From: Streptomyces sp. NBC_01497
GTDB taxonomy: Bacteria > Actinomycetota > Actinomycetes > Streptomycetales > Streptomycetaceae
Length of the DNA stretch: 64,000 bases
NCBI RefSeq assembly: GCF_036250695.1
Contig: NZ_CP109427.1
Location: forward strand, 8,246,001 to 8,310,000
Direction: 5' to 3'
The position numbers and the translations under genes are program-made. A model generated the notes under the pieces. It did not search any database and was not told the origin of the DNA. It worked only from the letters and a program-made list of their open reading frames with translations. Positions 1 to 64,000 of this stretch are shown in pieces (the stretch's first letter is position 1; each line of letters starts with the position of its first letter).

Positions 1-3000
1 AGGGAGATGGTGTGGGCGCTGGTGTCCTGTGCCATCAGTGTGCGCCCCCCGCCGATGAACGCTGCTCTCGTCCACTGCCGCGGGAGAGTCGCGGCTACCT
101 TCGGGTGCCGGTGGTCCGCGAGGTTCCACACCTGGGCGCGCTGGTGATCGACGTCGCCCGCGATGACGGCGAGCAGGCTGCCGTCGTCGCTGAACCCGGT
201 GCCCGGTACGTCCGTGCCTCCCGGGTTGAGGTACCCGGGCAGGAGGGGGCTCGGTGTACTCCACAGGCCCAGCGAGCCGTTCTCACCCCCACTGAGGAAG
301 GTGGCACCGTCGGCGCTGTAGGCGACCGCGTAGACGGGCTGGGCGGTGGGGAAGCTGCTGAAGACGTCAATCTGCTGGTCGTCGGCACCACCGGATGCCT
401 CCCACTGTTCGACCGTCCCGGTCCCGTCGGCGGCGAGGAACGTCCTGCCGTCCGGCTTGAAGGAGATCGACAGAATGTCGCCGGCACCGCTCTCCGTGAA
501 CTCGTCCACGTTCCTGGCGGTGGGCCGGTTGATCTTCGTGGTGTCCCACACCGCCATGGATCCGAGCGATCCGCCCGCGGCCAGCAGGGTCCCCTGCGGG
601 TTGAAGGCCAGACTCCAGGTGGAGTCGGTCTTCAGGGTCGCCGTCGGGTCCTTCGCGGCTCTGCCCTGCTCGTCGATGCTCCACAGGGTGACTCCGGCTG
701 TGCCGCCCCGGCCGGGGGCGGTTGCCGCGGTGGCGACAGCGAGCGTCCTGCCATCGGGCGCGAAAGCGACGGCGTGTACGTCAGCGGTGCCAACGGTCAG
801 GTCGGGGAGCGCCGTCGGCTGGTCGCCGTGCGTGTCCCACAGGTGGACGACCCCGTGGGCGTCGGTCACGGCCAGCTCCGAACCGTCCGGGCTGTAGGCG
901 ATGTCCTGCGGAACCAGCGCGGGGCTCTCCCGGTGCGCTGTGGACACGGGCTCGGCGGGATGGGTCACGTCCCAGAAGGTCAGGGTGCGCTTCGTCTGCA
1001 CGGCCAGCGTGTGTCCGCCCGGCTGGTAGGCGATCGCCGCGAGCCCGTCGGTGTGGATGACCTTGCCGGCGGCCGGTTGCTGGAGATCTGAGATGTCCCA
1101 CAGCTTCACCGTCTTGTCCTTGGACGATGCCGCGACGGTGCGGCCGTCACCGCTGTACGCCACGTTGAACACCCTGCCCGTGGCGCCGGTCAGCGGGGCG
1201 GGGGCGCTCGTCACGCTCGAGTGCAGCACGCTGGCGCCGGCCTCGGCGGTGTGGGAGATGGTGTAGGCGGCCAGACTCAACGAGAGGGCTGTCGCAGGAT
1301 CGCCGTCGCGCAGGGAGTCCGCGAGCAGGCCCAGCTGCCTGGAATCGATGGTGTCCCGACGGGTTTGCGCCAGTTCGCTTTTCCGCACGGCGATGCCCCC
1401 GCTGACGAGGGCGGCCACGAGCGCGCCGACACCGGCAACGGCCAAGGAGCGGCGCAGCCGGTGAACGAGGACGCTCCGTTTGAAGAAACGCTCCTCGGTC
1501 GGGGTGAGAACGGCTCGACTGTCGCGGTCCGTGAACCGCTCCCGTGCCGCAGCCAGGCGCGCACCGCCGAGCAGGGCCCCACTGTCGTGCTTCTTCTTCC
1601 ACTCACGTGCCGCGTCGGTGAGCTGACGGTGGATCCGCAGTGCGTCCCGGTCCTGGTCGATCCACCCGCGCAAGGTCGGCCACCAACGCAGAAGGGCCTC
1701 GTGGGCGATCTGGGCCGTGTGACCGTCGACGGTGATCAGCCGGGCATCGGCCAGCGCCTGGAGGGCCCTCGAAACGCGGGCGGCCTCCTCCTCGGACCGC
1801 CCCTCGGTGAGCTCGTTCAGGTCGGCTCGCCGACGGGCGTCCTCGAAGTCCTCACTGACGTTCACCATACGCAGGAGCAGTTTGCGTGCCGCGTCGCGAG
1901 CGTCGGCGTCGAGTTTTTCGTAGACGAGGTCGGCCTGCCGGGTGATGGCATTCCACACCCCGCCGCCGTCCTCGTAGCGCTGGATGAGCAGGTCCCTCCC
2001 CTCGCTGTGTGCCCACGTCTGCTCAAGGGCGTACGAGAGCAGGGGGAGGAAGCCGTGCTCGGTGGGGTCCTGACGGCCCGCGCCGATACGAAGGTCACGC
2101 AGCACGACCCGGCTGAGACCCTCCTCCATGCGGTGGCCGCTCAGCGCCGCCGGGCGTTCGATGGTGTCGCGCAGCTCGTCGGGTGTCATCGGCGTCACCG
2201 GCACCTGGTGGTCCCGGAACGTCGGGGCCAGGTCCGGATAGGCCAGGCACTGACCGTAGAAGTCCGCGCGGACGGCGATCAGGACCAGTGCCGCCGCGGG
2301 CAGCGTCCCGTCCGGTTCACCGGCCGTGCGGAGCGCGGTGATGAAGGCGCGGCGCTCCGCCTCGTCGGCGCACTGGGTGAACAGCTCCTCGAACTGGTCG
2401 ACCAGGAGCAGCAGTCGCCCCTCGGCCTCGTCGCCTCTGCCGAGTGCCTGTCTGATCACGGCCGAAAGCTGCTCCGGGTGCTTGCGCAGTCGCTCGGCGA
2501 TCACCTCCTGCGAGGTTCCGGCGCCCCGGGCGAACCGTCCGGCCAAAGTGGCCAGGGGGTGCGGCCCGGGAGCCATCGACAGGTGCGGCCAGGCACTCGC
2601 GTCGGTGCCCCCCAGCTCTCCCCGCCTGATCGCCGGCAGGAGACCGGCCTGCAGCAGCGAGGACTTGCCCGATCCGGACGCTCCGACGACCGCTATGGGC
2701 GCACCTTCGTCGGACCACTCCGCGATCTTGTCCAGGACGTCGCCGACCAGCCGGTCGCGGCCGAAGTAGTAAGCGGAGTCGTCCGCGGTGAACGAGCGCA
2801 GACCGAGGTAGGGGCACGGCAGCCTGGCCCCTGTCTCCTGGGTCCCGGATCCGGACATCTTGTGCGACGGCCGGGTCGCGACAGCGGCGGTATTGGGTGC
2901 GAGAACCAGGTCGTCCCCGCCGCCGCTGAGGTGACGCTGCGGCGCGGGCAGACCCCGAGGCGGCAGAGTGCGCCGCAGATGCCGGTACGCGGCCTCGACC

Positions 3001-3647
3001 GTCAGGTCCGGCAGCCCTGCGGCGCTGCCCTCCCGTAGGAAGTCCAGCAACTCGCCCGTGAAGGCCGTGTACGGCGCCCCGGCGGGAGCCAGGGCCTGCT
3101 CGTCCGCCGCCGCCGAGGCCAGGACGTATGTCCCGCCGAGCGAGGCGAGTTCGAACGCGTGGGTGGCCGCGGTGCCGAACGGGCCCTTGGCGCGCCCCGC
3201 GAAACAGCAGTCGAGTACCACGACGACCGAGCGCGCCCGGCACTCGCTCAGGGCCTCGCGCACGGCCTTGTACGGCAGGGCCTTGTACATCAGACCGGCT
3301 ACGGGATCGTCGGTCGCCTGCGTGGCGAGGTACAACTCGTTGCCGGAGCTGACCAGTCCGTGCCCCACGTAGTACAGCAGCAGCACGTCGGTCGCCTCGG
3401 AGGCGACCTCGCTCAGCGCTGTGCCCACGGCGTCAGGGCCCCTCGGGTCGGTCAGGGAGCGGAGGTGGTCGGGGCGAAGACCGCAGCGTTCCACCAGAAT
3501 CCGGCCCAGCTCCCGCACCGTCGCGTCCACTGCCGGTACGTCGGGAAGCGCCGATCCCGGTACGTGGTGACCCGACCCCACGATCAGCGCCCGGGACCCC
3601 CGCGAAGCCAGTGCGGTCGGCCGGTGCGGCAGTGCGGACAGCGCCAT
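1..3647 (-). CDS. Caspase-like peptidase / nSTAND1 ATPase / WD40 repeat protein, 3' end outside window
   Basis: Predicted effector and sensor of an NTP-dependent conflict system. The first 1215 residues are visible and the frame stays open to the window edge. Residues about 15-215 form a C14 caspase fold: the catalytic His lies in LYYVGHG (about H96) and the Cys in VVLDCCFAG (C147/C148). A STAND-type P-loop ATPase follows, with Walker A GASGSGKS near 322-329 and a Walker B-like LLLLVDQFEE. A transmembrane helix lies near 732-752, then WD40 blades with repeated LWD/VWD ends. The ATG at 3647 overlaps the stop of the upstream EACC1 gene (TGATG), so the two are translationally coupled. In such proteins WD40 blades are thought to sense a signal, NTP hydrolysis to drive assembly and the caspase to cleave a target; that mechanism is inferred from the family. 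The blade count cannot be given. Confidence 0.9.
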   Translation of the reverse strand, partial: MALSALPHRPTALASRGSRALIVGSGHHVPGSALPDVPAVDATVRELGRILVERCGLRPDHLRSLTDPRGPDAVGTALSEVASEATDVLLLYYVGHGLVSSGNELYLATQATDDPVAGLMYKALPYKAVREALSECRARSVVVVLDCCFAGRAKGPFGTAATHAFELASLGGTYVLASAAADEQALAPAGAPYTAFTGELLDFLREGSAAGLPDLTVEAAYRHLRRTLPPRGLPAPQRHLSGGGDDLVLAPNTAAVATRPSHKMSGSGTQETGARLPCPYLGLRSFTADDSAYYFGRDRLVGDVLDKIAEWSDEGAPIAVVGASGSGKSSLLQAGLLPAIRRGELGGTDASAWPHLSMAPGPHPLATLAGRFARGAGTSQEVIAERLRKHPEQLSAVIRQALGRGDEAEGRLLLLVDQFEELFTQCADEAERRAFITALRTAGEPDGTLPAAALVLIAVRADFYGQCLAYPDLAPTFRDHQVPVTPMTPDELRDTIERPAALSGHRMEEGLSRVVLRDLRIGAGRQDPTEHGFLPLLSYALEQTWAHSEGRDLLIQRYEDGGGVWNAITRQADLVYEKLDADARDAARKLLLRMVNVSEDFEDARRRADLNELTEGRSEEEAARVSRALQALADARLITVDGHTAQIAHEALLRWWPTLRGWIDQDRDALRIHRQLTDAAREWKKKHDSGALLGGARLAAARERFTDRDSRAVLTPTEERFFKRSVLVHRLRRSLAVAGVGALVAALVSGGIAVRKSELAQTRRDTIDSRQLGLLADSLRDGDPATALSLSLAAYTISHTAEAGASVLHSSVTSAPAPLTGATGRVFNVAYSGDGRTVAASSKDKTVKLWDISDLQQPAAGKVIHTDGLAAIAYQPGGHTLAVQTKRTLTFWDVTHPAEPVSTAHRESPALVPQDIAYSPDGSELAVTDAHGVVHLWDTHGDQPTALPDLTVGTADVHAVAFAPDGRTLAVATAATAPGRGGTAGVTLWSIDEQGRAAKDPTATLKTDSTWSLAFNPQGTLLAAGGSLGSMAVWDTTKINRPTARNVDEFTESGAGDILSISFKPDGRTFLAADGTGTVEQWEASGGADDQQIDVFSSFPTAQPVYAVAYSADGATFLSGGENGSLGLWSTPSPLLPGYLNPGGTDVPGTGFSDDGSLLAVIAGDVDHQRAQVWNLADHRHPKVAATLPRQWTRAAFIGGGRTLMAQDTSAHTIS

Positions 3648-4033
3648 CAGACCTCCGTCTCTTCTTCGGTGGCGGGACCAAGAAGCTCCAGGAGGCGCTC
3701 GACTGCCTGCTGCACCTCCTCCGGTGTCTGCGGCCGGTCCACGTCCGAACTGACCTCCACCGTCGCACCGTCCGACCTGATGACCTTGATGTCCATCCGC
3801 CCCGTCCGGTGCCTCAACCAGGTCACGGCGGCCGTTGCGAACACCGTGACGGCACCGCCGTTGCCCAGGGCGACCGTCAGGGCGTCCAGACCGGAGCCGA
3901 GAGTCCCTTCCGCCGGTGCGACGGTGACGAGGTGCACCCGGCCACGCAGGGAATCGTCGGACACCAGCCACTCCCGCAGGGACCGCAACGCGTCCCCGGA
4001 CTGTTCCCCCATCACTTCCACCCGTATGTCCAC
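3647..4033 (-). CDS. EACC1-type partner of the caspase effector
   Basis: Small 128-residue protein directly upstream of and overlapping the caspase/STAND/WD40 gene by one base. It starts with GTG. It has an N-terminal alpha/beta region (DIRVEVMGEQ...LREWL), a central hydrophobic helix at about 52-70 (LDALTVALGNGGAVTVFATA), a second strand-rich stretch (MDIKVIRSDGATVEVS) and a C-terminal helix (EEVQQAVERLLELL). This layout matches the effector-associated constant component EACC1, found next to caspase or trypsin-like effectors in actinobacterial conflict systems. Its role is not established; a membrane-linked adaptor or regulator is a reasonable guess. The assignment rests on length, layout and neighbour. 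Confidence 0.75.
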   Translation of the reverse strand: MDIRVEVMGEQSGDALRSLREWLVSDDSLRGRVHLVTVAPAEGTLGSGLDALTVALGNGGAVTVFATAAVTWLRHRTGRMDIKVIRSDGATVEVSSDVDRPQTPEEVQQAVERLLELLGPATEEETEV

Positions 4034-4245
4034 ACGGACACTGTCGCATCAACGGGTCAGGCAACAACAGCAGTTGACAGTCTCCGCACAGGAAGACCGG
4101 ATACTTCCGATGCACAGCGGGCCATCGACCGCTCAGCGAGCAGGAGGGCGCCGACATGCTGACGCCCACACGCCGACCCCGCTTCGGGTGGCGCGTGGAC
4201 GGTCACGGCAAGGGTCGATGTCGCCTGCCGGGCCGGGGGAGTCGG

Positions 4246-4470
4246 TCAGCCCTTCGCGGTCGGCCGGGTGAGCGCGAATGAGTCGATGTTGGCGATGCCC
4301 TGGCCGCCCACCGCAACGAGGTACACGTCGTGGACACCCTTGGTGAAGGCGATCGGCGTCGACTGGCCGGTATAGGTGTCGAACCCGTCGGTGTTCAGGA
4401 CGGTGGCCGTCCCGAGGAGTGGTCCGGTGCGACTGTCGACGCGGATCTCGAAATGCCCACCGCTCATCAC
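4246..4470 (-). pseudogene. CBM6 carbohydrate-binding module fragment
   Basis: The 74-residue frame matches only the C-terminal half of a family 6 carbohydrate-binding module: GGHFEIRVDSRTGPLLG, then FDTYTGQS, GVHDVYLVAVG and IANIDSFAL. In intact proteins this module follows a secreted glycosidase or peptidase. Here no enzyme domain or signal peptide precedes it, and a TGA (about 4510) closes the frame a few codons upstream. The GTG at 4470 has no convincing ribosome site. I read it as the tail of a deleted secreted enzyme, left between the conflict system and the oxidoreductase gene. Confidence 0.7.
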
Positions 4471-4512
4471 CTCTTGCCGGGTGGCAACAGGCCGGTCGGT
4501 ACCAGCCGTTCA

Positions 4513-4544
4513 GCAGGGGGCCTCGCCCACACGAGGCCCCCTGC
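4513..4544 (-). terminator. Strong hairpin terminator
   Basis: A perfect 13-bp stem (4513-4525 with 4532-4544) and a 6-base loop lie 6 bases past the stop of the oxidoreductase gene read leftward. G/C-rich hairpins without a long T tract are the usual terminator form in streptomycetes. Confidence 0.8.
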
Positions 4545-4549
4545 CGGGA

Positions 4550-5479
4550 TCAGACGGTGAGGACGAGCTTGCCCTGGAGATGACCGCCTTCGAGCAGCCG
4601 GTGCGCGTCGGCGACGCGCTCGAAGGGGAACGTCTCCTGCACGTGGACCTGGAGCCTGCCCTGTTCGACGAGTTCGACGAGACCCCGCAGGGCGACCGGA
4701 TCGGGGTCGACCGCGATGCCGCTGAAGCGCATGCCGGCCGCCGCGTATGCGGCGGCGAGTTCCGCATCCTCCTCGGCGACCGCCGTCACCAGGTGACCCC
4801 CTGGGCGGAGCACTTCGAGTGACCGCTCGACGGTGTCGCCGCCGATCGTGTCGAGCACGACGTCGATGTCGCGGACCGCCTCGGTGAAGTCGACCGCCGT
4901 GTAGTCGATCACCTCGTCGGCGCCGAGCCCCTCGACGAACTTCCGCTTGCTCGCGCCTGCGGTCGTGATCACGTACGCGCCGAGCGCTTTCGCGATCTGG
5001 ATCGCGACATGGCCGACCCCGCCGCCACCACCGTGCACCAGGACGCGGTCTCCCTCCCTCACGGCGCCGAGATCGACGAGGCCCTGCCACGCCGTCAGCC
5101 CGACGATCGGCAGCGCCGACGCCTCGACATGCGAGAGCGACGCCGGCTTGCGTGCCAGGTGCAACGCCGGCGCCGACACGACCTCGGCGTACGCGCTCGC
5201 CGCCCGCGGGAAGAGCGGCATCCCGAACACCTCGTCGCCGGGCCTGAACCGCCAGGTCTGCGGCGCCTCCTCGACCACGCCGCTGATGTCCCAGCCCAGG
5301 ATGAACGGCGGCCGGCCGATCAGCGGGAACTCACCGGCACGCAGGCGCGCCTCCAGGGGGTTCAGCCCTATCGCCTTGACGCGGACGAGTACCTCGGTCG
5401 GGAGGGGCCGGGGCTCGGGCGCGTCCACGACGGTGAGCACCTCGGGACCGCCGAGCGTCTGCTGGGTGATGACTCGCAT
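4550..5479 (-). CDS. Zinc-independent NADP-dependent quinone oxidoreductase (MDR family)
   Basis: 309-residue medium-chain dehydrogenase/reductase of the quinone reductase branch, expected to reduce quinones or enones with NADPH in the cytoplasm. The GroES-like N-terminus (ITQQTLGGPEVL, WDISGVV near 65-71) is followed by a Rossmann fold with VLVHGGGGGVG near 146-156. No structural zinc cysteines are seen. The C-terminus (FPFERVADAHRLLEGGHLQGKLVL) is standard, so the gene is complete. It is divergent from an HxlR regulator 75 bases away, and redox or electrophile control by that regulator is likely. The native substrate cannot be told from sequence. Confidence 0.9.
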   Translation of the reverse strand: MRVITQQTLGGPEVLTVVDAPEPRPLPTEVLVRVKAIGLNPLEARLRAGEFPLIGRPPFILGWDISGVVEEAPQTWRFRPGDEVFGMPLFPRAASAYAEVVSAPALHLARKPASLSHVEASALPIVGLTAWQGLVDLGAVREGDRVLVHGGGGGVGHVAIQIAKALGAYVITTAGASKRKFVEGLGADEVIDYTAVDFTEAVRDIDVVLDTIGGDTVERSLEVLRPGGHLVTAVAEEDAELAAAYAAAGMRFSGIAVDPDPVALRGLVELVEQGRLQVHVQETFPFERVADAHRLLEGGHLQGKLVLTV

Positions 5480-5538
5480 GACTCTCCTGGCTTTGAAGGG
5501 GGGAGAGAATCCAGGCTATGTATCCGACAGGAACCTCC

Positions 5539-5546
5539 AGGTACCT
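5539..5546. promoter_or_regulatory. AGGTACCT palindrome, candidate HxlR operator
   Basis: Perfect 8-bp palindrome in the 75-bp gap between the divergent oxidoreductase and HxlR genes, 8 bases before the HxlR start. The same AGGTAC core appears as an inverted pair in front of the second HxlR/oxidoreductase pair at 7215-7233. Confidence 0.45.
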
Positions 5547-5554
5547 TTGACGCC

Positions 5555-5935
5555 ATGAGCGGTTTCGGTCACGGTGACTCCTTTCTCGCCGACTGTCCGG
5601 CGCGTCTGGCGGTCGAGTTGATCGCCGACAAGTGGACGGCGGTCGTGCTCTACGGCCTCAGCAGGGGACCGGTGCGCCACGGCGAGCTGGTCGAGCTGAT
5701 CGGCGGCATCTCCCGCAAGATGCTCACCCAGACGCTCCGACGGCTGGAGGCGCACGGACTCATCCGGCGGCACGCCTACGCCGAGGCGCCGCCCCGCGTC
5801 GAGTACGAGCTCACCCCGCTCGGGGCGACGCTGATCGATCCGATCCACATGCTGACGGAGTGGGCGAGGGCGAACGGCGACGCGGTGCTGGAAGCACTCG
5901 ACACCGATGCCGAGCCGGCGGCCCACAGCGATTGA
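5555..5935 (+). CDS. HxlR-family transcriptional regulator
   Basis: 126-residue winged-helix regulator of the HxlR family, members of which often respond to electrophiles or oxidants. The family signature is clear: CPARLAVELIADKWT, VLYGLSRGPVRHGEL, the recognition helix GGISRKMLTQTLRRLEAHGLI and the wing PRVEYELTPLGATL. A single Cys near residue 12, where redox-sensing HxlR proteins carry theirs, is a candidate sensor. The ATG at 5555 was chosen because the family starts just before this motif. It is divergent from the quinone oxidoreductase gene, its likely target. Confidence 0.9.
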   Translation: MSGFGHGDSFLADCPARLAVELIADKWTAVVLYGLSRGPVRHGELVELIGGISRKMLTQTLRRLEAHGLIRRHAYAEAPPRVEYELTPLGATLIDPIHMLTEWARANGDAVLEALDTDAEPAAHSD

Positions 5936-6253
5936 GGCCCGGGGAACTGGGATGACGTCTTCGGTGGCCGATTGCGCGGGCAGGCAGCGGTGCCGGCGCA
6001 CTCACGGACGGTGTTCGCGAAGCGGACGGGCGAGGCCCGCGAGGTCCCGTCGGTCACCGTCTTCACAGCGGGATGGAACGTTGCGGATGGAACACCGCGG
6101 CCGGCCCTTCGTACGGGCCGGATCGACCTGACACACGTCGCTCGATGAGCCCCGGTGCCGGGCCGCCGATAGAGTCGTACCTGATGCCCGGCCTCGTCTC
6201 GGGGTCTGCAGCGGGGGCGCCGGGCAGCCCGATCGGGAAGGGTGACGGCGGCC
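5936..6253. other. Intergenic, no gene seen
   Basis: 318 bases between the HxlR gene and the DUF488 gene. No conserved reading frame, RNA gene or strong hairpin was recognised. The ribosome site of the next gene (GGGAAGGG) lies at 6235-6242. Confidence 0.5.
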
Positions 6254-6628
6254 ATGGCCGGACGTTTCAACTGCCAGAGGATCTATGAGGACTCCACGTC
6301 GCAGGAGGGCAAGCGCGTGCTCGTGGACCGCCTGTGGCCGCGTGGAATGAGCAAGGAGCGGGCACACCTGGACGAGTGGCTCCGGGATGTGGCGCCGTCG
6401 ACCGACCTGCGCCACTGGTACCAGCACGACCGGGATCGCTTCCCCGGCTTCCGTGACCGCTACATCGCCGAACTCGAAGACGCGGACCACCGCTCCGCGG
6501 TGGAGCACCTGCGCGACCTGGCCGACCACGACAAGGTCACTCTGCTCACCGCCACAAAGGACATCGATCACAGCGAGGCCGCGGTGCTCGCCCAATGGCT
6601 GGACACCGCCGGCACCTCGCGTTCTTAG
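6254..6628 (+). CDS. DUF488 family protein
   Basis: 124-residue member of DUF488, a cytoplasmic family of unknown biochemical role. The hallmark VLVDRLWPRGMSKERAHLDEWLRDVAPSTDLR (quoted in parts: VDRLWPRG, DEWLRDVAPS) is present, followed by HWYQHDRDRFPGF and the closing VTLLTATKDIDHSEAAVL. The ATG at 6254 is preferred over an in-frame GTG at 6242 because the ribosome site GGGAAGGG at 6235-6242 gives 11-base spacing to the ATG and none to the GTG. It stands alone between two regulator-enzyme modules. Confidence 0.88.
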   Translation: MAGRFNCQRIYEDSTSQEGKRVLVDRLWPRGMSKERAHLDEWLRDVAPSTDLRHWYQHDRDRFPGFRDRYIAELEDADHRSAVEHLRDLADHDKVTLLTATKDIDHSEAAVLAQWLDTAGTSRS

Positions 6629-6667
6629 CGTGGCGGCCGCGCTACACGAGGCCGGCGGTCCGGGGCG

Positions 6668-7057
6668 TCACTCCTGTCCGGCGTCGAACGTCGTCCGTGA
6701 GTCGAGGATGCCGACCGCGTGCTCCTCCGCCCACCGGGCCAACGCCTGAACCGTTTCCAGCAGAGTGAGTCCGCGGGCGGTGAGGGCGTAGTCGACGCGC
6801 GGGGGCTTGGTGTCGCGCACGGTCCGCGTCACGAGCCCGTCGCGCTCCAGCCTGCGCAGTGTCGCGCTGAGCATGCGCTGGGTGATGGGGCCGCTGAGGC
6901 GGCGCAGCTCGTTGAACCCGCGTGTGGTGTCGGCCAGTCTGCAGATCACCACGACGGACCACTTGTCGCCGATGCGCTCCAGCACGTCGCGGATGAGGTC
7001 ACGGCTCTGTTCGCACACTGCGGGATCCGTGTCGCCGCGTTCCCTGACCGAGTCCAT
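6668..7057 (-). CDS. HxlR-family transcriptional regulator (second copy)
   Basis: 129-residue HxlR winged-helix regulator. Motifs: CEQSRDLIRDVLERIGDKWS, VICRLADTTRGFNELRR, the helix GPITQRMLSATLRRLERDGLV and the wing PRVDYALTARGLTLL. It carries the N-terminal Cys typical of redox- or aldehyde-sensing members (about residue 15). It is divergent from a quinone-oxidoreductase gene, as in the module at 4550-5935, but the two regulators differ substantially. AGGTAC boxes at 7081 and 7215-7233 lie in the divergent promoter region, so autoregulation is plausible. Confidence 0.9.
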   Translation of the reverse strand: MDSVRERGDTDPAVCEQSRDLIRDVLERIGDKWSVVVICRLADTTRGFNELRRLSGPITQRMLSATLRRLERDGLVTRTVRDTKPPRVDYALTARGLTLLETVQALARWAEEHAVGILDSRTTFDAGQE

Positions 7058-7214
7058 GGCGAAAGTATACGAGCGGAACCAGGTACGGCCCCCGCCATCG
7101 GGTACGGGCCGGATCGCCTCGCGTGATCTCGGTCCGGGGTGTTCTCTCAGGGATACCTGAGCACTTCGAAGTGCCTTCTTGCCGCATGGTTCCCCGTTCC
7201 GGAGACTCGATGTC

Positions 7215-7233
7215 AGGTACGGAATGCGTACCT
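7215..7233. promoter_or_regulatory. AGGTAC-N7-GTACCT inverted repeat, candidate HxlR operator
   Basis: Perfect 6-bp inverted arms (7215-7220, 7228-7233) around a 7-base spacer, 34 bases before the oxidoreductase start. Further AGGTAC/GGTAC elements at 7081 and 7102 sit nearer the HxlR start. The divergent position and the recurrence of the core at 5539 support binding by the HxlR regulators. Confidence 0.6.
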
Positions 7234-7266
7234 GGTATTCATCGGGTACTCACTGAGGAGCTGTGC

Positions 7267-8228
7267 GTGCGAGCTGTGGGGTTGTACGAGTTCGGAGAGC
7301 CGGACGTATTGCGGGTGGTGGATCTGCCGAATCCGAAGGCCGGGCCGGGGGAGGTCCGCGTGCGCGTTCACGCGGCCGCGGTCAGTCCGGCGGACACACT
7401 GCTGCGAGCCGGTGTGCTCGCGGAGCGGTTCCGCGAGGTTCCGGGGCCGTACGTTCCCGGAATGGACATCGCGGGCGTGGTCGACGAGATCGGCCCGGAG
7501 ACCAGGACCGACCTGCGCGTGGGCGAATCGGTCATGGCGATGGTCATGCCGCTGGGGATCGCCGCCGTCGGCGGCTACGCCGAGTACCGGGTGCTGCCGG
7601 CCGGCTGGGTCGTCCGCGCCCCGAGGGCCCCGACCACGCGCACGCTGCCACCCTGCCCATGAACGGGCTCACCGCGCTGTGGACCATCGACCTGCTGGGG
7701 CTGCCCGGCGGATCGGTGCTGGCCGTGGCCGGGGCGGCGGGGACACTCGGCAGCTACCTGGTGCAACTGGCCGAACAGGCGGGACTCACCGTGATCGCCG
7801 ATGCCGCACCCGCTGATGAGGACCTGGTCCGCGGTTTCGGCGCGGACAAGATCGTGGCCAGGGGATCCGGCATCACCGAACGGCTGCGCGCCCTGTATCC
7901 CCACGGCGTGGACGCGCTTGCCGATGCCGCCCTCATCGGCCCCGCCCTGTTCGGAGCCGTCCGCGATGGCGGCACATTCGTCCGCTTCCGAAGTGCCGGG
8001 GAACCGGGCGGTTACGAGTCCGACGCGACCGGCAGGATCGCCGTGCGGACGACTTTCGTCCCCGATTACGCCGGGCGCACGGACAAACTTCACCAGATCC
8101 GGGAACTCGCCGAGGCGGGCGTCCTGATCCCGCGGGTCGCGCAGACCTATTCCGCCGACGAGGCCGCTGCAGCACACCGGCGGCTCGCCGCGGGCGGCGT
8201 ACGCGGCCGGCTCGTCATCACCTTCTGA
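7267..8228 (+). pseudogene. Quinone oxidoreductase (MDR family), frameshifted
   Basis: Two halves of one zinc-independent medium-chain reductase lie in different frames. The first begins with GTG at 7267 (GAGGAG at 7255-7260) as VRAVGLYEFGEPDVLRVVD and reads through GMDIAGVVDEIGP to AGWVVRAP. The second continues with DHAHAATLPMNGLTALW, the Rossmann stretch VAGAAGTLGSYLVQL and the C-terminal FRSAGEPGG...GRLVITF. The switch falls near 7620-7625 in a short C run; adding one C would restore the frame. The first frame stops at 7662. This is either a real inactivating deletion or a sequencing error in a homopolymer. If intact, it would be the target of the divergent HxlR regulator. Confidence 0.85.
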
Positions 8229-8265
8229 ATCCCCCGACTACCAGCACAACCAGGAGTGGTCAGCA

Positions 8266-9030
8266 ATGTCAGCTCGCTTCACGGACAAGGTGGTCCTCAT
8301 CACCGGCGCCACCTCCGGCATGGGCCGTGCCGCCGCCGAGCGGATCGCCGCGGAGGGGGCGAAGGTCGTCCTCGCGGCACGCGGCGAGGAGGCCGGGGAG
8401 GCACTGGCCTCGGAACTGCGTTCCCGCGGTGCCGACGCCCTCTTCGTACGCACCGACGTGACTGCGGAGGCCGACGTCGCGGCGTTGGTCCAGCAGGTGG
8501 CCGATCGGCACGGGCGCCTCGACGGGGCCTTCAACAACGTCGGCGCGGCCACCGCGATCGGTCCGCTGACCGACATCGACAGCAAGGCCTGGGACGCGGA
8601 CCTGGCGCTCAACCTCGGCAGTGTGTTCTTCAGCCTGAAGCACCAGATTCCCCTGCTGCGGGCGTCAGGCGGCGGTGCGATCGTGAACAACGCCTCCAAC
8701 CTAGCCGTCACCGGAGCGGCCGGGATGGCCTCCTACAGCGCCGCCAAGCACGGGGTCGTCGGACTCACACGGTCGGCCGCCCTCGACACGGCGGCGGCGG
8801 GTGTCCGTATCAACGCGCTCGTCACCGGCGGCGTCGACACCCCTCTGCTCCGAGGCAACATGGGCATGCCGCCGGAGGAGGCCGTCCGGGTTGCGGGCGC
8901 GCATCACCCGCTCGGGCGGATCGCGCAGCCGAGCGAGATCGCGGCGTTCGTGGCCTTCCTCCTCAGTGACGAGGCGACGTTCATCACCGGAGCCGCACTC
9001 GCCATCGACGGGGGCCTGACCGCAGCCTGA
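8266..9030 (+). CDS. SDR family NAD(P)-dependent oxidoreductase
   Basis: 254-residue classical short-chain dehydrogenase. The cofactor motif TGATSGMG is near residue 14, NNVG takes the usual NNAG place, and the catalytic residues are Ser in NNASNLAVTG, Tyr and Lys in SYSAAKHG. C-terminal LVTGGVDTPLL and FITGAALAIDGG are typical. An AGGAG site precedes the ATG. It lies 37 bases after the frameshifted oxidoreductase in the same direction, so the two may form one HxlR-controlled unit. Substrate unknown. Confidence 0.93.
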   Translation: MSARFTDKVVLITGATSGMGRAAAERIAAEGAKVVLAARGEEAGEALASELRSRGADALFVRTDVTAEADVAALVQQVADRHGRLDGAFNNVGAATAIGPLTDIDSKAWDADLALNLGSVFFSLKHQIPLLRASGGGAIVNNASNLAVTGAAGMASYSAAKHGVVGLTRSAALDTAAAGVRINALVTGGVDTPLLRGNMGMPPEEAVRVAGAHHPLGRIAQPSEIAAFVAFLLSDEATFITGAALAIDGGLTAA

Positions 9031-9050
9031 GGGACGAGCGGTGCGGGTGC

Positions 9051-10190
9051 TCATGACGGTGAAGGCATCGTCGTGGCGGACCTGGCCGGGGCCGGGGCCA
9101 GTGTGATGGCCAGGACAGCCACGTCGTCCGCGAGTCGGCCCTCGGTGTGGGCACTCACCTCGTGGAGCAGGCGCTGGAGCAGTTCCTCCGGTTCGGCCGC
9201 AGGGAACGTGGCGGCACGCTCGGCCAGCGGATAGAAGCTGCCCTGGGGCGAGCGCGCTTCGATCACGCCATCGGTGTAGAGCAGGAGGGTGTCGCCGTCC
9301 GTGAAGGCGAATGTCTCGCTGTGCAGCCCGGAGGGTCCCAGATTGCCGAGACCGAGCGGCGGCGCGGGGGAGCCGGCGTGCAGGACGGTGACCTGGCCGT
9401 CGCGCAGGAGCAGGGGCGGGGGGTGCCCGCAGTTGATCATCGTGCCGTGTCCGCACCCGTCGGGCAGGTCCAGGACGAGGGCGGTGACGAAGTGCTCGCC
9501 GGGATCCTGTTCGGTGTCGGCGGCGTCCTCGATGTCGGCGCCGACACTGTCCTCCATGGCCTGCACCATCTCGGAGAGGGTCTCGCAGTGGCGGGCGCTC
9601 TCCCGGAAGGCGCCGAGGACCACGGACGCCTCACCGATGGCGGCCAGCCCCTTCCCCCGGACGTCGCCGATGATGACCCGGCTGCAGGACCGGCCCGTGT
9701 GCACGACGGCGAAGAGATCGCCGCCCATCTGGGCGTCGGTGTCGGCTGTGCGATACCGCCAGGCCACCCGCAGCGGTCCCACCCGTTGCGGCGGTGGTCG
9801 CAAAAGAACGCGCTGTGCGGTCTCGGCCACCACCCGTACCCGGCTCAGTTGACGGCTGTGCCGCTCCCGCAGGTAGCAGAAGAAGACCACCAGGGCCGAC
9901 AGCACCACCAGCGCGATGAACTGCCAGACGTGATTGGGAGTGCCCAGCCCCCCGTTGAGTTCGGCCAGCAGAGCCTGTGCGCCCGCCGCGACAGTCCCGA
10001 TCATGGCCGTCTGCCACGGTCCGGCGAACGATGCGGTCAGGGCCGGCGCGATCACGAGCATCGGGCCGAGATGGACATTGTTCGGCGACACCAGACCTGC
10101 CGTGGTGATCACGACGATCAGCGCCAGGGGGACAGCCAGCAGTCGTCCTGAGGCACGGCTCGGGAAGTCATCCAGCCACCGGATATCCAT
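9051..10190 (-). CDS. Membrane-anchored PP2C/SpoIIE-type Ser/Thr phosphatase
   Basis: 379-residue integral membrane phosphatase. Four hydrophobic helices occupy about residues 16-106, ending in VLSALVVFFCYLRER; a short linker leads to a SpoIIE/RsbU PP2C domain. The metal-binding acidic residues are visible in DAQMGGDLFAVV, VIIGDVRGKG, LLLYTDGVIEAR and the final GRLADDVAVL. Streptomyces has many such phosphatases acting on anti-sigma-factor antagonists, but no anti-sigma pair is adjacent here. The ATG at 10190 (MDIRW) was chosen because upstream residues look non-coding; a start at 10289 is possible but unlikely. Confidence 0.9.
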   Translation of the reverse strand: MDIRWLDDFPSRASGRLLAVPLALIVVITTAGLVSPNNVHLGPMLVIAPALTASFAGPWQTAMIGTVAAGAQALLAELNGGLGTPNHVWQFIALVVLSALVVFFCYLRERHSRQLSRVRVVAETAQRVLLRPPPQRVGPLRVAWRYRTADTDAQMGGDLFAVVHTGRSCSRVIIGDVRGKGLAAIGEASVVLGAFRESARHCETLSEMVQAMEDSVGADIEDAADTEQDPGEHFVTALVLDLPDGCGHGTMINCGHPPPLLLRDGQVTVLHAGSPAPPLGLGNLGPSGLHSETFAFTDGDTLLLYTDGVIEARSPQGSFYPLAERAATFPAAEPEELLQRLLHEVSAHTEGRLADDVAVLAITLAPAPARSATTMPSPS

Positions 10191-10405
10191 GAGTCCATTG
10201 TCGGAGCCATTCGTACGAAAAGCACTGTATGTGACTGTGTGGCGTGCCTGGCCTGTCGTACGGCCGACGTCTCTGGACTGCCCGGGCACGCCCGGCCGCC
10301 GTCAGGCGGGCCCGGCGGGGCCGGACACCGTCACGCGGGCCGGCCTCACCGATCCCGGGGGCTCGTGTTCTGCGGGTGAACGTGGTGGTGTGCGCCGCGA
10401 CCCCG

Positions 10406-10645
10406 TCAGCCCCGCTTGATCACTGCTGGGCGGGCGGGTACCTCGATCGCCGCGTCGATGTCCGCCCGGGTCATCCTGAAACTGTCGGGATAGGCGTCCC
10501 GGGTGGTGCGCCTGTCCGGCTCGCTCGTGCGCCAGCAGTACAGGCACTGCTGGCACTGGAGTACGTGCCAGACGCCCGGCACCGGCGAACTGAACAGTGT
10601 CTCGATGTCGCTGTACGCGCACCGCGGGCAGATGGTCGCGGTCAT
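10406..10645 (-). CDS. vdcD: Hydroxyarylic acid decarboxylase subunit D
   Basis: 79-residue small subunit of a three-part non-oxidative hydroxyarylate decarboxylase (VdcBCD/BsdBCD type). It carries two CxxC pairs, CPRC near the start and CQQC in the middle, followed by the family sequence LYCWRTSEP and the tail DIDAAIEVPA, matching BsdD/VdcD. The pairs suggest a zinc ribbon. It is the last gene after vdcB and vdcC, read leftward. Known sets convert vanillate or 4-hydroxybenzoate to guaiacol or phenol. The exact role of the D subunit is poorly defined. Confidence 0.9.
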   Translation of the reverse strand: MTATICPRCAYSDIETLFSSPVPGVWHVLQCQQCLYCWRTSEPDRRTTRDAYPDSFRMTRADIDAAIEVPARPAVIKRG

Positions 10646-10707
10646 GGGGGGCCTTCCAGTGGGTCGGATCGGGCAGTGCGTTGAGCGGTGGGATCCGTCG
10701 GGGCAGG

Positions 10708-12132
10708 TCAGCGGCGGGCGGCGAGGTGGCGCAGCCGGGCGAGCCACTCGTCGGTTTCCGGCAGGTCACGGACGGGATTGCCGGCGTGGCCGCCGCTCTG
10801 CGCGCCGACCGGTGTGGTGGCGTCGATGATGAGCTTGTCGACGATGCCCGGTGTCGTTGCCTGCGGGGCCAACTGCATGACGGACATGTTCGGAACGTGG
10901 ACCAGGTCGTCGGCCGGGTTCATCTTCGTGGACAGCGCCCACATCACCTGGGGCAGGTTGAAGGGGTCCACGTCCTCGTCGACGACGATGACCGTGGCGG
11001 CGTAGCCGAGGCCGTGCGGTGTGGTGAGCACCCGCATCCCGACGGCCTTGGCGAAGCCGCCGTAGCGCTTCGCGGTGGAGACGATGACCACCAGGCCGTG
11101 CGTGTACATCGCGTTCACGGCCTGGACCTCCGGGAAGTCCTTCTTCAGCTGCTCGTACAGGGGTGCACAGGTGTTCGCGGCCATCAGGTAGTCGATCTCG
11201 GTCCAGGGCATGCCGAGATGGAGGTGCTCGAAGACCGGGTGGGTGCGATGCGAGATCCGGTCGATGCGTACGACCGGCAGGGCCCGTCCGCCGGAGTAGT
11301 GGCCGGTGAACTCCCCGAACGGCCCCTCGATCTCCCGCTTGTGACTTTCGATCACACCTTCCAGGACGACCTCGGAGCCCCACGGGACCGGCAGCCCGCT
11401 CAGCGGCGCCCTGGCGATCGGAGCGGGCGCGCCGCGCAGGGCGCCGGCCAGCTCGTACTCGTTCTCCTCGTACTTCATGGGAGTCGACGCGACAATCGAG
11501 ATCACCGGGTCGTTGCCGAGCGTGATGGCGACCGGCAGGTCCTCACCGGCCTCCTCGGCCCTGCGCAGATGCTGGGCCAGATCGTGTACCGGAACCGGCT
11601 GGATGGCGAGTTTCCGCTTCCCCTTCACCTCGATGCGGTAGATGCCGACGTTCTGCTTCCCGTTGTTCTCCGCGTCCTCGGGGTCCCGGGAGACAACGGC
11701 GGCCTTGTCGATGTAGAACCCGCCGTCCCCGTCGTTCAGGCGGATCAGCGGGAGCACGGAGAAGATGTCGACGTCGTCGCCCTCAAGCGTGTTCTCGGCC
11801 CAGGGCGGATTCTCGCGCCACTCCGGCATGATCGGGAACTCGGCCCAGCGGCGTACGAACTCGTCCACCTGCTCCTTGATGCCCGTCTCCTTGGGCAGGT
11901 CGAGGGCGAGCGCGTGGTTGGCCCACGAGCCGTGCACGTTCATGGCGATGCGAGCGTCGGTGAAGCCCTGGACGTTGTCGAAGTACAGGGCGGGCGCGGC
12001 GTCGCCGAGGCGCGTCGCCGCGCCCGCCGCCGCGGCGATGTCCGGCTCCGGCATCACCTGGTCGGTGATCCGCAGCAACTGGCCCTGGTCGTCGAGGGCC
12101 TTCAGGAAACCGCGGAGGTCGTCGAATGGCAT
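10708..12132 (-). CDS. vdcC: UbiD-family hydroxyarylic acid decarboxylase, catalytic subunit
   Basis: 474-residue UbiD-type enzyme using prenylated FMN to decarboxylate hydroxyarylic acids such as vanillate or 4-hydroxybenzoate. Family landmarks: FDDLRGFLKALDDQGQL at the N-terminus, the cofactor region NVGIYRIEVKG followed by HLRRAEEAGEDLPVAITLG, the catalytic acidic stretch EIEGPFGEFTG and the C-terminal DLPETDEWLARL. Length is normal. It lies 62 bases after vdcD's start and 51 bases from vdcB, as in known vdc/bsd operons. Vanillate is the likeliest substrate by analogy with Streptomyces sp. D7; the sequence alone does not settle it. Confidence 0.93.
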   Translation of the reverse strand: MPFDDLRGFLKALDDQGQLLRITDQVMPEPDIAAAAGAATRLGDAAPALYFDNVQGFTDARIAMNVHGSWANHALALDLPKETGIKEQVDEFVRRWAEFPIMPEWRENPPWAENTLEGDDVDIFSVLPLIRLNDGDGGFYIDKAAVVSRDPEDAENNGKQNVGIYRIEVKGKRKLAIQPVPVHDLAQHLRRAEEAGEDLPVAITLGNDPVISIVASTPMKYEENEYELAGALRGAPAPIARAPLSGLPVPWGSEVVLEGVIESHKREIEGPFGEFTGHYSGGRALPVVRIDRISHRTHPVFEHLHLGMPWTEIDYLMAANTCAPLYEQLKKDFPEVQAVNAMYTHGLVVIVSTAKRYGGFAKAVGMRVLTTPHGLGYAATVIVVDEDVDPFNLPQVMWALSTKMNPADDLVHVPNMSVMQLAPQATTPGIVDKLIIDATTPVGAQSGGHAGNPVRDLPETDEWLARLRHLAARR

Positions 12133-12183
12133 GAAAACTCCTTCTTCGGCCCGGGGGAGGAACGGTCGCCCCGGGGTCGGACA

Positions 12184-12774
12184 TCACAGGGCGTGCTTGG
12201 TCTCCCGGGCGGCCCGCATGCCGTGCCACCTCTTGGCGGCGGGTGCGGGGAGGTCCAACTGATCGAGGACGCGGGCCACGACGTGGTCGACGATGTCGTC
12301 GACGGACGCCGGGTGGTTGTAGAAGGCGGGCATCGGCGGGACGATGCGCACACCCATACGGGAGAGCGCGAGCATGTTCTCAAGATGGATCTCGCTCAGC
12401 GGCGTCTCGCGCGGCACCAGGATCAGCCGTCGCCGCTCCTTGAGGACCACGTCGGCGGCACGGCCCACGAGCCCGTCGGCGTATCCGGCGCGTATGCCCG
12501 CGAGTGTTTTCATCGAGCACGGCACGACGACCATGCCGTCGGTCGTGAAGGAGCCGGAGGAGAGGGGAGCGGCCTGGTCCTCCGCGGCGTACACCTCGTC
12601 GGCGAGCGCGCCGACGGACCGTACGGACAGACCCGTCTCGAACTCGACGGTCGTGCGCGCCCACCGCGAGAGCACGAGATGGGTCTCCACGTCCGGCAGC
12701 CGTCTCAGGTTCTCCAGCAGGCGGACACCGAACACGGCACCCGTCGCGCCGGTCATGCCCACGATCAGTCGCAC
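12184..12774 (-). CDS. vdcB: UbiX-family flavin prenyltransferase
   Basis: 196-residue UbiX homologue that makes prenylated FMN, the cofactor of the VdcC decarboxylase next to it. Motifs: VGMTGATGAVFGVRLLE at the N-terminus, VVPCSMKTLAGIRAGYADGLVGRAADV in pieces (VVPCSMKTLAGI, GRAADVVLKE) and LVPRETPLSEIHLENML. The GTG at 12774 is preferred because a GAGGAG site lies 9 bases upstream and the product then begins at the conserved RLIVGMTG. First gene of the vdcBCD operon, divergent from the AraC regulator. Confidence 0.93.
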   Translation of the reverse strand: MRLIVGMTGATGAVFGVRLLENLRRLPDVETHLVLSRWARTTVEFETGLSVRSVGALADEVYAAEDQAAPLSSGSFTTDGMVVVPCSMKTLAGIRAGYADGLVGRAADVVLKERRRLILVPRETPLSEIHLENMLALSRMGVRIVPPMPAFYNHPASVDDIVDHVVARVLDQLDLPAPAAKRWHGMRAARETKHAL

Positions 12775-12945
12775 AGTGTTCTGCTCCTCGGGTCTTGGCG
12801 GAGGCGGGCAGCAGGGACATTTCCAGTCAGTGCGCTCTCCTTGAGACGTGCGGACGACGAGAGCCCACAGGGTCGGCAGGCGTTGTCCGCACACGTCACG
12901 CTAGGTCCGGAGGAGACCGTCGTGGTTGTAGTGTCGGGACACGTT

Positions 12946-13833
12946 ATGGACAGAAACGGACAGCACAGTGTGGCCGAGGTGCCCTACCAGCCATCCGCCG
13001 GGACGCCGCCCGGCGCGGAGGTCCTCGGCTTCCCGGCCCTGCTCACCCGTGCGCAGCGGCATGGGGTGGCGCCCTACTCACCGAAACGACTCGCCTTCCA
13101 CGAGCTGATCGCCGTGAGGTCAGGTGTGCTGCGCTGCTCGGTGGACTTCACCGAACACGAGCTGACGGCGGGGGACTGGCTGTGGGTTCGGCCCGGCCAG
13201 ATCCAGCAGTACCGCTCGGATCTCGGCGCGGCAGAGGGCACCCTCGTGCTCTTCCAGCCCGGTTTCCTGGACACCCCCACCGCGGACGTGGCCCGCGTCG
13301 ACCGGCCGGTCTGGAGTTTCGCCCGGATCCCGGAGCCCGAGGGGGAGCGGCTCAGGGGCATCCTGGACCTCCTGGAAGGCGAGTACCGGAGGTCGGAGGG
13401 CACACCGCCCGACGTGCACGTGGAAGTGGTGCGCCACCTGCTCGCCGTGCTCCTCCTGCGCCTGGCCCACGCGTACGGCGGTGAGGAGAACGCGGAGGCC
13501 GCCAACGATGCCTTCCGCCGCTTTCAGCAGGCGGTGGAGCGCGGTTTTCCCGGTTGCCGTCGCGTGGAGGCCTATGCGGCCCGACTGGGCTACAGCCCGC
13601 GCACCCTCACCCGTGCGACCCGGGCCGCGACCGGGCGCAGCGCGAAGCGCTTCATCGACGACCGCGTCCTGCTGGAGGCCAAGCGCCTCCTCGTGCACAC
13701 GAGCCTGTCCGCCACCGCGATCGGCGAAAGGCTGGGCTTCTCCAGTGCCACGGTGTTCACCAAGTTCTTCCGGCAGCGGGAGGGTGAGACGCCGGCGGCA
13801 TTCCGGGTTCGCGCGACGGCCGCCACGCCGTGA
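12946..13833 (+). CDS. AraC-family transcriptional regulator, probable vdc activator
   Basis: 295-residue regulator with an N-terminal cupin-like ligand region (FHELIAVRSGVLRCSVDF, GDWLWVRPGQIQQY) and a C-terminal AraC double helix-turn-helix (RRVEAYAARLGYSPRTLTRATRAATG, LVHTSLSATAIGERLGFSSATVFTKFF). It is divergent from vdcB, 171 bases away, which suggests it senses the aromatic acid and switches on vdcBCD. The start is uncertain: ATG at 12946 is used here, but a GTG at 12922 has a good GGAGGAG site 6 bases upstream, and a GTG at 12970 is also in frame. Confidence 0.88.
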   Translation: MDRNGQHSVAEVPYQPSAGTPPGAEVLGFPALLTRAQRHGVAPYSPKRLAFHELIAVRSGVLRCSVDFTEHELTAGDWLWVRPGQIQQYRSDLGAAEGTLVLFQPGFLDTPTADVARVDRPVWSFARIPEPEGERLRGILDLLEGEYRRSEGTPPDVHVEVVRHLLAVLLLRLAHAYGGEENAEAANDAFRRFQQAVERGFPGCRRVEAYAARLGYSPRTLTRATRAATGRSAKRFIDDRVLLEAKRLLVHTSLSATAIGERLGFSSATVFTKFFRQREGETPAAFRVRATAATP

Positions 13834-13842
13834 CCGTTGTTG

Positions 13843-13916
13843 CTGTCGCCGCCACTCCTGTCGCCGCCACTCCTGTCGCCACTGCGACAGAGCAGGCCTG
13901 AACAGAGCAGGCCGGA
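13843..13916. repeat. Two 15-bp tandem repeats side by side
   Basis: CTGTCGCCGCCACTC occurs twice plus a partial third copy (13843-13857, 13858-13872, 13873-13883). Immediately after, ACAGAGCAGGCC plus three bases occurs twice (13887-13901, 13902-13916). The block lies just after the AraC stop, between convergent genes. Confidence 0.9.
13873..13890 (+). terminator. Possible terminator hairpin
   Basis: CTGTCGC and GCGACAG form a perfect 7-bp stem with a 4-base loop, 39 bases past the AraC stop. It lies at the seam of the two 15-bp repeats. Confidence 0.4.
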
Positions 13917-14100
13917 ACGGGAGAACGGGCGGGCACTGTTCTGTTCTCGGCGGTGGCGGCAAGCCGCGCCGCTGAGCGGCTCGTGGGTCGACCACGCGAC
14001 CACAGCGTCCGGTCACCCGGGTCCGGGCGCCTCCAGGCGTCGGGGCGCGGTGTGTTGAGCCCTGAGTGAGGCCTCGAAACCCGGCCGTGCGACCGAGCAC

Positions 14101-14982
14101 TCAGCGCATGTGCGCGTCCAAGGCGTCGATGATCTCGCGCCAGAGCTCACGTGGACGGTCGTGTCCCATGTCGGCAACGAGCAGGAGTTTCGCTCCGGGC
14201 ACCAGGTCGGCGGTGCGCTTGCCGCCGCTCGGATCGATCAGTGTGTCATCGAGACCATGGACCACCAGGGTCGGTACGCGAAGTCCGCGCAGCGCGTCAG
14301 CGCGTGAACCGCCGAGGACCATCGCCCCGAGTTGGCGTCCCACGCCCGCCGGGTAGTAGGCGCGGTCGTAGCTCTCCCGGGCCAGCTCCCGAAGGAGCGC
14401 GGGGTCGCCGTAGCGCTTCGAGGACCACACCAGTTCTCTCTCCGCCGCAGCGACATACCCGTCGCGATCCGACGGCTTCGCACTGAGGAGCACCGCCTGG
14501 GCCTCGGCGCTGGGACGGCCGTGGTCGGGTTCGCCGGTCGAGGACATCATCGACGTCAGGGTCAGGACGCGGGCCGGCCGGCTGATGGCCATGGTCTGGG
14601 CGATCATGCCGCCCATCGAGGATCCGACCACGTGAGCCCGTTCGATGCCGAGCGCGGAGAGCAGGCCGAGGCCGTCGTCGGCCATGTCCTGCATTCTGTA
14701 CGGCATCATCGCGAGGGCCGGCGGGATGTCTCCCGCAGTCACGAGGCCGATGAACCGGCCCAGATCGACGGGGTGCTCGTCGAACCTCGTGGACAACCCG
14801 CAGTCGCGGTTGTCGTACCGGATCACGTAGCGCCCGCGTCCGGCGAGCGCACGGCAGAAGTCCTCGTGCCAGGCGATCATCTGGGCACCGAAACCCATCA
14901 CGAGCAGGACGGGCGGGTCCGAGGGATCGCCGAAGGTCTCGTACGCGATGGACACTCCTGGTGAGACTTCGGCGATCGGCAT
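14101..14982 (-). CDS. Alpha/beta hydrolase (RdmC/aclacinomycin-esterase-like)
   Basis: 293-residue serine hydrolase. After VLLVMGFGAQMIAWH and RYDNRDCGLST comes the nucleophile elbow VVGSSMGGMIAQ (Ser near 125), the acid in VVHGLDDTLIDP and the His in ADMGHDRP. A lid of about 70 residues separates elbow and acid. This arrangement matches aclacinomycin methylesterase RdmC and related alpha/beta hydrolases of unknown substrate. It is divergent from a TetR regulator 156 bases away, with a clear palindrome between them, so TetR repression is likely. Confidence 0.9.
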   Translation of the reverse strand: MPIAEVSPGVSIAYETFGDPSDPPVLLVMGFGAQMIAWHEDFCRALAGRGRYVIRYDNRDCGLSTRFDEHPVDLGRFIGLVTAGDIPPALAMMPYRMQDMADDGLGLLSALGIERAHVVGSSMGGMIAQTMAISRPARVLTLTSMMSSTGEPDHGRPSAEAQAVLLSAKPSDRDGYVAAAERELVWSSKRYGDPALLRELARESYDRAYYPAGVGRQLGAMVLGGSRADALRGLRVPTLVVHGLDDTLIDPSGGKRTADLVPGAKLLLVADMGHDRPRELWREIIDALDAHMR

Positions 14983-15078
14983 GCGGGGGGTGTCTCAATG
15001 CCGCCTGCCGCCGTGCATCCGGATATCGACGACCAAGGCGTCGTCGGGCCCACATCCTCTGCCTTCCCGGGCCATGGC

Positions 15079-15107
15079 GCATTTGCCTAAAGCCATTAGG
15101 TAAATGC
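15079..15107. promoter_or_regulatory. TetR-type operator, 12-bp inverted repeat
   Basis: GCATTTGCCTAA and TTAGGTAAATGC (15079-15090, 15096-15107) match at 11 of 12 positions around a 5-base spacer. It is A/T-rich in a very G/C-rich region and lies 31 bases before the TetR start and 97 before the hydrolase start, so one site could control both directions. Confidence 0.8.
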
Positions 15108-15138
15108 ATAATGGGCTTCGCCGAACGGGAGGAACATC

Positions 15139-15708
15139 ATGGTTCGAGCAGGGCTGACGCCCGAGCGCCTGACCCGGGCCGGGGCCGACATGGCCGACGA
15201 GGTCGGCTTCGACCAGGTGACCGTCTCGGCGCTGGCCCGCCGATTCGACGTCAAGGTCGCGAGTCTGTACTCGCACCTGAAGAACTCCCAGGACCTCAGG
15301 ACCAGGATCGCGCTGTTCGCGCTGGAGGAACTCGCCGACCGGGTCGCCGCCGCCCTGGCCGGGCGGGCCGGCAAGGACGCCCTGGCCGCCTTCGCGGACG
15401 CCTACCGCGACTATGCCCGGGAGCATCCCGGCCGCTACGACGCCGCCCGTCTGCGGCTCGATCCCGAGACGGCCGCGGCCAGCGCCGGGGTGCGGCACGC
15501 GCAGATGACGCGGGCGATCCTGCGCGGTTACGACCTGACGGAGCCCGACCAGACGCACGCGGTCCGGATGCTGGGCAGCGTCTTCCACGGCTACGTCAGC
15601 CTGGAGATGGCCGGAGGCTTCAGTCACACCGCCGTCGACTCGCAGGAATCCTGGGACTGGGTCGTGGATTCGCTCGACGCCCTGCTGCGCCATCGCGCCG
15701 CCCCTTGA
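15139..15708 (+). CDS. TetR/AcrR-family regulator with WHG-type C-terminal domain
   Basis: 189-residue repressor. The helix-turn-helix is at about 10-55 (LTRAGADMADEVGFDQVTVSALARRFDVKVASLYSHLKN, seen as VTVSALARRF and SLYSHLKN). The C-terminal ligand domain (VRMLGSVFHGYVSLEMAGGF) matches the WHG/TetR_C_33 type. A GGAGG site precedes the ATG. It probably controls itself and the divergent hydrolase through the palindrome at 15079-15107, and perhaps the SGNH gene 102 bases downstream. Confidence 0.92.
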   Translation: MVRAGLTPERLTRAGADMADEVGFDQVTVSALARRFDVKVASLYSHLKNSQDLRTRIALFALEELADRVAAALAGRAGKDALAAFADAYRDYAREHPGRYDAARLRLDPETAAASAGVRHAQMTRAILRGYDLTEPDQTHAVRMLGSVFHGYVSLEMAGGFSHTAVDSQESWDWVVDSLDALLRHRAAP

Positions 15709-15810
15709 CCAGCAGCGGGCCGAATCGCCGGAGCCGAGCGGCGCACCGAGCACCGGCCATCGGGAACCGGCGTACCCGAACATCCGGAAAAAGATCAACA
15801 GGCTGGGGCA

Positions 15811-16989
15811 ATGAACACTGAGCGCGACTGGATCACCACACCTGTCACCGCGGACATCCTGCGCGGCTACCTCGACGCGGAGACCACCGCGCACGGCCTG
15901 CTGCCGCATCGGCTGCCCGCTCGGGCCCGGCAGCAGATCCCCGACAGCCAACTCGCCGTGGCCGAGGCCCAGCCCTCCGGCGTCCGCCTGGTCTTCCGCA
16001 CCCGGGCCACCACCATCGAACTGGAGACGCTGCCCACCAAGCGCGTCTACCAAGGGTTTCCGGCCCCGGCGGACGGTGTCTACGACCTGCTGGTCGACGG
16101 CCGGCTCGCCGGCCAGACCACGGTGACCGGCGGAAACGTCCGCACGGTCACCGACATGATCAGCCAGGCATCCGAACTGCGTGCGGGTCCGGCCGGCACC
16201 GCCCGGTTCACCGGCCTGGCGGCGCATGACAAGGACATCGAGATCTGGCTTCCGCATACGGAGATCACGGAACTGATCGCCCTGCGCACCGACGCCCCGG
16301 TCGAGCCGGCCGGGGAGCACGGCCGCAGGGTGTGGCTGCACCACGGCAGTTCCATCAGTCACGGTTCGAACGCCGCCCATCCGACCGCCATCTGGCCGGC
16401 CCTGGCAGCGGCCCGGGGCGGAGCGGAGCTGGTCAACCTGGGGTTCGGCGGCAGCGCGCTGCTCGACCCGTTCACCGCCCGTGCGATGCGGGACACCCCC
16501 GCCGACCTGATCAGCCTCAAGATCGGCATCAATATAGTCAACAGCGACGCGATGCGTCTGCGTGCCTTCGGTCCCGCTGTCCACGGATTCCTCGACACCA
16601 TCCGTGAGGGGCATCCGAGCACGCCGCTGCTGGTCGTGTCCCCCATCCTGTGCCCGGTCCAGGAAGACACACCCGGCCCCCTCGCTCCCGACTTCGACGG
16701 CGGGACCCTGCGGTTCAAGGCCACGGGCGATCCGGCCGAACGCGCTGCCGGGCGTCTGACGCTCAACGTCATCCGTGGTGAACTCGCCCGGATCGTCGGA
16801 CAGCGAGCGGCTGACGACACGCATCTGCACTACCTCGACGGCCGCGACCTCTACGGCGCGGCGGACCACGCCGAACTGCCGCTGCCCGACGAGATCCATC
16901 CCGATCCCGCGGGACACCGCCGCATCGGCGAGAACTTCGCGCGGCTCGCGTTCGGCGACGGTGGTCCGTTCGCCGTCAAGACCGGCTGA
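15811..16989 (+). CDS. SGNH/GDSL-type hydrolase
   Basis: 392-residue two-domain esterase-like protein. The N-terminal 165 residues form a beta-rich domain. The SGNH domain begins at VWLHHGSSISHGSNA (block I Ser), followed by LVNLGFGGSALLD (block II Gly), ISLKIGINIVNS (block III, Asn) and the C-terminal LPDEIHPDPAGHRRI (block V, Asp and His). No signal peptide is visible, so it is likely cytoplasmic. It follows the TetR gene in the same direction. Substrate unknown; short-chain acyl ester cleavage is the family default. Confidence 0.88.
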   Translation: MNTERDWITTPVTADILRGYLDAETTAHGLLPHRLPARARQQIPDSQLAVAEAQPSGVRLVFRTRATTIELETLPTKRVYQGFPAPADGVYDLLVDGRLAGQTTVTGGNVRTVTDMISQASELRAGPAGTARFTGLAAHDKDIEIWLPHTEITELIALRTDAPVEPAGEHGRRVWLHHGSSISHGSNAAHPTAIWPALAAARGGAELVNLGFGGSALLDPFTARAMRDTPADLISLKIGINIVNSDAMRLRAFGPAVHGFLDTIREGHPSTPLLVVSPILCPVQEDTPGPLAPDFDGGTLRFKATGDPAERAAGRLTLNVIRGELARIVGQRAADDTHLHYLDGRDLYGAADHAELPLPDEIHPDPAGHRRIGENFARLAFGDGGPFAVKTG

Positions 16990-17300
16990 CGGACGTCGCG
17001 GTCACGCACACCGTGATCGCGGCGCGAGCCTCGCTGGCATCGGAGGTTCCCGCCCGCTCGCCAGGTCCGCCACTTCGCCCACCGGGGAAGTCGCGGCGAA
17101 CGCTCGTACCGCTCCGGGCGGTTGTCCCGGAACCAGGCCCGGCCCCGCCCTCGAACATCACCGAATCCGAACTGAGCGGGTTCGCCCGGTGGCGCGCCGG
17201 CCCGCGTCCGCCCGCGCCGGCCCACCTTCGCCCGCGTCCGCTTGCGGACGGGCACAGCGCATCGGGGCAGGGGCCGGCTCCGAGGTTCGAAAAGAGGCGT
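16990..17300. other. Intergenic between convergent genes, no gene seen
   Basis: 311 bases with short direct repeats around 17195-17240 (variants of CGCCCGCGTCCG / CGCGCCGG). No gene, RNA or clear terminator recognised. Confidence 0.4.
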
Positions 17301-17789
17301 TCACAGGGAGCGGTACATGACGTGCAGTCCGACATAGCCAGCGGTCGGATGCCGGAATCCCTCCGGCAGTGTGCCCAGGACCTCGAAGCCGAGCGACCGG
17401 TACAGCTTCACCGCGTGGACGTTGGTCTCCACAACCGCGTTGAACTGCATCGCGCGATAACCCGCCGCGCGCGCCCAGTCCACTGTGTAAGCGCACAGCG
17501 CCCGCCCGACACCCTGCCCGGTGTGAGCCGGGTCCACCATGTAACTGGCGCTCGCGATGTGCGAGCCGTTGCCCATGTGGTTGCGATTCATCTTCGCGGT
17601 CCCGAGGACCGTCCCCGAGTCGTTCACCGCGACGACCGTACGGTTCGGAGCCGACAGCAGCCACCATTCCCGGCCTTGGTCCTCGTCGAGATCCGTCGGA
17701 TAGGTGAAGGTCTCACCCGCGGCGACGATCGTATGGAAGAAGGGCCAGATCGCGGGCCAATCCTCCGCGCCGGCTTCCCTGATCAACAT
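17301..17789 (-). CDS. GNAT-family N-acetyltransferase
   Basis: 162-residue Gcn5-related acetyltransferase. Family landmarks: LIREAGAEDWPAIWPFF at the N-terminus, the acetyl-CoA loop in MVDPAHTGQGVGRALC (motif A, Q/RxxGxG/A form QGVGRA) and the C-terminal AVKLYRSLGFEVLGT. It resembles the phosphinothricin/aminoacyl acetyltransferase-like branch, but substrate cannot be assigned. An in-frame ATG at 17801 would add four residues; neither start has a convincing ribosome site. Confidence 0.88.
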   Translation of the reverse strand: MLIREAGAEDWPAIWPFFHTIVAAGETFTYPTDLDEDQGREWWLLSAPNRTVVAVNDSGTVLGTAKMNRNHMGNGSHIASASYMVDPAHTGQGVGRALCAYTVDWARAAGYRAMQFNAVVETNVHAVKLYRSLGFEVLGTLPEGFRHPTAGYVGLHVMYRSL

Positions 17790-18053
17790 GCATGACAGCA
17801 TGCCGTACGGCCGCGGCACGGCCCAGGCCTTTTCACCCGGAGCGCCCGAGACGGCCCGCGGAGGCTCAGAATCAGGCTCCGACCTCCTCGTTCTCCGGTT
17901 CGACGCCGTGTCGTGCCGTACCTCGTGGCGGGCCGGACGGCCGAACACCTCGCCGGTGGCAAGTGGCTCCGCCATGATCCGACGTGCGGTGCGCGTGGTC
18001 ACCACCGTCTAGGGTATGAACGGGAGTTGACGACCACTATGAGAGGGCGCGCA

Positions 18054-18875
18054 ATGCCGGGTTCGGGCTGGATGGACGCTTCGGCGGCGGGGCCGATAGA
18101 TCTGCACACCGATCGCCCCCACGCGGCGCGGGTCTACGACTTCGTCCTCGGCGGCAAGACGAATTACCCCGCCGACCGGGAGGCGGGTCGCAAGACGCTG
18201 GAGGCGCTGCCGACCGCGGGGCGCGACGCCCGCGAGAACCGCGGCTTCATGAGGCGTGCGGTGACGATCGCGGCCGAGGCGGGAATCCGGCAGTTCTTCG
18301 ACGTCGGTACCGGGATTCCCACCTCCCCCAACGTGCACGAGGTGGCGCAGGGGATCGCGCCCGAAAGCCGCGTCGTCTACACGGACAACGACCCGATCGT
18401 TCTCGCGCACTCGCGCGCCCTGCACGCCAGCACGCCCGAGGGACGCACCACCTACCTTCAGGCGGACGCGGGGGATCCTGACACGATCCTGCGGGCACCG
18501 GGGTTGCGGGAGACCCTGGATCTCGGCGAACCCGTCGCTCTGAGCCTGCTCCTCCTGCTGCACTGGCTGCCCGGCGACCCGTACGCGGTCGTGCGGCGCC
18601 TGATGGACGCGCTCGCCCCCGGGAGTTACTTGATCATCACGCACCTGGCCAGCGACATCTTCGACGGCGTCGCGGGCGTCGAGAAGACCTTCGTCGAGTC
18701 GGGCACCAGCCTCCGCGCCCGTTCCGGCCCGGAGGTACAGGGCTTCTTCGACGGCCTGGAGCTGCTGGAGCCCGGCGTCGTGCCGTGCAACCTCTGGCGT
18801 CCCGCGCTCGCCGCGGTCGGTTCGGTGAAGGCCTTCGAGGTGCCGGTGTACGGGGGCGTCGCCGTCAAGAGGTGA
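18054..18875 (+). CDS. DUF574-type S-adenosylmethionine methyltransferase
   Basis: 273-residue actinobacterial methyltransferase-like protein (Methyltransf_19/DUF574). Diagnostic blocks: ARVYDFVLGGKTNYPADREAG (seen as RVYDFVLGGKTNYPAD), the SAM loop FFDVGTGIPTSPNVHEVAQ and VVYTDNDPIVLAHSRALH. It ends with the usual strand-rich GVVPCNLWRP. These proteins are numerous in Streptomyces, often near regulators or bld-like loci; function is unknown. The ATG at 18054 has AGAGGG 7 bases upstream; an ATG at 18039 is an alternative. Confidence 0.9.
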   Translation: MPGSGWMDASAAGPIDLHTDRPHAARVYDFVLGGKTNYPADREAGRKTLEALPTAGRDARENRGFMRRAVTIAAEAGIRQFFDVGTGIPTSPNVHEVAQGIAPESRVVYTDNDPIVLAHSRALHASTPEGRTTYLQADAGDPDTILRAPGLRETLDLGEPVALSLLLLLHWLPGDPYAVVRRLMDALAPGSYLIITHLASDIFDGVAGVEKTFVESGTSLRARSGPEVQGFFDGLELLEPGVVPCNLWRPALAAVGSVKAFEVPVYGGVAVKR

Positions 18876-19443
18876 GTCGGTGGCCGGGGGTGCGGTGGCC
18901 CCGGTGATGCTGCTTCGGGACGACGCTGTCCGCATCCAGCGGGGCTGCCCAAGTGCCGCGTTTCGTGGGGCCGGTGCCGCCGGGCGGCAGGGGCAGTGCA
19001 CGGGCGGGAGCGGCCGCCTGGTGGCGCAACGCCCGGATGCGGTGCCGTGTGCCCGGTCCCGAACGCGACGGACGGGGGTGGGACAGGTACGGGGTGAGCG
19101 TGCCGCGCGAAGTCCGAGGCGGAGCTCGCGTCGAATCGGAGGACGGCACGTGCGGCGCAGGCCGGCAAGGACCGGAGGCTCCTCCGCGAGGCCTGGCGGC
19201 CCTGGGCTCCGCGAGACCGCTTCGGTGCCTTGCGATGCACGGCACCCGACGACGCGGCCCATCGGACGCTCATCCGGCCGCTCATCCGGCCGGGACTCCT
19301 GGGAGAGCGATGGGCAAGCTCTCATCCTGCCCCCTGATCGGGGGACCGCGGCCGGCTTGCGGGCACGTCAGCACGTCCGGGTGCGGTCGGACCTGCCGGC
19401 GAACCTCGCACGGCAGCCGCCGGCGCAGGGGAGACTGGTAGGC
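18876..19443. other. Intergenic, no gene seen
   Basis: 568 bases with no recognisable protein or RNA. A 12-bp direct repeat (GCTCATCCGGCC twice) lies around 19268-19291. Confidence 0.4.
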
Positions 19444-19689
19444 ATGATGCCGCGTGTCGAATGTCCTTCCTGCAACCGCCTCATCGCGGCCGCGCCGGTG
19501 TCCGGGCGGCCGGGCATGGGCCGGATCTTCCGGCATGACGAGCCGGGGGTGCGCCGGGAGCGCTCCGGTTCGCTGGTCTCCTGTCCCGGATCGCTGGACG
19601 TCGTCACGCTGCCCGATCCGGGCATGCAGCTCGATTTGTTCGGCGAGGCAGAGGAGCAGCAGGAGCACGATGATCCGGTCTTGTTCTAG
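19444..19689 (+). CDS. Small conserved hypothetical protein with zinc-knuckle-like start
   Basis: 81 residues beginning MMPRVECPSCNRLIAA. The CPSC pair, the basic-Gly stretch GRPGMGRIFRHD and the acidic end with a hydrophobic final motif are reminiscent of small Streptomyces hypotheticals. GGGGAG lies 10 bases before the ATG. Only one CxxC is present, with a later lone Cys (SCPGS), so metal binding is uncertain. No function known. Confidence 0.6.
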   Translation: MMPRVECPSCNRLIAAAPVSGRPGMGRIFRHDEPGVRRERSGSLVSCPGSLDVVTLPDPGMQLDLFGEAEEQQEHDDPVLF

Positions 19690-19844
19690 GCCGGCGGCCC
19701 GAGGGGTGTGGCCGGTGTCGTCCAGCGCCTGCGGGGCCCGGCCGATCGACAGGGGGTCGCGCGGGACGACGCCGGCCGTGGACTGGTGCCTCCCGGTCCG
19801 GCGAGCGCTGAGGGGTCGCGTACCTCCGGCTGCCGGGCGCGAGC

Positions 19845-20393
19845 TCAGGCGGGCGGCGTTACCGGAGACCACACGCCGAACCACTGTTCGGCGCCCCAAG
19901 CCTCGAACCGTCGCACCTCGGTGAAGCCCAGTTTCGCCGCGAGGCGCATCGAACGGCCGTTGGCGGTATGGGTGCAGAGCACCACCGGCTCACCGGGAAG
20001 CGCGTCGGCGAACCAGCCGAGAGCCGCCGCGCACGCCTCGGTGGCGTACCCGCGTCCCCACGCCCGGGGCAGGAACAGGTAGCCGAGTTCGGCCTCCCCG
20101 GCGTCGGGACCGACATGGCTCCGATGCTCCGCGTCGCGCCGGTTGAGTTCGATGGTGCCGATCATCGCCCCGTCGAGTTCGATCACGAAAAGCCCGGGGC
20201 GCCTGCCGGGCGTCCCGGGCAACGCACGCTCCAACTCCGCATGCTGTCGAGGGCCGCCCAGGTAGGCACCCACCTCAGGCGATGCCAGCAACTCGACGAA
20301 CGCCGCACGGTCCCGGGCCTCGGATGCGCGGAGCACGAGCCGGTCGGTCCTGATCGGAGCGGGCGGCCAGGAGACGGGTCCGACCTCGGTCAT
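19845..20393 (-). CDS. GNAT-family N-acetyltransferase (RimJ/RimL-like)
   Basis: 182-residue acetyltransferase of the RimJ/RimL type. It opens with IRTDRLVLRASEARDRAAFVEL (seen as TDRLVLRA), has the strand IGTIELNRRDAEHR, the acetyl-CoA segment LGYLFLPRAWGRGYATEACAA (GRGYATE) and ends with SMRLAAKLGFTEVRRFEAWGAEQ. Such enzymes acetylate protein N-termini, amino acids or antibiotics; the target here is unknown. The ATG at 20393 fits the family start. Confidence 0.9.
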   Translation of the reverse strand: MTEVGPVSWPPAPIRTDRLVLRASEARDRAAFVELLASPEVGAYLGGPRQHAELERALPGTPGRRPGLFVIELDGAMIGTIELNRRDAEHRSHVGPDAGEAELGYLFLPRAWGRGYATEACAAALGWFADALPGEPVVLCTHTANGRSMRLAAKLGFTEVRRFEAWGAEQWFGVWSPVTPPA

Positions 20394-20578
20394 GGCGGGC
20401 AACTTATCGCAGGCTCCGGATCGTCGTCGCGGACGGCGTGGTGGAAGGCCGCAGAGGGAGTTCCAGAGGGACGTCAACTCCCCTTACCGGCAGGTGGGCT
20501 CAGGCGAAGCCGACCTGAGTGCGGGGGATCGCGTTTACGATCCGCAGCCCGTAGGGGCCTTCGTGCCTCGGCCACCTC

Positions 20579-21388
20579 TCAGGCTCCGTCCACCATGGCG
20601 GGGCCCCAGGGGGCGGGCCCCGAGCCCTCCGACCAGGCAGCGAGGGAGTCGCCGTCCACGCAGCGGATACCGCACTCCGCGGCGTACTCCCGCGCCGGTG
20701 CGGTGAACTGACTGGTGGTTACGACGGCAGCGAGCTGGGCTCCGTGTACTGACCAGCAGGTGCCGCCGAAGCGCTGGAGATCCTGGGAGCCGACCTTGTG
20801 GGCAGGACCGTACTGCTTGCACTGCACGACGACGCGCCGGCCGTCCGGTGCGGTGGCGAGGACGTCGGCGCCCAGGTCACCGGCGCCGCCGACAACCGCG
20901 ACATCGTGGCAGCCGTCCCGTTCGCACAACGCTGCGACGGCCGCCTCGAAGCCGTCAGGGTCGAGGGCCGTGAAGTCGACGGCAGGCGCGGGCGCAGGCA
21001 GTACGGCGGTGAGGCCGTCCTGAGCGGTGGCGGGAGCGAGGTCGAGCGTATCTTCGCCCCCACCGGCCAGGGAGGGCGCGAAGGCCTCGCCGAGCGGAGC
21101 CGGCTCGATGAGTTCCCGGTCCGTCCGCGCCATCCCGGCCCGGGCGGCGCGACGCAACTCGCCGGCTCTCGGCATCGCCCGGAACAAGGTGTAGAGCATG
21201 GGAACCGCGAGTATCGCGAGGAGTACCGCAGTGAGTGGATGCGCCCCGGCCCAGCGCGCGAAGCACACGAAGAACAGCGCGGCGGCTGCGAGCAGGGCGC
21301 CCGCCATGGCGAGGATGACAACCGGCCGGGGCATCGACCCTGTCGCTCTGAGGCGGCCGGTGCTGGTCCTGGTCTCCCGCATCAGCAC
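20579..21388 (-). CDS. Membrane-anchored Mrr-like restriction endonuclease-fold protein
   Basis: 269 residues. Two transmembrane helices (about 22-45 and 50-70) are followed by a variable linker and a C-terminal Mrr_cat-type nuclease domain from about 138. The PD-(D/E)xK signature is visible: FEAAVAALCERDGC, GADVLATAPDGRRVVVQCKQYG (Asp and QxK) and the helix VGSQDLQRFGG, then AVVTTSQFTAPAREYA. The active site looks complete. GGAGGAGG precedes the GTG. Related proteins may degrade foreign or methylated DNA; anchoring to the membrane suggests action on incoming DNA, which is inference. No methylase is adjacent. Confidence 0.85.
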   Translation of the reverse strand: MLMRETRTSTGRLRATGSMPRPVVILAMAGALLAAAALFFVCFARWAGAHPLTAVLLAILAVPMLYTLFRAMPRAGELRRAARAGMARTDRELIEPAPLGEAFAPSLAGGGEDTLDLAPATAQDGLTAVLPAPAPAVDFTALDPDGFEAAVAALCERDGCHDVAVVGGAGDLGADVLATAPDGRRVVVQCKQYGPAHKVGSQDLQRFGGTCWSVHGAQLAAVVTTSQFTAPAREYAAECGIRCVDGDSLAAWSEGSGPAPWGPAMVDGA

Positions 21389-21933
21389 GGGGCCTCCTCC
21401 ACGTCGTCATGAACCCGCTTCGACGGACGTGTGCCCCGAACAGCGCAATCCATGATCAACAAGCCGAGACCCGCGCCAAGCCCGTGGGTGGAGCCCGGTC
21501 AGGAACACGCCCACGAGCCCGCTCGCGGGCGCATTGTCGGCTCAAGGCCGATCCCGACCCACGAGGGCGTGGTGGTGCCTGTTCGCGGGGGTGCGCCCTT
21601 TCGCGCGAGGTATCGACTCGTCCCTGATCCGCGTTTCCCCCGCATACGGAGGTGCAGTGCTGCTTCCGAGGGCCGGCTGAACCGAGGAAGGGCTGCACGA
21701 CCTCCTCACGAGGTGGTCGGCGTGCTGTGCGGAAGGTGGAGGAGCCCTCGCGCCCACCCGCCGGGGAAGTGGCTCGCTCGGTAGCGACGCGTACTGCGCG
21801 GACACCAGCGCGCAGTCTGCCCGCGCGGTCGACACGGCCCTGTCTGCCCACCCGCCCCGGCGAGCTGGAGCCCCGGCGGGCCCCGGTGGGGCACGGCCGC
21901 CGCGCGGAGCCGGAGCCGGACCCGGCCCGATCG
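21389..21933. other. Intergenic, no gene seen
   Basis: 545 bases between the nuclease gene and the end of an SDR gene. No conserved frame, RNA or clear hairpin recognised. Confidence 0.4.
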
Positions 21934-22764
21934 TCAGTCGTGGTCGGTAGTGACGGCAACGCCGCGCCAAGCGTCCATCTCCTTGCGAACACTGGCCAGT
22001 TTGGCGTCGACGACCTGCAGGGTGTCCGTTCCGAGCTGGAGTCGCAGCGGCGGGTCGGAGGCGGCGGCCACGTCGACGATCGCGCGGGCGGCCTTGACCG
22101 GGTCGCCGGGCTGGGCATGGTTGATGTCGGCGACACGATCACGCACCGCGCCGGAGGTCGCCGCGTAGTCGTCGATCAGGTGGACGCCGGTCTGCAGGCT
22201 CGACGGGTCGAGGAAGTCGGTCCGGAAATATCCCGGCTCGACGATCGTCACGTGGATACCCAAGGGCGCCAGCTCGGCGTGGAGAGCTTCGCTGAACCCC
22301 TCGACCGCGAACTTCGTCGACGCGTAGATTCCCCAGCCCGCCCCGCCGGCGAAGCCTCCGACGGAGCTGATGTTGATCACATGCCCGGAACGCTGCTGCC
22401 GCAGCGTCGGCAGCACAGCCCGCTGTACGGCGAGGACACCGAGCACGTTGGTCTCGTACACCGCACGCACCGCCGTGTCGTCGGCCTCCTCCACCGCGGC
22501 GAGAAGACCCCGGCCGGCGTTGTTGACCAGAACGTCGATCCTTCCGAAACGCTCGACGGCGGCCGCGACACCCTCCTCGATGCTGTGGTGATCGGTCACG
22601 TCCAGGGGCACCGCGAGCAGCGCGTCGCCGGCGTCGGGAAACCGGCTTCGGACGGCGTCAGCGCTGCGCGCGGTGGCCGCGACCTGATGGCCGGCGGCCA
22701 GTGCCGCGCGGGTGATCTCCTGGCCGAAACCCCTGGACGCTCCTGTCACGAACCACACACTCAT
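21934..22764 (-). CDS. SDR family oxidoreductase
   Basis: 276-residue short-chain dehydrogenase of the extended-tail type. FVTGASRGFGQEI is the cofactor motif, NNAGRGLLAAVEE follows, and the catalytic Ser, Tyr and Lys are in NISSVGGFAGG and GIYASTKFAVEG. PGYFRTDFL and the C-terminal LGTDTLQVVDAKLA match a Streptomyces subgroup that includes the protein at 38554-39387. A GAGGAGG site precedes the ATG at 22764. Substrate unknown. Confidence 0.93.
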   Translation of the reverse strand: MSVWFVTGASRGFGQEITRAALAAGHQVAATARSADAVRSRFPDAGDALLAVPLDVTDHHSIEEGVAAAVERFGRIDVLVNNAGRGLLAAVEEADDTAVRAVYETNVLGVLAVQRAVLPTLRQQRSGHVINISSVGGFAGGAGWGIYASTKFAVEGFSEALHAELAPLGIHVTIVEPGYFRTDFLDPSSLQTGVHLIDDYAATSGAVRDRVADINHAQPGDPVKAARAIVDVAAASDPPLRLQLGTDTLQVVDAKLASVRKEMDAWRGVAVTTDHD

Positions 22765-24048
22765 CGTTGCCTCCTCGTGGATGACGTACGCACACCGTGC
22801 CCGCGCCGGTGGGGCGTGGCGCTTGAGCACCACGGCCGAGACCGGACGACTCCGCTCCGGACCGCCGGCGACTGTTTCGCAACCGCGACCGACCATGCGG
22901 AGCCCGCCCGGCCTGCCGGGCAGCCGTCCGGGCACGCGCGGGTGACACGCGGTTCGGCCCGGTGCCGTTTCGGCCGGATGGCACATGCCTCCCTTCGACC
23001 CTGCCACGGGCCGGGACCGGCGGCATCATCGGCATCCCGCGCACGGCGGGGGAGGGGCACGCGGTGCCCGGCGCCACCGCTTGGGAGAGCCGATGCGCGG
23101 GACGCGAAGGCGGGAGGACAGGCCTATCCGCTCGGGCACCTGCCCCTTGTCACGGAGGCTCGCCATCCATGGCCGGCGGATTCTCCCCAGAACGTGGAGC
23201 CCGGTCGTCTCGTCCGGCGGACACCACGCCGCTGTGCGTGCCCGCGGCCACGTCCGCGCGCCCCCGGAAACGCCGGGCAGTGCACGACGTGCCGAGGGGC
23301 CACATCGGCAGACTCCCGCTACCCGCTACCCGCTACCCGCTACCCGCTACCCGTCGCCCGTCGCCCGTCGGTCGTCGCGCGCGACCCGGGACCCGGGCCG
23401 ATCCGGTGAAGGGACCGTCCCGCGCCAGCGAAGCGCCGTCCCGCTCGGCAACGCAATCAAGGGGCCCGCGCCGTCGCGTCTCTCTCAGGGCGGCACGCCA
23501 CGGGCGCTGTCGCAGGGCGAAAGCCCTCAACTGGCCTCTCCTCGACGGTGCATGAGAGCGAATCAGACCTGGCCGCGGACTCGCGAGGCCACCGGCCCGA
23601 CGCGGCCGTCGGGCGGGCGCCCCTGCGTGCGCTGCTGCCGAGGCAGGCCCTTACGAGGGGTTTTGGCCTGGGGCGGCCCGGGGTTCCTGGGTTGCTTGTT
23701 CCCAGGCCGATCTCGGCGTGCCAGACTGCCCCGCAGGCCTCCCCGGCCCGGTTGAAGGGCGATCGTGCCGGAGCGATCCGCTGGTCGGCCGCGGGATGCG
23801 GATGCGTTGAATTGTCGAGATGTCGATCTGCCCGATCCTGGCCGCCGCACCACCGGCCTGTCCGCCCCGGAGCCCGGCGGGTTCCGTATCCATCACTTCG
23901 TTCCGGCGCGTCCTGGGCCCTGCGGACCGGCACGCGAACCCAGCAAGTCACGGTGCGCGCAGGTGTCCGCCGCCGCCGATCCCAGGAAGCGCCGCGCAGG
24001 GCCGAGCCACCACCCGGACCATCGTCGAGAACACCCATGGAGCAGACC
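22765..24048. other. Long intergenic region with heptamer repeats
   Basis: About 1.28 kb between the divergent SDR and pntA genes. Long frames exist on both strands but read as Arg/Pro-rich translations without recognisable domains, so I call none. It contains the 7-bp tandem repeat at 23315-23370. Confidence 0.5.
23315..23370. repeat. Heptamer tandem repeat, 5 x CCCGCTA then 3 x CCCGTCG
   Basis: Eight contiguous 7-bp units: five CCCGCTA (23315-23349), then three CCCGTCG (23350-23370), with a degenerate GTCGTCG unit after. The period is not a multiple of three, consistent with non-coding DNA. Confidence 0.95.
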
Positions 24049-25629
24049 ATGCTCACCACTGACCCACTCACCGCTGAGCCCAGAGCGGCGTCGCCCATGC
24101 TCGTCGGAGTCGCGCGCGAGGCGCCCGGGGAGACACGAGTCGCCGCGACCCCCGCGACCGTCAAGCAACTGATCGGCCTCGGGTACGACGTCCTGATCGA
24201 GTCGGGGGCGGGCGACAAGTCCTCATTTCCCGACCAGGCGTACGCGGACGCCGGGGCACGGATCGGTTCCGCCGACCAGGCGTGGGGCGCGGATGTCGTC
24301 CTGCGCGTCAACGCGCCCGAGCCGCTGGACGTCGCGCGGCCGAAGGACGGCGCCACCCTCATCTCGACGCTAGCGCCGGCTCTCAACCCCGGGCTGGTCG
24401 ACGCGCTTGCCCAGCGCCCCGTCACCGTCCTCGCGGTCGACGCCGTCCCGCGGATCAGCCGGGCGCAGTCCCTGGACGTCCTGTCCTCGATGGCCAACAT
24501 CGCCGGTTACCGTGCGGTGATCGAGGCGGCCCACGAGTTCGGCCGCTTCTTCACCGGCCAGGTGACCGCGGCGGGCAAGGTGCCGCCGGCGAAGGTCCTG
24601 GTGGCAGGGGCCGGGGTCGCGGGCCTCGCCGCCATCGGCGCGGCGTCGTCACTCGGCGCGATCGTGCGGGCCACCGATCCTCGTCCGGAGGTCGCCGACC
24701 AGGTCGGTTCGCTGGGCGGGCAGTACCTGCCGGTGGTCGTGGACGAGAGCGCCCAGCGCTCCAGTGACGGCTACGCCAGGGACACCAGTGAGACGTACGA
24801 CCGCCGGGCCGCCGAGATCTACTCGGAGCAGGCCGCCGACGTCGACATCATCGTCACTACCGCTCTCATCCCCGGCCGCTCGGCCCCTCGCCTGATCACC
24901 GCCGCGGACGTCGCGTCGATGAAGCCGGGAAGCGTCATCGTCGACATGGCCGCGGCCCAGGGCGGCAACGTCGAAGGCAGCCTCGCCGGACAGCGCGTGG
25001 TCACCGACAACGGGGTGGTCATCCTCGGCTACACCGATCTCGCCGGGCGCCTGCCCGTGCAGGCGAGCCAGCTGTACGGCACCAATCTGGTCAATCTGCT
25101 GAAGCTGCTGACCCCGGGCAAGGACGGACGGCTAGTCCTGGATCTCGATGACGTGGTGCAGCGCGGCATCACGGTGGTCCGTGAGGGCGAGAAACTGTGG
25201 CCACCGCCGCCGGTACAGGTCTCGGCCGCTCCCGTGCACAGCGCGGAACCGGTGGCCGAGAAGGAGGAGCGCGAACCGCGGTCCCCGGCGGTCAGGCTGG
25301 GCCTGGTCTTCGCCGGCGCCGCAGCCCTCTTCGTCGTCAACGCGCTCGCACCCGAGCCGATCCCGCGGCACTTCACGGTGCTGGTGCTGGCGATCGTCAT
25401 CGGTTACTACGTCATCGGCCGGGTGGCGCACGCCCTGCACACTCCTTTGATGAGCGTCACGAACGCCATCTCCGGAGTGGTGGTGGTCGGTGCGCTGCTC
25501 CAGGTCGGCATGCATGACACCGTGATCCGGATCCTGGCCGCTGTCGCGATCCTGCTCGCCTCCATCAACGTCTTCGGCGGCTTCGCGGTGACCCGCAGGA
25601 TGCTCGTCATGTTCAGCAGGGGGAAATGA
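24049..25629 (+). CDS. pntA: NAD(P) transhydrogenase alpha subunit
   Basis: 526-residue alpha subunit of the proton-translocating transhydrogenase, which moves hydride between NADH and NADP using the proton gradient. The NAD-binding domain I starts with [17 protein letters not shown] and contains [22 protein letters not shown] and [14 protein letters not shown] Pro/Glu-rich linker (about 385-415) leads to the membrane part with four helices from about 416 on, including [19 protein letters not shown]. Thus the PntAA and PntAB regions are fused, as in E. coli. It is followed by pntB after one base. An in-frame ATG at 24037 is an alternative start. Confidence 0.95.
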
Positions 25630-25630
25630 C

Positions 25631-27046
25631 ATGACGTCACAGTCCGTCGCCGTCGCGGCGTATCTCGTCGCGGCCCTGCTGTTCGTTCTGTCGCTGGCCG
25701 GCCTCTCCCGCCACGAGACCTCCGCCAAGGGGTGGCTGTACGGCGTCGTCGGAATGGCCGTCGCCCTGGCCGCCACGATCGGGGTGGTCGCCTCCGACAG
25801 CCCCGGCTGGGGCATCTACCTGGTGGTCGGCGGGATCGTGGTCGGCGGGGCGATCGGGTTGTGGCGGGCCCGCGTCGTCGAGATGACGGGTATGCCGGAA
25901 CTCATCGCCGCGCTGCACAGCTTTGTGGGCCTGGCAGCCGTCCTCACCGGCTGGAACGGCTACCTGGAGGTGGAAAGGGGCGGTCGGGGCGGCCTCGACG
26001 GCGCGCTGCTGCACATCCATCACGCCGAGGTCTTCATCGGGATCTTCATCGGCGCGGTCACCTTCACCGGTTCCATCGTGGCCAACCTCAAGCTCAGCGG
26101 AAAAATCGACTCCAAGCCGCTGATGCTGCCGGGAAAGAATCTGATCAACGTGGGCGCGCTGGTGGCGTTCGCCGCACTGACCGTGATCTTCATCGTGCAC
26201 CCGGCGCTGTGGCTGATGATCGCGGTCACCGTACTGGCGCTCGCACTCGGCTGGCACCTGGTCGCCTCGATCGGCGGCGGTGACATGCCGGTCGTCGTCT
26301 CGATGCTCAACTCCTATTCCGGATGGGCTGCCGCCGCGGCCGGCTTCCTCCTCGACAACGACCTGCTGATCGTGACCGGCGCCCTCGTCGGCTCCAGCGG
26401 CGCCTACCTGTCGTACATCATGTGCCAGGCGATGAACCGGTCCTTCCTCTCCGTCATCGCTGGGGGCTTCGGCATCGAGGCCGCGGCCGGTGGGGGCCAA
26501 GAGCAGGGCGAGCACCGGGAGACCACGGTCCAGGAGACCGCCGATCTGCTGGCCGACGCCCGCAGCGTCGTCATCGTCCCCGGCTACGGCATGGCCGTGG
26601 CACAGGCGCAGTACCCGGTCGCCGAGCTCGTACGCGGTCTGCGTGAGCGGGGCGCCGAGGTGCGCTTCGGCATCCACCCGGTCGCGGGCCGGCTGCCGGG
26701 CCACATGAACGTGCTCCTTGCCGAGGCCAAGGTCCCCTACGACATCGTGCTGGAGATGGACGAGATCAACGACGACTTCGTCAACACCGACGTCGTCCTC
26801 GTCATCGGGGCCAACGACACGGTCAATCCGGCTGCTACGGAGGACCCGAGCAGCCCGATCGCGGGCATGCCGGTGCTACGGGTGTGGGAGGCCCAGAACG
26901 TCCTCGTCTTCAAACGGTCGATGGCGACCGGATATGCGGGCGTCCCCAACCCGCTCTTCTACCGGGAGAACTCGCGGATGCTCTTCGGTGACGCCAGGTC
27001 CAGGATGGAGGAGATCGTCCGGACGTTGACACCGGTCCGCGTCTGA
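25631..27046 (+). CDS. pntB: NAD(P) transhydrogenase beta subunit
   Basis: 471-residue beta subunit. The first 280 residues form the membrane domain ([36 protein letters not shown] with [24 protein letters not shown]). The NADP-binding domain III follows: [39 protein letters not shown], the [14 protein letters not shown] loop and the tail [18 protein letters not shown] with NSRMLFGDA. All family blocks are intact. It follows pntA directly, forming a two-gene operon that can adjust the NADPH pool for secondary metabolism. Confidence 0.96.
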
Positions 27047-27591
27047 TCTGCGCAGGCACATCGCATCAGGGGCCGAGCCTGCCCTCTGGGATCCGCCGCG
27101 GGACCGGTGCGGCACCGCCCGTCCCCGGTGCGCGCCGGTCCCCGGGCCCCGGCCCGGAGGCGCCGGGTCGTGCTCGGGTCGACGTCCGGCGGTGGAGCGC
27201 GGCCACGTCGACCGGAGGGGCAGGGCTGAGGGTGAGCGCACACGCATGACGGCTACCCGGTCGGCGGGCCTGCCGGGATGCGTGAGGCGCGTGCCATGGG
27301 CGTACGGCAAGGCCGTGGTCGGCACTCCTGACGACACAAGAAGCTGTCCGCTAACGGTAAAGGGGACCTTCACCTGCCGGAGGGGCGGGCACGGGCATCT
27401 GCCCCGCCTGCGGGGTGTGGCGCCGGATAGAGGTCTGATCCGAGGAGTTACGAAAAATAGCAGGCATAATTAATATAATTCGATCTAGTTTATGAGCTCC
27501 TTGGGTGATTTTCTATGCTGTCCGACTAACGGCCCGGGGCCAAGGGGACTTCATCCTCATCCGCTCGACCTCGAACGAAATGAGGACCAAC
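27047..27591. other. Intergenic with A/T-rich promoter segment before the chaplin gene
   Basis: 545 bases. Most is G/C-rich and featureless, but 27450-27490 is strikingly A/T-rich (a run containing AATTAATATAATT) and lies about 110-140 bases before the chaplin start. It is a plausible promoter region for a developmentally controlled gene; exact -10/-35 boxes are not called. Confidence 0.5.
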
Positions 27592-27852
27592 ATGCGTATC
27601 CGGACTGCTTGCGTCGCCGCATCACTGGCTGCTGTCACCGTCCTCGGTGGCGCGGGAGCCGCAGCCGCCGACGGCCACGGGGGCGAAGGCCACGGCGCCA
27701 ACGCCCAGGCCGCGGCGATTGGCTCGCCGGGTCTGCTTTCCGGCAACGTCATCCAGGTCCCGGTCCACGTGCCGGTCAACGTCTGTGGCAACAGCATCAA
27801 CGTCATCGGATTGCTGAACCCGGCCGCCGGCAACGCCTGTGTGAACCGCTGA
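27592..27852 (+). CDS. Short chaplin (ChpD-H type)
   Basis: 86-residue secreted amphipathic protein of the chaplin family, which coats aerial hyphae and spores. A signal peptide covers about residues 1-27 (MRIRTACVAAS... ending AAAADG). The single chaplin domain has the conserved pattern SPGLLSGNVIQVPVHVPVN, then VCGNSINVIGLLNPAAGNAC, with two Cys that normally form a disulphide. No LAxTG sorting signal, so it is a short chaplin. GAGGA lies 5 bases before the ATG at 27592; an upstream ATG at 27580 is possible. Confidence 0.93.
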   Translation: MRIRTACVAASLAAVTVLGGAGAAAADGHGGEGHGANAQAAAIGSPGLLSGNVIQVPVHVPVNVCGNSINVIGLLNPAAGNACVNR

Positions 27853-27872
27853 CGCAGCTCCGGCCCCCGCAG

Positions 27873-27905
27873 GTGCTCTCGCTCCTCGACCTGGTGCGAG
27901 AGCAC
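27873..27905 (+). terminator. Hairpin after the chaplin gene
   Basis: GTGCTCTCGC (27873-27882) pairs perfectly with GCGAGAGCAC (27896-27905) around a 13-base loop, 20 bases past the stop. Confidence 0.55.
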
Positions 27906-27916
27906 GTGTGAGGTCA

Positions 27917-27960
27917 TGTGAGAAGCCCCGGACCCGCGTTGCGGTCCGGGGCTTCTCACA
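27917..27960 (+). terminator. Very strong hairpin terminator
   Basis: Perfect 18-bp stem (27917-27934 with 27943-27960) and 8-base loop, 64 bases past the chaplin stop. It can serve both strands and insulates the convergent chaplin and M64 peptidase genes. Confidence 0.9.
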
Positions 27961-28335
27961 TGCGCGACCAGCCCGGAAGCTCCGATCGTTCAAGCGGTGC
28001 GGAGAAGGCAAGCGGGCGGAGGAGTAGCGGCACACGCCGCGCCGGCCCGCACCGCACGCGCGGCCGAGGGAGCCGGACCGGGGTGCCGGCGGTGGAGGCG
28101 CCCCCGAACTCCTTGCGCGGGAACCGTCCGTGACAGCACCGATTTTCCCAGCTCCTGCCCGCGGGGGCCGCCCTCCGCCCGGCCTCAGGGGAATGCGAGG
28201 CGCAGGACGAAGGGGCGGTGCCCACCTCTGGTGGAGGTCCGCGACGGGCGAGGGCTCAGGTTCGTGCCTGCCCTCGCGTTGACGCGGCGCATCCGGGGGT
28301 TCGGGGACGGACCACCCCCCTGCCCCTGGCGCCGA
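27961..28335. other. Intergenic between convergent genes, no gene seen
   Basis: 375 bases between the chaplin terminator and the end of the M64 peptidase gene. Nothing further recognised. Confidence 0.4.
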
Positions 28336-30555
28336 TCACTCGTAGCAGGCGAACCGGTTGTAGGGGACCTGGTAGGTGGCGTCCACGTTCTGCTTCCCCG
28401 AACCGTGGGGGCCCTTTACCGTCGCGTGCGCGGTCACGGTCACGCTGCCCGTTTCGGTGGTCGGCTCGCCGGTGCGGAAGACCGCGGTCACCTTGCCGCC
28501 GGCCCGGACATTCTTGAAGGTCTTCGAGCCGTACGCCGTCTGCACCGTCAGAGATGCACGGTCCTGCGACCGGTTCTGGGCGGACACCTCGATGCGCGTC
28601 TCGTCCTTGACGCAGCGGGTCACCGCGTTCGACGTGACGGGGATCGCGCCGGGCGCGGGCGGGTCCTTGGGCAGGACCGTGACGGTGAACTTCTTCGCCG
28701 GTGCGACGTTGCCGGCGGCGTCGACGGAGCGGTACTCGATCTGGTGCGTGCCGTATCCGGGGGAACGTTCGGCGAACGGCGACGTGGACAAGCCGCCGCT
28801 CCCGAGGTTTCCGTAGATCAGATCGTCGACGTTCGTGCCCGTGGGCGTGAAGAGGAACGGCTTCGAACTGTCGGTGGGCCAGCCGAAGTAGTGGAACCAG
28901 CCGTCGCCGTCGACCCGGAACTCGGAGAACAGCGCACCCTGCTGGTCGTCATGGGCCGTCAGCGCCAGGCTGAAGGAGTCCGTGACGGTGTAGTGCGGCG
29001 TACCGTCGCTGTTCTTGGAGACACTGACCGGGTCCGACACGGTGTAATCCGTGGTCGCCGGAGTGTCGTCGACGGTCCACTGCTTGGTGGCCACCGGCGA
29101 CGTGCGGTTGTGGGGATCGCTCACACCGACCTGGACGCGGTGGGTACCCCTGTTGAGCCCGAGGCTCGCGAGGTGGAGGCTCGTCGAGTGGCCCACGACA
29201 CGGCCGTCGAGGCGCCAGGTCACATCGAGTGCGTGGTCGCGCGGGTGGCCGGGGTCGACCCACAGGACGTCGGTCGCGCCGACCGGCTGGGTGTCGGGCG
29301 TCGCCAGGCTGATCGTCGGAGCGCCGTCCTGCCCTGCCGGGCCGGAGGCTGTTCCGACCGTCCACTCGCGTGTGGCGGTCATCCTGCTGCTGTCGCGCAG
29401 GGCGGGATCACGGACGAAGTCCGTGTCGTCGACCACCTTCACACTGATCGTGTCACCCGGTCGCGCGTGCAGGTCCCGTACGTTGACACTGCGCGCGTTG
29501 CCGGTTCCGCGGACGACCTTGCCGTTGACACTCCACGTGGCGTCGAGATCCTCGTGGACCGGATGAACGGTGTCGATCCACACTTCGTCCGTGGGGCCGA
29601 CCGGGCCGTCCGTCGGTGTCGAGTCCTCGATGAGGTCGACAGCGCCCGAGAGGGCGGCGGTCATCTGCTCCCGGCTCACCTGGTCCATGTAGTACCCGAG
29701 GGTCTTCATCATGGAGTGCTGACTCGGCCGCCAGACCCCCTCGGTGTAGTACATGCCGCCCTCGAACCGGCCTATGGTGCCGCCGGATTCGCTCTTCTCC
29801 CCGAGCCAGCGCCACCACTTGGCCTTCTGGTCGAGCATCTGCTGCTCGGTCAGGAGCGTGTGGTGCACCGAATCGGGCTCCCCACCGGTGTACGTCCCGC
29901 TCGTCACGCCCCGCGTGTAGTAGTCGTACTCGTCCTGGAGACCACCGGCGGAGTGCCCGAGTTCATGCGGAGCGATCAGCGCGGACATGGCGTTGCCACC
30001 CGTCGCCGTGGCGTAGGAGCCTCCCGCACCGCCATAGGTGTCGCTGTTCGCGAGTGCGAGGATCTGGTCCGCCTTGGGCGCGAGGGCCGCGTACTTCTTC
30101 GCGGCGCCGTCGTCCATCACCAACAGTCGCTGGATGCCGGTCTTGGAGCAGCCGCTCCACAACTTCATGCTCAGCGGCGTCGTGCGCACCGGCGACGTCA
30201 GCTCAGGATCGCAGCTGATGCCCGATTCCTGGGACGGTGTCTCCACCGCGTAGACGTTGATGTAGTTCCGGTAGCTCTTGTACGGCTGGAGCCCCCAGAG
30301 CACGTTCAGTTGCTTGTCGACCTGGTCGAGGAACGTGGGCATCTCCGCGGCGGTGTAGCCGTCACCGAGAACGACGAGGTTCCAGCGGTTCGAGGGGTCG
30401 CCGGTCACCTGGATCGGGACGACCGTCGCGTCGTCGGTGGCGGCGGCACGTGTGGGTGCCGCCGCCTGTCTTTCCGCGCCCATAGCGACGGGTGCGGCGG
30501 TCAGCGTGCCGAGCGCCATCACCATCGCGAGGAGTGGACGCCATAGCCGTTTCAC
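28336..30555 (-). CDS. Secreted M64-family metallopeptidase with Ig-like tail
   Basis: 739-residue secreted zinc peptidase (IgA peptidase M64 family). A signal peptide (about 1-30, KRLWRPLLAMVMALGTLTAAPVAMGA in part) precedes the catalytic domain: NLVVLGDGYTAAEMPTF, INVYAVETPSQESGI and the zinc motif HELGHSAGGLQDEY near 198-211, where the two His and a downstream Asp bind metal. After about 290 residues come beta-sandwich repeats (EVWIDTVHPVHEDL..., VLWVDPGHPRDHAL..., then a chitobiase/Ig-like part). The GTG at 30555 has AAGGAG 8 bases upstream. Likely an extracellular protease of mycelial development or nutrition. Confidence 0.92.
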   Translation of the reverse strand: MKRLWRPLLAMVMALGTLTAAPVAMGAERQAAAPTRAAATDDATVVPIQVTGDPSNRWNLVVLGDGYTAAEMPTFLDQVDKQLNVLWGLQPYKSYRNYINVYAVETPSQESGISCDPELTSPVRTTPLSMKLWSGCSKTGIQRLLVMDDGAAKKYAALAPKADQILALANSDTYGGAGGSYATATGGNAMSALIAPHELGHSAGGLQDEYDYYTRGVTSGTYTGGEPDSVHHTLLTEQQMLDQKAKWWRWLGEKSESGGTIGRFEGGMYYTEGVWRPSQHSMMKTLGYYMDQVSREQMTAALSGAVDLIEDSTPTDGPVGPTDEVWIDTVHPVHEDLDATWSVNGKVVRGTGNARSVNVRDLHARPGDTISVKVVDDTDFVRDPALRDSSRMTATREWTVGTASGPAGQDGAPTISLATPDTQPVGATDVLWVDPGHPRDHALDVTWRLDGRVVGHSTSLHLASLGLNRGTHRVQVGVSDPHNRTSPVATKQWTVDDTPATTDYTVSDPVSVSKNSDGTPHYTVTDSFSLALTAHDDQQGALFSEFRVDGDGWFHYFGWPTDSSKPFLFTPTGTNVDDLIYGNLGSGGLSTSPFAERSPGYGTHQIEYRSVDAAGNVAPAKKFTVTVLPKDPPAPGAIPVTSNAVTRCVKDETRIEVSAQNRSQDRASLTVQTAYGSKTFKNVRAGGKVTAVFRTGEPTTETGSVTVTAHATVKGPHGSGKQNVDATYQVPYNRFACYE

Positions 30556-31761
30556 CGAAGTTGCTCCTTGAGCTGTGTCGTGACGTGCGATGGCCAAGAG
30601 GCCGGCGGCGCGTCGGGTTCTGATGGGGCGGTGCCGCGGCGCCGCCCGGAGAGTTGGCCGGGACCCGTGACACGATGTCACCCGGTGGCGGTGGCGGTGG
30701 CCCGCTGCCGCTCCACGGAGCGGGATCACGCTCGGCTGCGGCATCAACGGCCGTGCGGTGGGGGCCGGTCGGGCAGGCGATCAGAAGGTGCCGACGGGAC
30801 CCGGCGTAGCCGTGCGGCGGCGCGATCGGGTTCGCGGGAGGAAGCGGCGGCCGCCGAATCGCCGGAGCGGGTGACCACACACGTCCGCCTCATGTCGTCG
30901 TCGGCCCACGGGCCGACCGGATGCCCACCTTCAACCACTTGAGCGGTCGCTTACTGTAATCACCTTGCGCGCAGCATGACAAGAGCATGGAGTCACCGGC
31001 TCCTGAGCCGTATCCCGAGCAAGTCGGCCCCACGGCTTCGCCGGTGGTCCGGTGGGCGGGCCGGTACGCCGCAGGACCACCACGGACGGGTCCGTCGCAC
31101 TGGGTACGGAGCCGGTCGGGTGCGCCGTTCACCGAGGTCGGTTCGGCGATCGGAGCGGATGAATCCTGAGCGAGTGAGAGCCTCCGGGTCGGTGTGGACC
31201 GGCACATCGCTACGGAACGATCAACAGCGTCACGCCCTACCGTGACGTACCCCCGCCCGGGACGAGCCGTCCGCGTCCGGCCGGGCGTGTCCTGGTTGAC
31301 GGCCGGCCCCTGCGGTGGGTCGCCGAAGGTTCCAGGTCTACACGCAGGGGGTCGGCGGTGGGCCGGCGTTACGACGACCTGCTGAGGCAGACATCAGCAA
31401 CCGGCCCTCCAGCCCGCACCACAGCCCGCGCCGGCCCTCCCCTCATACCAGGCGGGGGACCGTCAACGTCCGTGTGCTGCGGTGCTGGGGACCGGCCGCA
31501 CTGCCTACCGCGGACGCGCCACGCGCGAGAGCCCGCCATGTGCCGGCCGTGTCCTCAACCTGGCGGGTCCGCCGGTCAGTACGCCTGAGCCGGTCACGCT
31601 CAGGACACGAGACGTCCACCGCCCCGGGCGCGGATCGGGCGCTGTGCCCGGGGCAGTCCCGAAAGCGTCGATGACCCGTCCGCGCGACGTCAGCCATCAC
31701 AGCAGCCGCGGCGCGAGCGCCGACGGAAGGTGCTCCCCACCGCCTCGGCCCGAACCCTCGG
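30556..31761. other. Long intergenic region, no gene called
   Basis: 1.2 kb between two leftward secreted-protein genes. It has a less G/C-rich stretch at 30930-30965 that could hold the M64 gene promoter. Frames longer than 100 codons exist but show no domain and are Arg/Pro-rich. No RNA gene recognised. Confidence 0.45.
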
Positions 31762-32250
31762 CTACCCGCAGTGGACGTGCTCTCGGAACGCGCTGTACCC
31801 GTTGATCAGGCCTCCCCAGTCGATGCAGGTGCCCGCCGCGTGGACGTAGACCGGCCCCGCGTACGTCTGGAAGTTCCCCTTGTCGATCGTGTCGGTTGTC
31901 GCGTCGGAACGCGAGATCCAGGCGTTCATGGGGACCGCGCTGCCGGAGGTGTTGCGGACGGTGACCACACAGTTGTAGCCGGTGGACGCGTTGTAGGTCA
32001 GGTACACGTGGCCGAGTGTCGTGATCGGCAACGTGTCGATCACGCTGTAACCGGAACCGCAGGCGCTGTTGTACGTGGCGGGTGCGGCCGCCTGTGCGGG
32101 CATGGCAGCGGCGACGGCCGGCCGGCCCAGGTCGACCGTCGCGTGCCTGTTTCCGACCGGTCGGTCAGGTGCCGCAACCGCACTGGTGGCCGAGCAGGCC
32201 AGCAGAGCACCGGCGGTGGCCACCGCCGCGGCTATCACGCTGTACTTCAT
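31762..32250 (-). CDS. Secreted spore-associated protein A-like
   Basis: 162-residue secreted protein. Signal peptide about 1-27 (KYSVIAAAVATAGALL...AVAA). The mature core matches the Streptomyces spore-associated protein family: YNSACGSGYSVIDTLPI, GHVYLTYNASTGYNCVVTVRN, FQTYAGPVYVHAAGTCIDWGG, ending in HCG. Four Cys suggest two disulphides. GGGGGAG precedes the ATG. Family members are found on spores and in culture fluid; biochemical role unknown. Between signal and core lies a 30-residue Ala-rich spacer. Confidence 0.85.
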   Translation of the reverse strand: MKYSVIAAAVATAGALLACSATSAVAAPDRPVGNRHATVDLGRPAVAAAMPAQAAAPATYNSACGSGYSVIDTLPITTLGHVYLTYNASTGYNCVVTVRNTSGSAVPMNAWISRSDATTDTIDKGNFQTYAGPVYVHAAGTCIDWGGLINGYSAFREHVHCG

Positions 32251-33000
32251 GAACTCCCCCTGAAATCCTTCTGGATGGTCTCAACGCCAACCAGGGTGAC
32301 AGTGATCCTCCCTCCACGGAAGACGATGATCCGAACATGGTGGAGACCGGCACCCGGGCGACCGCAGGCTCCGGTCGCCCTGGAGGGCATCGTCTTCGTC
32401 CGATGGCACACTGCTCTGTCGGCCACCCGGCAGGGCACGGCACGCGGCGGGCCTGTCCGTCTCGGCACCCACGCCGTCAGCACCATCGATGGTGCTCGCA
32501 CTGCCGTCCGCCTACGCGGCTGGCTTCTCGTGCTTGCCTGTCCGCGTCGTTGTCCGCCGGACACGCAGGCGGGTTTCAGCTGCAGCAAGCACAGGGAGCG
32601 AAGCTTGCGCGTCCGAGCACTGGGATCCGGTCGGCATGTCCCTCGTCGACACCTGAACTCCAGGGGAGGGTGAGCCCGCGACGACGGCGTCACAGCACCG
32701 CCCGATGCCTGCCGTGACCGTGTGAGGCTGGGCAGGTCGACCTGGCCCGGAGCGGCGGGTCGGTCCGGCGGCGCTCGCCCCGGCGTCGGAGAGCATGACC
32801 GAGGAGGGCCGGACATGGTTGACCGCCTCGATATCCACCAGGCAGGACCTCGTGCCACAGCTGCAGGGTGTCGGCAGAGCCTGACATCCGACCCGCGAAA
32901 CCCTGAGCGAAGCCTCCAGGCTTTGTCGCCCAGATCTTCGCTCCGCCTGGGACCAGGGGTACCAGGCGCGTCCGGGACCACGCACCGCATCCTTGAGGGT
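32251..33000. other. Divergent intergenic region, no gene seen
   Basis: 750 bases between the divergent spore-associated protein and XRE regulator genes. No conserved frame or RNA recognised; promoter regions for both genes must lie here. Confidence 0.4.
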
Positions 33001-33945
33001 ATGAGGCGAACGAATTCGGACGAAACCGCCGCAGTGGCAGGTCCGGGGCAGGCGGGAACTCGTACAGCAGCCCCGGCGCGGCAGGGGGACCGCGCCCTGG
33101 GCGACTTCTTGCGCGCCTTGCGAGGCCGGGCCGATCCGGTGCGGCTGGGAATGCTCGACGACGGCAGGGTGAGGAGAGTGCCGGGGCTCCGGCGCGAGGA
33201 GCTGGCTGAGCTCGCGCACGTCAGCGTCGACTATGTCGTCCGTATCGAACAGGGACGCAAACGGCGTGTCTCCCGGGCGGTCCTCACGTCGCTGGCGGAC
33301 GCACTGGAGCTGGGCGCGGACGAGCGGCGGTACCTGTTCGCGGTGGCCGACGTCATCGTGTCGCCGGCTGATCGATCCGTCGCGGAAGAGGACCGTGTGC
33401 CGGACAACGTCCGGCGGCTGCTTGAGGGGCTCACCGCGCTGCCTGCCCTGGTCCTCAACCGCCGTATGGACGTACTTGCCTGGAACAAGGCCGCGACGTG
33501 GCTGCTTGTCGACTTCGAGGCGCTGCCAAGAGCCCGGTGCAACCTGGTGACACTCGCCTTTCTGGATCCCGCCTATCAGTCCCTGTTCGGTGCGGGCTGG
33601 GAGCCCATGGCGAAGGAGTCCGTCGCCGCCCTCCGTATGGAGGCCGGACGGAGCCCGGATGACGCCGCACTCCAGGCACTCGTGGGCGAGCTGTGCGTCC
33701 GGGACACCCGATTCCGTGATTGGTGGGCGGCCCAGTCGGTCAGCAGCCCGAAACTGCGCCGTAAGACGTACCACCACCCGCTCGCCGGACCTCTGACGCT
33801 GGACGCCCAGGTGTTCTCCGTTGAGGGGAGCCCGGGCCTGTCCCTGGTCAGCTACAGCGCGGTCCCCGGCTCTCCGTCCGAGGAAGCCTTGCGGTTCCTC
33901 GTGCAGTGGAACTCGGAAGGCCCGGGCGCCGACAGCCGGACGTAG
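33001..33945 (+). CDS. XRE-family regulator with MmyB-like ligand-binding domain
   Basis: 314 residues. An N-terminal helix-turn-helix (LGDFLRALRGRADP, PGLRREELAELAHVSVDYVVRIEQGRKRRVS) is followed from about 135 by the MLTR_LBD domain typical of actinobacterial MmyB-like regulators (LTALPALVLNRRMDVLAWN, FLDPAYQSLF, TYHHPLAGPLTLDAQVFSV). Such regulators usually control a neighbouring dehydrogenase gene; the SDR at 34078 follows in the same direction. Spacing of the only SD-like GAGGG to the ATG is too short, so the start may be leaderless or lie elsewhere. Confidence 0.9.
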   Translation: MRRTNSDETAAVAGPGQAGTRTAAPARQGDRALGDFLRALRGRADPVRLGMLDDGRVRRVPGLRREELAELAHVSVDYVVRIEQGRKRRVSRAVLTSLADALELGADERRYLFAVADVIVSPADRSVAEEDRVPDNVRRLLEGLTALPALVLNRRMDVLAWNKAATWLLVDFEALPRARCNLVTLAFLDPAYQSLFGAGWEPMAKESVAALRMEAGRSPDDAALQALVGELCVRDTRFRDWWAAQSVSSPKLRRKTYHHPLAGPLTLDAQVFSVEGSPGLSLVSYSAVPGSPSEEALRFLVQWNSEGPGADSRT

Positions 33946-34077
33946 CGAGGGCTCGCGGCTGCGGGCTCCTCGCCCGGCCGCCCGCAGCCGGGTCGGCTGA
34001 GGCCGGCCGCGATGGGGCGGCACCCGTGCCCGTCGCGCCCTGGACACACCATTCCACCGCACAGAAAGCAGAGCAGA

Positions 34078-35061
34078 GTGAGTGAGCACCACACATGGAC
34101 GATGCCTGACCGCAGGGGATACACGGCGATCGTGACCGGAGGGAGCAGCGGCGTCGGATTTGAGGTCGCGAAGCAACTGGCCCGGGCGGGCAGCCGGGTG
34201 GTCCTTGCCGTCCGTAACCGGGAGAAGGGCCGGGTCTGCGTTGAGGCCATCCGCGCTGCGGTACCCGGCGCCGCCGTGGCGCAGGAACATCTGGACGTGT
34301 CCTCCCTTGCGTCGGTGCGCGAGTTCACGGCACGGCTCACCGAGGCCGGCACTCAGGTGGACATTCTGGTCAACAACGCCGGCATTATGGGCGTACCCCG
34401 ACGGCAGTTGTCCGTCGACGGCTTCGAACTCCAGTTGGCGACCAACTTCCTGGGTCACTTCGCCCTGACGGGTGGGCTCCTCGGGATACTTCGCGCGTCG
34501 CCCCGGGGCGCCCGCGTCGTGAACATCGGAAGCCTGGCCGTGAACTTCCCCACGACCCGGCTTGATCTGGACGACCTGCAAGGGGAGCGCCGCTACTCGG
34601 GAATGCGGGCATACGGGCAGTCCAAGCTTGCCGCGTTGCTGTTCGCCTTCGAGCTGGGCCGCAGGAGCACCCTCGGGTCCTGGGGTGTCACAAGCACCGC
34701 CGCACATCCCGGTTCGTGCACCACGAACCTCCAGGTGACCGGCAATCGCTTCGGCAAGGACACGACGAAGCGGCCCGTCAACGCCACGACACTCGTGATG
34801 CGCCTTCCCGGCCTGCACCAGGGGGCCGACCAGGGCGCCCTGCCTGTGCTGCGGGCTGCCACCGATGTGGACGCCCTGTCCGGTGACTACTTCGGCCCGT
34901 CCCGCAACTTCGAGGCTGTCGGCGCGCCCCGGCCCGCCCGGGTCCCTCGCCTCGCGCGCCAACAGCAGCTCGCGACGGACCTGTGGGTTCGAGCGGCGGA
35001 GCTGACCGATACGCGCTGGCCCGGGGAGAGTTGTGCCCCGGCACCAGCGAATGGTCAGTGA
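34078..35061 (+). CDS. SDR family oxidoreductase (retinol dehydrogenase-like)
   Basis: 327-residue short-chain dehydrogenase of the retinol dehydrogenase/WW-oxidoreductase-like branch. TAIVTGGSSGVGFEVAKQLARAG (cofactor motif TGGSSGVG), DILVNNAGIMGVP, FLGHFALTG, then Ser in VNIGSLAV and Tyr/Lys in AYGQSKLAALLF. STAAHPGSCTTNL is the branch signature. It follows the XRE/MLTR regulator by 132 bases and is its probable target. The GTG at 34078 is used; an ATG at 34102, just before PDRRGYTAIVTGG, is also plausible. Confidence 0.9.
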   Translation: MSEHHTWTMPDRRGYTAIVTGGSSGVGFEVAKQLARAGSRVVLAVRNREKGRVCVEAIRAAVPGAAVAQEHLDVSSLASVREFTARLTEAGTQVDILVNNAGIMGVPRRQLSVDGFELQLATNFLGHFALTGGLLGILRASPRGARVVNIGSLAVNFPTTRLDLDDLQGERRYSGMRAYGQSKLAALLFAFELGRRSTLGSWGVTSTAAHPGSCTTNLQVTGNRFGKDTTKRPVNATTLVMRLPGLHQGADQGALPVLRAATDVDALSGDYFGPSRNFEAVGAPRPARVPRLARQQQLATDLWVRAAELTDTRWPGESCAPAPANGQ

Positions 35062-35660
35062 CACGGTGAGCGACCGGCGGGCCCCGGCCCCTCCTCCGTC
35101 GTCGGGTGGGTGCGGGAGTGGTAGCGGGAGCGTGGGCTGGGGTCCCGGGAGCCGTTGCAACACAAAGAAGCAGCACCGTTCGGCGGGTACGTAGCGATGG
35201 CGCGGCTCGATCTCGGTGGCGCATCCGGACCGGGCAAGACCGGGCAAGTTCCCGGACTCGCACGCGGTCCGGTGTCGTAGTGGACGCGCCTCTCCGGAGT
35301 CCCCCTGCGGGCGAGGACGACGCGAAGATCCGCAGATCCCCACTCCCCGCATGCCGGCGAGACGGAACCTGGGCGCATACAGGCGTCGGCATGACCGCCA
35401 GTCGAAGGGCCGGGGCCGGACCACCTCGGGACGTAGGACGGCTTCCTGCAGCCGCCGGGTGGTCTCGCACCGACGCTCAACTCCGTTGCCACACCGCGCA
35501 GAACGGGCGATCTGGGCGATGAGCGAGGCATCGTGGAGTCCGAGGCAGGGGAGGCCCCGCTCGGGCCGAGCAGGTTCTCCCCCTGTTGTGCCTACGAGAC
35601 TGCACCTTTGCCGACGTGCGCGGGGGCGGCCCCGGGATGCCGTACAGTGAGCATTACCGA
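35062..35660. other. Intergenic upstream of tRNA, no gene seen
   Basis: 599 bases with no recognisable gene. The tRNA promoter must lie in its right end. Confidence 0.4.
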
Positions 35661-35737
35661 CGCGGGGTGGAGCAGCTCGGTAGCTCGCTGGGCTCATAAC
35701 CCAGAGGTCGCAGGTTCAAATCCTGTCCCCGCTACCA
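35661..35737 (+). tRNA. Initiator tRNA-fMet (anticodon CAT)
   Basis: 77 bases with a complete cloverleaf and encoded CCA. The anticodon CAT is at 35695-35697 in the loop CTCATAA. Initiator features are present: three consecutive G-C pairs in the anticodon stem (GGG/CCC) and a non-Watson-Crick C1/T72 at the acceptor end, while pairs 2-7 (GCGGGG/CCCCGC) are perfect. T loop GGTTCAAATCC is standard. Confidence 0.97.
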
Positions 35738-35740
35738 ACT

Positions 35741-35775
35741 CCGGCCCCCCCACAGCACAACGGTGAGGGGGCCGG
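35741..35775 (+). terminator. tRNA terminator hairpin
   Basis: CCGGCCCCC (35741-35749) pairs perfectly with GGGGGCCGG (35767-35775), starting 4 bases after the tRNA CCA. Confidence 0.8.
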
Positions 35776-36196
35776 ATGCATATCCGGCTCACAGGCCCCA
35801 CGTGGCGCTGCCGACCGCCGCTTCCCACCTCGGGCGTGACCGCCAGGAGGGTGAGTGGGCGCGCCCTGGGATCGGGCAGGGCGAACGGGCGGAAACGAGC
35901 CGGGCCGCTCCTCGATACCTCACCGCGGCCACCCTGGTCGTCGGGCTTCGATCGTGAGCGCCACCATCTCGACACCGGTGGCAACAGGGGGCCCCGAACT
36001 CCGCGCCGCCCGTCATCGTCATCTGGCCGGACGCGCGGCAGCGTTCGCCCTCAGGAGTTGCTCCTTCCCCAGGACCGGGGAAGTCGGGACGCCGACCGAG
36101 CCGTGGCCGCGCCTCTGACGATGCCTCTCGCAGGTGGTCCATCGGTCCCATGAGGCAAGACGCAACCAGTTCACCACAGCGCTTTGACCCAGAGTG
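35776..36196. other. Intergenic, no gene seen
   Basis: 421 bases after the tRNA terminator. No integrase, repeated tRNA end or conserved frame seen. Confidence 0.4.
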
Positions 36197-36565
36197 CTAT
36201 GCGGTCCCGGAGGACGGGTCTTCCTTGACCGCTCCCCGGATCTGCTGGGCGAAACCACGGACGGTGTATCCCTGAGGGAGGCTGTCGATCAACACCATGT
36301 CGGAGATGGAGTTGTTGACGCGCAGCGGTCGGATACGCCGGTAACCGGGTGAGTCGTACCACCGTTCCGCGGCGGAGCGGTCGGGGAACTCCATCAGGAC
36401 GACCGACCCGGGCCAGGTGCCTTCCACGACGGTGGCTTCGCCATTGGCGAGCCATCTTCCGCCGAACGGCTTCGCTGTCTCCTCTACCTGCTCAAGATAG
36501 GACAGGCCCGCCTCGTTGGGGATGCCACCGGGGATGCGCAGGTGGTTGATCAGATACGTGCTCAT
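36197..36565 (-). CDS. DUF1330 domain protein
   Basis: 122-residue protein of the DUF1330 family, small ferredoxin-like (dimeric alpha/beta barrel) proteins of unknown function. Typical blocks: GLSYLEQVEETAKPFGGRWLANGEATVVEG (seen as YLEQVEETAKPFGGRWL), GSVVLMEFPDRSAAERWYDSPGYRRIRPLR (VLMEFPD, AERWYDSPGY). The C-terminal 25 residues extend beyond the usual domain. GGGAG lies 8 bases before the ATG. Stand-alone. Confidence 0.88.
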   Translation of the reverse strand: MSTYLINHLRIPGGIPNEAGLSYLEQVEETAKPFGGRWLANGEATVVEGTWPGSVVLMEFPDRSAAERWYDSPGYRRIRPLRVNNSISDMVLIDSLPQGYTVRGFAQQIRGAVKEDPSSGTA

Positions 36566-37241
36566 ATCCCAGCTCCCAGTTCAGTGACTGCCTTTTCACG
36601 TCCTTACCAAATCATATCCGCACGTATCGGTCCTGCGGCGGTATGGCGCGAGAGCCGAGGCATTTCGGTGACCTGCTTTTCGGTGCCCTGGCTCGATGGG
36701 TGGACTGGTAGGGCATGAACCGGTTGGTGTGGCGGCGTCGAGACCTCGCCCCGGCATGGCCGGGAACCGGGCCGCGAGCCATGGGACCGGCTGTCCGGCG
36801 CTGGTCCAGCCGCGGCACCAGTAAGGCGAGGCGATTTTCTCCCACCGCGCGGTCGGCGGGCTGTACACGCACGATGTCGTGGACGTGCCCCCCGGAACGG
36901 CATGCGGCGCAACCGCGCGCTCGGCATGGTCCTGACCCCGTAGAGGCTGTGCCGCCGCCGTTGGTTCCTTCCCCTTCCGCACCGGGGCCGCCGGTTGAGC
37001 GAGTGGCCTCACGCCGGGCGCCGGCATTCGCCCTTCGCGCAGCCACCCCACTGTCGCCTCGAACAGCACCGGCGCTCTCCTACCGGCCGCAGAGACCCGC
37101 GCGGCCACCCGTCCCGGAACTCGGCCTCCAGGCATTGCCATGCGCAGATCGCATGCTTGCGATGAAAAACGATCGCTTGTGCGCATGGATTGGCGGGGCC
37201 ATCGTGGAGATGTCCCCACCGCGACGACAAGGAGAAACACA
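36566..37241. other. Intergenic, possible gene remnant
   Basis: 676 bases. Leftward frames of about 145-220 codons cover most of it but give no recognisable domain in any single frame. I see no gene that can be supported. The right end holds AAGGAG at 37229-37234, the ribosome site of the next gene. Confidence 0.35.
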
Positions 37242-37703
37242 GTGAGCGCGTCAGCAGACAGCACCGTCGGACACGCGGGTCACACCGTGCAGACGGGGCG
37301 GGAGCGGGGCCAGGCCGTGCCGGGCCCTGATCCGGTGTGTCTCGTCACCCGGTTCACCGCCGTCGACGATGCGGCCGCCAGGGGGCTGCTCGACGAGCTG
37401 CGAGCGATCGAGGGGTCGGTCGTGGCCGAGTACGGCCACCTCACCTACGACGTCTTCGCCGACCAGGACCATCCCCTGGACCTCTACGTGATCGAAACCT
37501 GGGCCGGCGCCACGGACGCTCAGCGGCACGAGGACCTCGTGCTCGGTAACGGCACCGTGCAGCGCGTCATGCCGCTCCTGACGGCGCCGCTTCGCACGCT
37601 GACCCTCCTGCCCGTCGCGACTGACAGTGCCGGTGCCACATACCGGCCGGCCCCCGTCAGGGCGCAGAGCGGATCCAACGACAAGGAAGCTGAACAAGAA
37701 TGA
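37242..37703 (+). CDS. Antibiotic biosynthesis monooxygenase (ABM) domain protein
   Basis: 153-residue protein with one ABM-type ferredoxin-like domain at about 29-127: VCLVTRFTAVDDAAARGLLDELRAIE, the central YDVFADQDHPLDLYVIETWAGATDAQRHEDL and the tail VMPLLTAPLRTLTLLPV. ABM proteins oxidise polyketides or heme, or act as simple dimeric enzymes; which applies is unclear. AAGGAG precedes the GTG. Its stop overlaps the start of the next SDR gene (ATGA at 37700-37703), so the two are translationally coupled. Confidence 0.82.
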   Translation: MSASADSTVGHAGHTVQTGRERGQAVPGPDPVCLVTRFTAVDDAAARGLLDELRAIEGSVVAEYGHLTYDVFADQDHPLDLYVIETWAGATDAQRHEDLVLGNGTVQRVMPLLTAPLRTLTLLPVATDSAGATYRPAPVRAQSGSNDKEAEQE

Positions 37704-38452
37704 AGACGACAGGACGGAAGGTGCTGATCACCGGCGCCGGCACCGGCATGGGGCTGGAAGCCGCCAAGAGATTCAGCGACCTGGGCAGCCGCGTCATCAT
37801 GGTCGCGCGCAACGCGGACCGCCTGCGCACCGAGGCAGCGCGACTTCCGGGCGCCATCGCGTTCCCCGGCGACATCTCCAACGAGGAGCAGGTCGCGCGC
37901 CTGGTGAAGTCCGTCGTGGCGGAACACCCCGACCTCGACACGGTGCTGCTCAATGCCGGGGTGACCCACACCTACAAGCTGTTCGGCATGGAGGACGCTC
38001 CCGCCCACGCGGAAGTCGAGATGCGCACGAACTACCTTTCGGCGGTCCGGCTCATCGACGGTTTCGTTCCGCTGCTGCGGCGGCAGGCCGACCCGGCGCT
38101 GATCGTCACCACCTCCGGGGTCGCCTTCGCTCCGGACATCACCAACCCGACCTACAGTGCCACCAAAGCGGCACTGCACTCTCTGACGCAGTCGGTCCGG
38201 CTCCAGCTCGAACGCGACGGTTCGCCGGTCAGTGTTTTCGAATTCATGGCCCCGCTCGTCGACTCGCCCTTCTCGGCCGCTGTGATCTCCGAGCAGAAGG
38301 TGTCTGCCTCCGATGCGGTCGCCGAGCTGTTCGACGCACTGGAACGCGACGAGTTCGAACTCCACGCCGGCCTGACGAAGGACATCTACGAGGCGCTGCG
38401 CAGTTCCTCCGACGCCGCGGTGCGTGCCGTGAACGCCGCGACCGGCGGCTGA
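37700..38452 (+). CDS. SDR family oxidoreductase (DltE-like)
   Basis: 250-residue short-chain dehydrogenase. VLITGAGTGMGLEAAKRF is the cofactor motif, VLLNAGVTHTYKL the NNAG region, and catalytic Ser, Tyr and Lys lie in VTTSGVAFAP and PTYSATKAALHS. FEFMAPLVDSPF and the short tail resemble DltE-type SDRs. It overlaps the ABM gene by four bases and is followed by another SDR 101 bases on, forming a three-gene unit under possible control of the LysR gene downstream. Confidence 0.92.
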   Translation: MKTTGRKVLITGAGTGMGLEAAKRFSDLGSRVIMVARNADRLRTEAARLPGAIAFPGDISNEEQVARLVKSVVAEHPDLDTVLLNAGVTHTYKLFGMEDAPAHAEVEMRTNYLSAVRLIDGFVPLLRRQADPALIVTTSGVAFAPDITNPTYSATKAALHSLTQSVRLQLERDGSPVSVFEFMAPLVDSPFSAAVISEQKVSASDAVAELFDALERDEFELHAGLTKDIYEALRSSSDAAVRAVNAATGG

Positions 38453-38553
38453 CACCAGCCATGTACGCCCGCACCGGCACTGCCGCCGCCCAGCTCGACA
38501 TGCGGCAGGACATTCAGCACGACATTCAGCAGGATCCATCACAGGAGAAGACC

Positions 38554-39387
38554 ATGACCACCTGGCTCATCACCGGAGCGTCCCGCGGCATCGGCCGCGA
38601 AATGGCCGAGCAGGCCCTGACCCGCGGCGACCGCGTCGCCGCCACACTGCGCCGCCCCGAGCAACTCGACGACCTCGCTGAAAAGTTCGGCGACCGGCTG
38701 TGGCGCGCACCTCTGGACGTGACGGACAGCGCCCAGATCGAGGACGTGATGGCACGGGCGTTCGCCGACCACGAGCGTATAGACGTCGTCGTCTCGAACG
38801 CCGGTTTCGGCGTCTTCGGCGCCGGCGAGGACCTCAGCGACGAGCAGGTCGAGGGCGCGATCGCCACGAATCTCACCGGCTCGATCCAGCTCGCCCGCCG
38901 TGCGATCCCGCACCTTCGCGCCCAGGGCGGGGGCGTTTTCGTCCAGCTGTCGAGCATGGGCGGTCACATCACCTTCCCGGGCTTCGCGATCTACCACGCG
39001 ACGAAGTGGGGAGTGGAGGGGTACTTCGAGGCGCTGGCGGCCGAGGTCGAGCCGTTCGGGATCAAGACGGTGCTCGTGGAGCCCGGAATGGTACGGACGA
39101 GCTTCTACGACGCGGCCGCACGGGTCCCGCTGAGCGAGCCGTACCGCGGCGGTCCGGCCGACGTGCCGGAGCTCCGGGTCGAGGACATGGTCGCGAGCCG
39201 GTCCGGCGTCGCCCACGCCACGATCGAGGCGGCTCTGTCCGACGACCCGCCGCTGCGTCTGCTGCTGAACTCCGACGCCTACGAGGCCGTGACCACCACG
39301 GTCCGTGGCCGGCTCGCGTCCCTGGAAGGCCGGCGCGAGGCCGCCTACGCCGCGGACGCCGAGTACCCGGTCCCGCTCGGCGGCTGA
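38554..39387 (+). CDS. SDR family oxidoreductase
   Basis: 277-residue short-chain dehydrogenase close in layout to the protein at 21934-22764. WLITGASRGIGREMAEQAL, VVSNAGFGVFGAGEDL (SNAG instead of NNAG), Ser in VQLSSMGGH and Tyr/Lys in AIYHATKWGVEGY are present, followed by EPGMVRTSFY and the tail LLNSDAYEAVTTTVRGRLASLE. ACAGGAG lies upstream of the ATG. An 11-bp direct repeat (GACATTCAGCA) sits just before it at about 38510-38531. Confidence 0.93.
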   Translation: MTTWLITGASRGIGREMAEQALTRGDRVAATLRRPEQLDDLAEKFGDRLWRAPLDVTDSAQIEDVMARAFADHERIDVVVSNAGFGVFGAGEDLSDEQVEGAIATNLTGSIQLARRAIPHLRAQGGGVFVQLSSMGGHITFPGFAIYHATKWGVEGYFEALAAEVEPFGIKTVLVEPGMVRTSFYDAAARVPLSEPYRGGPADVPELRVEDMVASRSGVAHATIEAALSDDPPLRLLLNSDAYEAVTTTVRGRLASLEGRREAAYAADAEYPVPLGG

Positions 39388-39640
39388 GAGGAACATGCCG
39401 GGGAGCCCGTGACTGAGCGAGCGGCAACGAAGCAGTCCGGGCAGGGCCACGGACGACGGCGGGCCCCGGGCCGAGGATGGCGTGAGGACCCGCCCTCGTG
39501 CGTCCCCCGTCGTACTCCCCGTGTCCCGCGCGTCCTCACGCGTGCGCCTCGTCACACGTCCCGCTTTCGCGTCGCCGCGCCATGCGCGGCATGAAGGGCC
39601 ATCCTTTGCCGACCCCACGGCGCACGCATATCGTCCCACC

Positions 39641-40567
39641 ATGCCGGAACTGACGTTGACGGGCCTGCGGGTCACGCTTGAAGTCGCTCAGCGCGGGTCC
39701 TTCACCGCGGCAGCCGAGGCTCTCGGCTACACGCAGTCTGCGGTCTCCCGCCAGATCATCGCGACGGAAGCCGCCGTGGGGGCCTCGCTGTTCGAACGGC
39801 ACGCCCGTGGGGTCAGGCCGACGCCGTCCGGCGAGGCCCTGCTGCGGCACGCGCGGCACATGATCGCGCACGTGGAGGCGGCGGAACTGGAGATCGCCGG
39901 GCTTCGGGACCGCCTCGCGGGCCGCCTGGCCGTCGGCGCCTATCCGACCGCGGCGGCCGCGCTGGTGCCGCGCGCCGTCGCACGCCTGCGAGAGGCGCAC
40001 CCGGCCCTCACCGTGAGCCTGTGGGAGGCGGGCAGCCCCGCCCAGCTACGCCGCCTTCGCGCCGGACGCCTTGAGATGGCCGTCGTGGCGATCGGGGACG
40101 GGCTCCCCGACTACGACTTCACCGGGCTGCGCATCGAAGTCGTACGAAGTGGCCGCGGCATGGGCGTGGCGGTCGGCGCGGACCATCCGCTGGCCTCCCG
40201 GGACTCCGTGCACGTCGACGACCTGGCACAGGAAGCGTGGATCGTGGGAGTCGGCGGAGAGGGGGAACCCCAGTTCGGTGCCTGGCCGACCCTTGAGGCT
40301 CCGCGCGTAGCCTACGAGGCCCGCGGCTGGCAGACACGCCTGGGCCTCGTCGCAGCGGGACTGGGCGTCTCGGTCCTGCCCGGACTGGCCGCGGACACGG
40401 TCCCGCACGGCGTGAAGTGGCTGCGCGTCGACGACCCGGCCCTCGTGCTCAAGAGAGAGACCCTCATGGTCACGGCCACCGACGCGTCGACCGCCGCGAG
40501 AGCCATGCTCCAGGCCGTGCGCGACGAGATCTCCGAATCCGCCACGGACGGCGAACCCCTCGTGTGA
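39641..40567 (+). CDS. LysR-family transcriptional regulator
   Basis: 308-residue LysR regulator. The winged helix (LTGLRVTLEVAQRGSFTAAAEALGYTQSAVSRQI, seen as GSFTAAAEALGYTQSAVSRQ) is followed by ASLFERHARGVRPTPSGEALLRHA. The co-inducer domain begins near 90 (LAGRLAVGAYPTAAAALVP) and includes LVAAGLGVSVLPGLA. It lies after the ABM-SDR-SDR genes in the same direction rather than divergent, so its target could be those genes or others. Confidence 0.94.
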   Translation: MPELTLTGLRVTLEVAQRGSFTAAAEALGYTQSAVSRQIIATEAAVGASLFERHARGVRPTPSGEALLRHARHMIAHVEAAELEIAGLRDRLAGRLAVGAYPTAAAALVPRAVARLREAHPALTVSLWEAGSPAQLRRLRAGRLEMAVVAIGDGLPDYDFTGLRIEVVRSGRGMGVAVGADHPLASRDSVHVDDLAQEAWIVGVGGEGEPQFGAWPTLEAPRVAYEARGWQTRLGLVAAGLGVSVLPGLAADTVPHGVKWLRVDDPALVLKRETLMVTATDASTAARAMLQAVRDEISESATDGEPLV

Positions 40568-40719
40568 CAGTTCCGTCGGGGCACTCCGTGCTCCGGGGCG
40601 ACGACGACTCCGGTGGCGAGTTCCCGAGAAGCGAGGACCGGAAGCCGCAGCTCCCGTCGGGTCCCGGCATGTGCCGAGCGTGATGCCGACCCCCGCTCGC
40701 GTGCCGGTCCCTACCGTGG

Positions 40720-42813
40720 TCAGGCGCCGGTGAGCGCGTCGAGGTCGCCCGTCCGGAGGATGTCGGCCTGCTGGGGGAAGACCTTCTCGATCAGAACGCG
40801 GTGCACCTCGGCGTCGGGGTCGGAGGTGGCGTCGGCGAGGACGAACAGGCGGTAATCCTGGTCGGCCGCGTCGCGCAGGGTGGAGAGTACGACGCCTGAG
40901 GTCGATATGCCGGCGACGACGAGCGTGTTGACGCCCTTGGGGCGCAGGTCGCGGTAGAGCTCGGTGGTGCTGAAGGCGCCGAACCGGGTCTTGCGCACGA
41001 CGATGTCGCTCGTACGGACCTCCAGTGAGGCGTGCAGCGCGGCCTCCGGGCTGCCGTCGAGCAGGAACCGGCTCTCGGCGATGGCGGCGAAGGATTTGCT
41101 GTGCGCGGGAATCTCGTCGAAGTCCTCCTCGGCGAAGGCGACGCGTACGTGGACGACCTGGATGTCGTGGTCCCGCGCCCAGGCCAGGGCCTGCCGCGCG
41201 TGGTCGAGCACCGGCTCGGCGTCGGCGATGGAGCCCAGGACGGCGTTCTGGTAGTCCATCAGCAAAAGGGCGGTACGGGCCGGGACGATGGCTGGGGAAA
41301 TGCTGGCCGCGGACATGGGGTTGTTCTCCTTGCGGGGTGAGGGGACCTCGTCCGACGGCGCCTTCAGGCGCGGGTCGAACACGGACATCAGCAGCACGAC
41401 GGCGCCGATGCCGATGAGGATGAGTGAGACGTGGTGCAGACCTGAGTCGCTCACGTGGGTGCGGAACACGCTGCCGGTGATCGTCGCCGAGGCGATCGAG
41501 CCGATGTAGCCGAACGTGCGCAGCAGGCCGGACGCGGTGCCGAGCTTCTCGGGAGGCGCCTCGCGGTACAGGGTGGTCTGGTTGGCGAGGTTGCTGATGC
41601 CCGACATGATGCCGAACAGCGCGGTCACGCCGATGACCGCGATCACCGGGGTGGTGCTGGTCAGGAACAATGCCGATATCGAGCCGGCCACGAGCAGGAG
41701 CGCCGCGAGGATCAGCGGCCCCCGCACGTCGACGTGGTTGGCCACCAGCCGGGCTGCGATCGCCGAGAGCAGGCCCATCGGCAGCAGCACGAGCCCGGCC
41801 GCGTAGGCGGACAGCCCGTGCGCGGCCTCCAGCCACTGAGTGAGCCCGTAGAGCATGACGTAGACGCCCAGCAGGCTGAGTCCGTTACGCAGGTAGGTGC
41901 GGGTGAGTGCGCCGTTCGAAGCGAGCAGCCGGACGTCGAGGAACGGGTTGGCCGCCCGCAGTTCCCACCAAACGAGGGCGGCGGCGAACGCGACGGCGAA
42001 GCCGAGCGCGGCCCAATGCGGCTCTCGCAGCGAGAGGAGGAAGACGAGCAGCGCCGTCATCGTGGCTCCGAAGCCCAGGACGCCGGGCACGTCAATGCGA
42101 GCGAGGACGTCGCGCGTCGCTCGGCCCCTGATGACGTCGGTGTCCTTGGCTATCCAGGCCAGCGCCATCGCGAAGGCGAGGACGGTAAACGGCACGTTGA
42201 CGAGAAACGCCGCACGCCAGCCGAACCATCCGACGAGCAGGCCGCCGATCGCCGGTCCGATCGCCACCGTGACGGCGCCGGCGATGGCCAGGCTGCTGAG
42301 TACCTTGCCGGGAGGCGCGTCGAGCCCGATCGCGGTGGCTCGCCGGCGGATCAGCAGCATCGCTGCCGGGTAGCCGGCGGAGGTGCCCAACCCGATCAGT
42401 ACCCGTGCCACGACCAGCATCGGCATGTCGGTGGCGATGCCTCCCAGCAGGCCACCGAGGAAGACCACGACGATCCCGGTCACGAAGACCCGCCGGGGGC
42501 CGAACTCCTCGGACAGGCGCCCCGCGGTCGGCTGGGCTATCGCGCTGGTCAGGTACAGGCAGGAGATCAGGATCGCGGTCTGGCCGACGCTCACACCCAC
42601 GGAGGCGGCGATGGCGACGAGGGCGGTGGCGATGACTGAGCTGTTGACGGGGTTGAGTGTCGCGCCCATGAGCAGCGGCGCGACGAATCGCGGACCGAAA
42701 GGCCGCTGACGCCACGGCTGCGCACCCGGTGCGTGCGCGCCGGTGCGGGATTGGTGCTGGTCGTCCGGTGCGTGCGCGCCGGCTCCAGCACCTGCGCGGC
42801 CGGTCGAATCCAT
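40720..42813 (-). CDS. MFS transporter fused to isochorismatase-like hydrolase
   Basis: 697-residue single frame. Residues about 40-490 are a 14-helix DHA2-type drug efflux transporter (PLLMGATLNPVNSSVIATAL, GRLSEEFGPRRVFVTG, LIGLGTSAGYPAAMLLIRRR). From residue 500 an isochorismatase-like hydrolase begins: LLLMDYQNAVLG (catalytic Asp) and VVRKTRFGAFSTTEL (Lys). At the usual Cys position the sequence reads GISTSGVVLSTLRDA, with Val in place of Cys. An AAGGAG at 41326-41331 lies 9 bases before an in-frame ATG at 41316, so the hydrolase may also be made alone, suggesting a recent fusion of two genes. GAGGAG precedes the first ATG. Divergent from MarR. Confidence 0.9.
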   Translation of the reverse strand: MDSTGRAGAGAGAHAPDDQHQSRTGAHAPGAQPWRQRPFGPRFVAPLLMGATLNPVNSSVIATALVAIAASVGVSVGQTAILISCLYLTSAIAQPTAGRLSEEFGPRRVFVTGIVVVFLGGLLGGIATDMPMLVVARVLIGLGTSAGYPAAMLLIRRRATAIGLDAPPGKVLSSLAIAGAVTVAIGPAIGGLLVGWFGWRAAFLVNVPFTVLAFAMALAWIAKDTDVIRGRATRDVLARIDVPGVLGFGATMTALLVFLLSLREPHWAALGFAVAFAAALVWWELRAANPFLDVRLLASNGALTRTYLRNGLSLLGVYVMLYGLTQWLEAAHGLSAYAAGLVLLPMGLLSAIAARLVANHVDVRGPLILAALLLVAGSISALFLTSTTPVIAVIGVTALFGIMSGISNLANQTTLYREAPPEKLGTASGLLRTFGYIGSIASATITGSVFRTHVSDSGLHHVSLILIGIGAVVLLMSVFDPRLKAPSDEVPSPRKENNPMSAASISPAIVPARTALLLMDYQNAVLGSIADAEPVLDHARQALAWARDHDIQVVHVRVAFAEEDFDEIPAHSKSFAAIAESRFLLDGSPEAALHASLEVRTSDIVVRKTRFGAFSTTELYRDLRPKGVNTLVVAGISTSGVVLSTLRDAADQDYRLFVLADATSDPDAEVHRVLIEKVFPQQADILRTGDLDALTGA

Positions 42814-42890
42814 GGCGAATCTCCTCTCGTGCTCGGATGGATGAAGGCGGCGATCCTCCCGTCGTCCCGCTCGGGACCCTGAGAGATGTG

Positions 42891-42926
42891 CAGGCTGCCT
42901 GACAAATAATATAGCAGGCTACCTGC
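42891..42926. promoter_or_regulatory. Twin palindromes, probable MarR operators
   Basis: CAGGC-T-GCCTG (42891-42901) and GCAGG-CTA-CCTGC (42914-42926) share the core CAGGC(T), with centres 24 bp apart. Between them is the A/T-rich AAATAATATA, likely the promoter core. They sit in the gap between the divergent transporter fusion and MarR genes. Confidence 0.75.
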
Positions 42927-42967
42927 CTATCTGTTATCGTCGACCCATGGGCGCCGAGGAGAAGCGG

Positions 42968-43396
42968 GTGGATGAGACCGCGGCTGAACTGACGAAGGCG
43001 ATGACGCGCCTGCGGGCACGGCTGCGCAGCGAGAGCGCACCTGATGAGATGCCCTGGACGTGGTCGCAGCTGACCACCCTCGGCCGCGTCGTCGAAGAGG
43101 GGCCGACGACGACCAGCGCACTCGCGCAGGCCGAACATGTGCGTCGCCAGTCAATGGCGGAGACCCTCTCCGCATTGCGCGGGCACGGCCTGATCATGTC
43201 CGAGCAGGACCCGGACGACGGGCGGAAAACGCTGATCAGCGCCACCCGAGAGGGGCGCGCGCTGATAGCCACGATTCCGGCGGCGCGGGAAGCGTGGCTG
43301 GCAGGCGTACTGCAACGCCTGCTGCAGCCGGGCGAGCAGCAGGTGCTGCTGCGGGCGGCCGAGATCATGAACAGGATCGCCGACGCCGACGGCTGA
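42968..43396 (+). CDS. MarR-family transcriptional regulator
   Basis: 142-residue MarR regulator: TKAMTRLRARLRSE, WTWSQLTTLGRVVEEGPTTTSALAQAEHVRRQSMAETLSALRGHGLI (recognition helix HVRRQSMAETLSAL) and the wing SEQDPDDGRKTLISATREG. The GTG at 42968 is preferred because GAGGAG lies 6 bases upstream at 42956-42961; an ATG at 42947 would add seven residues but has no ribosome site. Divergent from the MFS fusion, which it probably represses through the twin palindromes at 42891-42926. Confidence 0.9.
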   Translation: MDETAAELTKAMTRLRARLRSESAPDEMPWTWSQLTTLGRVVEEGPTTTSALAQAEHVRRQSMAETLSALRGHGLIMSEQDPDDGRKTLISATREGRALIATIPAAREAWLAGVLQRLLQPGEQQVLLRAAEIMNRIADADG

Positions 43397-43887
43397 CCGT
43401 CGGCGTCGGGCAGTCGGGGTCGGGCGGCTGGGGGTGGGCGGCCGGGTGGGGGCCGGATGCCACCCCCGGTGGCCTGCTGTACGGCGGGCAGGGCCTGTGT
43501 AGAGGCGTTCGTTGTTCGTGATGGGGGAGCGAGTGCCTCCATCCTTGTGCTTGTCTCGTGCTGTCCTCCCGAGCGCCCCCGACTGCCCGGATCGCATGGA
43601 TGGTGGGCGATGGGTGGTGGCTTCCCGGGAGAGCTGTCGGTTGCCGGATCCGTGCGGGGACACTGCCTGGGACAAAGCACTGGTTCGGCTGAAGGATTCG
43701 GTCGCGCGGATCCGGTGAGGACCGTGCCCTCGGATCCGAGCGGCTCGCTGTCCGTGACCGATCCCAACGAAGACGAAGCCGGGGTGACCATTGGTGGCTT
43801 CGGTTGGCAGATGTCGGGTGCATCATATGGTGCCCGATGTGCTTCTGACGCCCGATCACGGTCGGCCAGGAGGGCAGCGTCCAGGCC
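43397..43887. other. Intergenic, no gene seen
   Basis: 491 bases between the MarR gene and a decayed NAD(P)-binding gene. No conserved frame or RNA recognised. Confidence 0.4.
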
Positions 43888-44528
43888 AAGATCACGATCT
43901 TCGGTGTCAGCGGGACCCTCGGCAGCCGGATCCTGCGTGAGGCACTTGACCGCAACCGCTAGGCGACCGCAGTGGCGCGTGACACTGCCAAGGTCATGGC
44001 TACTCATCCGCATCTGACCGTTGTCACCGGCGATGTCCTCGACCCCGGATGTGTGGCCGAAGTGGCGGAGGGACGCGACATCGTCATCAGCGCGGTCAGG
44101 GGCGGCGGTCCGGCAGGTGCGGCCACCATCGAGCGTGCTGCCAGATCCCTGGTCGAGGGGTACGCACGTTGGGCGCCGACGCCGCGCGCCTGATCTCGGT
44201 CGGCGGCGCGGGCTCACTGCGCATGCCGGACGGCAGCCAGGCCTGGGACATGGAGGGCCTGCCGGATTCCGCTGTGCGGATCATGCACGCCCACGGTGAC
44301 GCCTTGGACTTCTTCCGCACGGTCCCCGACGTCGGGTGGACCGTTTTCAGCCCGGCTGCCGCGATCGAACCCCGCGAGCGCACGGGTGGCTACCGCACCG
44401 CTCTGGACGATCTGGTCATCGATGCCGGGGGGAGCAGCAGCATCTCCGCAGATGACTACGCCGTCGCCAGCATCGACGAGTGCGTGGACGCCCATCACGT
44501 AGGCGAGCGCTTCACCGCGGGCTACTGA
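43888..44528 (+). pseudogene. NAD(P)H-binding (NmrA/SDR-a-like) protein, multiply disrupted
   Basis: Three defects are visible. The conserved beginning KITIFGVSGTLGSRILREALDR is in frame from 43888 but has no start codon before it. A TAG at 43960-43962 interrupts it where family members read on into TAVARDTAK. The frame then runs to EGYARWAP and needs a shift near 44157-44160 (one G missing from a G run) to continue as VRTLGADAARLISVGGAGSLRMPDG. The rest, including DVGWTVFSPAAAIEPRERTGGYR and ISADDYAVASIDECV, ends at 44528. The intact protein would be an NADPH-binding Rossmann protein of the NAD(P)H-binding family. Confidence 0.85.
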
Positions 44529-44662
44529 ACGCGCCACTGAAGTCCCGGAAACGCGCTGCCGAAAGTTCACGTCTATGTGATCACCCTTGCGCGGTTCAAG
44601 CGGACGCGCGTGCGGGCTTCGTCCGATCTGCGCTCTGCCACGCAGCGCACGAAGAGTCCACG

Positions 44663-44742
44663 GGAACTCGCCGCGGTCCCGGTCCCCCGGGGGGTGCCCG
44701 AACGCCCCCGGGGCGTTCGGGCACCCCCCGGAACTCGCCGCG
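44663..44742. repeat. Large palindrome flanked by direct repeats (REP/MITE-like)
   Basis: A perfect 21-bp inverted repeat (44687-44707 with 44711-44731) has only a 3-base loop. It is flanked by 13-bp direct repeats GGAACTCGCCGCG at 44663-44675 and 44730-44742. It could act as a terminator, but the flanking duplications suggest a small mobile or REP-type element. Confidence 0.75.
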
Positions 44743-44983
44743 CTCCCTGCCGGCGGGTTGACGACGGTGGCCCTGTGCCGACGGCACGGTCCGGGACGGC
44801 GAGCAGTTTGCGGCGGCCAGTCTCCGATGAAGCCACATCACTGACTTCGACTTGTCATGCCAGTTTCAACACGCGTAGACCGGGGGAGGCATCCGCTTGT
44901 CGGCATCCCGCGAGTCCTCGCCCCTGGTACGGCGCGGATTCCGGTTGGGGAGCGCACTGTGCTCCGACACTCTGGAGAGTCAA

Positions 44984-45466
44984 ATGAAGGTAAGAGCACT
45001 CCTCGCGCCGGCCGTCCTGGCCGCCGTGGCAACGGTCGGCGTCATTTCGGCCCCATCCGCCAGCGCCAGCGGCACCAAGCTGACGCAGGCCCAAGCGGCC
45101 TCGCAGTTCCGGGCGGCGGGCATCACCTGGAGCTCCAGCGGCAACTGCACCACCCGCTCCAACTCGACCTGCACGTCCTTCGATCAGATCAACTCCGGCA
45201 CGGTTGACACGATCATCACCCTCAAACAAGCCAGCGGCTGCGCCATCAACATCACGGGCGGCACCGAGGTAGGCCACGCGTCCGGCACCTACAGCCACTA
45301 CAACGGCTACAAGGTCGACACCTCGCACAACTCCTGCCTCGACGGCTACGTGCACAACAGTTTCACCTCCATAGGCCTGCGCGGCGACGGCTACCCTCAG
45401 TGGAAGGCCGCGTCGGGCAACCTTTATTGCGACGAGGGAAACCACTGGGACATCACCGCCTACTGA
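44984..45466 (+). CDS. Secreted small protein, possible M15-like peptidase fold
   Basis: 160-residue secreted protein with a signal peptide of about 28 residues (MKVRALLAPAVLAAVATVG..., ending PSASAS). The mature part has ITWSSSGNCTTRSNSTCTSF, GCAINITGGTEVGHASG and TYSHYNGYKVDTSHNSCLDGY, and ends SGNLYCDEGNHWDITAY. The SHxxGxxxD stretch and terminal HWD resemble zinc ligands of D-Ala-D-Ala carboxypeptidase (M15) folds, as seen in a recurring Streptomyces secreted family, but this is a weak inference. Six Cys could form disulphides. GGAGAG lies close before the ATG. Confidence 0.75.
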   Translation: MKVRALLAPAVLAAVATVGVISAPSASASGTKLTQAQAASQFRAAGITWSSSGNCTTRSNSTCTSFDQINSGTVDTIITLKQASGCAINITGGTEVGHASGTYSHYNGYKVDTSHNSCLDGYVHNSFTSIGLRGDGYPQWKAASGNLYCDEGNHWDITAY

Positions 45467-45812
45467 CACGCTCCGCAGGTGCGTAGGGGGCCCTCGTGCC
45501 CGCGGTCCGTCCCGGTCGTGAGGTGGACCGAGGGCTGACTGGGGCGTACGCGGCGACCGCCCACCGCGGCGCCCCGGCGTCGAGGGCTGGGCGGCGTCCC
45601 GCTCCTCGCGCTGCCCCCGCCCGTACCGCCCCGTGCGGGTCCCCGGACGCGTACGGACGTCGCCCTCTTCGCGTATGGCGACGGGCAGTCGGAGGCGGTC
45701 CGCCTCGCGGGCGCGGGTGACGCCGGGCGGATCGTGCCGGAGTGGACGGCGTTCGCGTCGGTGTCGCGCTCGACCGGGCGACGTCGCGGCGGGGGACCGG
45801 CCACGTCATAGT

Positions 45813-45843
45813 GCGGGCCCCGGACTCTCTGGCCGGGGCCCGC
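45813..45843. terminator. Bidirectional hairpin terminator
   Basis: GCGGGCCCCGG (45813-45823) pairs perfectly with CCGGGGCCCGC (45833-45843) around a 9-base loop, 19 bases past the stop of the leftward tectonin-like gene. It can also stop transcription from the secreted-protein gene at 44984. Confidence 0.8.
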
Positions 45844-45861
45844 AATGATGAGGGGCGGAGA

Positions 45862-46575
45862 TCAGCTGGGCTGGTCTCCCGTGTAGCGGTAGATCTCGTT
45901 GCCGCTGTTGATGTGCCACGCGTTGCCGTCGGCACCCGCGGCGACGTCAGTGGCGGTCCCGGGGATCTTGACCCACGGATTGGCGCCGCTGGCGTCGTTG
46001 TTGGTGTATCGGTAGATGCTGCCGGCGGGATCGACGCCCCACACGTTCGTCCGGGAGCCCACCGCGATGCGTTTGAGGCTGCCGGGGACGTTCACCCACG
46101 GATTTGAGCCGTCCTGGTCACCGGTGTACCGGAAGACCTGGTTGCCCCTGTTGACGCCCCACACGGTGCCGTCAGCGCCCGCGCCGATGTCACTCAGGGC
46201 CCCGGGGATCTTGATCCAGGGATTGGCGTCATGGTTCGTGTACCGGTAGATGGCGTCGGCGGAGTCCACCCCCCACACATTCGTCCTGGAGCCCGCGTCG
46301 ATGCGGACCAGGCTGCCGGAGATGCTCGGCCACGGATTCGAAGCACCCTGGTCCCCGGCATACCGGAAGATCTGGTGGCCCCCGTTGACGCCCCACACCG
46401 TGCCGTCCGACGCAGCGCCGATGTCACTCAGCGCCCCCGGAATGTTGATCCAGGGGTTGGCATCGTAGTTGGTGTACCGATAGATGGCGTTCGCCGCATT
46501 GACACCCCACACCGTTGTCCTGGACCCCGCCGAGATGGCAGTGAGACTGCCCGCGACCTTCACCCAATCCGCCAT
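45862..46575 (-). CDS. Six-bladed tectonin-like beta-propeller protein
   Basis: 237 residues made almost entirely of six repeats of 38-41 residues, pattern W-x-x-(I/V)-P/S-G-x-(L)...VWGV...(I/V)(Y/F)RY. Repeats alternate between type A (GSRTNVWGVDSADAIYRYTN) and type B (GADGTVWGVNRGNQVFRYTG), giving ABABAB. This is the tectonin/TECPR fold known in fungal and invertebrate lectins and some bacteria. No signal peptide or membrane helix is seen, so it is cytoplasmic or released by lysis. The ATG at 46575 follows GGAAAGGG. Sugar or lipid A-type ligands are known for the family; the ligand here is unknown. Confidence 0.88.
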   Translation of the reverse strand: MADWVKVAGSLTAISAGSRTTVWGVNAANAIYRYTNYDANPWINIPGALSDIGAASDGTVWGVNGGHQIFRYAGDQGASNPWPSISGSLVRIDAGSRTNVWGVDSADAIYRYTNHDANPWIKIPGALSDIGAGADGTVWGVNRGNQVFRYTGDQDGSNPWVNVPGSLKRIAVGSRTNVWGVDPAGSIYRYTNNDASGANPWVKIPGTATDVAAGADGNAWHINSGNEIYRYTGDQPS

Positions 46576-47312
46576 GCCCAAAACCCTTTCCATGAGCCGG
46601 TATTGAGTGTCATCTTCCGCGAAGAGACGGGGCAATAAGGTAGGCGAATGTTTGTCCTCATGCCAAACAAGACAGTAAATCGGTGTTTTGACTCTTATCG
46701 CCCCGCCGGGCGGGGGCATCAGGGCCTCGGCCGGAGGCATTCCGGCTGGAAGCGCTGTCCCACGCTGCGGGTATCGACACAAGCGCCGACCCATGCCTGC
46801 ACCGGGAGGGCCCCGCGCAACACCTCGGCCGGCACCGGCCTCGGCCGCCTGGCCGACGAGAGCCCGAATGAGGCCGGCGATCGTCGTTGAGCCACTCGTC
46901 CGCTGCACGGCGGCGCCGTCCGAGGCGGCTCCAACGTGTCGGAGTTGAAGATGAGCGTGAGGGACGGGCTCCATTCGCCACGTTGTTCTCGCGCCCGACG
47001 GGCAGGCTTTCATCCGGCCGCACCGGTCGCACCGGTCGCACCGGTCGCAGCGGCCGCAGCGGCCGCACCGGTCGCGCCACGGAGGGTGCACTCGTCGCCC
47101 CTGTCATTCTCGTCGCCCTGGACGCGCGTGCGGATTGGAGTGTCCTGGGTGCCCGTGCGGTGGCGCAGTGCGCAGGGGACGCCCGTCTCGCGCCAGTGGC
47201 GCGCGAGCTCACGCATCTCCAGCAGCTCTGCCCTGGGGGAGCGGCCCCGGTGCTGTGACCCAGCAGCGCCTCGACGAGAGCCGGCGAACCCGCATCGGCC
47301 TCCTCAGGGGAG
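46576..47312. other. Intergenic region with 9-bp repeats, no gene called
   Basis: 737 bases between two leftward genes. A 239-codon leftward frame spans most of it, but it is Arg/Pro/Ser-rich, has no domain and its repeat section follows the DNA repeat at 47021-47074, so I do not call it. Confidence 0.45.
47021..47074. repeat. 9-bp tandem repeat, six units
   Basis: CACCGGTCG at 47021-47029, 47030-47038, 47039-47047 and 47066-47074, with two CAGCGGCCG variants at 47048-47056 and 47057-47065. Each unit is a near-palindromic CCGGTCG/CGGCCG block. Confidence 0.92.
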
Positions 47313-48272
47313 TCAGCGGTTCTTGAACTCCTCGATGGCGTCCCGGAGTACGTGGCCCGCGGCGTCGCTTCCGGCATGCCCCGCGTCCTCGATGATGTGG
47401 AGCCGTGCGCCGGGCCACGCCTTCGCCAGTTCCCATGCCGTCCGGACCGGGCAGCCCATGTCGTGCCTGCCGTGCACGATCACCCCTGGAATCCCGGCCA
47501 ACTTGTATGCGTCACGGATCAGTTGATCTTCCTCCAGCCAGGCGCCGTTACTGAAGAAGTGCGCGCAGATCCGGACGAATGCGATCCGCGCGTCCGCCTC
47601 CCGGTCGCTGTACATGCCGGGGACGCCGTTGGGCTCGTCGGTGATGACGGCATCCTCCCAGGCGAGCCAGTTCGCGGCGGCCTTCTCGCGAACCGCATGG
47701 TCGGGGTTCTCCATCAGCCGCGCGTAGGCCGCGAGCAGTTCGCCGTCCCGCTCGCCCTCGGGAACGCCCGCGCGGAACCGGTCCCACGCCTCGGGGCGGA
47801 ACCGCCTGGCGCCCCGGTAGAGCCACTCGATCTCCGAGCGGCGACTCGTCATCACCGCCTGGATGACGATCTCGGTGACCCGTTCGGGGTACTGCTCCGC
47901 GTAGGCGAGGACGAGCGTCGGGCCCCAGGAGGCGCCGTTGAGCAGCCACTTCTCGATGCCGAGGTGTTCGCGCAGCGCCTCCATGTCGTCGATCAGGTGC
48001 CGCGTGGTGTTGAGGCTCATGTCGGTGGCAGGGTCGCTGGCGTGCGGGGTGCTGCGGCCACAGTTGCGCTGGTCGTAGCGGATGATCCGGTACGCCTCGG
48101 GATCCCAGGCCCTCGTGGGGCGTCGCGAGGCGCCACTCCCCGGGCCGCCGTGGACCATCAGGGCGGGTTTGCCCTGGGGGTTGCCGAGTTGCTCGTAGTA
48201 GACGCGGTTGCCGTCCCCGGTGTCGAGGAAACCGGCATCGTAGGGACGTGTCGGCGGATAGAGATCGACCAT
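47313..48272 (-). CDS. pip: Proline iminopeptidase-type alpha/beta hydrolase (S33)
   Basis: 319-residue cytoplasmic hydrolase that in this family removes N-terminal proline. HGGPGSGASRRPTRAWDPEAYRIIRYDQRNCGRSTPHAS (seen as MVHGGPGSG and YDQRNCGRSTPH) is diagnostic. The nucleophile elbow reads LNGASWGPTLVLAYAE, where GGSWG is usual, so Ala replaces Gly but Ser is kept. The acid is in VHGRHDMGCP and the His in IEDAGHAGS. The ATG at 48272 gives the family N-terminus LYPPTRPYDAGFLDTGDGN. Complete and stand-alone. Confidence 0.93.
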   Translation of the reverse strand: MVDLYPPTRPYDAGFLDTGDGNRVYYEQLGNPQGKPALMVHGGPGSGASRRPTRAWDPEAYRIIRYDQRNCGRSTPHASDPATDMSLNTTRHLIDDMEALREHLGIEKWLLNGASWGPTLVLAYAEQYPERVTEIVIQAVMTSRRSEIEWLYRGARRFRPEAWDRFRAGVPEGERDGELLAAYARLMENPDHAVREKAAANWLAWEDAVITDEPNGVPGMYSDREADARIAFVRICAHFFSNGAWLEEDQLIRDAYKLAGIPGVIVHGRHDMGCPVRTAWELAKAWPGARLHIIEDAGHAGSDAAGHVLRDAIEEFKNR

Positions 48273-48750
48273 GACCGCCGATCCTAACGAGCCCGTGCAT
48301 GGTTGGCGGTGGAGCGTCGAAGCCCGTGATCGCCGACCTTGGTGGCCGTGGAGAGGAATCGGGCACGCGCGGCAGCCGGCCGCAGCCGGCGGATCACCGG
48401 GCGGGCCCACAGCCGACGGATTGGTCGATTCGTCACGGATAAAGACCCGTTGTGGTGAGTGGCGCGAATGACACCAGGCCGGGCTCGCGTCACGTCCTCG
48501 CGCCGGCGGGGGCCGGGACGCAGCGGTGTGCTGAGCGTCTGTCGGGCCGGGGCAGGAACGGGGCTGTCGGCAGGGGAGGGGTGCCGCGAGGCATGGCGCG
48601 GCGGCCGGGAGGCCTGGCGGGCCTCGGTACGGCGAGCCGCGCTCCCCGCCCGGTCGGTGCCATTGCGTTTGGCGTGTGGTGTTCGCGGTCTCCCCTAGGG
48701 TGATGGATTCCCGTCATCGGAGCGCTGCGGCGCGGTAGGGCGACACCACA
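48273..48750. other. Divergent intergenic region, no gene seen
   Basis: 478 bases between the divergent iminopeptidase and DUF2236 genes. No RNA or conserved frame recognised. Confidence 0.4.
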
Positions 48751-49500
48751 ATGATCAGTGAGGCAGCGGCACACGAGGTCTACCGTCAGCTGGCGTTGCT
48801 CGACTTCCCCGAGGAAGTGCGCATGGGGCTGAACCTGGGCTTCTACCGTACGTTCGCCGTGCCCGGCATCGCCACGGTACTGACGACGACGGGCAAGATG
48901 ATCGAGCGGCCGAAGGAACGTGCGAAGGCGACCGGTGCCTTGATGTACAGCCTCATCGAGAACGGCCTCGACACGCCCGAGGGCACTTCCGCTGTGGCGC
49001 GCCTGACGGCCCTGCACGCTCATCTCCCGGTCGACGAGGCTGAGTTCGTGTACGTCCTGGGGGCGTTCTGTACCGCACCGCTGGAGTACATCGACCGGTA
49101 CGGGTGGCGGCCGGTCACACCTGCGGAACGGGAAGCCGCCTACGTGTTCTACGCGGGGCTGGGCCGCCGCATGGGAATAGCCGGTGTGCCGGGATCGTAT
49201 GCGGCACTGGAAGCTTGGATGTCCGACTTCGAGGTACGCACATTTGAGACGACAACCGAAGGCCGGGCGCTGCTTGAGGCCACCAGCGGCCTCCTGGCCT
49301 CGCGACTGCCACGCGTCCTCGCGCCGCTGGCACGCAGGGCCGCGGACACTTTGTTCGATGAGCGACTGCTGACGGCATTCGGGCGCAGGCCGGCACCCGG
49401 AGTGGCCCGATGGGCGATGCGGAGAGGACTCGCGTCGCGATCCCGGATCCTCCACGCGCGCCGACGCCTGAATGGCCCGGGCGGGCGGCAAGGAGCGTGA
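48751..49500 (+). CDS. DUF2236 / MpaB-like oxygenase family protein
   Basis: 249-residue mostly helical protein of the DUF2236 (MpaB/latex-clearing-like) family, some members of which are heme oxygenases. Visible family parts: MGLNLGFYRTFAVPGIATVLTTTGKM, RAKATGALMYSLIENG, VYVLGAFCTAPLEYIDRYGWRPVT and YVFYAGLGRRMGIAGVP with PGSYAALEAWMSDFE. Length is on the short side. It ends in a basic tail. Substrate unknown. Confidence 0.85.
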   Translation: MISEAAAHEVYRQLALLDFPEEVRMGLNLGFYRTFAVPGIATVLTTTGKMIERPKERAKATGALMYSLIENGLDTPEGTSAVARLTALHAHLPVDEAEFVYVLGAFCTAPLEYIDRYGWRPVTPAEREAAYVFYAGLGRRMGIAGVPGSYAALEAWMSDFEVRTFETTTEGRALLEATSGLLASRLPRVLAPLARRAADTLFDERLLTAFGRRPAPGVARWAMRRGLASRSRILHARRRLNGPGGRQGA

Positions 49501-49601
49501 CGTGGTCGGTGGCCTCCAGGCCACGTGTACCTCAGCCGGGCCGGGGCCCGAGGACCGTCGAATCGCCGGGGCCGTCGGAAAATCGTGTGCCGAACCATTC
49601 C

Positions 49602-50240
49602 ATGGACGTGCAGACTTGCTCTGTGGCGGACGTGAGGGAGTTCCGGGATGCGCTCACGGCTTGGGCGAAGGGCGGTCCTGACGGGCCGGCGCGCGACCTG
49701 GCGGAGAGCCTGGGGGCGCGCACCGCGGTGCTTCTGGAAGGGCTGAGTGATCTCGCCGCCGTCGAGGCGTTGGCCGCCGGGCGGGGTCGGGACCTGGCCG
49801 CCGAGGGAGTGGTTGCCGTGCCGATGGGCGGGGCGATGAGCGTGGGCCGTTACGCCCGCCTCCTCGGGCGGCCCGGCCTCGGCCTGCGTGTGACGGGACT
49901 GTGCGACGAGCGCGAACAGGGCTTCTACGAGCGTGGTCTGACACGGGTCCAGGCGCCGCCCGAGGACGTCCACGTATGCGCGGCGGATCTGGAGGACGAA
50001 CTCATCCGCGCGCTCGGCACGGCAGGAGTCGAGGAGATCCTGCACGCCGAGGGCGACTTCCGCGCCTGGCGGACCTTCCAGCGCCAGCCCGCACAGCGCG
50101 GCCGGGAGCTGGGCCAGCTGCTGCGGCGCTTCCTCGGCACGAAGAAGGGCCGCAAGATCCGCTACGGCCGTCTCCTGGTCGAGGCCCTCCCGCCGGACCG
50201 GACGCCGCCCCCGCTCGACGGCCTCCTCGCCGGGCTGTGA
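49602..50240 (+). CDS. Stand-alone OLD-like TOPRIM domain protein
   Basis: 212 residues with a TOPRIM fold like that of OLD-family nucleases but without their ABC ATPase half. Landmarks: the Glu in TAVLLEGLSDLAAVEALA, the strand VVAVPMGGAMSVGRYARLLG, the acidic GLCDEREQGFYERGL (DxD-like) and HVCAADLEDELIRALG. The C-terminal part AEGDFRAWRTFQRQPA... KKGRKIRYGRLLVEALP is conserved in actinobacterial homologues. Catalytic acidic residues appear present, so metal-dependent nuclease or nucleotidyl transfer activity is possible. No ATPase partner is adjacent. Confidence 0.82.
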   Translation: MDVQTCSVADVREFRDALTAWAKGGPDGPARDLAESLGARTAVLLEGLSDLAAVEALAAGRGRDLAAEGVVAVPMGGAMSVGRYARLLGRPGLGLRVTGLCDEREQGFYERGLTRVQAPPEDVHVCAADLEDELIRALGTAGVEEILHAEGDFRAWRTFQRQPAQRGRELGQLLRRFLGTKKGRKIRYGRLLVEALPPDRTPPPLDGLLAGL

Positions 50241-50585
50241 GGTCGTCGACCGTGCCAGTGGGTACACCGAGCGGGTCCGGGCAGCCCGGCAGGTGACCGC
50301 CGGTCGCATACGACCAGTCGGGATTCGAATCGATCAGCCACGGTTTCGCGGTGACGACCGCGCAGCCTCGCCCCGGTCCCCGTCCCTCCGCGGCTGAACA
50401 CCGATGAGCAGATCACACTGCCGACCATCCTGGACCACCTACGGGAGCCGGCCCTCGCGAAAGCGGCCGGTGTCCCGGAGCCCGAGGTGCACGGCCAGGC
50501 CGAGGAGACCTCCGGGACGTTCAGCCCCACCACGGGGACGCGTCGGTACCGTTCCCTTCGCGTACGGGTGGCCCCAGCCGGAGCG
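50241..50585. other. Intergenic with coding-like stretch
   Basis: 345 bases between convergent genes. From about 50390 to 50570 one rightward frame has gene-like third-position bias and reads LNTDEQITLPTILDHL and LAKAAGVPEPEVHG, but it lacks a plausible start and matches no family I recognise; it may be a gene remnant. Confidence 0.4.
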
Positions 50586-51899
50586 CTACGTGTCCGACAC
50601 TCGTCCGTTGCCCCCGCCTGCCGTCTGTGACGAGGGAGACAACCCGGTCAGGGCGGTGCGTCCGCGCGGTCCCGGTAGGACGAGTTGGCCGCTCGTGACC
50701 AGCATGAAGCGTTCCATGCCGGGGATGATCACGTTCAGGACGGACAGGTGGTCGCTCACATGACGCTGCCACACGCGCGGGGTGAAGCCCGCACGGTGCA
50801 GGGTCTCGCAGAGCGCCTCCAGGTACTCGGCCGGGGTGGCCGGGGCGGGCGTTTCGCTGAAGGGGATGCGGGCGGTCCGGGGGATGCGGAAGTCGGCCAG
50901 GTAGCAGCGGTGCAGCGCGGGATAAGCCTCAGTGCAGACATACCTGCGGCCCTTCTCGCCGGATGCGGCTCTCAGGCCGCTGTGTGTCTGGATCAGTTCG
51001 TTCAATGCCTGCTCTGCCGCGAAGCAGGCGGACAGAGAAGCGCCGAAGCCCCGCAGGAGGCTCGGCACCGCGGGCTCGGTCGCCGGGCTGTGGGCCCAGT
51101 AGGCGGGCACACCCACATCGGTGGTCATCTCCAGCAGCCACACCCGCCGATCGAGGCGACGTTCGGCCTCCTCGTGCAGAGCTGCCAGTGCTGCGGGCAG
51201 AGTGCCGGTGTCGATGACGGGCAGGGTGGCCGGGGCCGGGGAAAGGAACTGTCCGATCAACAGTATCGAGATGGCGTCGCGTTCGATGACTTCGTTGATG
51301 GCGTGGACCATCGCCTCGGCCGGAGTGGCCCCTGCGGCCCAGCCATTGGTGACGGAGTACCTACGCAGGGCCGTGTAGTCGTAGCTGTCCCCGGCGGCGG
51401 CACGCGCCGCCGCTTCCTGATGGAGGTAGTCCGGCGTGGACAGGAACACCGGCACGAGCATCTCGTCACCGGCGTGGCCGGGCAGGGGCGTGTAGGGCAG
51501 GCAGGCGATCGGGACGTCAGGGCCCTCGGCCAGCAGGGCACAGGCCGCGTCCCGCGCCAGTTCGCCGGCAGCCGCCTCGTGGGCACCGCGTAGCACGACG
51601 CTGGTCTGTGGCGGCATTCCGGCACTGAGGTGGTGTTCCAGCGCTTCGAAGATCGCCCCGACCCGGGCGGCCTGCCGTCGGCCCTTGCCGAAACCCGTTC
51701 CCCGCGTCACCGGCACGCCGTCCTGTTCGAGGACGCAGCGCCATGCGCCGGGTTCGTCCGTCGTCAGCGGATCGAGGCGGGCGCTGAAACCGAGTTCGGC
51801 CACGGCGACCAGACCGTGCTGCCACGCCTGGGCAAGGGGAACGCCCCGCTCACCGTAGTGCGGGACGTCGCTACGGGCGCTGGATGCTGAACTCGGCAT
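50586..51899 (-). CDS. YcaO-domain protein, probable RiPP-modifying enzyme
   Basis: 437-residue YcaO enzyme, the ATP-dependent family that forms azolines, thioamides or amidines in ribosomal peptides. ATP-site blocks are seen: GKGRRQAARVGAIFEALEHH (ExxE), NGWAAGATPAEAMVHAINEVIERDA (NEVIERD) and FAAEQALNELIQTHSG. The C-terminus ends GGNGRVSDT with no PxPxP motif, unlike azoline-forming cyclodehydratases; bottromycin-type and thioamide enzymes also lack it. The ATG at 51899 has GGGGAAGG upstream. A 50-residue peptide gene lies 82 bases upstream on the same strand. No E1-like or TfuA partner is adjacent, so it may act alone. Confidence 0.88.
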   Translation of the reverse strand: MPSSASSARSDVPHYGERGVPLAQAWQHGLVAVAELGFSARLDPLTTDEPGAWRCVLEQDGVPVTRGTGFGKGRRQAARVGAIFEALEHHLSAGMPPQTSVVLRGAHEAAAGELARDAACALLAEGPDVPIACLPYTPLPGHAGDEMLVPVFLSTPDYLHQEAAARAAAGDSYDYTALRRYSVTNGWAAGATPAEAMVHAINEVIERDAISILLIGQFLSPAPATLPVIDTGTLPAALAALHEEAERRLDRRVWLLEMTTDVGVPAYWAHSPATEPAVPSLLRGFGASLSACFAAEQALNELIQTHSGLRAASGEKGRRYVCTEAYPALHRCYLADFRIPRTARIPFSETPAPATPAEYLEALCETLHRAGFTPRVWQRHVSDHLSVLNVIIPGMERFMLVTSGQLVLPGPRGRTALTGLSPSSQTAGGGNGRVSDT

Positions 51900-51981
51900 G
51901 GCGAGGCCTTCCCCGGGAGGGCTGACAGGGCAACCGGTGGCGGGTGCGCGGCGTCTCACGGCTGCGTACCCGCCCGTCGCA

Positions 51982-52134
51982 TCACGCGCGGTGGGCCGCC
52001 GCCTCAGCCGTCTTCGGCTGCTCGGCGTCCTGCTCTTCCAGCTGATCCAGCAGTTGCTGCTCGCTGGCGAACAGTTTCACCTCGGTTGGAGGGGTGGGAG
52101 AGAATCTCCAGTTCTGCCCGAATACATCGCCCAT
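51982..52134 (-). CDS. 50-residue peptide, candidate RiPP precursor
   Basis: Short reading frame directly upstream of the YcaO gene with a strong AAGGAG site 6 bases before its ATG. The N-terminal half (MGDVFGQNWRFSPTPPTEV) is rich in Asn/Gln, aromatic and Ser/Thr/Pro residues. The C-terminal half (EQQLLDQLEEQDAEQPKTAE) is acidic and helix-forming. This order is consistent with an N-terminal core followed by a C-terminal follower, as in bottromycin and possibly streptamidine-type precursors, but a conventional leader-first order is not excluded. There is no Cys. The mature product cannot be predicted. Confidence 0.7.
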   Translation of the reverse strand: MGDVFGQNWRFSPTPPTEVKLFASEQQLLDQLEEQDAEQPKTAEAAAHRA

Positions 52135-52503
52135 GATCTTCTCCTTTGACGAGCGTTCGCGCCCCGTAGGCCTTCGGAGTCGTATGGCCTGCTGGGGCTC
52201 ATCAGTTGACGCCCGGCGACAGTCCACTGTCGGGGACAGCCACCCGGGCCGGGCCGGACACCCGGGACCTGCCCAGCCGGCGCACCTTCCAGCCGCATCC
52301 ACGGCACAGTCCACTCGCCCAGTCGAGCGCACGCACAGCGCACGACGTCGACCCACTGCGCCGTGCGTGCCCCACCCGATCAATCGCCTGAAACGCCACC
52401 GCGCGGTTGCCACGAGATGGGACGAGCTCACCGTCCGCCATGAGGCGACCGTCTTGTGGAAGCCCTCAACGAGTGGCTGTGACCAGCACGGTCGAGGGAC
52501 TTC
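52135..52503. other. Intergenic, no gene seen
   Basis: 369 bases between the candidate precursor and a VOC gene, all leftward. Should contain the promoter of the peptide-YcaO unit; no further small peptide gene recognised. Confidence 0.4.
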
Positions 52504-53196
52504 TCAGCTGTCCCGACCCTGCCATGTGGTCAAACAGGCTTCGTTCCCCTCCAGGTCGGCAAGTACCCAGAAAGCGGGGGCGCGGGTCGCGGACACAAGT
52601 CGGCCTCCAGCCGCCAGTGCGGTCTCGATCCGCCGGTGTGCCTCGTCATGCGGAACACATATGTCGAAGTGAATGCGATTGCGCTGTGGGCGCGCCCGGT
52701 CCATCTGCTGGAACCAGATGGCCGGGCCCTGCCCGACCGGGTCGATGAGCGGATCCTCCGGTCCCTCGGCACCCGCCTCATCGGTATAGCCCAGCACCGC
52801 CTTCCAGAACGGCCGAATCCCGGCGATGTTCAGTGCATCAACCGCGATCTCCAGAAGCTGGACGGACCGCGCTGCCCCGGTTCCGATCTCGGGCTCCGCC
52901 AGAAGCCCGAACCTGCCGGCGGTGGCGGATATCTGACGCGCGAGTTCAGCATCTCGGGCAGTAACCGCTGCGCGGTCCAACGACTGCAGAGTGAAGACGA
53001 CCCGATCCGAGCGGACATCGACCCGAAGGTGCTGGTCGGCGTCGTCGCCGCACACCGCGACCGCGTCCGCCGCCAAGCCCATCGCCTGAGTCAACGATCC
53101 GACCCGGACCGACGTTCGCAAACTGCCCAGCAAGAAGCGCCACCCGTCGTCCCGGACCGCATCCGATGCTTCCTGCCGACTCAATATCTGCTCCAT
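52504..53196 (-). CDS. PCD-like / glyoxalase (VOC) fusion protein
   Basis: 230 residues in two parts. The first 100 (ILSRQEASDAVRDDGWRFL, VAVCGDDADQHLRVDVRSDRVVFTLQS) resemble pterin-4a-carbinolamine dehydratase, including the HLRVDVR stretch, but with weak conservation of the usual catalytic His triad. Residues about 113-230 form a glyoxalase_6/VOC domain (VQLLEIAVDALNIAGIRPFWKAVLGYTD, IHFDICVPHDEAHRRIETAL and the end WVLADLEGNEACLTTWQ). This fusion recurs in actinobacteria; function unknown. ATG at 53196. Confidence 0.85.
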   Translation of the reverse strand: MEQILSRQEASDAVRDDGWRFLLGSLRTSVRVGSLTQAMGLAADAVAVCGDDADQHLRVDVRSDRVVFTLQSLDRAAVTARDAELARQISATAGRFGLLAEPEIGTGAARSVQLLEIAVDALNIAGIRPFWKAVLGYTDEAGAEGPEDPLIDPVGQGPAIWFQQMDRARPQRNRIHFDICVPHDEAHRRIETALAAGGRLVSATRAPAFWVLADLEGNEACLTTWQGRDS

Positions 53197-53445
53197 GGCC
53201 GCATCCTTGCAGCCGCGCTGCCGGCCAGGCCGCAGTACTTCTGAAACGGGCCCTCGTGGCACATCAGACGACCTTCTCCGTTCGGATTCCGGGTCTCGCG
53301 CGCCGTTCTGTGAGCCGACGGCTCGTGGCCGTTTCCGGGAGCTGGATGAGTGCTCGGACAGCCTTGGTCAAGGGCCGGATCCCTTATGCCTCCCGTTCAG
53401 GAAAGACGCTGGAACGTTGCGCGCATCCCGCTCTACGGTGACGCC

Positions 53446-53826
53446 ATGAGCATGCACCCGGAAGCGACTGTCGCGCCCGTCGAGGCCCATGAACCTCCCT
53501 ACTACGTGGCGGTGTTCACCACGGTGCGGACCTCGCACCAGCTCGGCTACAGCGACACCAACGCACACTTGGAAGATCTGGTGCAGGACGTGCCCGGGTT
53601 CCTGGGGATGGACCACGCGCAGACCCCTGGCGGGCTGTCCATCACCGTCGCGTACTTCCGCGATGCGGACGCTCTCACGGAGTGGCGGCGCAACGCCGAG
53701 CACCGCGCGGCGCAAAAGCGCGGGCAAGACGAGTGGTACCAGAGCTACACGCTGCATGTGGCGAAAGTGGAGCGGAGTCACGGGTTCACGCGAGCCCAGG
53801 TCCCGCAGAGCTCGACAGCACGCTGA
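53446..53826 (+). CDS. ABM-like small dimeric monooxygenase family protein
   Basis: 126-residue protein with a ferredoxin-like ABM domain: [62 protein letters not shown] (seen as [16 protein letters not shown]) and [14 protein letters not shown]. This EWRRNxEHxxAQ helix is typical of a heme-degrading or antibiotic-biosynthesis monooxygenase-like subgroup. No ribosome site is obvious; an ATG at 53452 is also possible. It stands between the VOC gene and the comB scar. Confidence 0.85.
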
Positions 53827-53884
53827 CCAGCCGACGTCACGTGGCGAGCGCCTGCCACAACGTCAGGTCGGGGCATGCGCGATC

Positions 53885-54572
53885 ATGATCGTTATGGACG
53901 CTCGTTTCCTTGGCATCGCTGATGTGGCCGAAGTCCCTTCCGTGGCGGTCGTGGTCGACGTCATGCGTGCTTTCACCGTGGCTGCCTGGGCCTGTGCCCA
54001 GGAGGCAGAGAAGATCGTCTTGCTGAGTCGCTGGACGAAGCCCTGGCGCTCAAGGCCCGCCACGGGGATTGGCTGGCGCTGAAGGATGGTCCGCCCGCGC
54101 CCGGGTTCGACATGGTCAACTCGCCTGGCCTGCTGCGCTCTGTCGACCTCGGCGGACGGACCGTCGTACAGAAGACCACGGCGGGGACGGTCGGCGCTCT
54201 CGCGGTCAAGGAAGCATCTCTGGTGCTGTGCGCCGGCTTCGTGGTGGCGGAGGCAACGGCTCGGCTCCTACGGGCACGCGAGTGTGACAGGGTCACGTTC
54301 GTCGTCACGGGCGAAGATGGGCAGGCCGATGAAGATCTGGCATGTGCTCAATACATCGCTCGCAGGGCCACCGAGGCCTGGACGGATGCTGCCGAGTTCG
54401 TCCGCCGCGCTGCCGCGTCACACGCCGCCATCGAGCTGGCGGAGGGGGTGCGTCAGGGAGTCCATCCCGATGACGTTGCGCTCTGTCTTGAGGTCGACCG
54501 GTTCCCCTTCGCCATGGTGGCGACCGTGGAAGGCCCGCTCATGGTCCTGCGTCCGCACGCGATGCCTTCGCC
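53885..54572 (+). pseudogene. comB: 2-phosphosulfolactate phosphatase family (ComB-like), frameshifted and fused at its end
   Basis: The family's order is visible in two frames. The first (53885 on) reads [34 protein letters not shown] and AEKIVLL. A one-base loss near 54024 (a G in CTG-GAG) shifts it, and the second frame continues with [45 protein letters not shown] and the acidic [21 protein letters not shown]. It reaches [16 protein letters not shown], near the natural end, then runs without a stop into transposon sequence. Known ComB makes sulfolactate for coenzyme M; in Streptomyces the substrate is unknown. Probably non-functional. Confidence 0.85.
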
Positions 54573-55476
54573 GACTGACGAGGACACCCGGCAGTCGGTC
54601 CGGTTCACCGCCAACGCCGGATGGAAGATCACGACCGGAGGGAAGCTCCGGCTGCCGAAGGTCGGTGACGTTCCGCTCAGGTGGTCGCGCTCCCTGCCGT
54701 CCACCCCGTCCACGGTGACCGTGCTCAAGGACAGCGCGGGACGGTACTTCGCTTCGTTCGTGGTCGCAACCGAGCCCGGGACGCTGCCCGCCACGGACAG
54801 CGTGGTCGGCGTCGACCTGGGACTGACGCACTTCGCGATCCTCTCGGACGGCACGAAGATCGACAGCCCCCGCTTCCTACGCCGGGCCGAGAAGAAGCTG
54901 AAGAAGGCGCAGCAGGATCTCAGCCGCAAGGCCAAGGGGTCGAAGAACCGGGCGAAGGCCCGGGTCAAGGTTGCGCGTGCCCACGCACGGACGGCCGATG
55001 CGCGGCGTGAGTTCCACCACCAGCTCTCCACCAAGCTGATCCGCGAAAACCAAGCGGTTGCAGTGGAAGACCTGGCGGTCAAAGGGCTCGCCCGCACCCG
55101 CCTCGCCAAATCCGTGCACGACGCCGGATGGTCGGCGTTCACCACGATGCTGGAGTACAAGGCGGCGAAGTACGGCCGCACTTTCATCCGCATCGGACGC
55201 TTCGAGCCGACGTCCCAGGTGTGCTCGCAGTGCGGCGTCAAGGACGGCCCCAAGCCCCTGCACGTCCGTACGTGGACATGCAGGGCCTGCGGCGCCCACC
55301 TGGACCGGGACATCAACGCGGCGGTCAACGTCGCCAAGGCGGCCGGACTGGCCGTATCAGCCTGCGGAGCGCGGGTAAGACCGGGACTCGTCCCGGCACA
55401 GCGCGAAGAAACAGGAACCCACCCGAAGCCCCAGCCGGCGACCACCGGCAGACAGACGGGAATCTCCGTCCTTTAG
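54573..55476 (+). pseudogene. tnpB: IS200/IS605-family TnpB, N-terminally truncated and fused to ComB
   Basis: About 300 residues matching the middle and end of Tnp[36 protein letters not shown], then the RuvC blocks [17 protein letters not shown] (Asp), [14 protein letters not shown] (Glu) and the final [14 protein letters not shown] (Asp), with the zinc ribbon CSQCGVKDG...WTCRACG. All catalytic residues and four Cys are kept. The normal N-terminal 110-120 residues (recognition part) are absent, and the frame continues from ComB, a single frame open from 54112 to 55476. No tnpA is adjacent. Likely inactive as a guided nuclease. Confidence 0.9.
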
Positions 55477-55493
55477 GGCGGAGAGGATGTCAA
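55340..55493 (+). ncRNA. Candidate omega-RNA (reRNA) and IS right-end hairpin
   Basis: In IS605-type elements the 3' end of tnpB and the right end make a guide RNA. Here the tnpB stop lies inside a 9-bp hairpin (55463-55471 with 55476-55484, one G-T pair) followed by GAGGATGTCAA, a form typical of actinobacterial IS605-family ends. The element edge is placed at 55493; the guide would then be read from the SDR sequence that follows. The 5' end is a guess. Confidence 0.4.
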
Positions 55494-55724
55494 TCCGCGT
55501 CCAAGTCCGCGGCCACCATGCTCACGGTGCAGTACGCCAAGTCCCAGCCGGGCATCAAGTTCAACGCGGTCGAGCCCGGGACGACCGCGACCGACCTGAC
55601 CGCGGCATTCGGAGTCGGAAGGACGGCGGAGGAGAGTGCCAGGGTCGTCGTGCGTCTCGCAACTCTCGACGAGAACGGTCCGACAGGCACTTTCCAGGAC
55701 GAAAACGGGGAGGTGCCCTGGTAG
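55494..55724 (+). pseudogene. C-terminal fragment of an SDR oxidoreductase
   Basis: 77 codons begin exactly at the Ser after the catalytic Tyr of a YSASK motif (SASKSAATMLTVQYAKS), followed by KFNAVEPGTTATDLTAAFG and the end GPTGTFQDENGEVPW. The Tyr codon and everything before it are missing; the IS right end is joined directly to this point. This shows the transposon inserted between TAC and TCC of the SDR gene, and that the left part was later lost. Confidence 0.88.
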
Positions 55725-56037
55725 TTGTGTGGAACGCGACGGGGCGGGCCGAACGGGCCGGCCGTCGACTGTTTCCACCCGCCCCGACGGCACGCGGAAG
55801 TGGCGAGAAGGCGTGCTACGGCACCTTCGCGGCACCGTCCTCCTTGGGGTCTGAACCCGTCATCCCGTCGACCTGCTGCCCGGCCGGTTGGCATCGATCC
55901 TGGATGCCTGCGGGCCTTACCTTCGGGGCACACGCCCAGCCTGCAGCCGTGGCCAGGGGCTGAGTCGCAGCCGGCCCTGCGGAGTCGGCCGTCCCACGGC
56001 CGCAGAGGGCCGTGGGGTGTGCGGTCAGTCCGCCGGA
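55725..56037. other. Intergenic between convergent genes, no gene seen
   Basis: 313 bases between the SDR fragment and the transglycosylase gene. A CACGGCCGCAGAGGGCCGTGG hairpin-like segment at about 55995-56015 could serve as a terminator for the leftward gene. Confidence 0.45.
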
Positions 56038-56640
56038 TCAGTAGGCGGAGTTGACGTTGTCCATCGAGCCGTACTTGTCGGCCGCGTAGTTGGCCGCGGC
56101 GACGATGTTGGCGACGGGGTCGGTGAGGCTGTGCTTGGTGCCCTTGACGTGGTACGTGTCGAAGGTGGGCTGAATGACCTGGAGCAGGCCCTTGGAGGGT
56201 ATGCCGTTGCGCGCGTTCACGTCCCAGTTGTTCTGTGCCTTGGGGTTGCCGCTGGACTCGCGCATGATGTTGCGGTGCAGGCCCTCATAGCTGCCGGGGA
56301 TGTGCTTGACCTTCATGATGGCCAGCGACTCGCGGATCCAGCCGTTGAGGTCGTTGCCGTACTTCTTGCTCTTGACGATCTCGGAGACGGTGTCGGCGCG
56401 CTTGGCGCCGGGGGCCTTCTTCGCCGCTGTGGCGTGGTGGGCGGCCTTCTCGCCGTGGTGCTGGGCGGCAGTGACGGTGGAGACCGACACGGGCGCACTG
56501 TGGGGCGCACTGTGGACGGGCTCGGCGGCGTGGGCCGAGTGCGGGGCCAGGGTCAGTGCGCAGGCAGCGGCGCCGGCGGCCGCGATTCCGGCCACGGAGG
56601 TCTTGCGGACGTTCAGGGCGCGGCGGGTGGTGGCAGTCAT
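56038..56640 (-). CDS. Secreted SLT-type lytic transglycosylase
   Basis: 200-residue secreted wall hydrolase. Signal peptide about 1-39 (TSVAGIAAAGAAACALTLAP..., ending AHA). A His/Ala/Lys-rich linker leads to a C-terminal SLT domain from about 90: LNGWIRESLAIMKVKHIPGSYEGLHRNIMRESSGNPKAQNNWD (catalytic Glu in IMRESSGNP), IPSKGLLQVIQPTFDTYH and PVANIVAAANYAADKYG. This matches actinobacterial SLT proteins acting in growth or spore germination. It has a leader of unknown length on its right side. Confidence 0.92.
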   Translation of the reverse strand: MTATTRRALNVRKTSVAGIAAAGAAACALTLAPHSAHAAEPVHSAPHSAPVSVSTVTAAQHHGEKAAHHATAAKKAPGAKRADTVSEIVKSKKYGNDLNGWIRESLAIMKVKHIPGSYEGLHRNIMRESSGNPKAQNNWDVNARNGIPSKGLLQVIQPTFDTYHVKGTKHSLTDPVANIVAAANYAADKYGSMDNVNSAY

Positions 56641-57960
56641 GGGTGTACCTCTCCATTAGGGGACGTCGTGGGGAGGCCGACAGGGGGGTCGGCGACACGG
56701 GTGAGGCGCTGGGGCCGTGTCTCGTGTCGTGGGGCCGGTGTCTGGATGGCGGGCGATGTGCTCTGCCCGGTCCGGCGCGGCTCCCCGGTACCTCCAACAC
56801 CTTGCGGGAGGGCCCCGGCCGCTGGCAATCATGTGACCTACTACGCCATATAGTGACAAAACGGACATAAGCGTGAGAGGCCTTGCGCCACAGGGGGAAG
56901 GCCGGTCGCGGGCCTACTAGGCACAGTCCTGTGTGACGCGGGCCCTATGCCCGAGCTCACAAGCAACCGGTCCCCCAGCCCCCGGATGTCCACCGCGCGT
57001 CACATCCCGTACACAGCGACGCCGCACCCAAGGGGCGCGTGGGCCGCCTCGGCCACACCCGCGCCGCTGGTGCCGAGGAGGGCCGGGCTCGATCAGGGCG
57101 ATCCCGATGGCGCGCCCGGCTTCGGCGGTGTCCGCATCAGCATGGCGTCGGGTGCCGCAGGTGCCCGCTCGACGGGGATGCGATCAGGCCGGCGCAGATG
57201 GCGTGGCCCGATGCGTCGATGATTGCCGTGCGCACGCTCTCGACGGCCGCCGAGTGGTCGAAGGGACAGGGTGTGCGGATCCCGCGTCACCGCCGTGGAA
57301 CTGCGGCGGCCCGGCGCGGGCCGCACATCCAGCACCCGCGTCATGCCCCTGGGCGAGAAGGTGCTCACCGCGCCTGCCGAGGAGTTATTCGGTCGGTGCG
57401 TCACGGCCCGATCACCCAGTGGTTTCCCTGGGCTTCCCCGCCGGAGTTCGCCAGAGGGGGAGCAGGACAGCGGCGGCCTGCCGAGACACCTGACCTCGGG
57501 CTTGGCAGGTGGCAGGTGGCAGTGGTGACCGCAGCTACCGCTACGAAGGGCGCGGTGGACACCCCGCTCGACTCCGCCTTCCGGGGCGGCGAGTGGGGTG
57601 ACCGCCACAGTGCTGCCCGCATGGCCAGAAAACCCGTGGTCCGAAGAACTCGTGCGCCCGGAGAACTCATGGCCGAAGAACGACGGCCTCGCCTTCGGGT
57701 ACCCCGTCGGGGACCAGCCGTCGTGCGACTACCCGGACCAGGGGCTCCCGTTCGGCCACGGGGCCTTTGGATGTTCCACGAAGCGTCGAAGGCCCGCCGT
57801 GCTCCTCTCGGTCCTCGTCGTGTGCGGCATGTGGGCAGGCCTGGCCTTCGTGTTCGTCACCCGCTTTGCCCTGCCGCACTGCCCTGCGGCTAGTTTGTGT
57901 GCAGGACAGGTACACAAACCCGTGCGTGCACAGGTGCACGGGGACGGGAGGTCGGGAAGA
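56641..57960. other. Long divergent intergenic region
   Basis: 1.32 kb between the transglycosylase and kinase genes. An A/T-richer stretch at 56840-56870 (CATATAGTGACAAAACGG) may hold the transglycosylase promoter, giving a leader of about 200 bases. A reading frame from 57598 joins the kinase in frame but starts with a poorly conserved stretch, so it is not taken as coding. No RNA or other gene could be supported. Confidence 0.45.
57894..57942. promoter_or_regulatory. Two inverted repeats before the kinase start
   Basis: TTTGTGT-N11-ACACAAA (57894-57900, 57912-57918) and CCCGTGC-N10-GCACGGG (57919-57925, 57936-57942) lie directly in front of the ribosome site GGGAGG at 57945-57950. They may be operators or a structured leader. 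Confidence 0.45.
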
Positions 57961-60195
57961 GTGTCGCTGCGCGGAGGTGATCCAGCCGAGATCGGCGGCT
58001 ATCCGCTTGAGGCGCGGCTCGGCTCGGGTGGCATGGGCACGGTCTTTCTGGCCCGGACGAGTTCGGGGAGACCTGTTGCCATCAAACTGATCCACCAGCA
58101 GTTCGCGGGGGACGACGAGTTCCGGATCCGTTTCCGGCAGGAGGTGGCGGCGGCGAGGCAGGTGAGCGGCGCGTTCACCGCCGCCGTGGTCGACGCTGCC
58201 CCCGAGGCCGAGCAGCCGTGGATGGCGACGACCTATATCGAGGGGGACACGCTCGCCCAGCACCTCGCCGCGAGGGGCCCGCTGGGCGGAGCGGAGCTGA
58301 GGAGGCTCGCCATCGGGCTGGCGGAGGCGCTGCGCGACATCCACCGGGTGGGGGTGGTCCACCGTGACCTGAAGCCCTCGAACGTCGTGCTCTCGGCCGA
58401 GGGCCCGCGCGTCATCGACTTCGGCATCTCGCGCGCCGTGGACCAGCAGACGCTGACGATGACGGGGCGGGTCATCGGTACGCCGCCCTTCATGTCGCCG
58501 GAGCAGTTGCAGGCGCCGCGTGGTGTGGGGCCGCGCTCCGATGTCTTCTCGCTGGGGACGCTGCTGGTGTACGCGGCGACGGGCCATGGACCCTTCGACG
58601 CGGACAGCCCCTACATGACGGCGTATCAGGTGGTGCACGAGGAGCCGACGCTGGGTGCCGTCCCGGCGGTCCTGCGGGCAGTCGTCGAGTCGTGCCTGGA
58701 CAAGGAGCCGACGGGGCGCCCCTCGGCGGACGAACTCCTCGTGCTGCTGCGAGACCTGCCGGCCGACCTCGGCGGGAGCGACACGAGCGGAGCCGGCGCG
58801 GGCCGCACCCGCGACATGATCACCCAGCACGACATCGCGACGCCGCCCATCTCGGCGCCGATCGCTCCGGTAGACCGAGGCACCGGGGCCACCGGCACCG
58901 CCATCGGCCGCCGTCTGCACGGCCGATGGCGTCCCGTGCTCGCGGTCGTGGTCGCGGTGGCAGCGATCGGCGGGGGAGTCGCCGTGCTGAAGGCAGGCGG
59001 CTTCGGGGGGAACAGCGGCGGCGACAGGGACAACAACGTCGCGCCGTCGGGCGCCGCACTTCCGGACGGCTTCGAGCCGTGGCGCAAGACCGTGCCGGGC
59101 GGTCAGGAGGACATCCCCGACGAACTGCGCTGCCTCGCGCACGGCGACGCGCTGTTCTGCGGGGGCGGCGGTGTCGTCGCGACCCGCATCCGGGCGGTGG
59201 ACGGTTCGCGGGTGTGGACGGTGAAGAGCCCGGGCGTCCCCGTCCAGGGTGTGCACCTGGTGGGCGCCACCGGCGATACGGTGCTCGGATACCGCTTCGC
59301 CGCCCAGGACGACCCGCAGGACCCTGCCAGCGAGGTGGTGGCCATGGACGCCGACAGTGGCCGGGAACTGTGGTCCGTGCCGTCCGGCGCCCAGTCGGAG
59401 GCCGTCACGGGCCGGTCCCAGGACGCCCTCGTGGTCGGTTCCACCGTCGTGACGGTCGACGCTTCGAACTCCCGCTTCGAGGACCGGGACGCGCACAGCG
59501 GTGACGTCAGGTGGGCGACGTCGTTCCCCGCGGGTACGCAGTGTGCTCCCGTGCCGGTGGGCCCACAGCTCTTCGCGATGTGCGCGACGGATGCGGAGGT
59601 GGATGCCTCGGAGGTGCGCCATTCCACCCTGTACCCCGTCGACCGTGCCTCGGGGTCGCTGGGCAGGCCCGTCGCGGTCAATGGGCCCGCCGCCGTGCCG
59701 ATGGGGGTCGCCGACGGCAAACTCGTACTGCTTCAGGGGCACATGGACGGGACGGCGCTGGCGGGCTACGACGGGGTGGCGCGGGTCGACCCGGCCTCAG
59801 GCAAGGTCACGTACTCCCGACTGGGCAGGACGTACGAGGGGACGCCCGGTATGGCGGGCGGCATCGTCTACATGAGCGGGCAGACCGGTCTCATCACCGC
59901 GTTCGACCCAGCGACCGGCCGGAAGAAGTGGTCGCGGCAGACAAGCGTCGAGGGCGCGTCGGGCCCCGTCGCGGGAGCCGACGCGCTGTATTTCAGCTCG
60001 GCCACCGGCCGGGTGGTCGCGCTGTCGCCCCACGATGGCAAACCCCTGTGGACCACGAACCCACAGGCCGATGGTTTGACGGGTGACCAGGGCGCGAGCC
60101 CGCGTGTGACCGTTGTGGGGCGTGAGGTCGTCGTGGCCGCGACCCAGAACACGCTCTTCGCCTTCGACGCGCGGAAGCCGCCGAAGGCGGGCTGA
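57961..60195 (+). CDS. Ser/Thr protein kinase with PQQ-type beta-propeller
   Basis: 744-residue membrane kinase. Residues 1-275 are a Hanks-type kinase: LGSGGMGTVFLA (glycine loop), VAIKL (Lys), VVHRDLKPSNVVL near 133-143, DFGIS near 153 and GTPPFMSPEQL. A Pro/Thr-rich stretch and one transmembrane helix at about 322-342 (VLAVVVAVAAIGGGVAVL) lead to an outer PQQ-like propeller of about 360 residues (GSRVWTVKSP, SGRELWSVPS, ATGRKKWSRQTS, DGKPLWTTN repeats). The propeller probably senses an extracellular signal. The GTG at 57961 was chosen because kinases of this type start right before GGDPAEIGGYPLEARLG. Confidence 0.93.
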   Translation: MSLRGGDPAEIGGYPLEARLGSGGMGTVFLARTSSGRPVAIKLIHQQFAGDDEFRIRFRQEVAAARQVSGAFTAAVVDAAPEAEQPWMATTYIEGDTLAQHLAARGPLGGAELRRLAIGLAEALRDIHRVGVVHRDLKPSNVVLSAEGPRVIDFGISRAVDQQTLTMTGRVIGTPPFMSPEQLQAPRGVGPRSDVFSLGTLLVYAATGHGPFDADSPYMTAYQVVHEEPTLGAVPAVLRAVVESCLDKEPTGRPSADELLVLLRDLPADLGGSDTSGAGAGRTRDMITQHDIATPPISAPIAPVDRGTGATGTAIGRRLHGRWRPVLAVVVAVAAIGGGVAVLKAGGFGGNSGGDRDNNVAPSGAALPDGFEPWRKTVPGGQEDIPDELRCLAHGDALFCGGGGVVATRIRAVDGSRVWTVKSPGVPVQGVHLVGATGDTVLGYRFAAQDDPQDPASEVVAMDADSGRELWSVPSGAQSEAVTGRSQDALVVGSTVVTVDASNSRFEDRDAHSGDVRWATSFPAGTQCAPVPVGPQLFAMCATDAEVDASEVRHSTLYPVDRASGSLGRPVAVNGPAAVPMGVADGKLVLLQGHMDGTALAGYDGVARVDPASGKVTYSRLGRTYEGTPGMAGGIVYMSGQTGLITAFDPATGRKKWSRQTSVEGASGPVAGADALYFSSATGRVVALSPHDGKPLWTTNPQADGLTGDQGASPRVTVVGREVVVAATQNTLFAFDARKPPKAG

Positions 60196-60209
60196 CCCCG
60201 GCGGCACCG

Positions 60210-60250
60210 GCCGCAGGTGGTGTCTCCCTGCGGGGTACGCCACCTGCGGC
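60210..60250 (+). terminator. Hairpin terminator of the kinase gene
   Basis: GCCGCAGGTGG (60210-60220) pairs perfectly with CCACCTGCGGC (60240-60250) around a 19-base loop, 15 bases past the stop. Confidence 0.7.
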
Positions 60251-60350
60251 GAAGGCCAGGGGCAGACACATCGGTGTCCCCATAGCCCGTAGAGGAATCG
60301 AGCCGATGGCGCCGTGACCGATGCGGGTGGGGGTGATCGACCGCAGGATG

Positions 60351-60398
60351 TCCCGGCTCCCGGCTCCCGGCTCCCGGCTCCCGGCTCCCGGTCCCGGC
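60351..60398. repeat. Heptamer tandem repeat TCCCGGC
   Basis: Five exact TCCCGGC units (60351-60385), then a six-base TCCCGG (60386-60391) and one more TCCCGGC (60392-60398). Non-coding region, period seven like the block at 23315. Confidence 0.95.
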
Positions 60399-60727
60399 TA
60401 TCGCGGCCCGGACCACCGCCCCGAGCGCACACCGGGCAACTACCCGGCTCCTCGGACTCGCAGCCACTCTCTGCTTCTACGAACGACTCCTCAGGGTGAA
60501 GGGACCGACAGGCAGGCCGGGTTCGCCCGTGCCGAGAGGGCGGCCTGATCGAGGGCCCCGGGGTGCCTGGAGCGGCCACGTCAGCCCGGCCGCACGCGCC
60601 CGCCGCCCCCGGGTTCGTACGGCGCCACTCGCTTGTGCGTGGAGCGTGTTGTGGAGGGTAGCCGGGCGGCAGACGCTGATTGGCCGTAGCCGGCGAACCG
60701 GACACGGCCCCGAGGAGAGGTCCGCCC

Positions 60728-61159
60728 GTGTCGTCGTCCTTGATGGAATCCGTGGATGTGCAGGTCCCCGTATCGGTGAGCTGGAGCCTGTGGAGCGATG
60801 TGACAAGCTGGCCGCGCTTCCTGCACCACGTGGAGCGTGTCGATCGCATCGACGACCGTCACTTCGCGTGGAAACTCTCCCTGCCGGGTGCCGACAAGAT
60901 GTTCGTGGCCGAGCTCACCGAGGTGGTTCGCGAGGACCGGATCGCGTGGCGGACAACGGAGGGGGTACACCACGCGGGCGTGGTGACCTTCCATCGGATC
61001 AGTGACACGGCGAGCCGGGTGGCACTGCAGATCGAGTACGACCCGCATGGTTTCATCGAGCACTTGGGGGCGCTGACCAACCTCGACTCGACTCTCGCCA
61101 ACTACGACCTCGGGCAGTTCCAGCAGTTGGCCGACGAGACGGCGGCGCGCGGCCGTTGA
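60728..61159 (+). CDS. SRPBCC-family (START/Bet v1-like) protein
   Basis: 143-residue lipid- or polyketide-binding fold protein. SVDVQVPVSVSWSLWSDVTSWPRFLHHVERVDRIDD (seen as VSVSWSLWSDVTSWPRF), WKLSLPGADKMFVAELTEVVREDRIAWRT and VALQIEYDPHGFIEHLGAL are typical of the polyketide cyclase/dehydrase-like SRPBCC family. The GTG at 60728 has GAGAGG 7 bases upstream. Such proteins are common stress or polyketide accessory proteins; ligand unknown. Confidence 0.88.
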   Translation: MSSSLMESVDVQVPVSVSWSLWSDVTSWPRFLHHVERVDRIDDRHFAWKLSLPGADKMFVAELTEVVREDRIAWRTTEGVHHAGVVTFHRISDTASRVALQIEYDPHGFIEHLGALTNLDSTLANYDLGQFQQLADETAARGR

Positions 61160-62270
61160 CCTCTGCCGCGACTGATGGCTGAGCCGGGTGCCTGGCGACC
61201 AGCCGCAACAGTGCTTCCTCTGCCTGCTGCGTCAGCGCAGTCACTCGCCGGCGGAGGCGAGAGCTTTTCCAGCGTGCCGCAACGAGCCCCCGCGGTCACC
61301 GGGAGTGCGGCGGTCGACTGCGGGGGCTCAGTCGGCGTCCGACGCTCACCTTACGAGCGGCGTCCTTCCAGTGGATTGCGGCTGGAGGGCGCCGCTTTCG
61401 CCGTGGAGGGCGACGGCTGGCCGCACCCGCGAGGAGAGCAGTGAGGCGTGTCGCTGCGAGCCGCCGGCAGCGAGGCGATGGGCCGCTCTGCCGGACGGAT
61501 GACTCGCCAACGGGGGAGGCCTGGCCCGCCGGGCGCCGGCAAGGCGGAGAGCACGCACGGGCGCGGCCCCAGGCCGATTCCGGTCCGCAGAGACGTGGGC
61601 GTGGAGATCGATGTCCAGTGGGGCGGCGGGATGTCAGCGCAACGCGATCCGGATCGTAGTGGAGCCGGCGGGGTCGTGGGTGCGCACGGTGTATCACGGC
61701 CCGTCGACGTCGCGCGGCCTGTGATCCGTTGACTGCTCCGTTTCTGGGGGTTTGTTGGTGGATCCGCTCCGGACGCTGAACGTGCCGCGCCCTGCGGGCG
61801 GGCGCGTCGTGATGGACCTCGGGCCTCGCTGGGCGCCCCCCGGAGAGCGTCACGGAGCCCTGGGCGTCGTCGTGCCCTTGTGGGCCCCGGACGGGGAGTC
61901 GCGCGAGAGCGTCGCGGGGACGGGACGCTGCGAAGGCAGAGCCGGTCGGGGCGAGGGGGCAGCAGGCCTGGGGCGGCGGAGACCGACGCCGCGGCCGGCA
62001 GGGGTGGCAGTCGCTGCGAGCAGCACGGCGGAGTCGGCCGCGTGCCCCGTGCCGGAGCGAGGGGACAGCCGCGTAGGCCGGCGCCATTGCGTCCCCCGAC
62101 CGTGTGCGCGATCAGCGGCGCGCGCTCGGGACGCTGGAGCCGCCAGTCCAGGCAGCCGGGGCCGTAACCACGAGCTTCTGCCCACGCTGTAGCTCTCCGA
62201 CCGTGGTCGACGAGCCGACAGCCGTCCCCTGTGCGGTTGGTGGTGAACCGTCAGGCCCCTCCGTTGCTAA
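61160..62270. other. Long intergenic region, no gene called
   Basis: 1.1 kb. Frames longer than 100 codons exist on both strands but are Arg/Gly/Pro-rich with no recognised domain and poor codon bias. No RNA seen. Codes for nothing I can support. Confidence 0.45.
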
Positions 62271-62299
62271 TTGACTGATCAATCAACTCTGAGCATAAT
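62271..62299 (+). promoter_or_regulatory. Promoter overlapping a palindromic operator
   Basis: TTGACT (62271-62276) and CATAAT (62294-62299) form a consensus-like -35/-10 pair with a 17-base spacer. TTGACTGATCAATCAA (62271-62286) is a near-perfect 16-bp palindrome (14 of 16) centred on TGATCA and overlaps the -35, as expected for repressor control. It lies about 175 bases before the monooxygenase start. Confidence 0.75.
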
Positions 62300-62473
62300 C
62301 ATCCCGGACCGGCCCCCGACATCGGCCACGGCTGCACACAGAGACCTCCAGGCGTGAGCGGCGCGTGAGCGATCGCGCCGGGTTCGTCATGTCGCGTGAG
62401 CCGGACTCGGCTGCGTGAAAGCGGGCTCTGCCCATCTCCTTCTACGGCGACCTCGCCACAATGCGGAAGAGGC

Positions 62474-64000
62474 ATGAAAGTGTCCCAGGAAATCGATGCA
62501 CACGTTCCCGTCCTGATAGTTGGTGGCGGCGGAGCCGGCCTCACCTCGTCGATCCTGCTGTCGAGACTCGGCGTCCCTTCGCTCCTCGTCACCCGCCAGC
62601 CGACCACGACACGGCTGCCACGCGGTCACATCCTCAATCAGCGTTCTATGGAAATCCTGACCGACACGGGCGTCTCTGCCGACATCAGGGCGAAGAGCAC
62701 GCCTCCGCAGAACATGAGGGGTGTTGCCTGGTACTCGGGACTTTCCGGCGAAGGGCCCAAGGACGCGCACGGCCGCCGTCTGGGCTTCGTCGAGGGATGG
62801 GGCGCGGGCTACACGGACCCGGACTACGTCGCGGCGAGCCCGGAGGCCGCCACCAATCTCTCGTTGCTGCGCTCGGAGCCGATTCTCAAGGCGCACGCCG
62901 AGAGTCACCCCCTGGCGACGATCCGGTTCCATCACGAACTGGTCGATCTGGAACAGGACGCCGACGGGGTGACCTCCACCATCCTGGACCGCGGCACCGG
63001 AGAGACCTACCGGGTGCGGTCCTCCTACGTCCTGGGTGCTGACGCCGGACGCACGGTGGGCGACCTCGCCGGCGTGAAGGTGACCATGCATGACACTTTC
63101 CGAAAGCTGATAAGCCTTTACCTGTCTGCGGACCTGTCGCGCCAGCTGCCCAGCGACGATTCCATTCTTACCTGGGTGTTCAATCCCGACTTCCCGGAGC
63201 ACCTGGACTACGGTGCCGTGCTGGTGCCGCAGGGCCCGGATCACTGGGGTCGGAACTCAGAGGAGTGGCTGCTCGCCGTGTCCAGGCCCGACCTGGACGA
63301 GTCACAGCCCGAGAAGATGCTGCGCTGGGCCAGCGAGGCACTGGGCATTCCCGACCTCAAGGCGGACGTTCTCGGTGTGAGTGAGTGGTACCTGGAGCGC
63401 TTCCTGATCGACGATTTCCGGGCCGGGCGGGTATTCCTGTTGGGCGACGCCGCACATCGTCTCCCCCCGTCCGGAGGGCTGGGCCTCAACAGCGCGATCC
63501 AGGATGCCTACAACCTGTGCTGGAAGCTCGCCGCCGTGCTGGCGGGGCGAGCCGGAGACGCCCTGCTGGACACGTACAGCGCCGAGCGCCGACCGGTGAA
63601 CCTGAACAACATCGAATGCTCGATCAAGGCCGTCAGCGGCCAGGGGTCGATGGCCTCGGCGCTGGGACTGTCGACGGACAAGAGCGCCGAGGAGAACTGG
63701 ACGGAGCTGAGCCGGTTCTGGGAGGACTCTCTTCCAGGCGCCGCCGAGCGGCGGCACGAGTTCAACGAGTGGCTCGCCGCAAGCACGCTCGAGTACCACC
63801 AGCACAACGTCGACTTCGGCTACACCTACGACTCCACCGCGGTCGTCGGTGACGGATCCCCGGCGCCCGTCTCCCCTGACGAGATCCGCCTGTACCAGCC
63901 CAGCACCAGGCCCGGTCATCCGCTGCCGCACGCGTGGGTGGAACGCAGCAACGAGCGCCTGGCACTGCGCTCACTGGTTCACGACGGACACTTCGCGCTG
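62474..64000 (+). CDS. FAD-dependent aromatic monooxygenase, 3' end outside window
   Basis: At least 509 residues of a class A flavoprotein hydroxylase (PheA/TfdB-like). FAD binding: VPVLIVGGGGAGLTSSILLSRLG near residue 12-33, the DG-like SSYVLGADAGRTVGDLAG and the GD motif VFLLGDAAHRLPPSGGLGLNSAIQDAYNLCWKL (seen as LLGDAAHRLPPSGG, GLNSAIQDA). LDTYSAERRPVN follows. The C-terminal thioredoxin-like part is cut by the window edge. GGAAGAGG is close before the ATG. It probably hydroxylates a phenol or polyketide, under the promoter/operator at 62271. Confidence 0.92.
   Translation, partial: MKVSQEIDAHVPVLIVGGGGAGLTSSILLSRLGVPSLLVTRQPTTTRLPRGHILNQRSMEILTDTGVSADIRAKSTPPQNMRGVAWYSGLSGEGPKDAHGRRLGFVEGWGAGYTDPDYVAASPEAATNLSLLRSEPILKAHAESHPLATIRFHHELVDLEQDADGVTSTILDRGTGETYRVRSSYVLGADAGRTVGDLAGVKVTMHDTFRKLISLYLSADLSRQLPSDDSILTWVFNPDFPEHLDYGAVLVPQGPDHWGRNSEEWLLAVSRPDLDESQPEKMLRWASEALGIPDLKADVLGVSEWYLERFLIDDFRAGRVFLLGDAAHRLPPSGGLGLNSAIQDAYNLCWKLAAVLAGRAGDALLDTYSAERRPVNLNNIECSIKAVSGQGSMASALGLSTDKSAEENWTELSRFWEDSLPGAAERRHEFNEWLAASTLEYHQHNVDFGYTYDSTAVVGDGSPAPVSPDEIRLYQPSTRPGHPLPHAWVERSNERLALRSLVHDGHFAL

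Follow-up and report, generated by a model that had tools for sequence, protein, structure and literature searches.

Does a short peptide gene that directly precedes a lone YcaO gene in a Streptomyces genome form a RiPP system with it, and if so, which reaction would the enzyme perform? We addressed this question in a 64 kb stretch of Streptomyces DNA, the whole of which is called the window below. Amidine-containing RiPPs are few, and the accessible text of PMC8442711 names only bottromycin, klebsazolicin and streptamidine as of 2021. Standalone YcaOs other than those of bottromycin are left out, and noted to be uncharacterised, in the part of PMC4603692 available to us, and standalone YcaOs are not considered in the corresponding part of PMC7136475. 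Our literature search found no paper on the family described here, and the precursor networks in the supplement of PMC8442711 may include these peptides.

A 50-residue peptide gene and a standalone YcaO gene

The precursor peptide gene is located on the minus strand at 51982..52134, with its ATG at 52134, its last codon at 51985-51987 and its stop at 51982-51984. Its translation is the 50-residue peptide MGDVFGQNWRFSPTPPTEVKLFASEQQLLDQLEEQDAEQPKTAEAAAHRA. The Shine-Dalgarno sequence AAAGGAG (52141..52147, minus strand) is positioned six bases 5' of the ATG. Downstream on the same strand, 82 bases separate the peptide stop from the start of a gene (50586..51899, minus strand; ATG at 51899, stop at 50586) encoding a standalone YcaO of 437 amino acids, which matches the Pfam YcaO model with an E-value of 8.7e-38. 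The last conserved block at its C-terminus is VLPGPRGR and the chain ends in ...SDT; inspection of this tail revealed no PxPxP C-terminus. This protein is the only YcaO in the genome.

Searches of the whole genome gave no match to TfuA and found no PqqD-type protein (RRE), and a scan of window genes near the pair revealed neither an E1-like partner nor an exporter. These results bear out the original prediction of a peptide gene with a strong ribosome-binding site followed by a YcaO that lacks the PxPxP tail, any E1/TfuA partner and an adjacent exporter. A search of the interval 50200-52600 yielded neither a sigma-70-type promoter nor a terminator.

Several other genes of the window surround the pair. 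A small OLD-like TOPRIM-domain protein is encoded at 49410-50240 (plus strand), convergent with the YcaO gene, and a Tectonin-repeat protein at 45862-47091 (minus strand; Pfam Tectonin, 1.1e-66). A single open frame at 54112-55476 (plus strand) matches 2-phosphosulpholactate phosphatase over its first 100 residues and a TnpB/IS605 OrfB-type protein over the remainder, and is perhaps an insertion-derived fusion.

Conservation of the gene pair

We gathered relatives of the YcaO (96 proteins and four genomic loci), aligned 50 of the 96 proteins and ran the profile over whole genomes, counting matches at E ≤ 1e-50 in samples that overlap in part. Matches were obtained in 10 of 392 genomes of the genus Streptomyces, including the window's own genome and two bottromycin loci, and in 8 of 394 genomes of the class sample. 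For the families of genomes G520, G1035 and G1037, the counts were 57 of 297, 20 of 249 and 15 of 150, respectively. The 85 clade loci analysed comprise 80 fetched regions, L003-L006 and the window, with twenty further listed places left out; L006 and L096 carry an identical peptide on contigs that are both 36,749 long, probably represent one genome and are both counted.

A search with the window peptide as the single query against its own genome and 99 relatives matched only the peptide itself, so the peptide family was reached through the YcaO. With an iterated profile, a family peptide was identified immediately 5' of the YcaO at 51 of the 85 loci, and three more (L092, L102 and L127) were recognised by eye. 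The peptide of L092 lies downstream of the YcaO, and L102 has two peptide copies. Such co-occurrence had been set beforehand as the refutation test of the original prediction, which came through it. Peptide and YcaO are a real, conserved pair found in many soil bacteria, and conserved proximity of a short precursor gene and a modifying enzyme, the arrangement by which a RiPP system is recognised, is present at these loci. In the databases, the peptide family has 40 relatives, which are either without a name or annotated as 'hypothetical/uncharacterized protein'.

The membership of the window peptide was assessed with a profile built without it (leave-one-out). Its frame ranks first among the 1,218 frames of the 64 kb window with an E-value of 0.004, the next frame having an E-value of 2.3; the match to the family is not due to chance. 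A profile of the follower region alone matched 49 of the 85 near-YcaO regions at 10 bits or more. Two controls were used. Of 16,550 frames in more distant parts of these loci, a single one was matched, the true L092 peptide; upstream of 52 other Streptomyces YcaOs, on the same strand, there was no match.

Other peptides, sorted by eye into two groups, are encoded upstream of YcaOs in the same clade set. Type II peptides start with MAC or MGC (for example, MACAGYDL... and MGCAYKF...) and occur at 13 loci (L072-L075, L104-L112); the follower motif is absent from the four that were tested. Type III peptides start with MGNSN or MASNS (for example, MGNSNSNG...) and occur at 7 loci (L076, L077, L114-L117, L138). 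An LxxxExxxL-like pattern is present in all five type III peptides tested and was found in 16-32 of 1,000 shuffles. With the follower profile, 0, 15, 29 and 115 of 1,000 shuffles scored as high as four of them, and L115 gave no score. All type II and type III peptides start with Met-Gly or Met-Ala, and the host methionine aminopeptidase acts on Met before Gly or Ala. Three further loci among the 85 are bottromycin loci, and a recognised peptide is absent from eight.

In L119, L130, L131, L132 and L141, the YcaO profile match ends early (398/425), before the VLPGxRG tail, and no peptide was recognised; decay or a changed function of these YcaOs is possible.

Layout of the precursor peptides

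We aligned 54 peptides, namely the 51 found by profile, the two of L102 and that of L092, with L127 left out. Met1 and Gly2 are present in all 54. Among the 51 profile-found peptides, 47 start with ATG and 4 with GTG, and an SD-like word is located upstream of every one. Because the profile had been seeded with MG peptides, we repeated the choice of start by SD strength alone, which placed Gly at position 2 in 48 of 49 cases. In the lone exception, the chosen codon is a GTG further upstream in a long frame, within which an MG start preceded by an SD also occurs.

The start is followed by a stretch of low conservation of 14-22 residues counted from the Gly, with 48 distinct versions. The tail is conserved around the motif LxxxExxxLxxL: in the spacing LxxxExxxL, the columns hold Leu in 52, Glu in 53 and Leu in 47 of the 54 rows, and the peptides mostly have acidic ends. 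In the window peptide, the putative N-terminal core comprises residues 2-20, GDVFGQNWRFSPTPPTEVK (52075..52131, minus strand), of which Gly2 is invariant in the family and the other columns are variable. The putative C-terminal follower comprises residues 21-50 (51985..52074, minus strand), with L21, E25, L29 and L32 as the motif residues. The layout of an MG start, a variable core and a C-terminal follower is well supported by the alignment and very probably correct, in agreement with the N-terminal core and C-terminal follower that had been predicted from the window peptide.

Per site, synonymous change exceeds nonsynonymous change in 27 of 29 related pairs, with L128/L129 showing the opposite direction and L135/L136 equal values. 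As judged from these substitutions, coding constraint is shown to act on the peptide.

Within the variable core, one feature recurs. Asp is found at core positions 4-8 in 40 of the 48 distinct cores, where 22 are expected, and none of 5,000 shuffles reached this count. When GxxVD[YF]-type cores are removed, Asp occurs at these positions in 22 of 30 cores against 12.7 expected (1 of 5,000 shuffles as high). The window core has Asn7 instead of Asp within this interval.

Relationship of the YcaO to BtmF

Two genomes of the genus sample with a distant profile match, G335 and G267, and a further one, G1283 (locus L134), contain bottromycin loci, with a precursor beginning MGPVVVFDC... In the first two, the first and second YcaO after the precursor are taken to be BtmE and BtmF, respectively, from the order of the genes. 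L134 is a bottromycin-type locus from outside the genus sample of the window; its precursor keeps the GPVVVFDC core and differs slightly at the end of the follower.

Against the clade profile, the BtmF-position YcaOs of G335 and G267 score 216-223 bits and the BtmE-position YcaOs 53-55 bits; 52 other Streptomyces YcaOs, hand-picked for spread, score from -0.1 to 91 bits. In a blastp comparison, the window YcaO is 30-32% identical to BtmF across 376-438 residues (E about 1e-27) and 25-28% identical to BtmE across about 245 residues (E about 1e-5).

The same relationship is observed in a midpoint-rooted tree of 77 rows, which includes 28 of the hand-picked controls. The clade of the window's YcaO (90/98) joins the clade of BtmF, apart from BtmE, at 84/78. 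The latter clade (99/98) contains BtmF, the YcaOs of five of the seven type III loci, L134, L139 and L140. Both clades are separated from the 28 other YcaOs by a branch with 100/98 support. BtmF itself is on a long branch, and the place of BtmE is unsure because its branch is very long. By these comparisons, the window YcaO is closer to BtmF than to the other YcaO types compared.

For bottromycin in S. scabies, the accessible text of PMC5103208 describes BtmF and the amidohydrolase BtmI as needed for the macroamidine in vivo and implies BtmE in thiazoline formation.

Comparison with known YcaO systems

The comparison with bottromycin is apt because no other characterised YcaO in our comparison is as close as BtmF, which upholds the likeness proposed in the original prediction. 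BtmD and the window-type precursors appear to share a layout, with a Met-Gly start, an N-terminal core and a C-terminal follower. BtmF is likewise a standalone YcaO with a VLP-G-R-type tail, and most family cores carry Asp at positions 4-8, an interval that includes Asp7 of bottromycin. Homology between the followers is at most suggestive, the likeness to two bottromycin precursors being weak (57 and 107 of 1,000 shuffles as high).

Other features differ. A BtmE-type thiazoline YcaO is missing, there being one YcaO in the genome, and the window core has no Cys and is unrelated in sequence. No methyltransferases, P450, amidohydrolase or M17 peptidase were found among the window genes scanned. 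Whereas BtmF acts with BtmI in vivo, no family-wide partner was found here. The bottromycin precursor model NF033414 (core GPVVVFDC) matches neither the window peptide nor anything else in the window's genome. A bottromycin pathway was rejected for the window, given the missing NF033414 match, second YcaO and core Cys.

Streptamidine (ami) is a second system in which a YcaO forms an amidine, a reaction shown there and proposed here. In the portion of PMC8442711 at hand, AmiA is described as having a leader, an internal HLSATH core and a follower, with an ALV motif in its family. AmiD has a Pro-rich tail and requires AmiB, which has no known domain, AmiC, AmiE and iron-type transporters (PMC8442711, same portion). 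In contrast, the ALV motif is missing from the window peptide and from the conserved columns of the family, the window YcaO has no Pro-rich tail, and Pfam revealed no iron-type/ABC transporter or flavin dehydrogenase among the window genes scanned. The streptamidine family was rejected as an assignment on these grounds, and the earlier suggestion of a streptamidine-like product falls with it.

The TfuA-associated thioamide YcaOs (thioamitides, McrA) likewise work without an E1 partner, but TfuA was not found here. The cyclodehydratases LynD, TruD and McbD have the YcaO fold and ATP-binding motifs in common with the window YcaO. Unlike the cyanobactin/LAP cyclodehydratases, it has no fused E1/RRE domain and no PxPxP, and several cores of its family are without Cys, Ser or Thr.

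Neighbouring genes

A proline-iminopeptidase-like alpha/beta hydrolase is encoded at 47313..48410 (minus strand; match to 1qtr, 1.6e-90). The gene is on the same strand as the YcaO, about 2.2-2.4 kb downstream of it and past two opposite-strand genes. The predicted lack of an adjacent protease thus holds for the next genes but not for the wider surroundings. In L120, L074 and L104, a homologue of this hydrolase is encoded on the same strand, downstream of the YcaO by at most 350 bases. A proline-iminopeptidase-like gene lies downstream of the YcaO in 4 of the 85 loci, two of them close relatives, and in none of the 52 other YcaO regions, which have shorter flanks. The hydrolase, a candidate accessory enzyme, is a lead and perhaps takes part in the pathway.

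We searched for a third gene by clustering neighbouring frames of at least 90 amino acids within at most 7.5 kb at 51 loci. Even the YcaO passed the filter in only 46 of the 51 loci, so that the counts are lower bounds. At this sensitivity, clustering found neither a partner conserved across the family nor an exporter as a conserved neighbour. A single downstream gene recurs widely, in 19 of the 51 peptide loci. The distance between its start and that of the YcaO is about 2 kb or less in 18 of these and about 4 kb in L078. The one member scanned (L083:4203-6377, minus strand) is a NACHT/STAND-type NTPase, and these neighbours, classed by that member, occur in one bacterial family. The other clusters either consist of frames that seem to run antisense to conserved genes or are small, with 3-8 loci each. 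A link of the NACHT-type gene to known defence systems was considered and is unsupported, the PADLOC matches being weak.

Proposed reaction

The simplest reading of an invariant Gly, variable residues and a conserved tail is an N-terminal core with a reactive Gly amine and a C-terminal follower. On balance, we lean towards a two-gene RiPP system with BtmF-like N-terminal (macro)amidine formation. The amidine chemistry itself, a loss of 18 Da, appears likely by a modest measure from the kinship with BtmF.

In the proposed sequence of events, the ribosome would produce the 50-residue precursor. The general methionine aminopeptidase of the host, given its established specificity, would then strip Met1 before Gly and leave a free Gly1 amine. 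The LxxxExxxLxxL follower, whose conservation suggests a binding role, would dock the precursor on the standalone YcaO. By analogy with its relative BtmF, the YcaO may spend ATP on activating a backbone amide near the N-terminus; attack by the Gly1 amine with loss of water would give an N-terminal amidine ring. Bottromycin offers a guess at the likeliest acceptor, which could be residue 4 or the residue preceding the conserved Asp/Asn. The follower would later be removed by host or unlinked proteases, with the proline-iminopeptidase-like hydrolase perhaps acting in some lineages. A divergent YcaO reportedly catalyses macroamidine formation, going by the titles of Franz 2017 and Schwalen 2017.

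According to the accessible text of PMC5103208, bottromycin cyclisation requires removal of Met; the MGP start being a poor substrate for host enzymes, the M17 peptidase BtmM performs this step. An MG start without Pro would explain why a dedicated aminopeptidase could be dispensable here.

Alternative readings

The modified peptide could act inside the cell, as a signal or effector within a regulatory or conflict module, instead of being an exported antibiotic; in Nonomuraea/Streptosporangium-type bacteria, it would work with the nearby NACHT-type NTPase. The presence of this gene near the pair in the 19 relatives hints at an intracellular role there, and both the fairly conserved N-terminal motif GNVVDY of the NACHT-linked group and the failure to find an exporter as a conserved neighbour are consistent with it. 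However, no NACHT gene is present among the window genes scanned, the PADLOC matches offer little, and cores outside the NACHT-linked group vary strongly, more like diversifying products. We regard this role, which is compatible with amidine chemistry, as possible but less than probable.

The remaining alternatives concern the reaction itself. A backbone thioamide, for example at Gly1 or at the residue before Asp, would need no Cys, Ser or Thr and could account for the conserved Gly. This reaction is unlikely, since TfuA was not found in the genome and the nearest characterised YcaO among those compared is an amidine enzyme.

Among the YcaO reactions characterised in RiPPs, the formation of azolines is the most common. 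Here it would take place on Ser, Thr or Cys residues of the precursor, as it does in linear azole peptides, and the window core contains Ser12, Thr14 and Thr17. All three residue types are absent from 6 of the 48 distinct cores, two of them near-identical (L004, L118, L121 and L125 are loci with such a peptide), and 21 of the 48 have none within their first 10 residues. Azoline formation cannot be the family-wide reaction, because of those six cores, and the original prediction, which had listed azolines among the possible products, has to be narrowed in this respect. The YcaO also has no PxPxP tail, and no E1 partner was found among the window genes scanned; we consider this reaction improbable.

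ATP-dependent cleavage of the peptide in place of cyclisation, as the title of PDB entry 7u58 describes for the related YcaO protein MusD, is highly improbable here, as the kinship is with BtmF, the invariant Gly1 points to the N-terminus, and no conserved cleavage motif is visible in the alignment between core and follower.

Implications

N-terminal amidine formation by a BtmF-type enzyme leads to a broader proposal, which we consider doubtful and put forward tentatively. The family may be a new RiPP class, a two-gene system with many actinobacterial variants. Its BtmF-type YcaO would close the N-terminal macroamidine unaided, on hypervariable Gly-start cores, mostly with Asp/Asn at 4-8 and independently of Cys, Ser or Thr. 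In one lineage, the amidine peptide would be a ligand of the neighbouring NACHT NTPase, and an older peptide system acting inside the cell would have given rise to bottromycin as one elaborated, antibiotic branch.

A compact family of this kind, in which a peptide with a hypervariable core recurs beside a single standalone YcaO, would offer many natural substrates with which to study how BtmF-type enzymes select the residue that closes the ring. The NACHT-linked branch would raise the question of whether some of the peptides act inside the cell. If amidine formation by the pair is true, these loci would provide a genetically minimal route to N-terminal macroamidines, and bottromycin would be placed inside a wider family.
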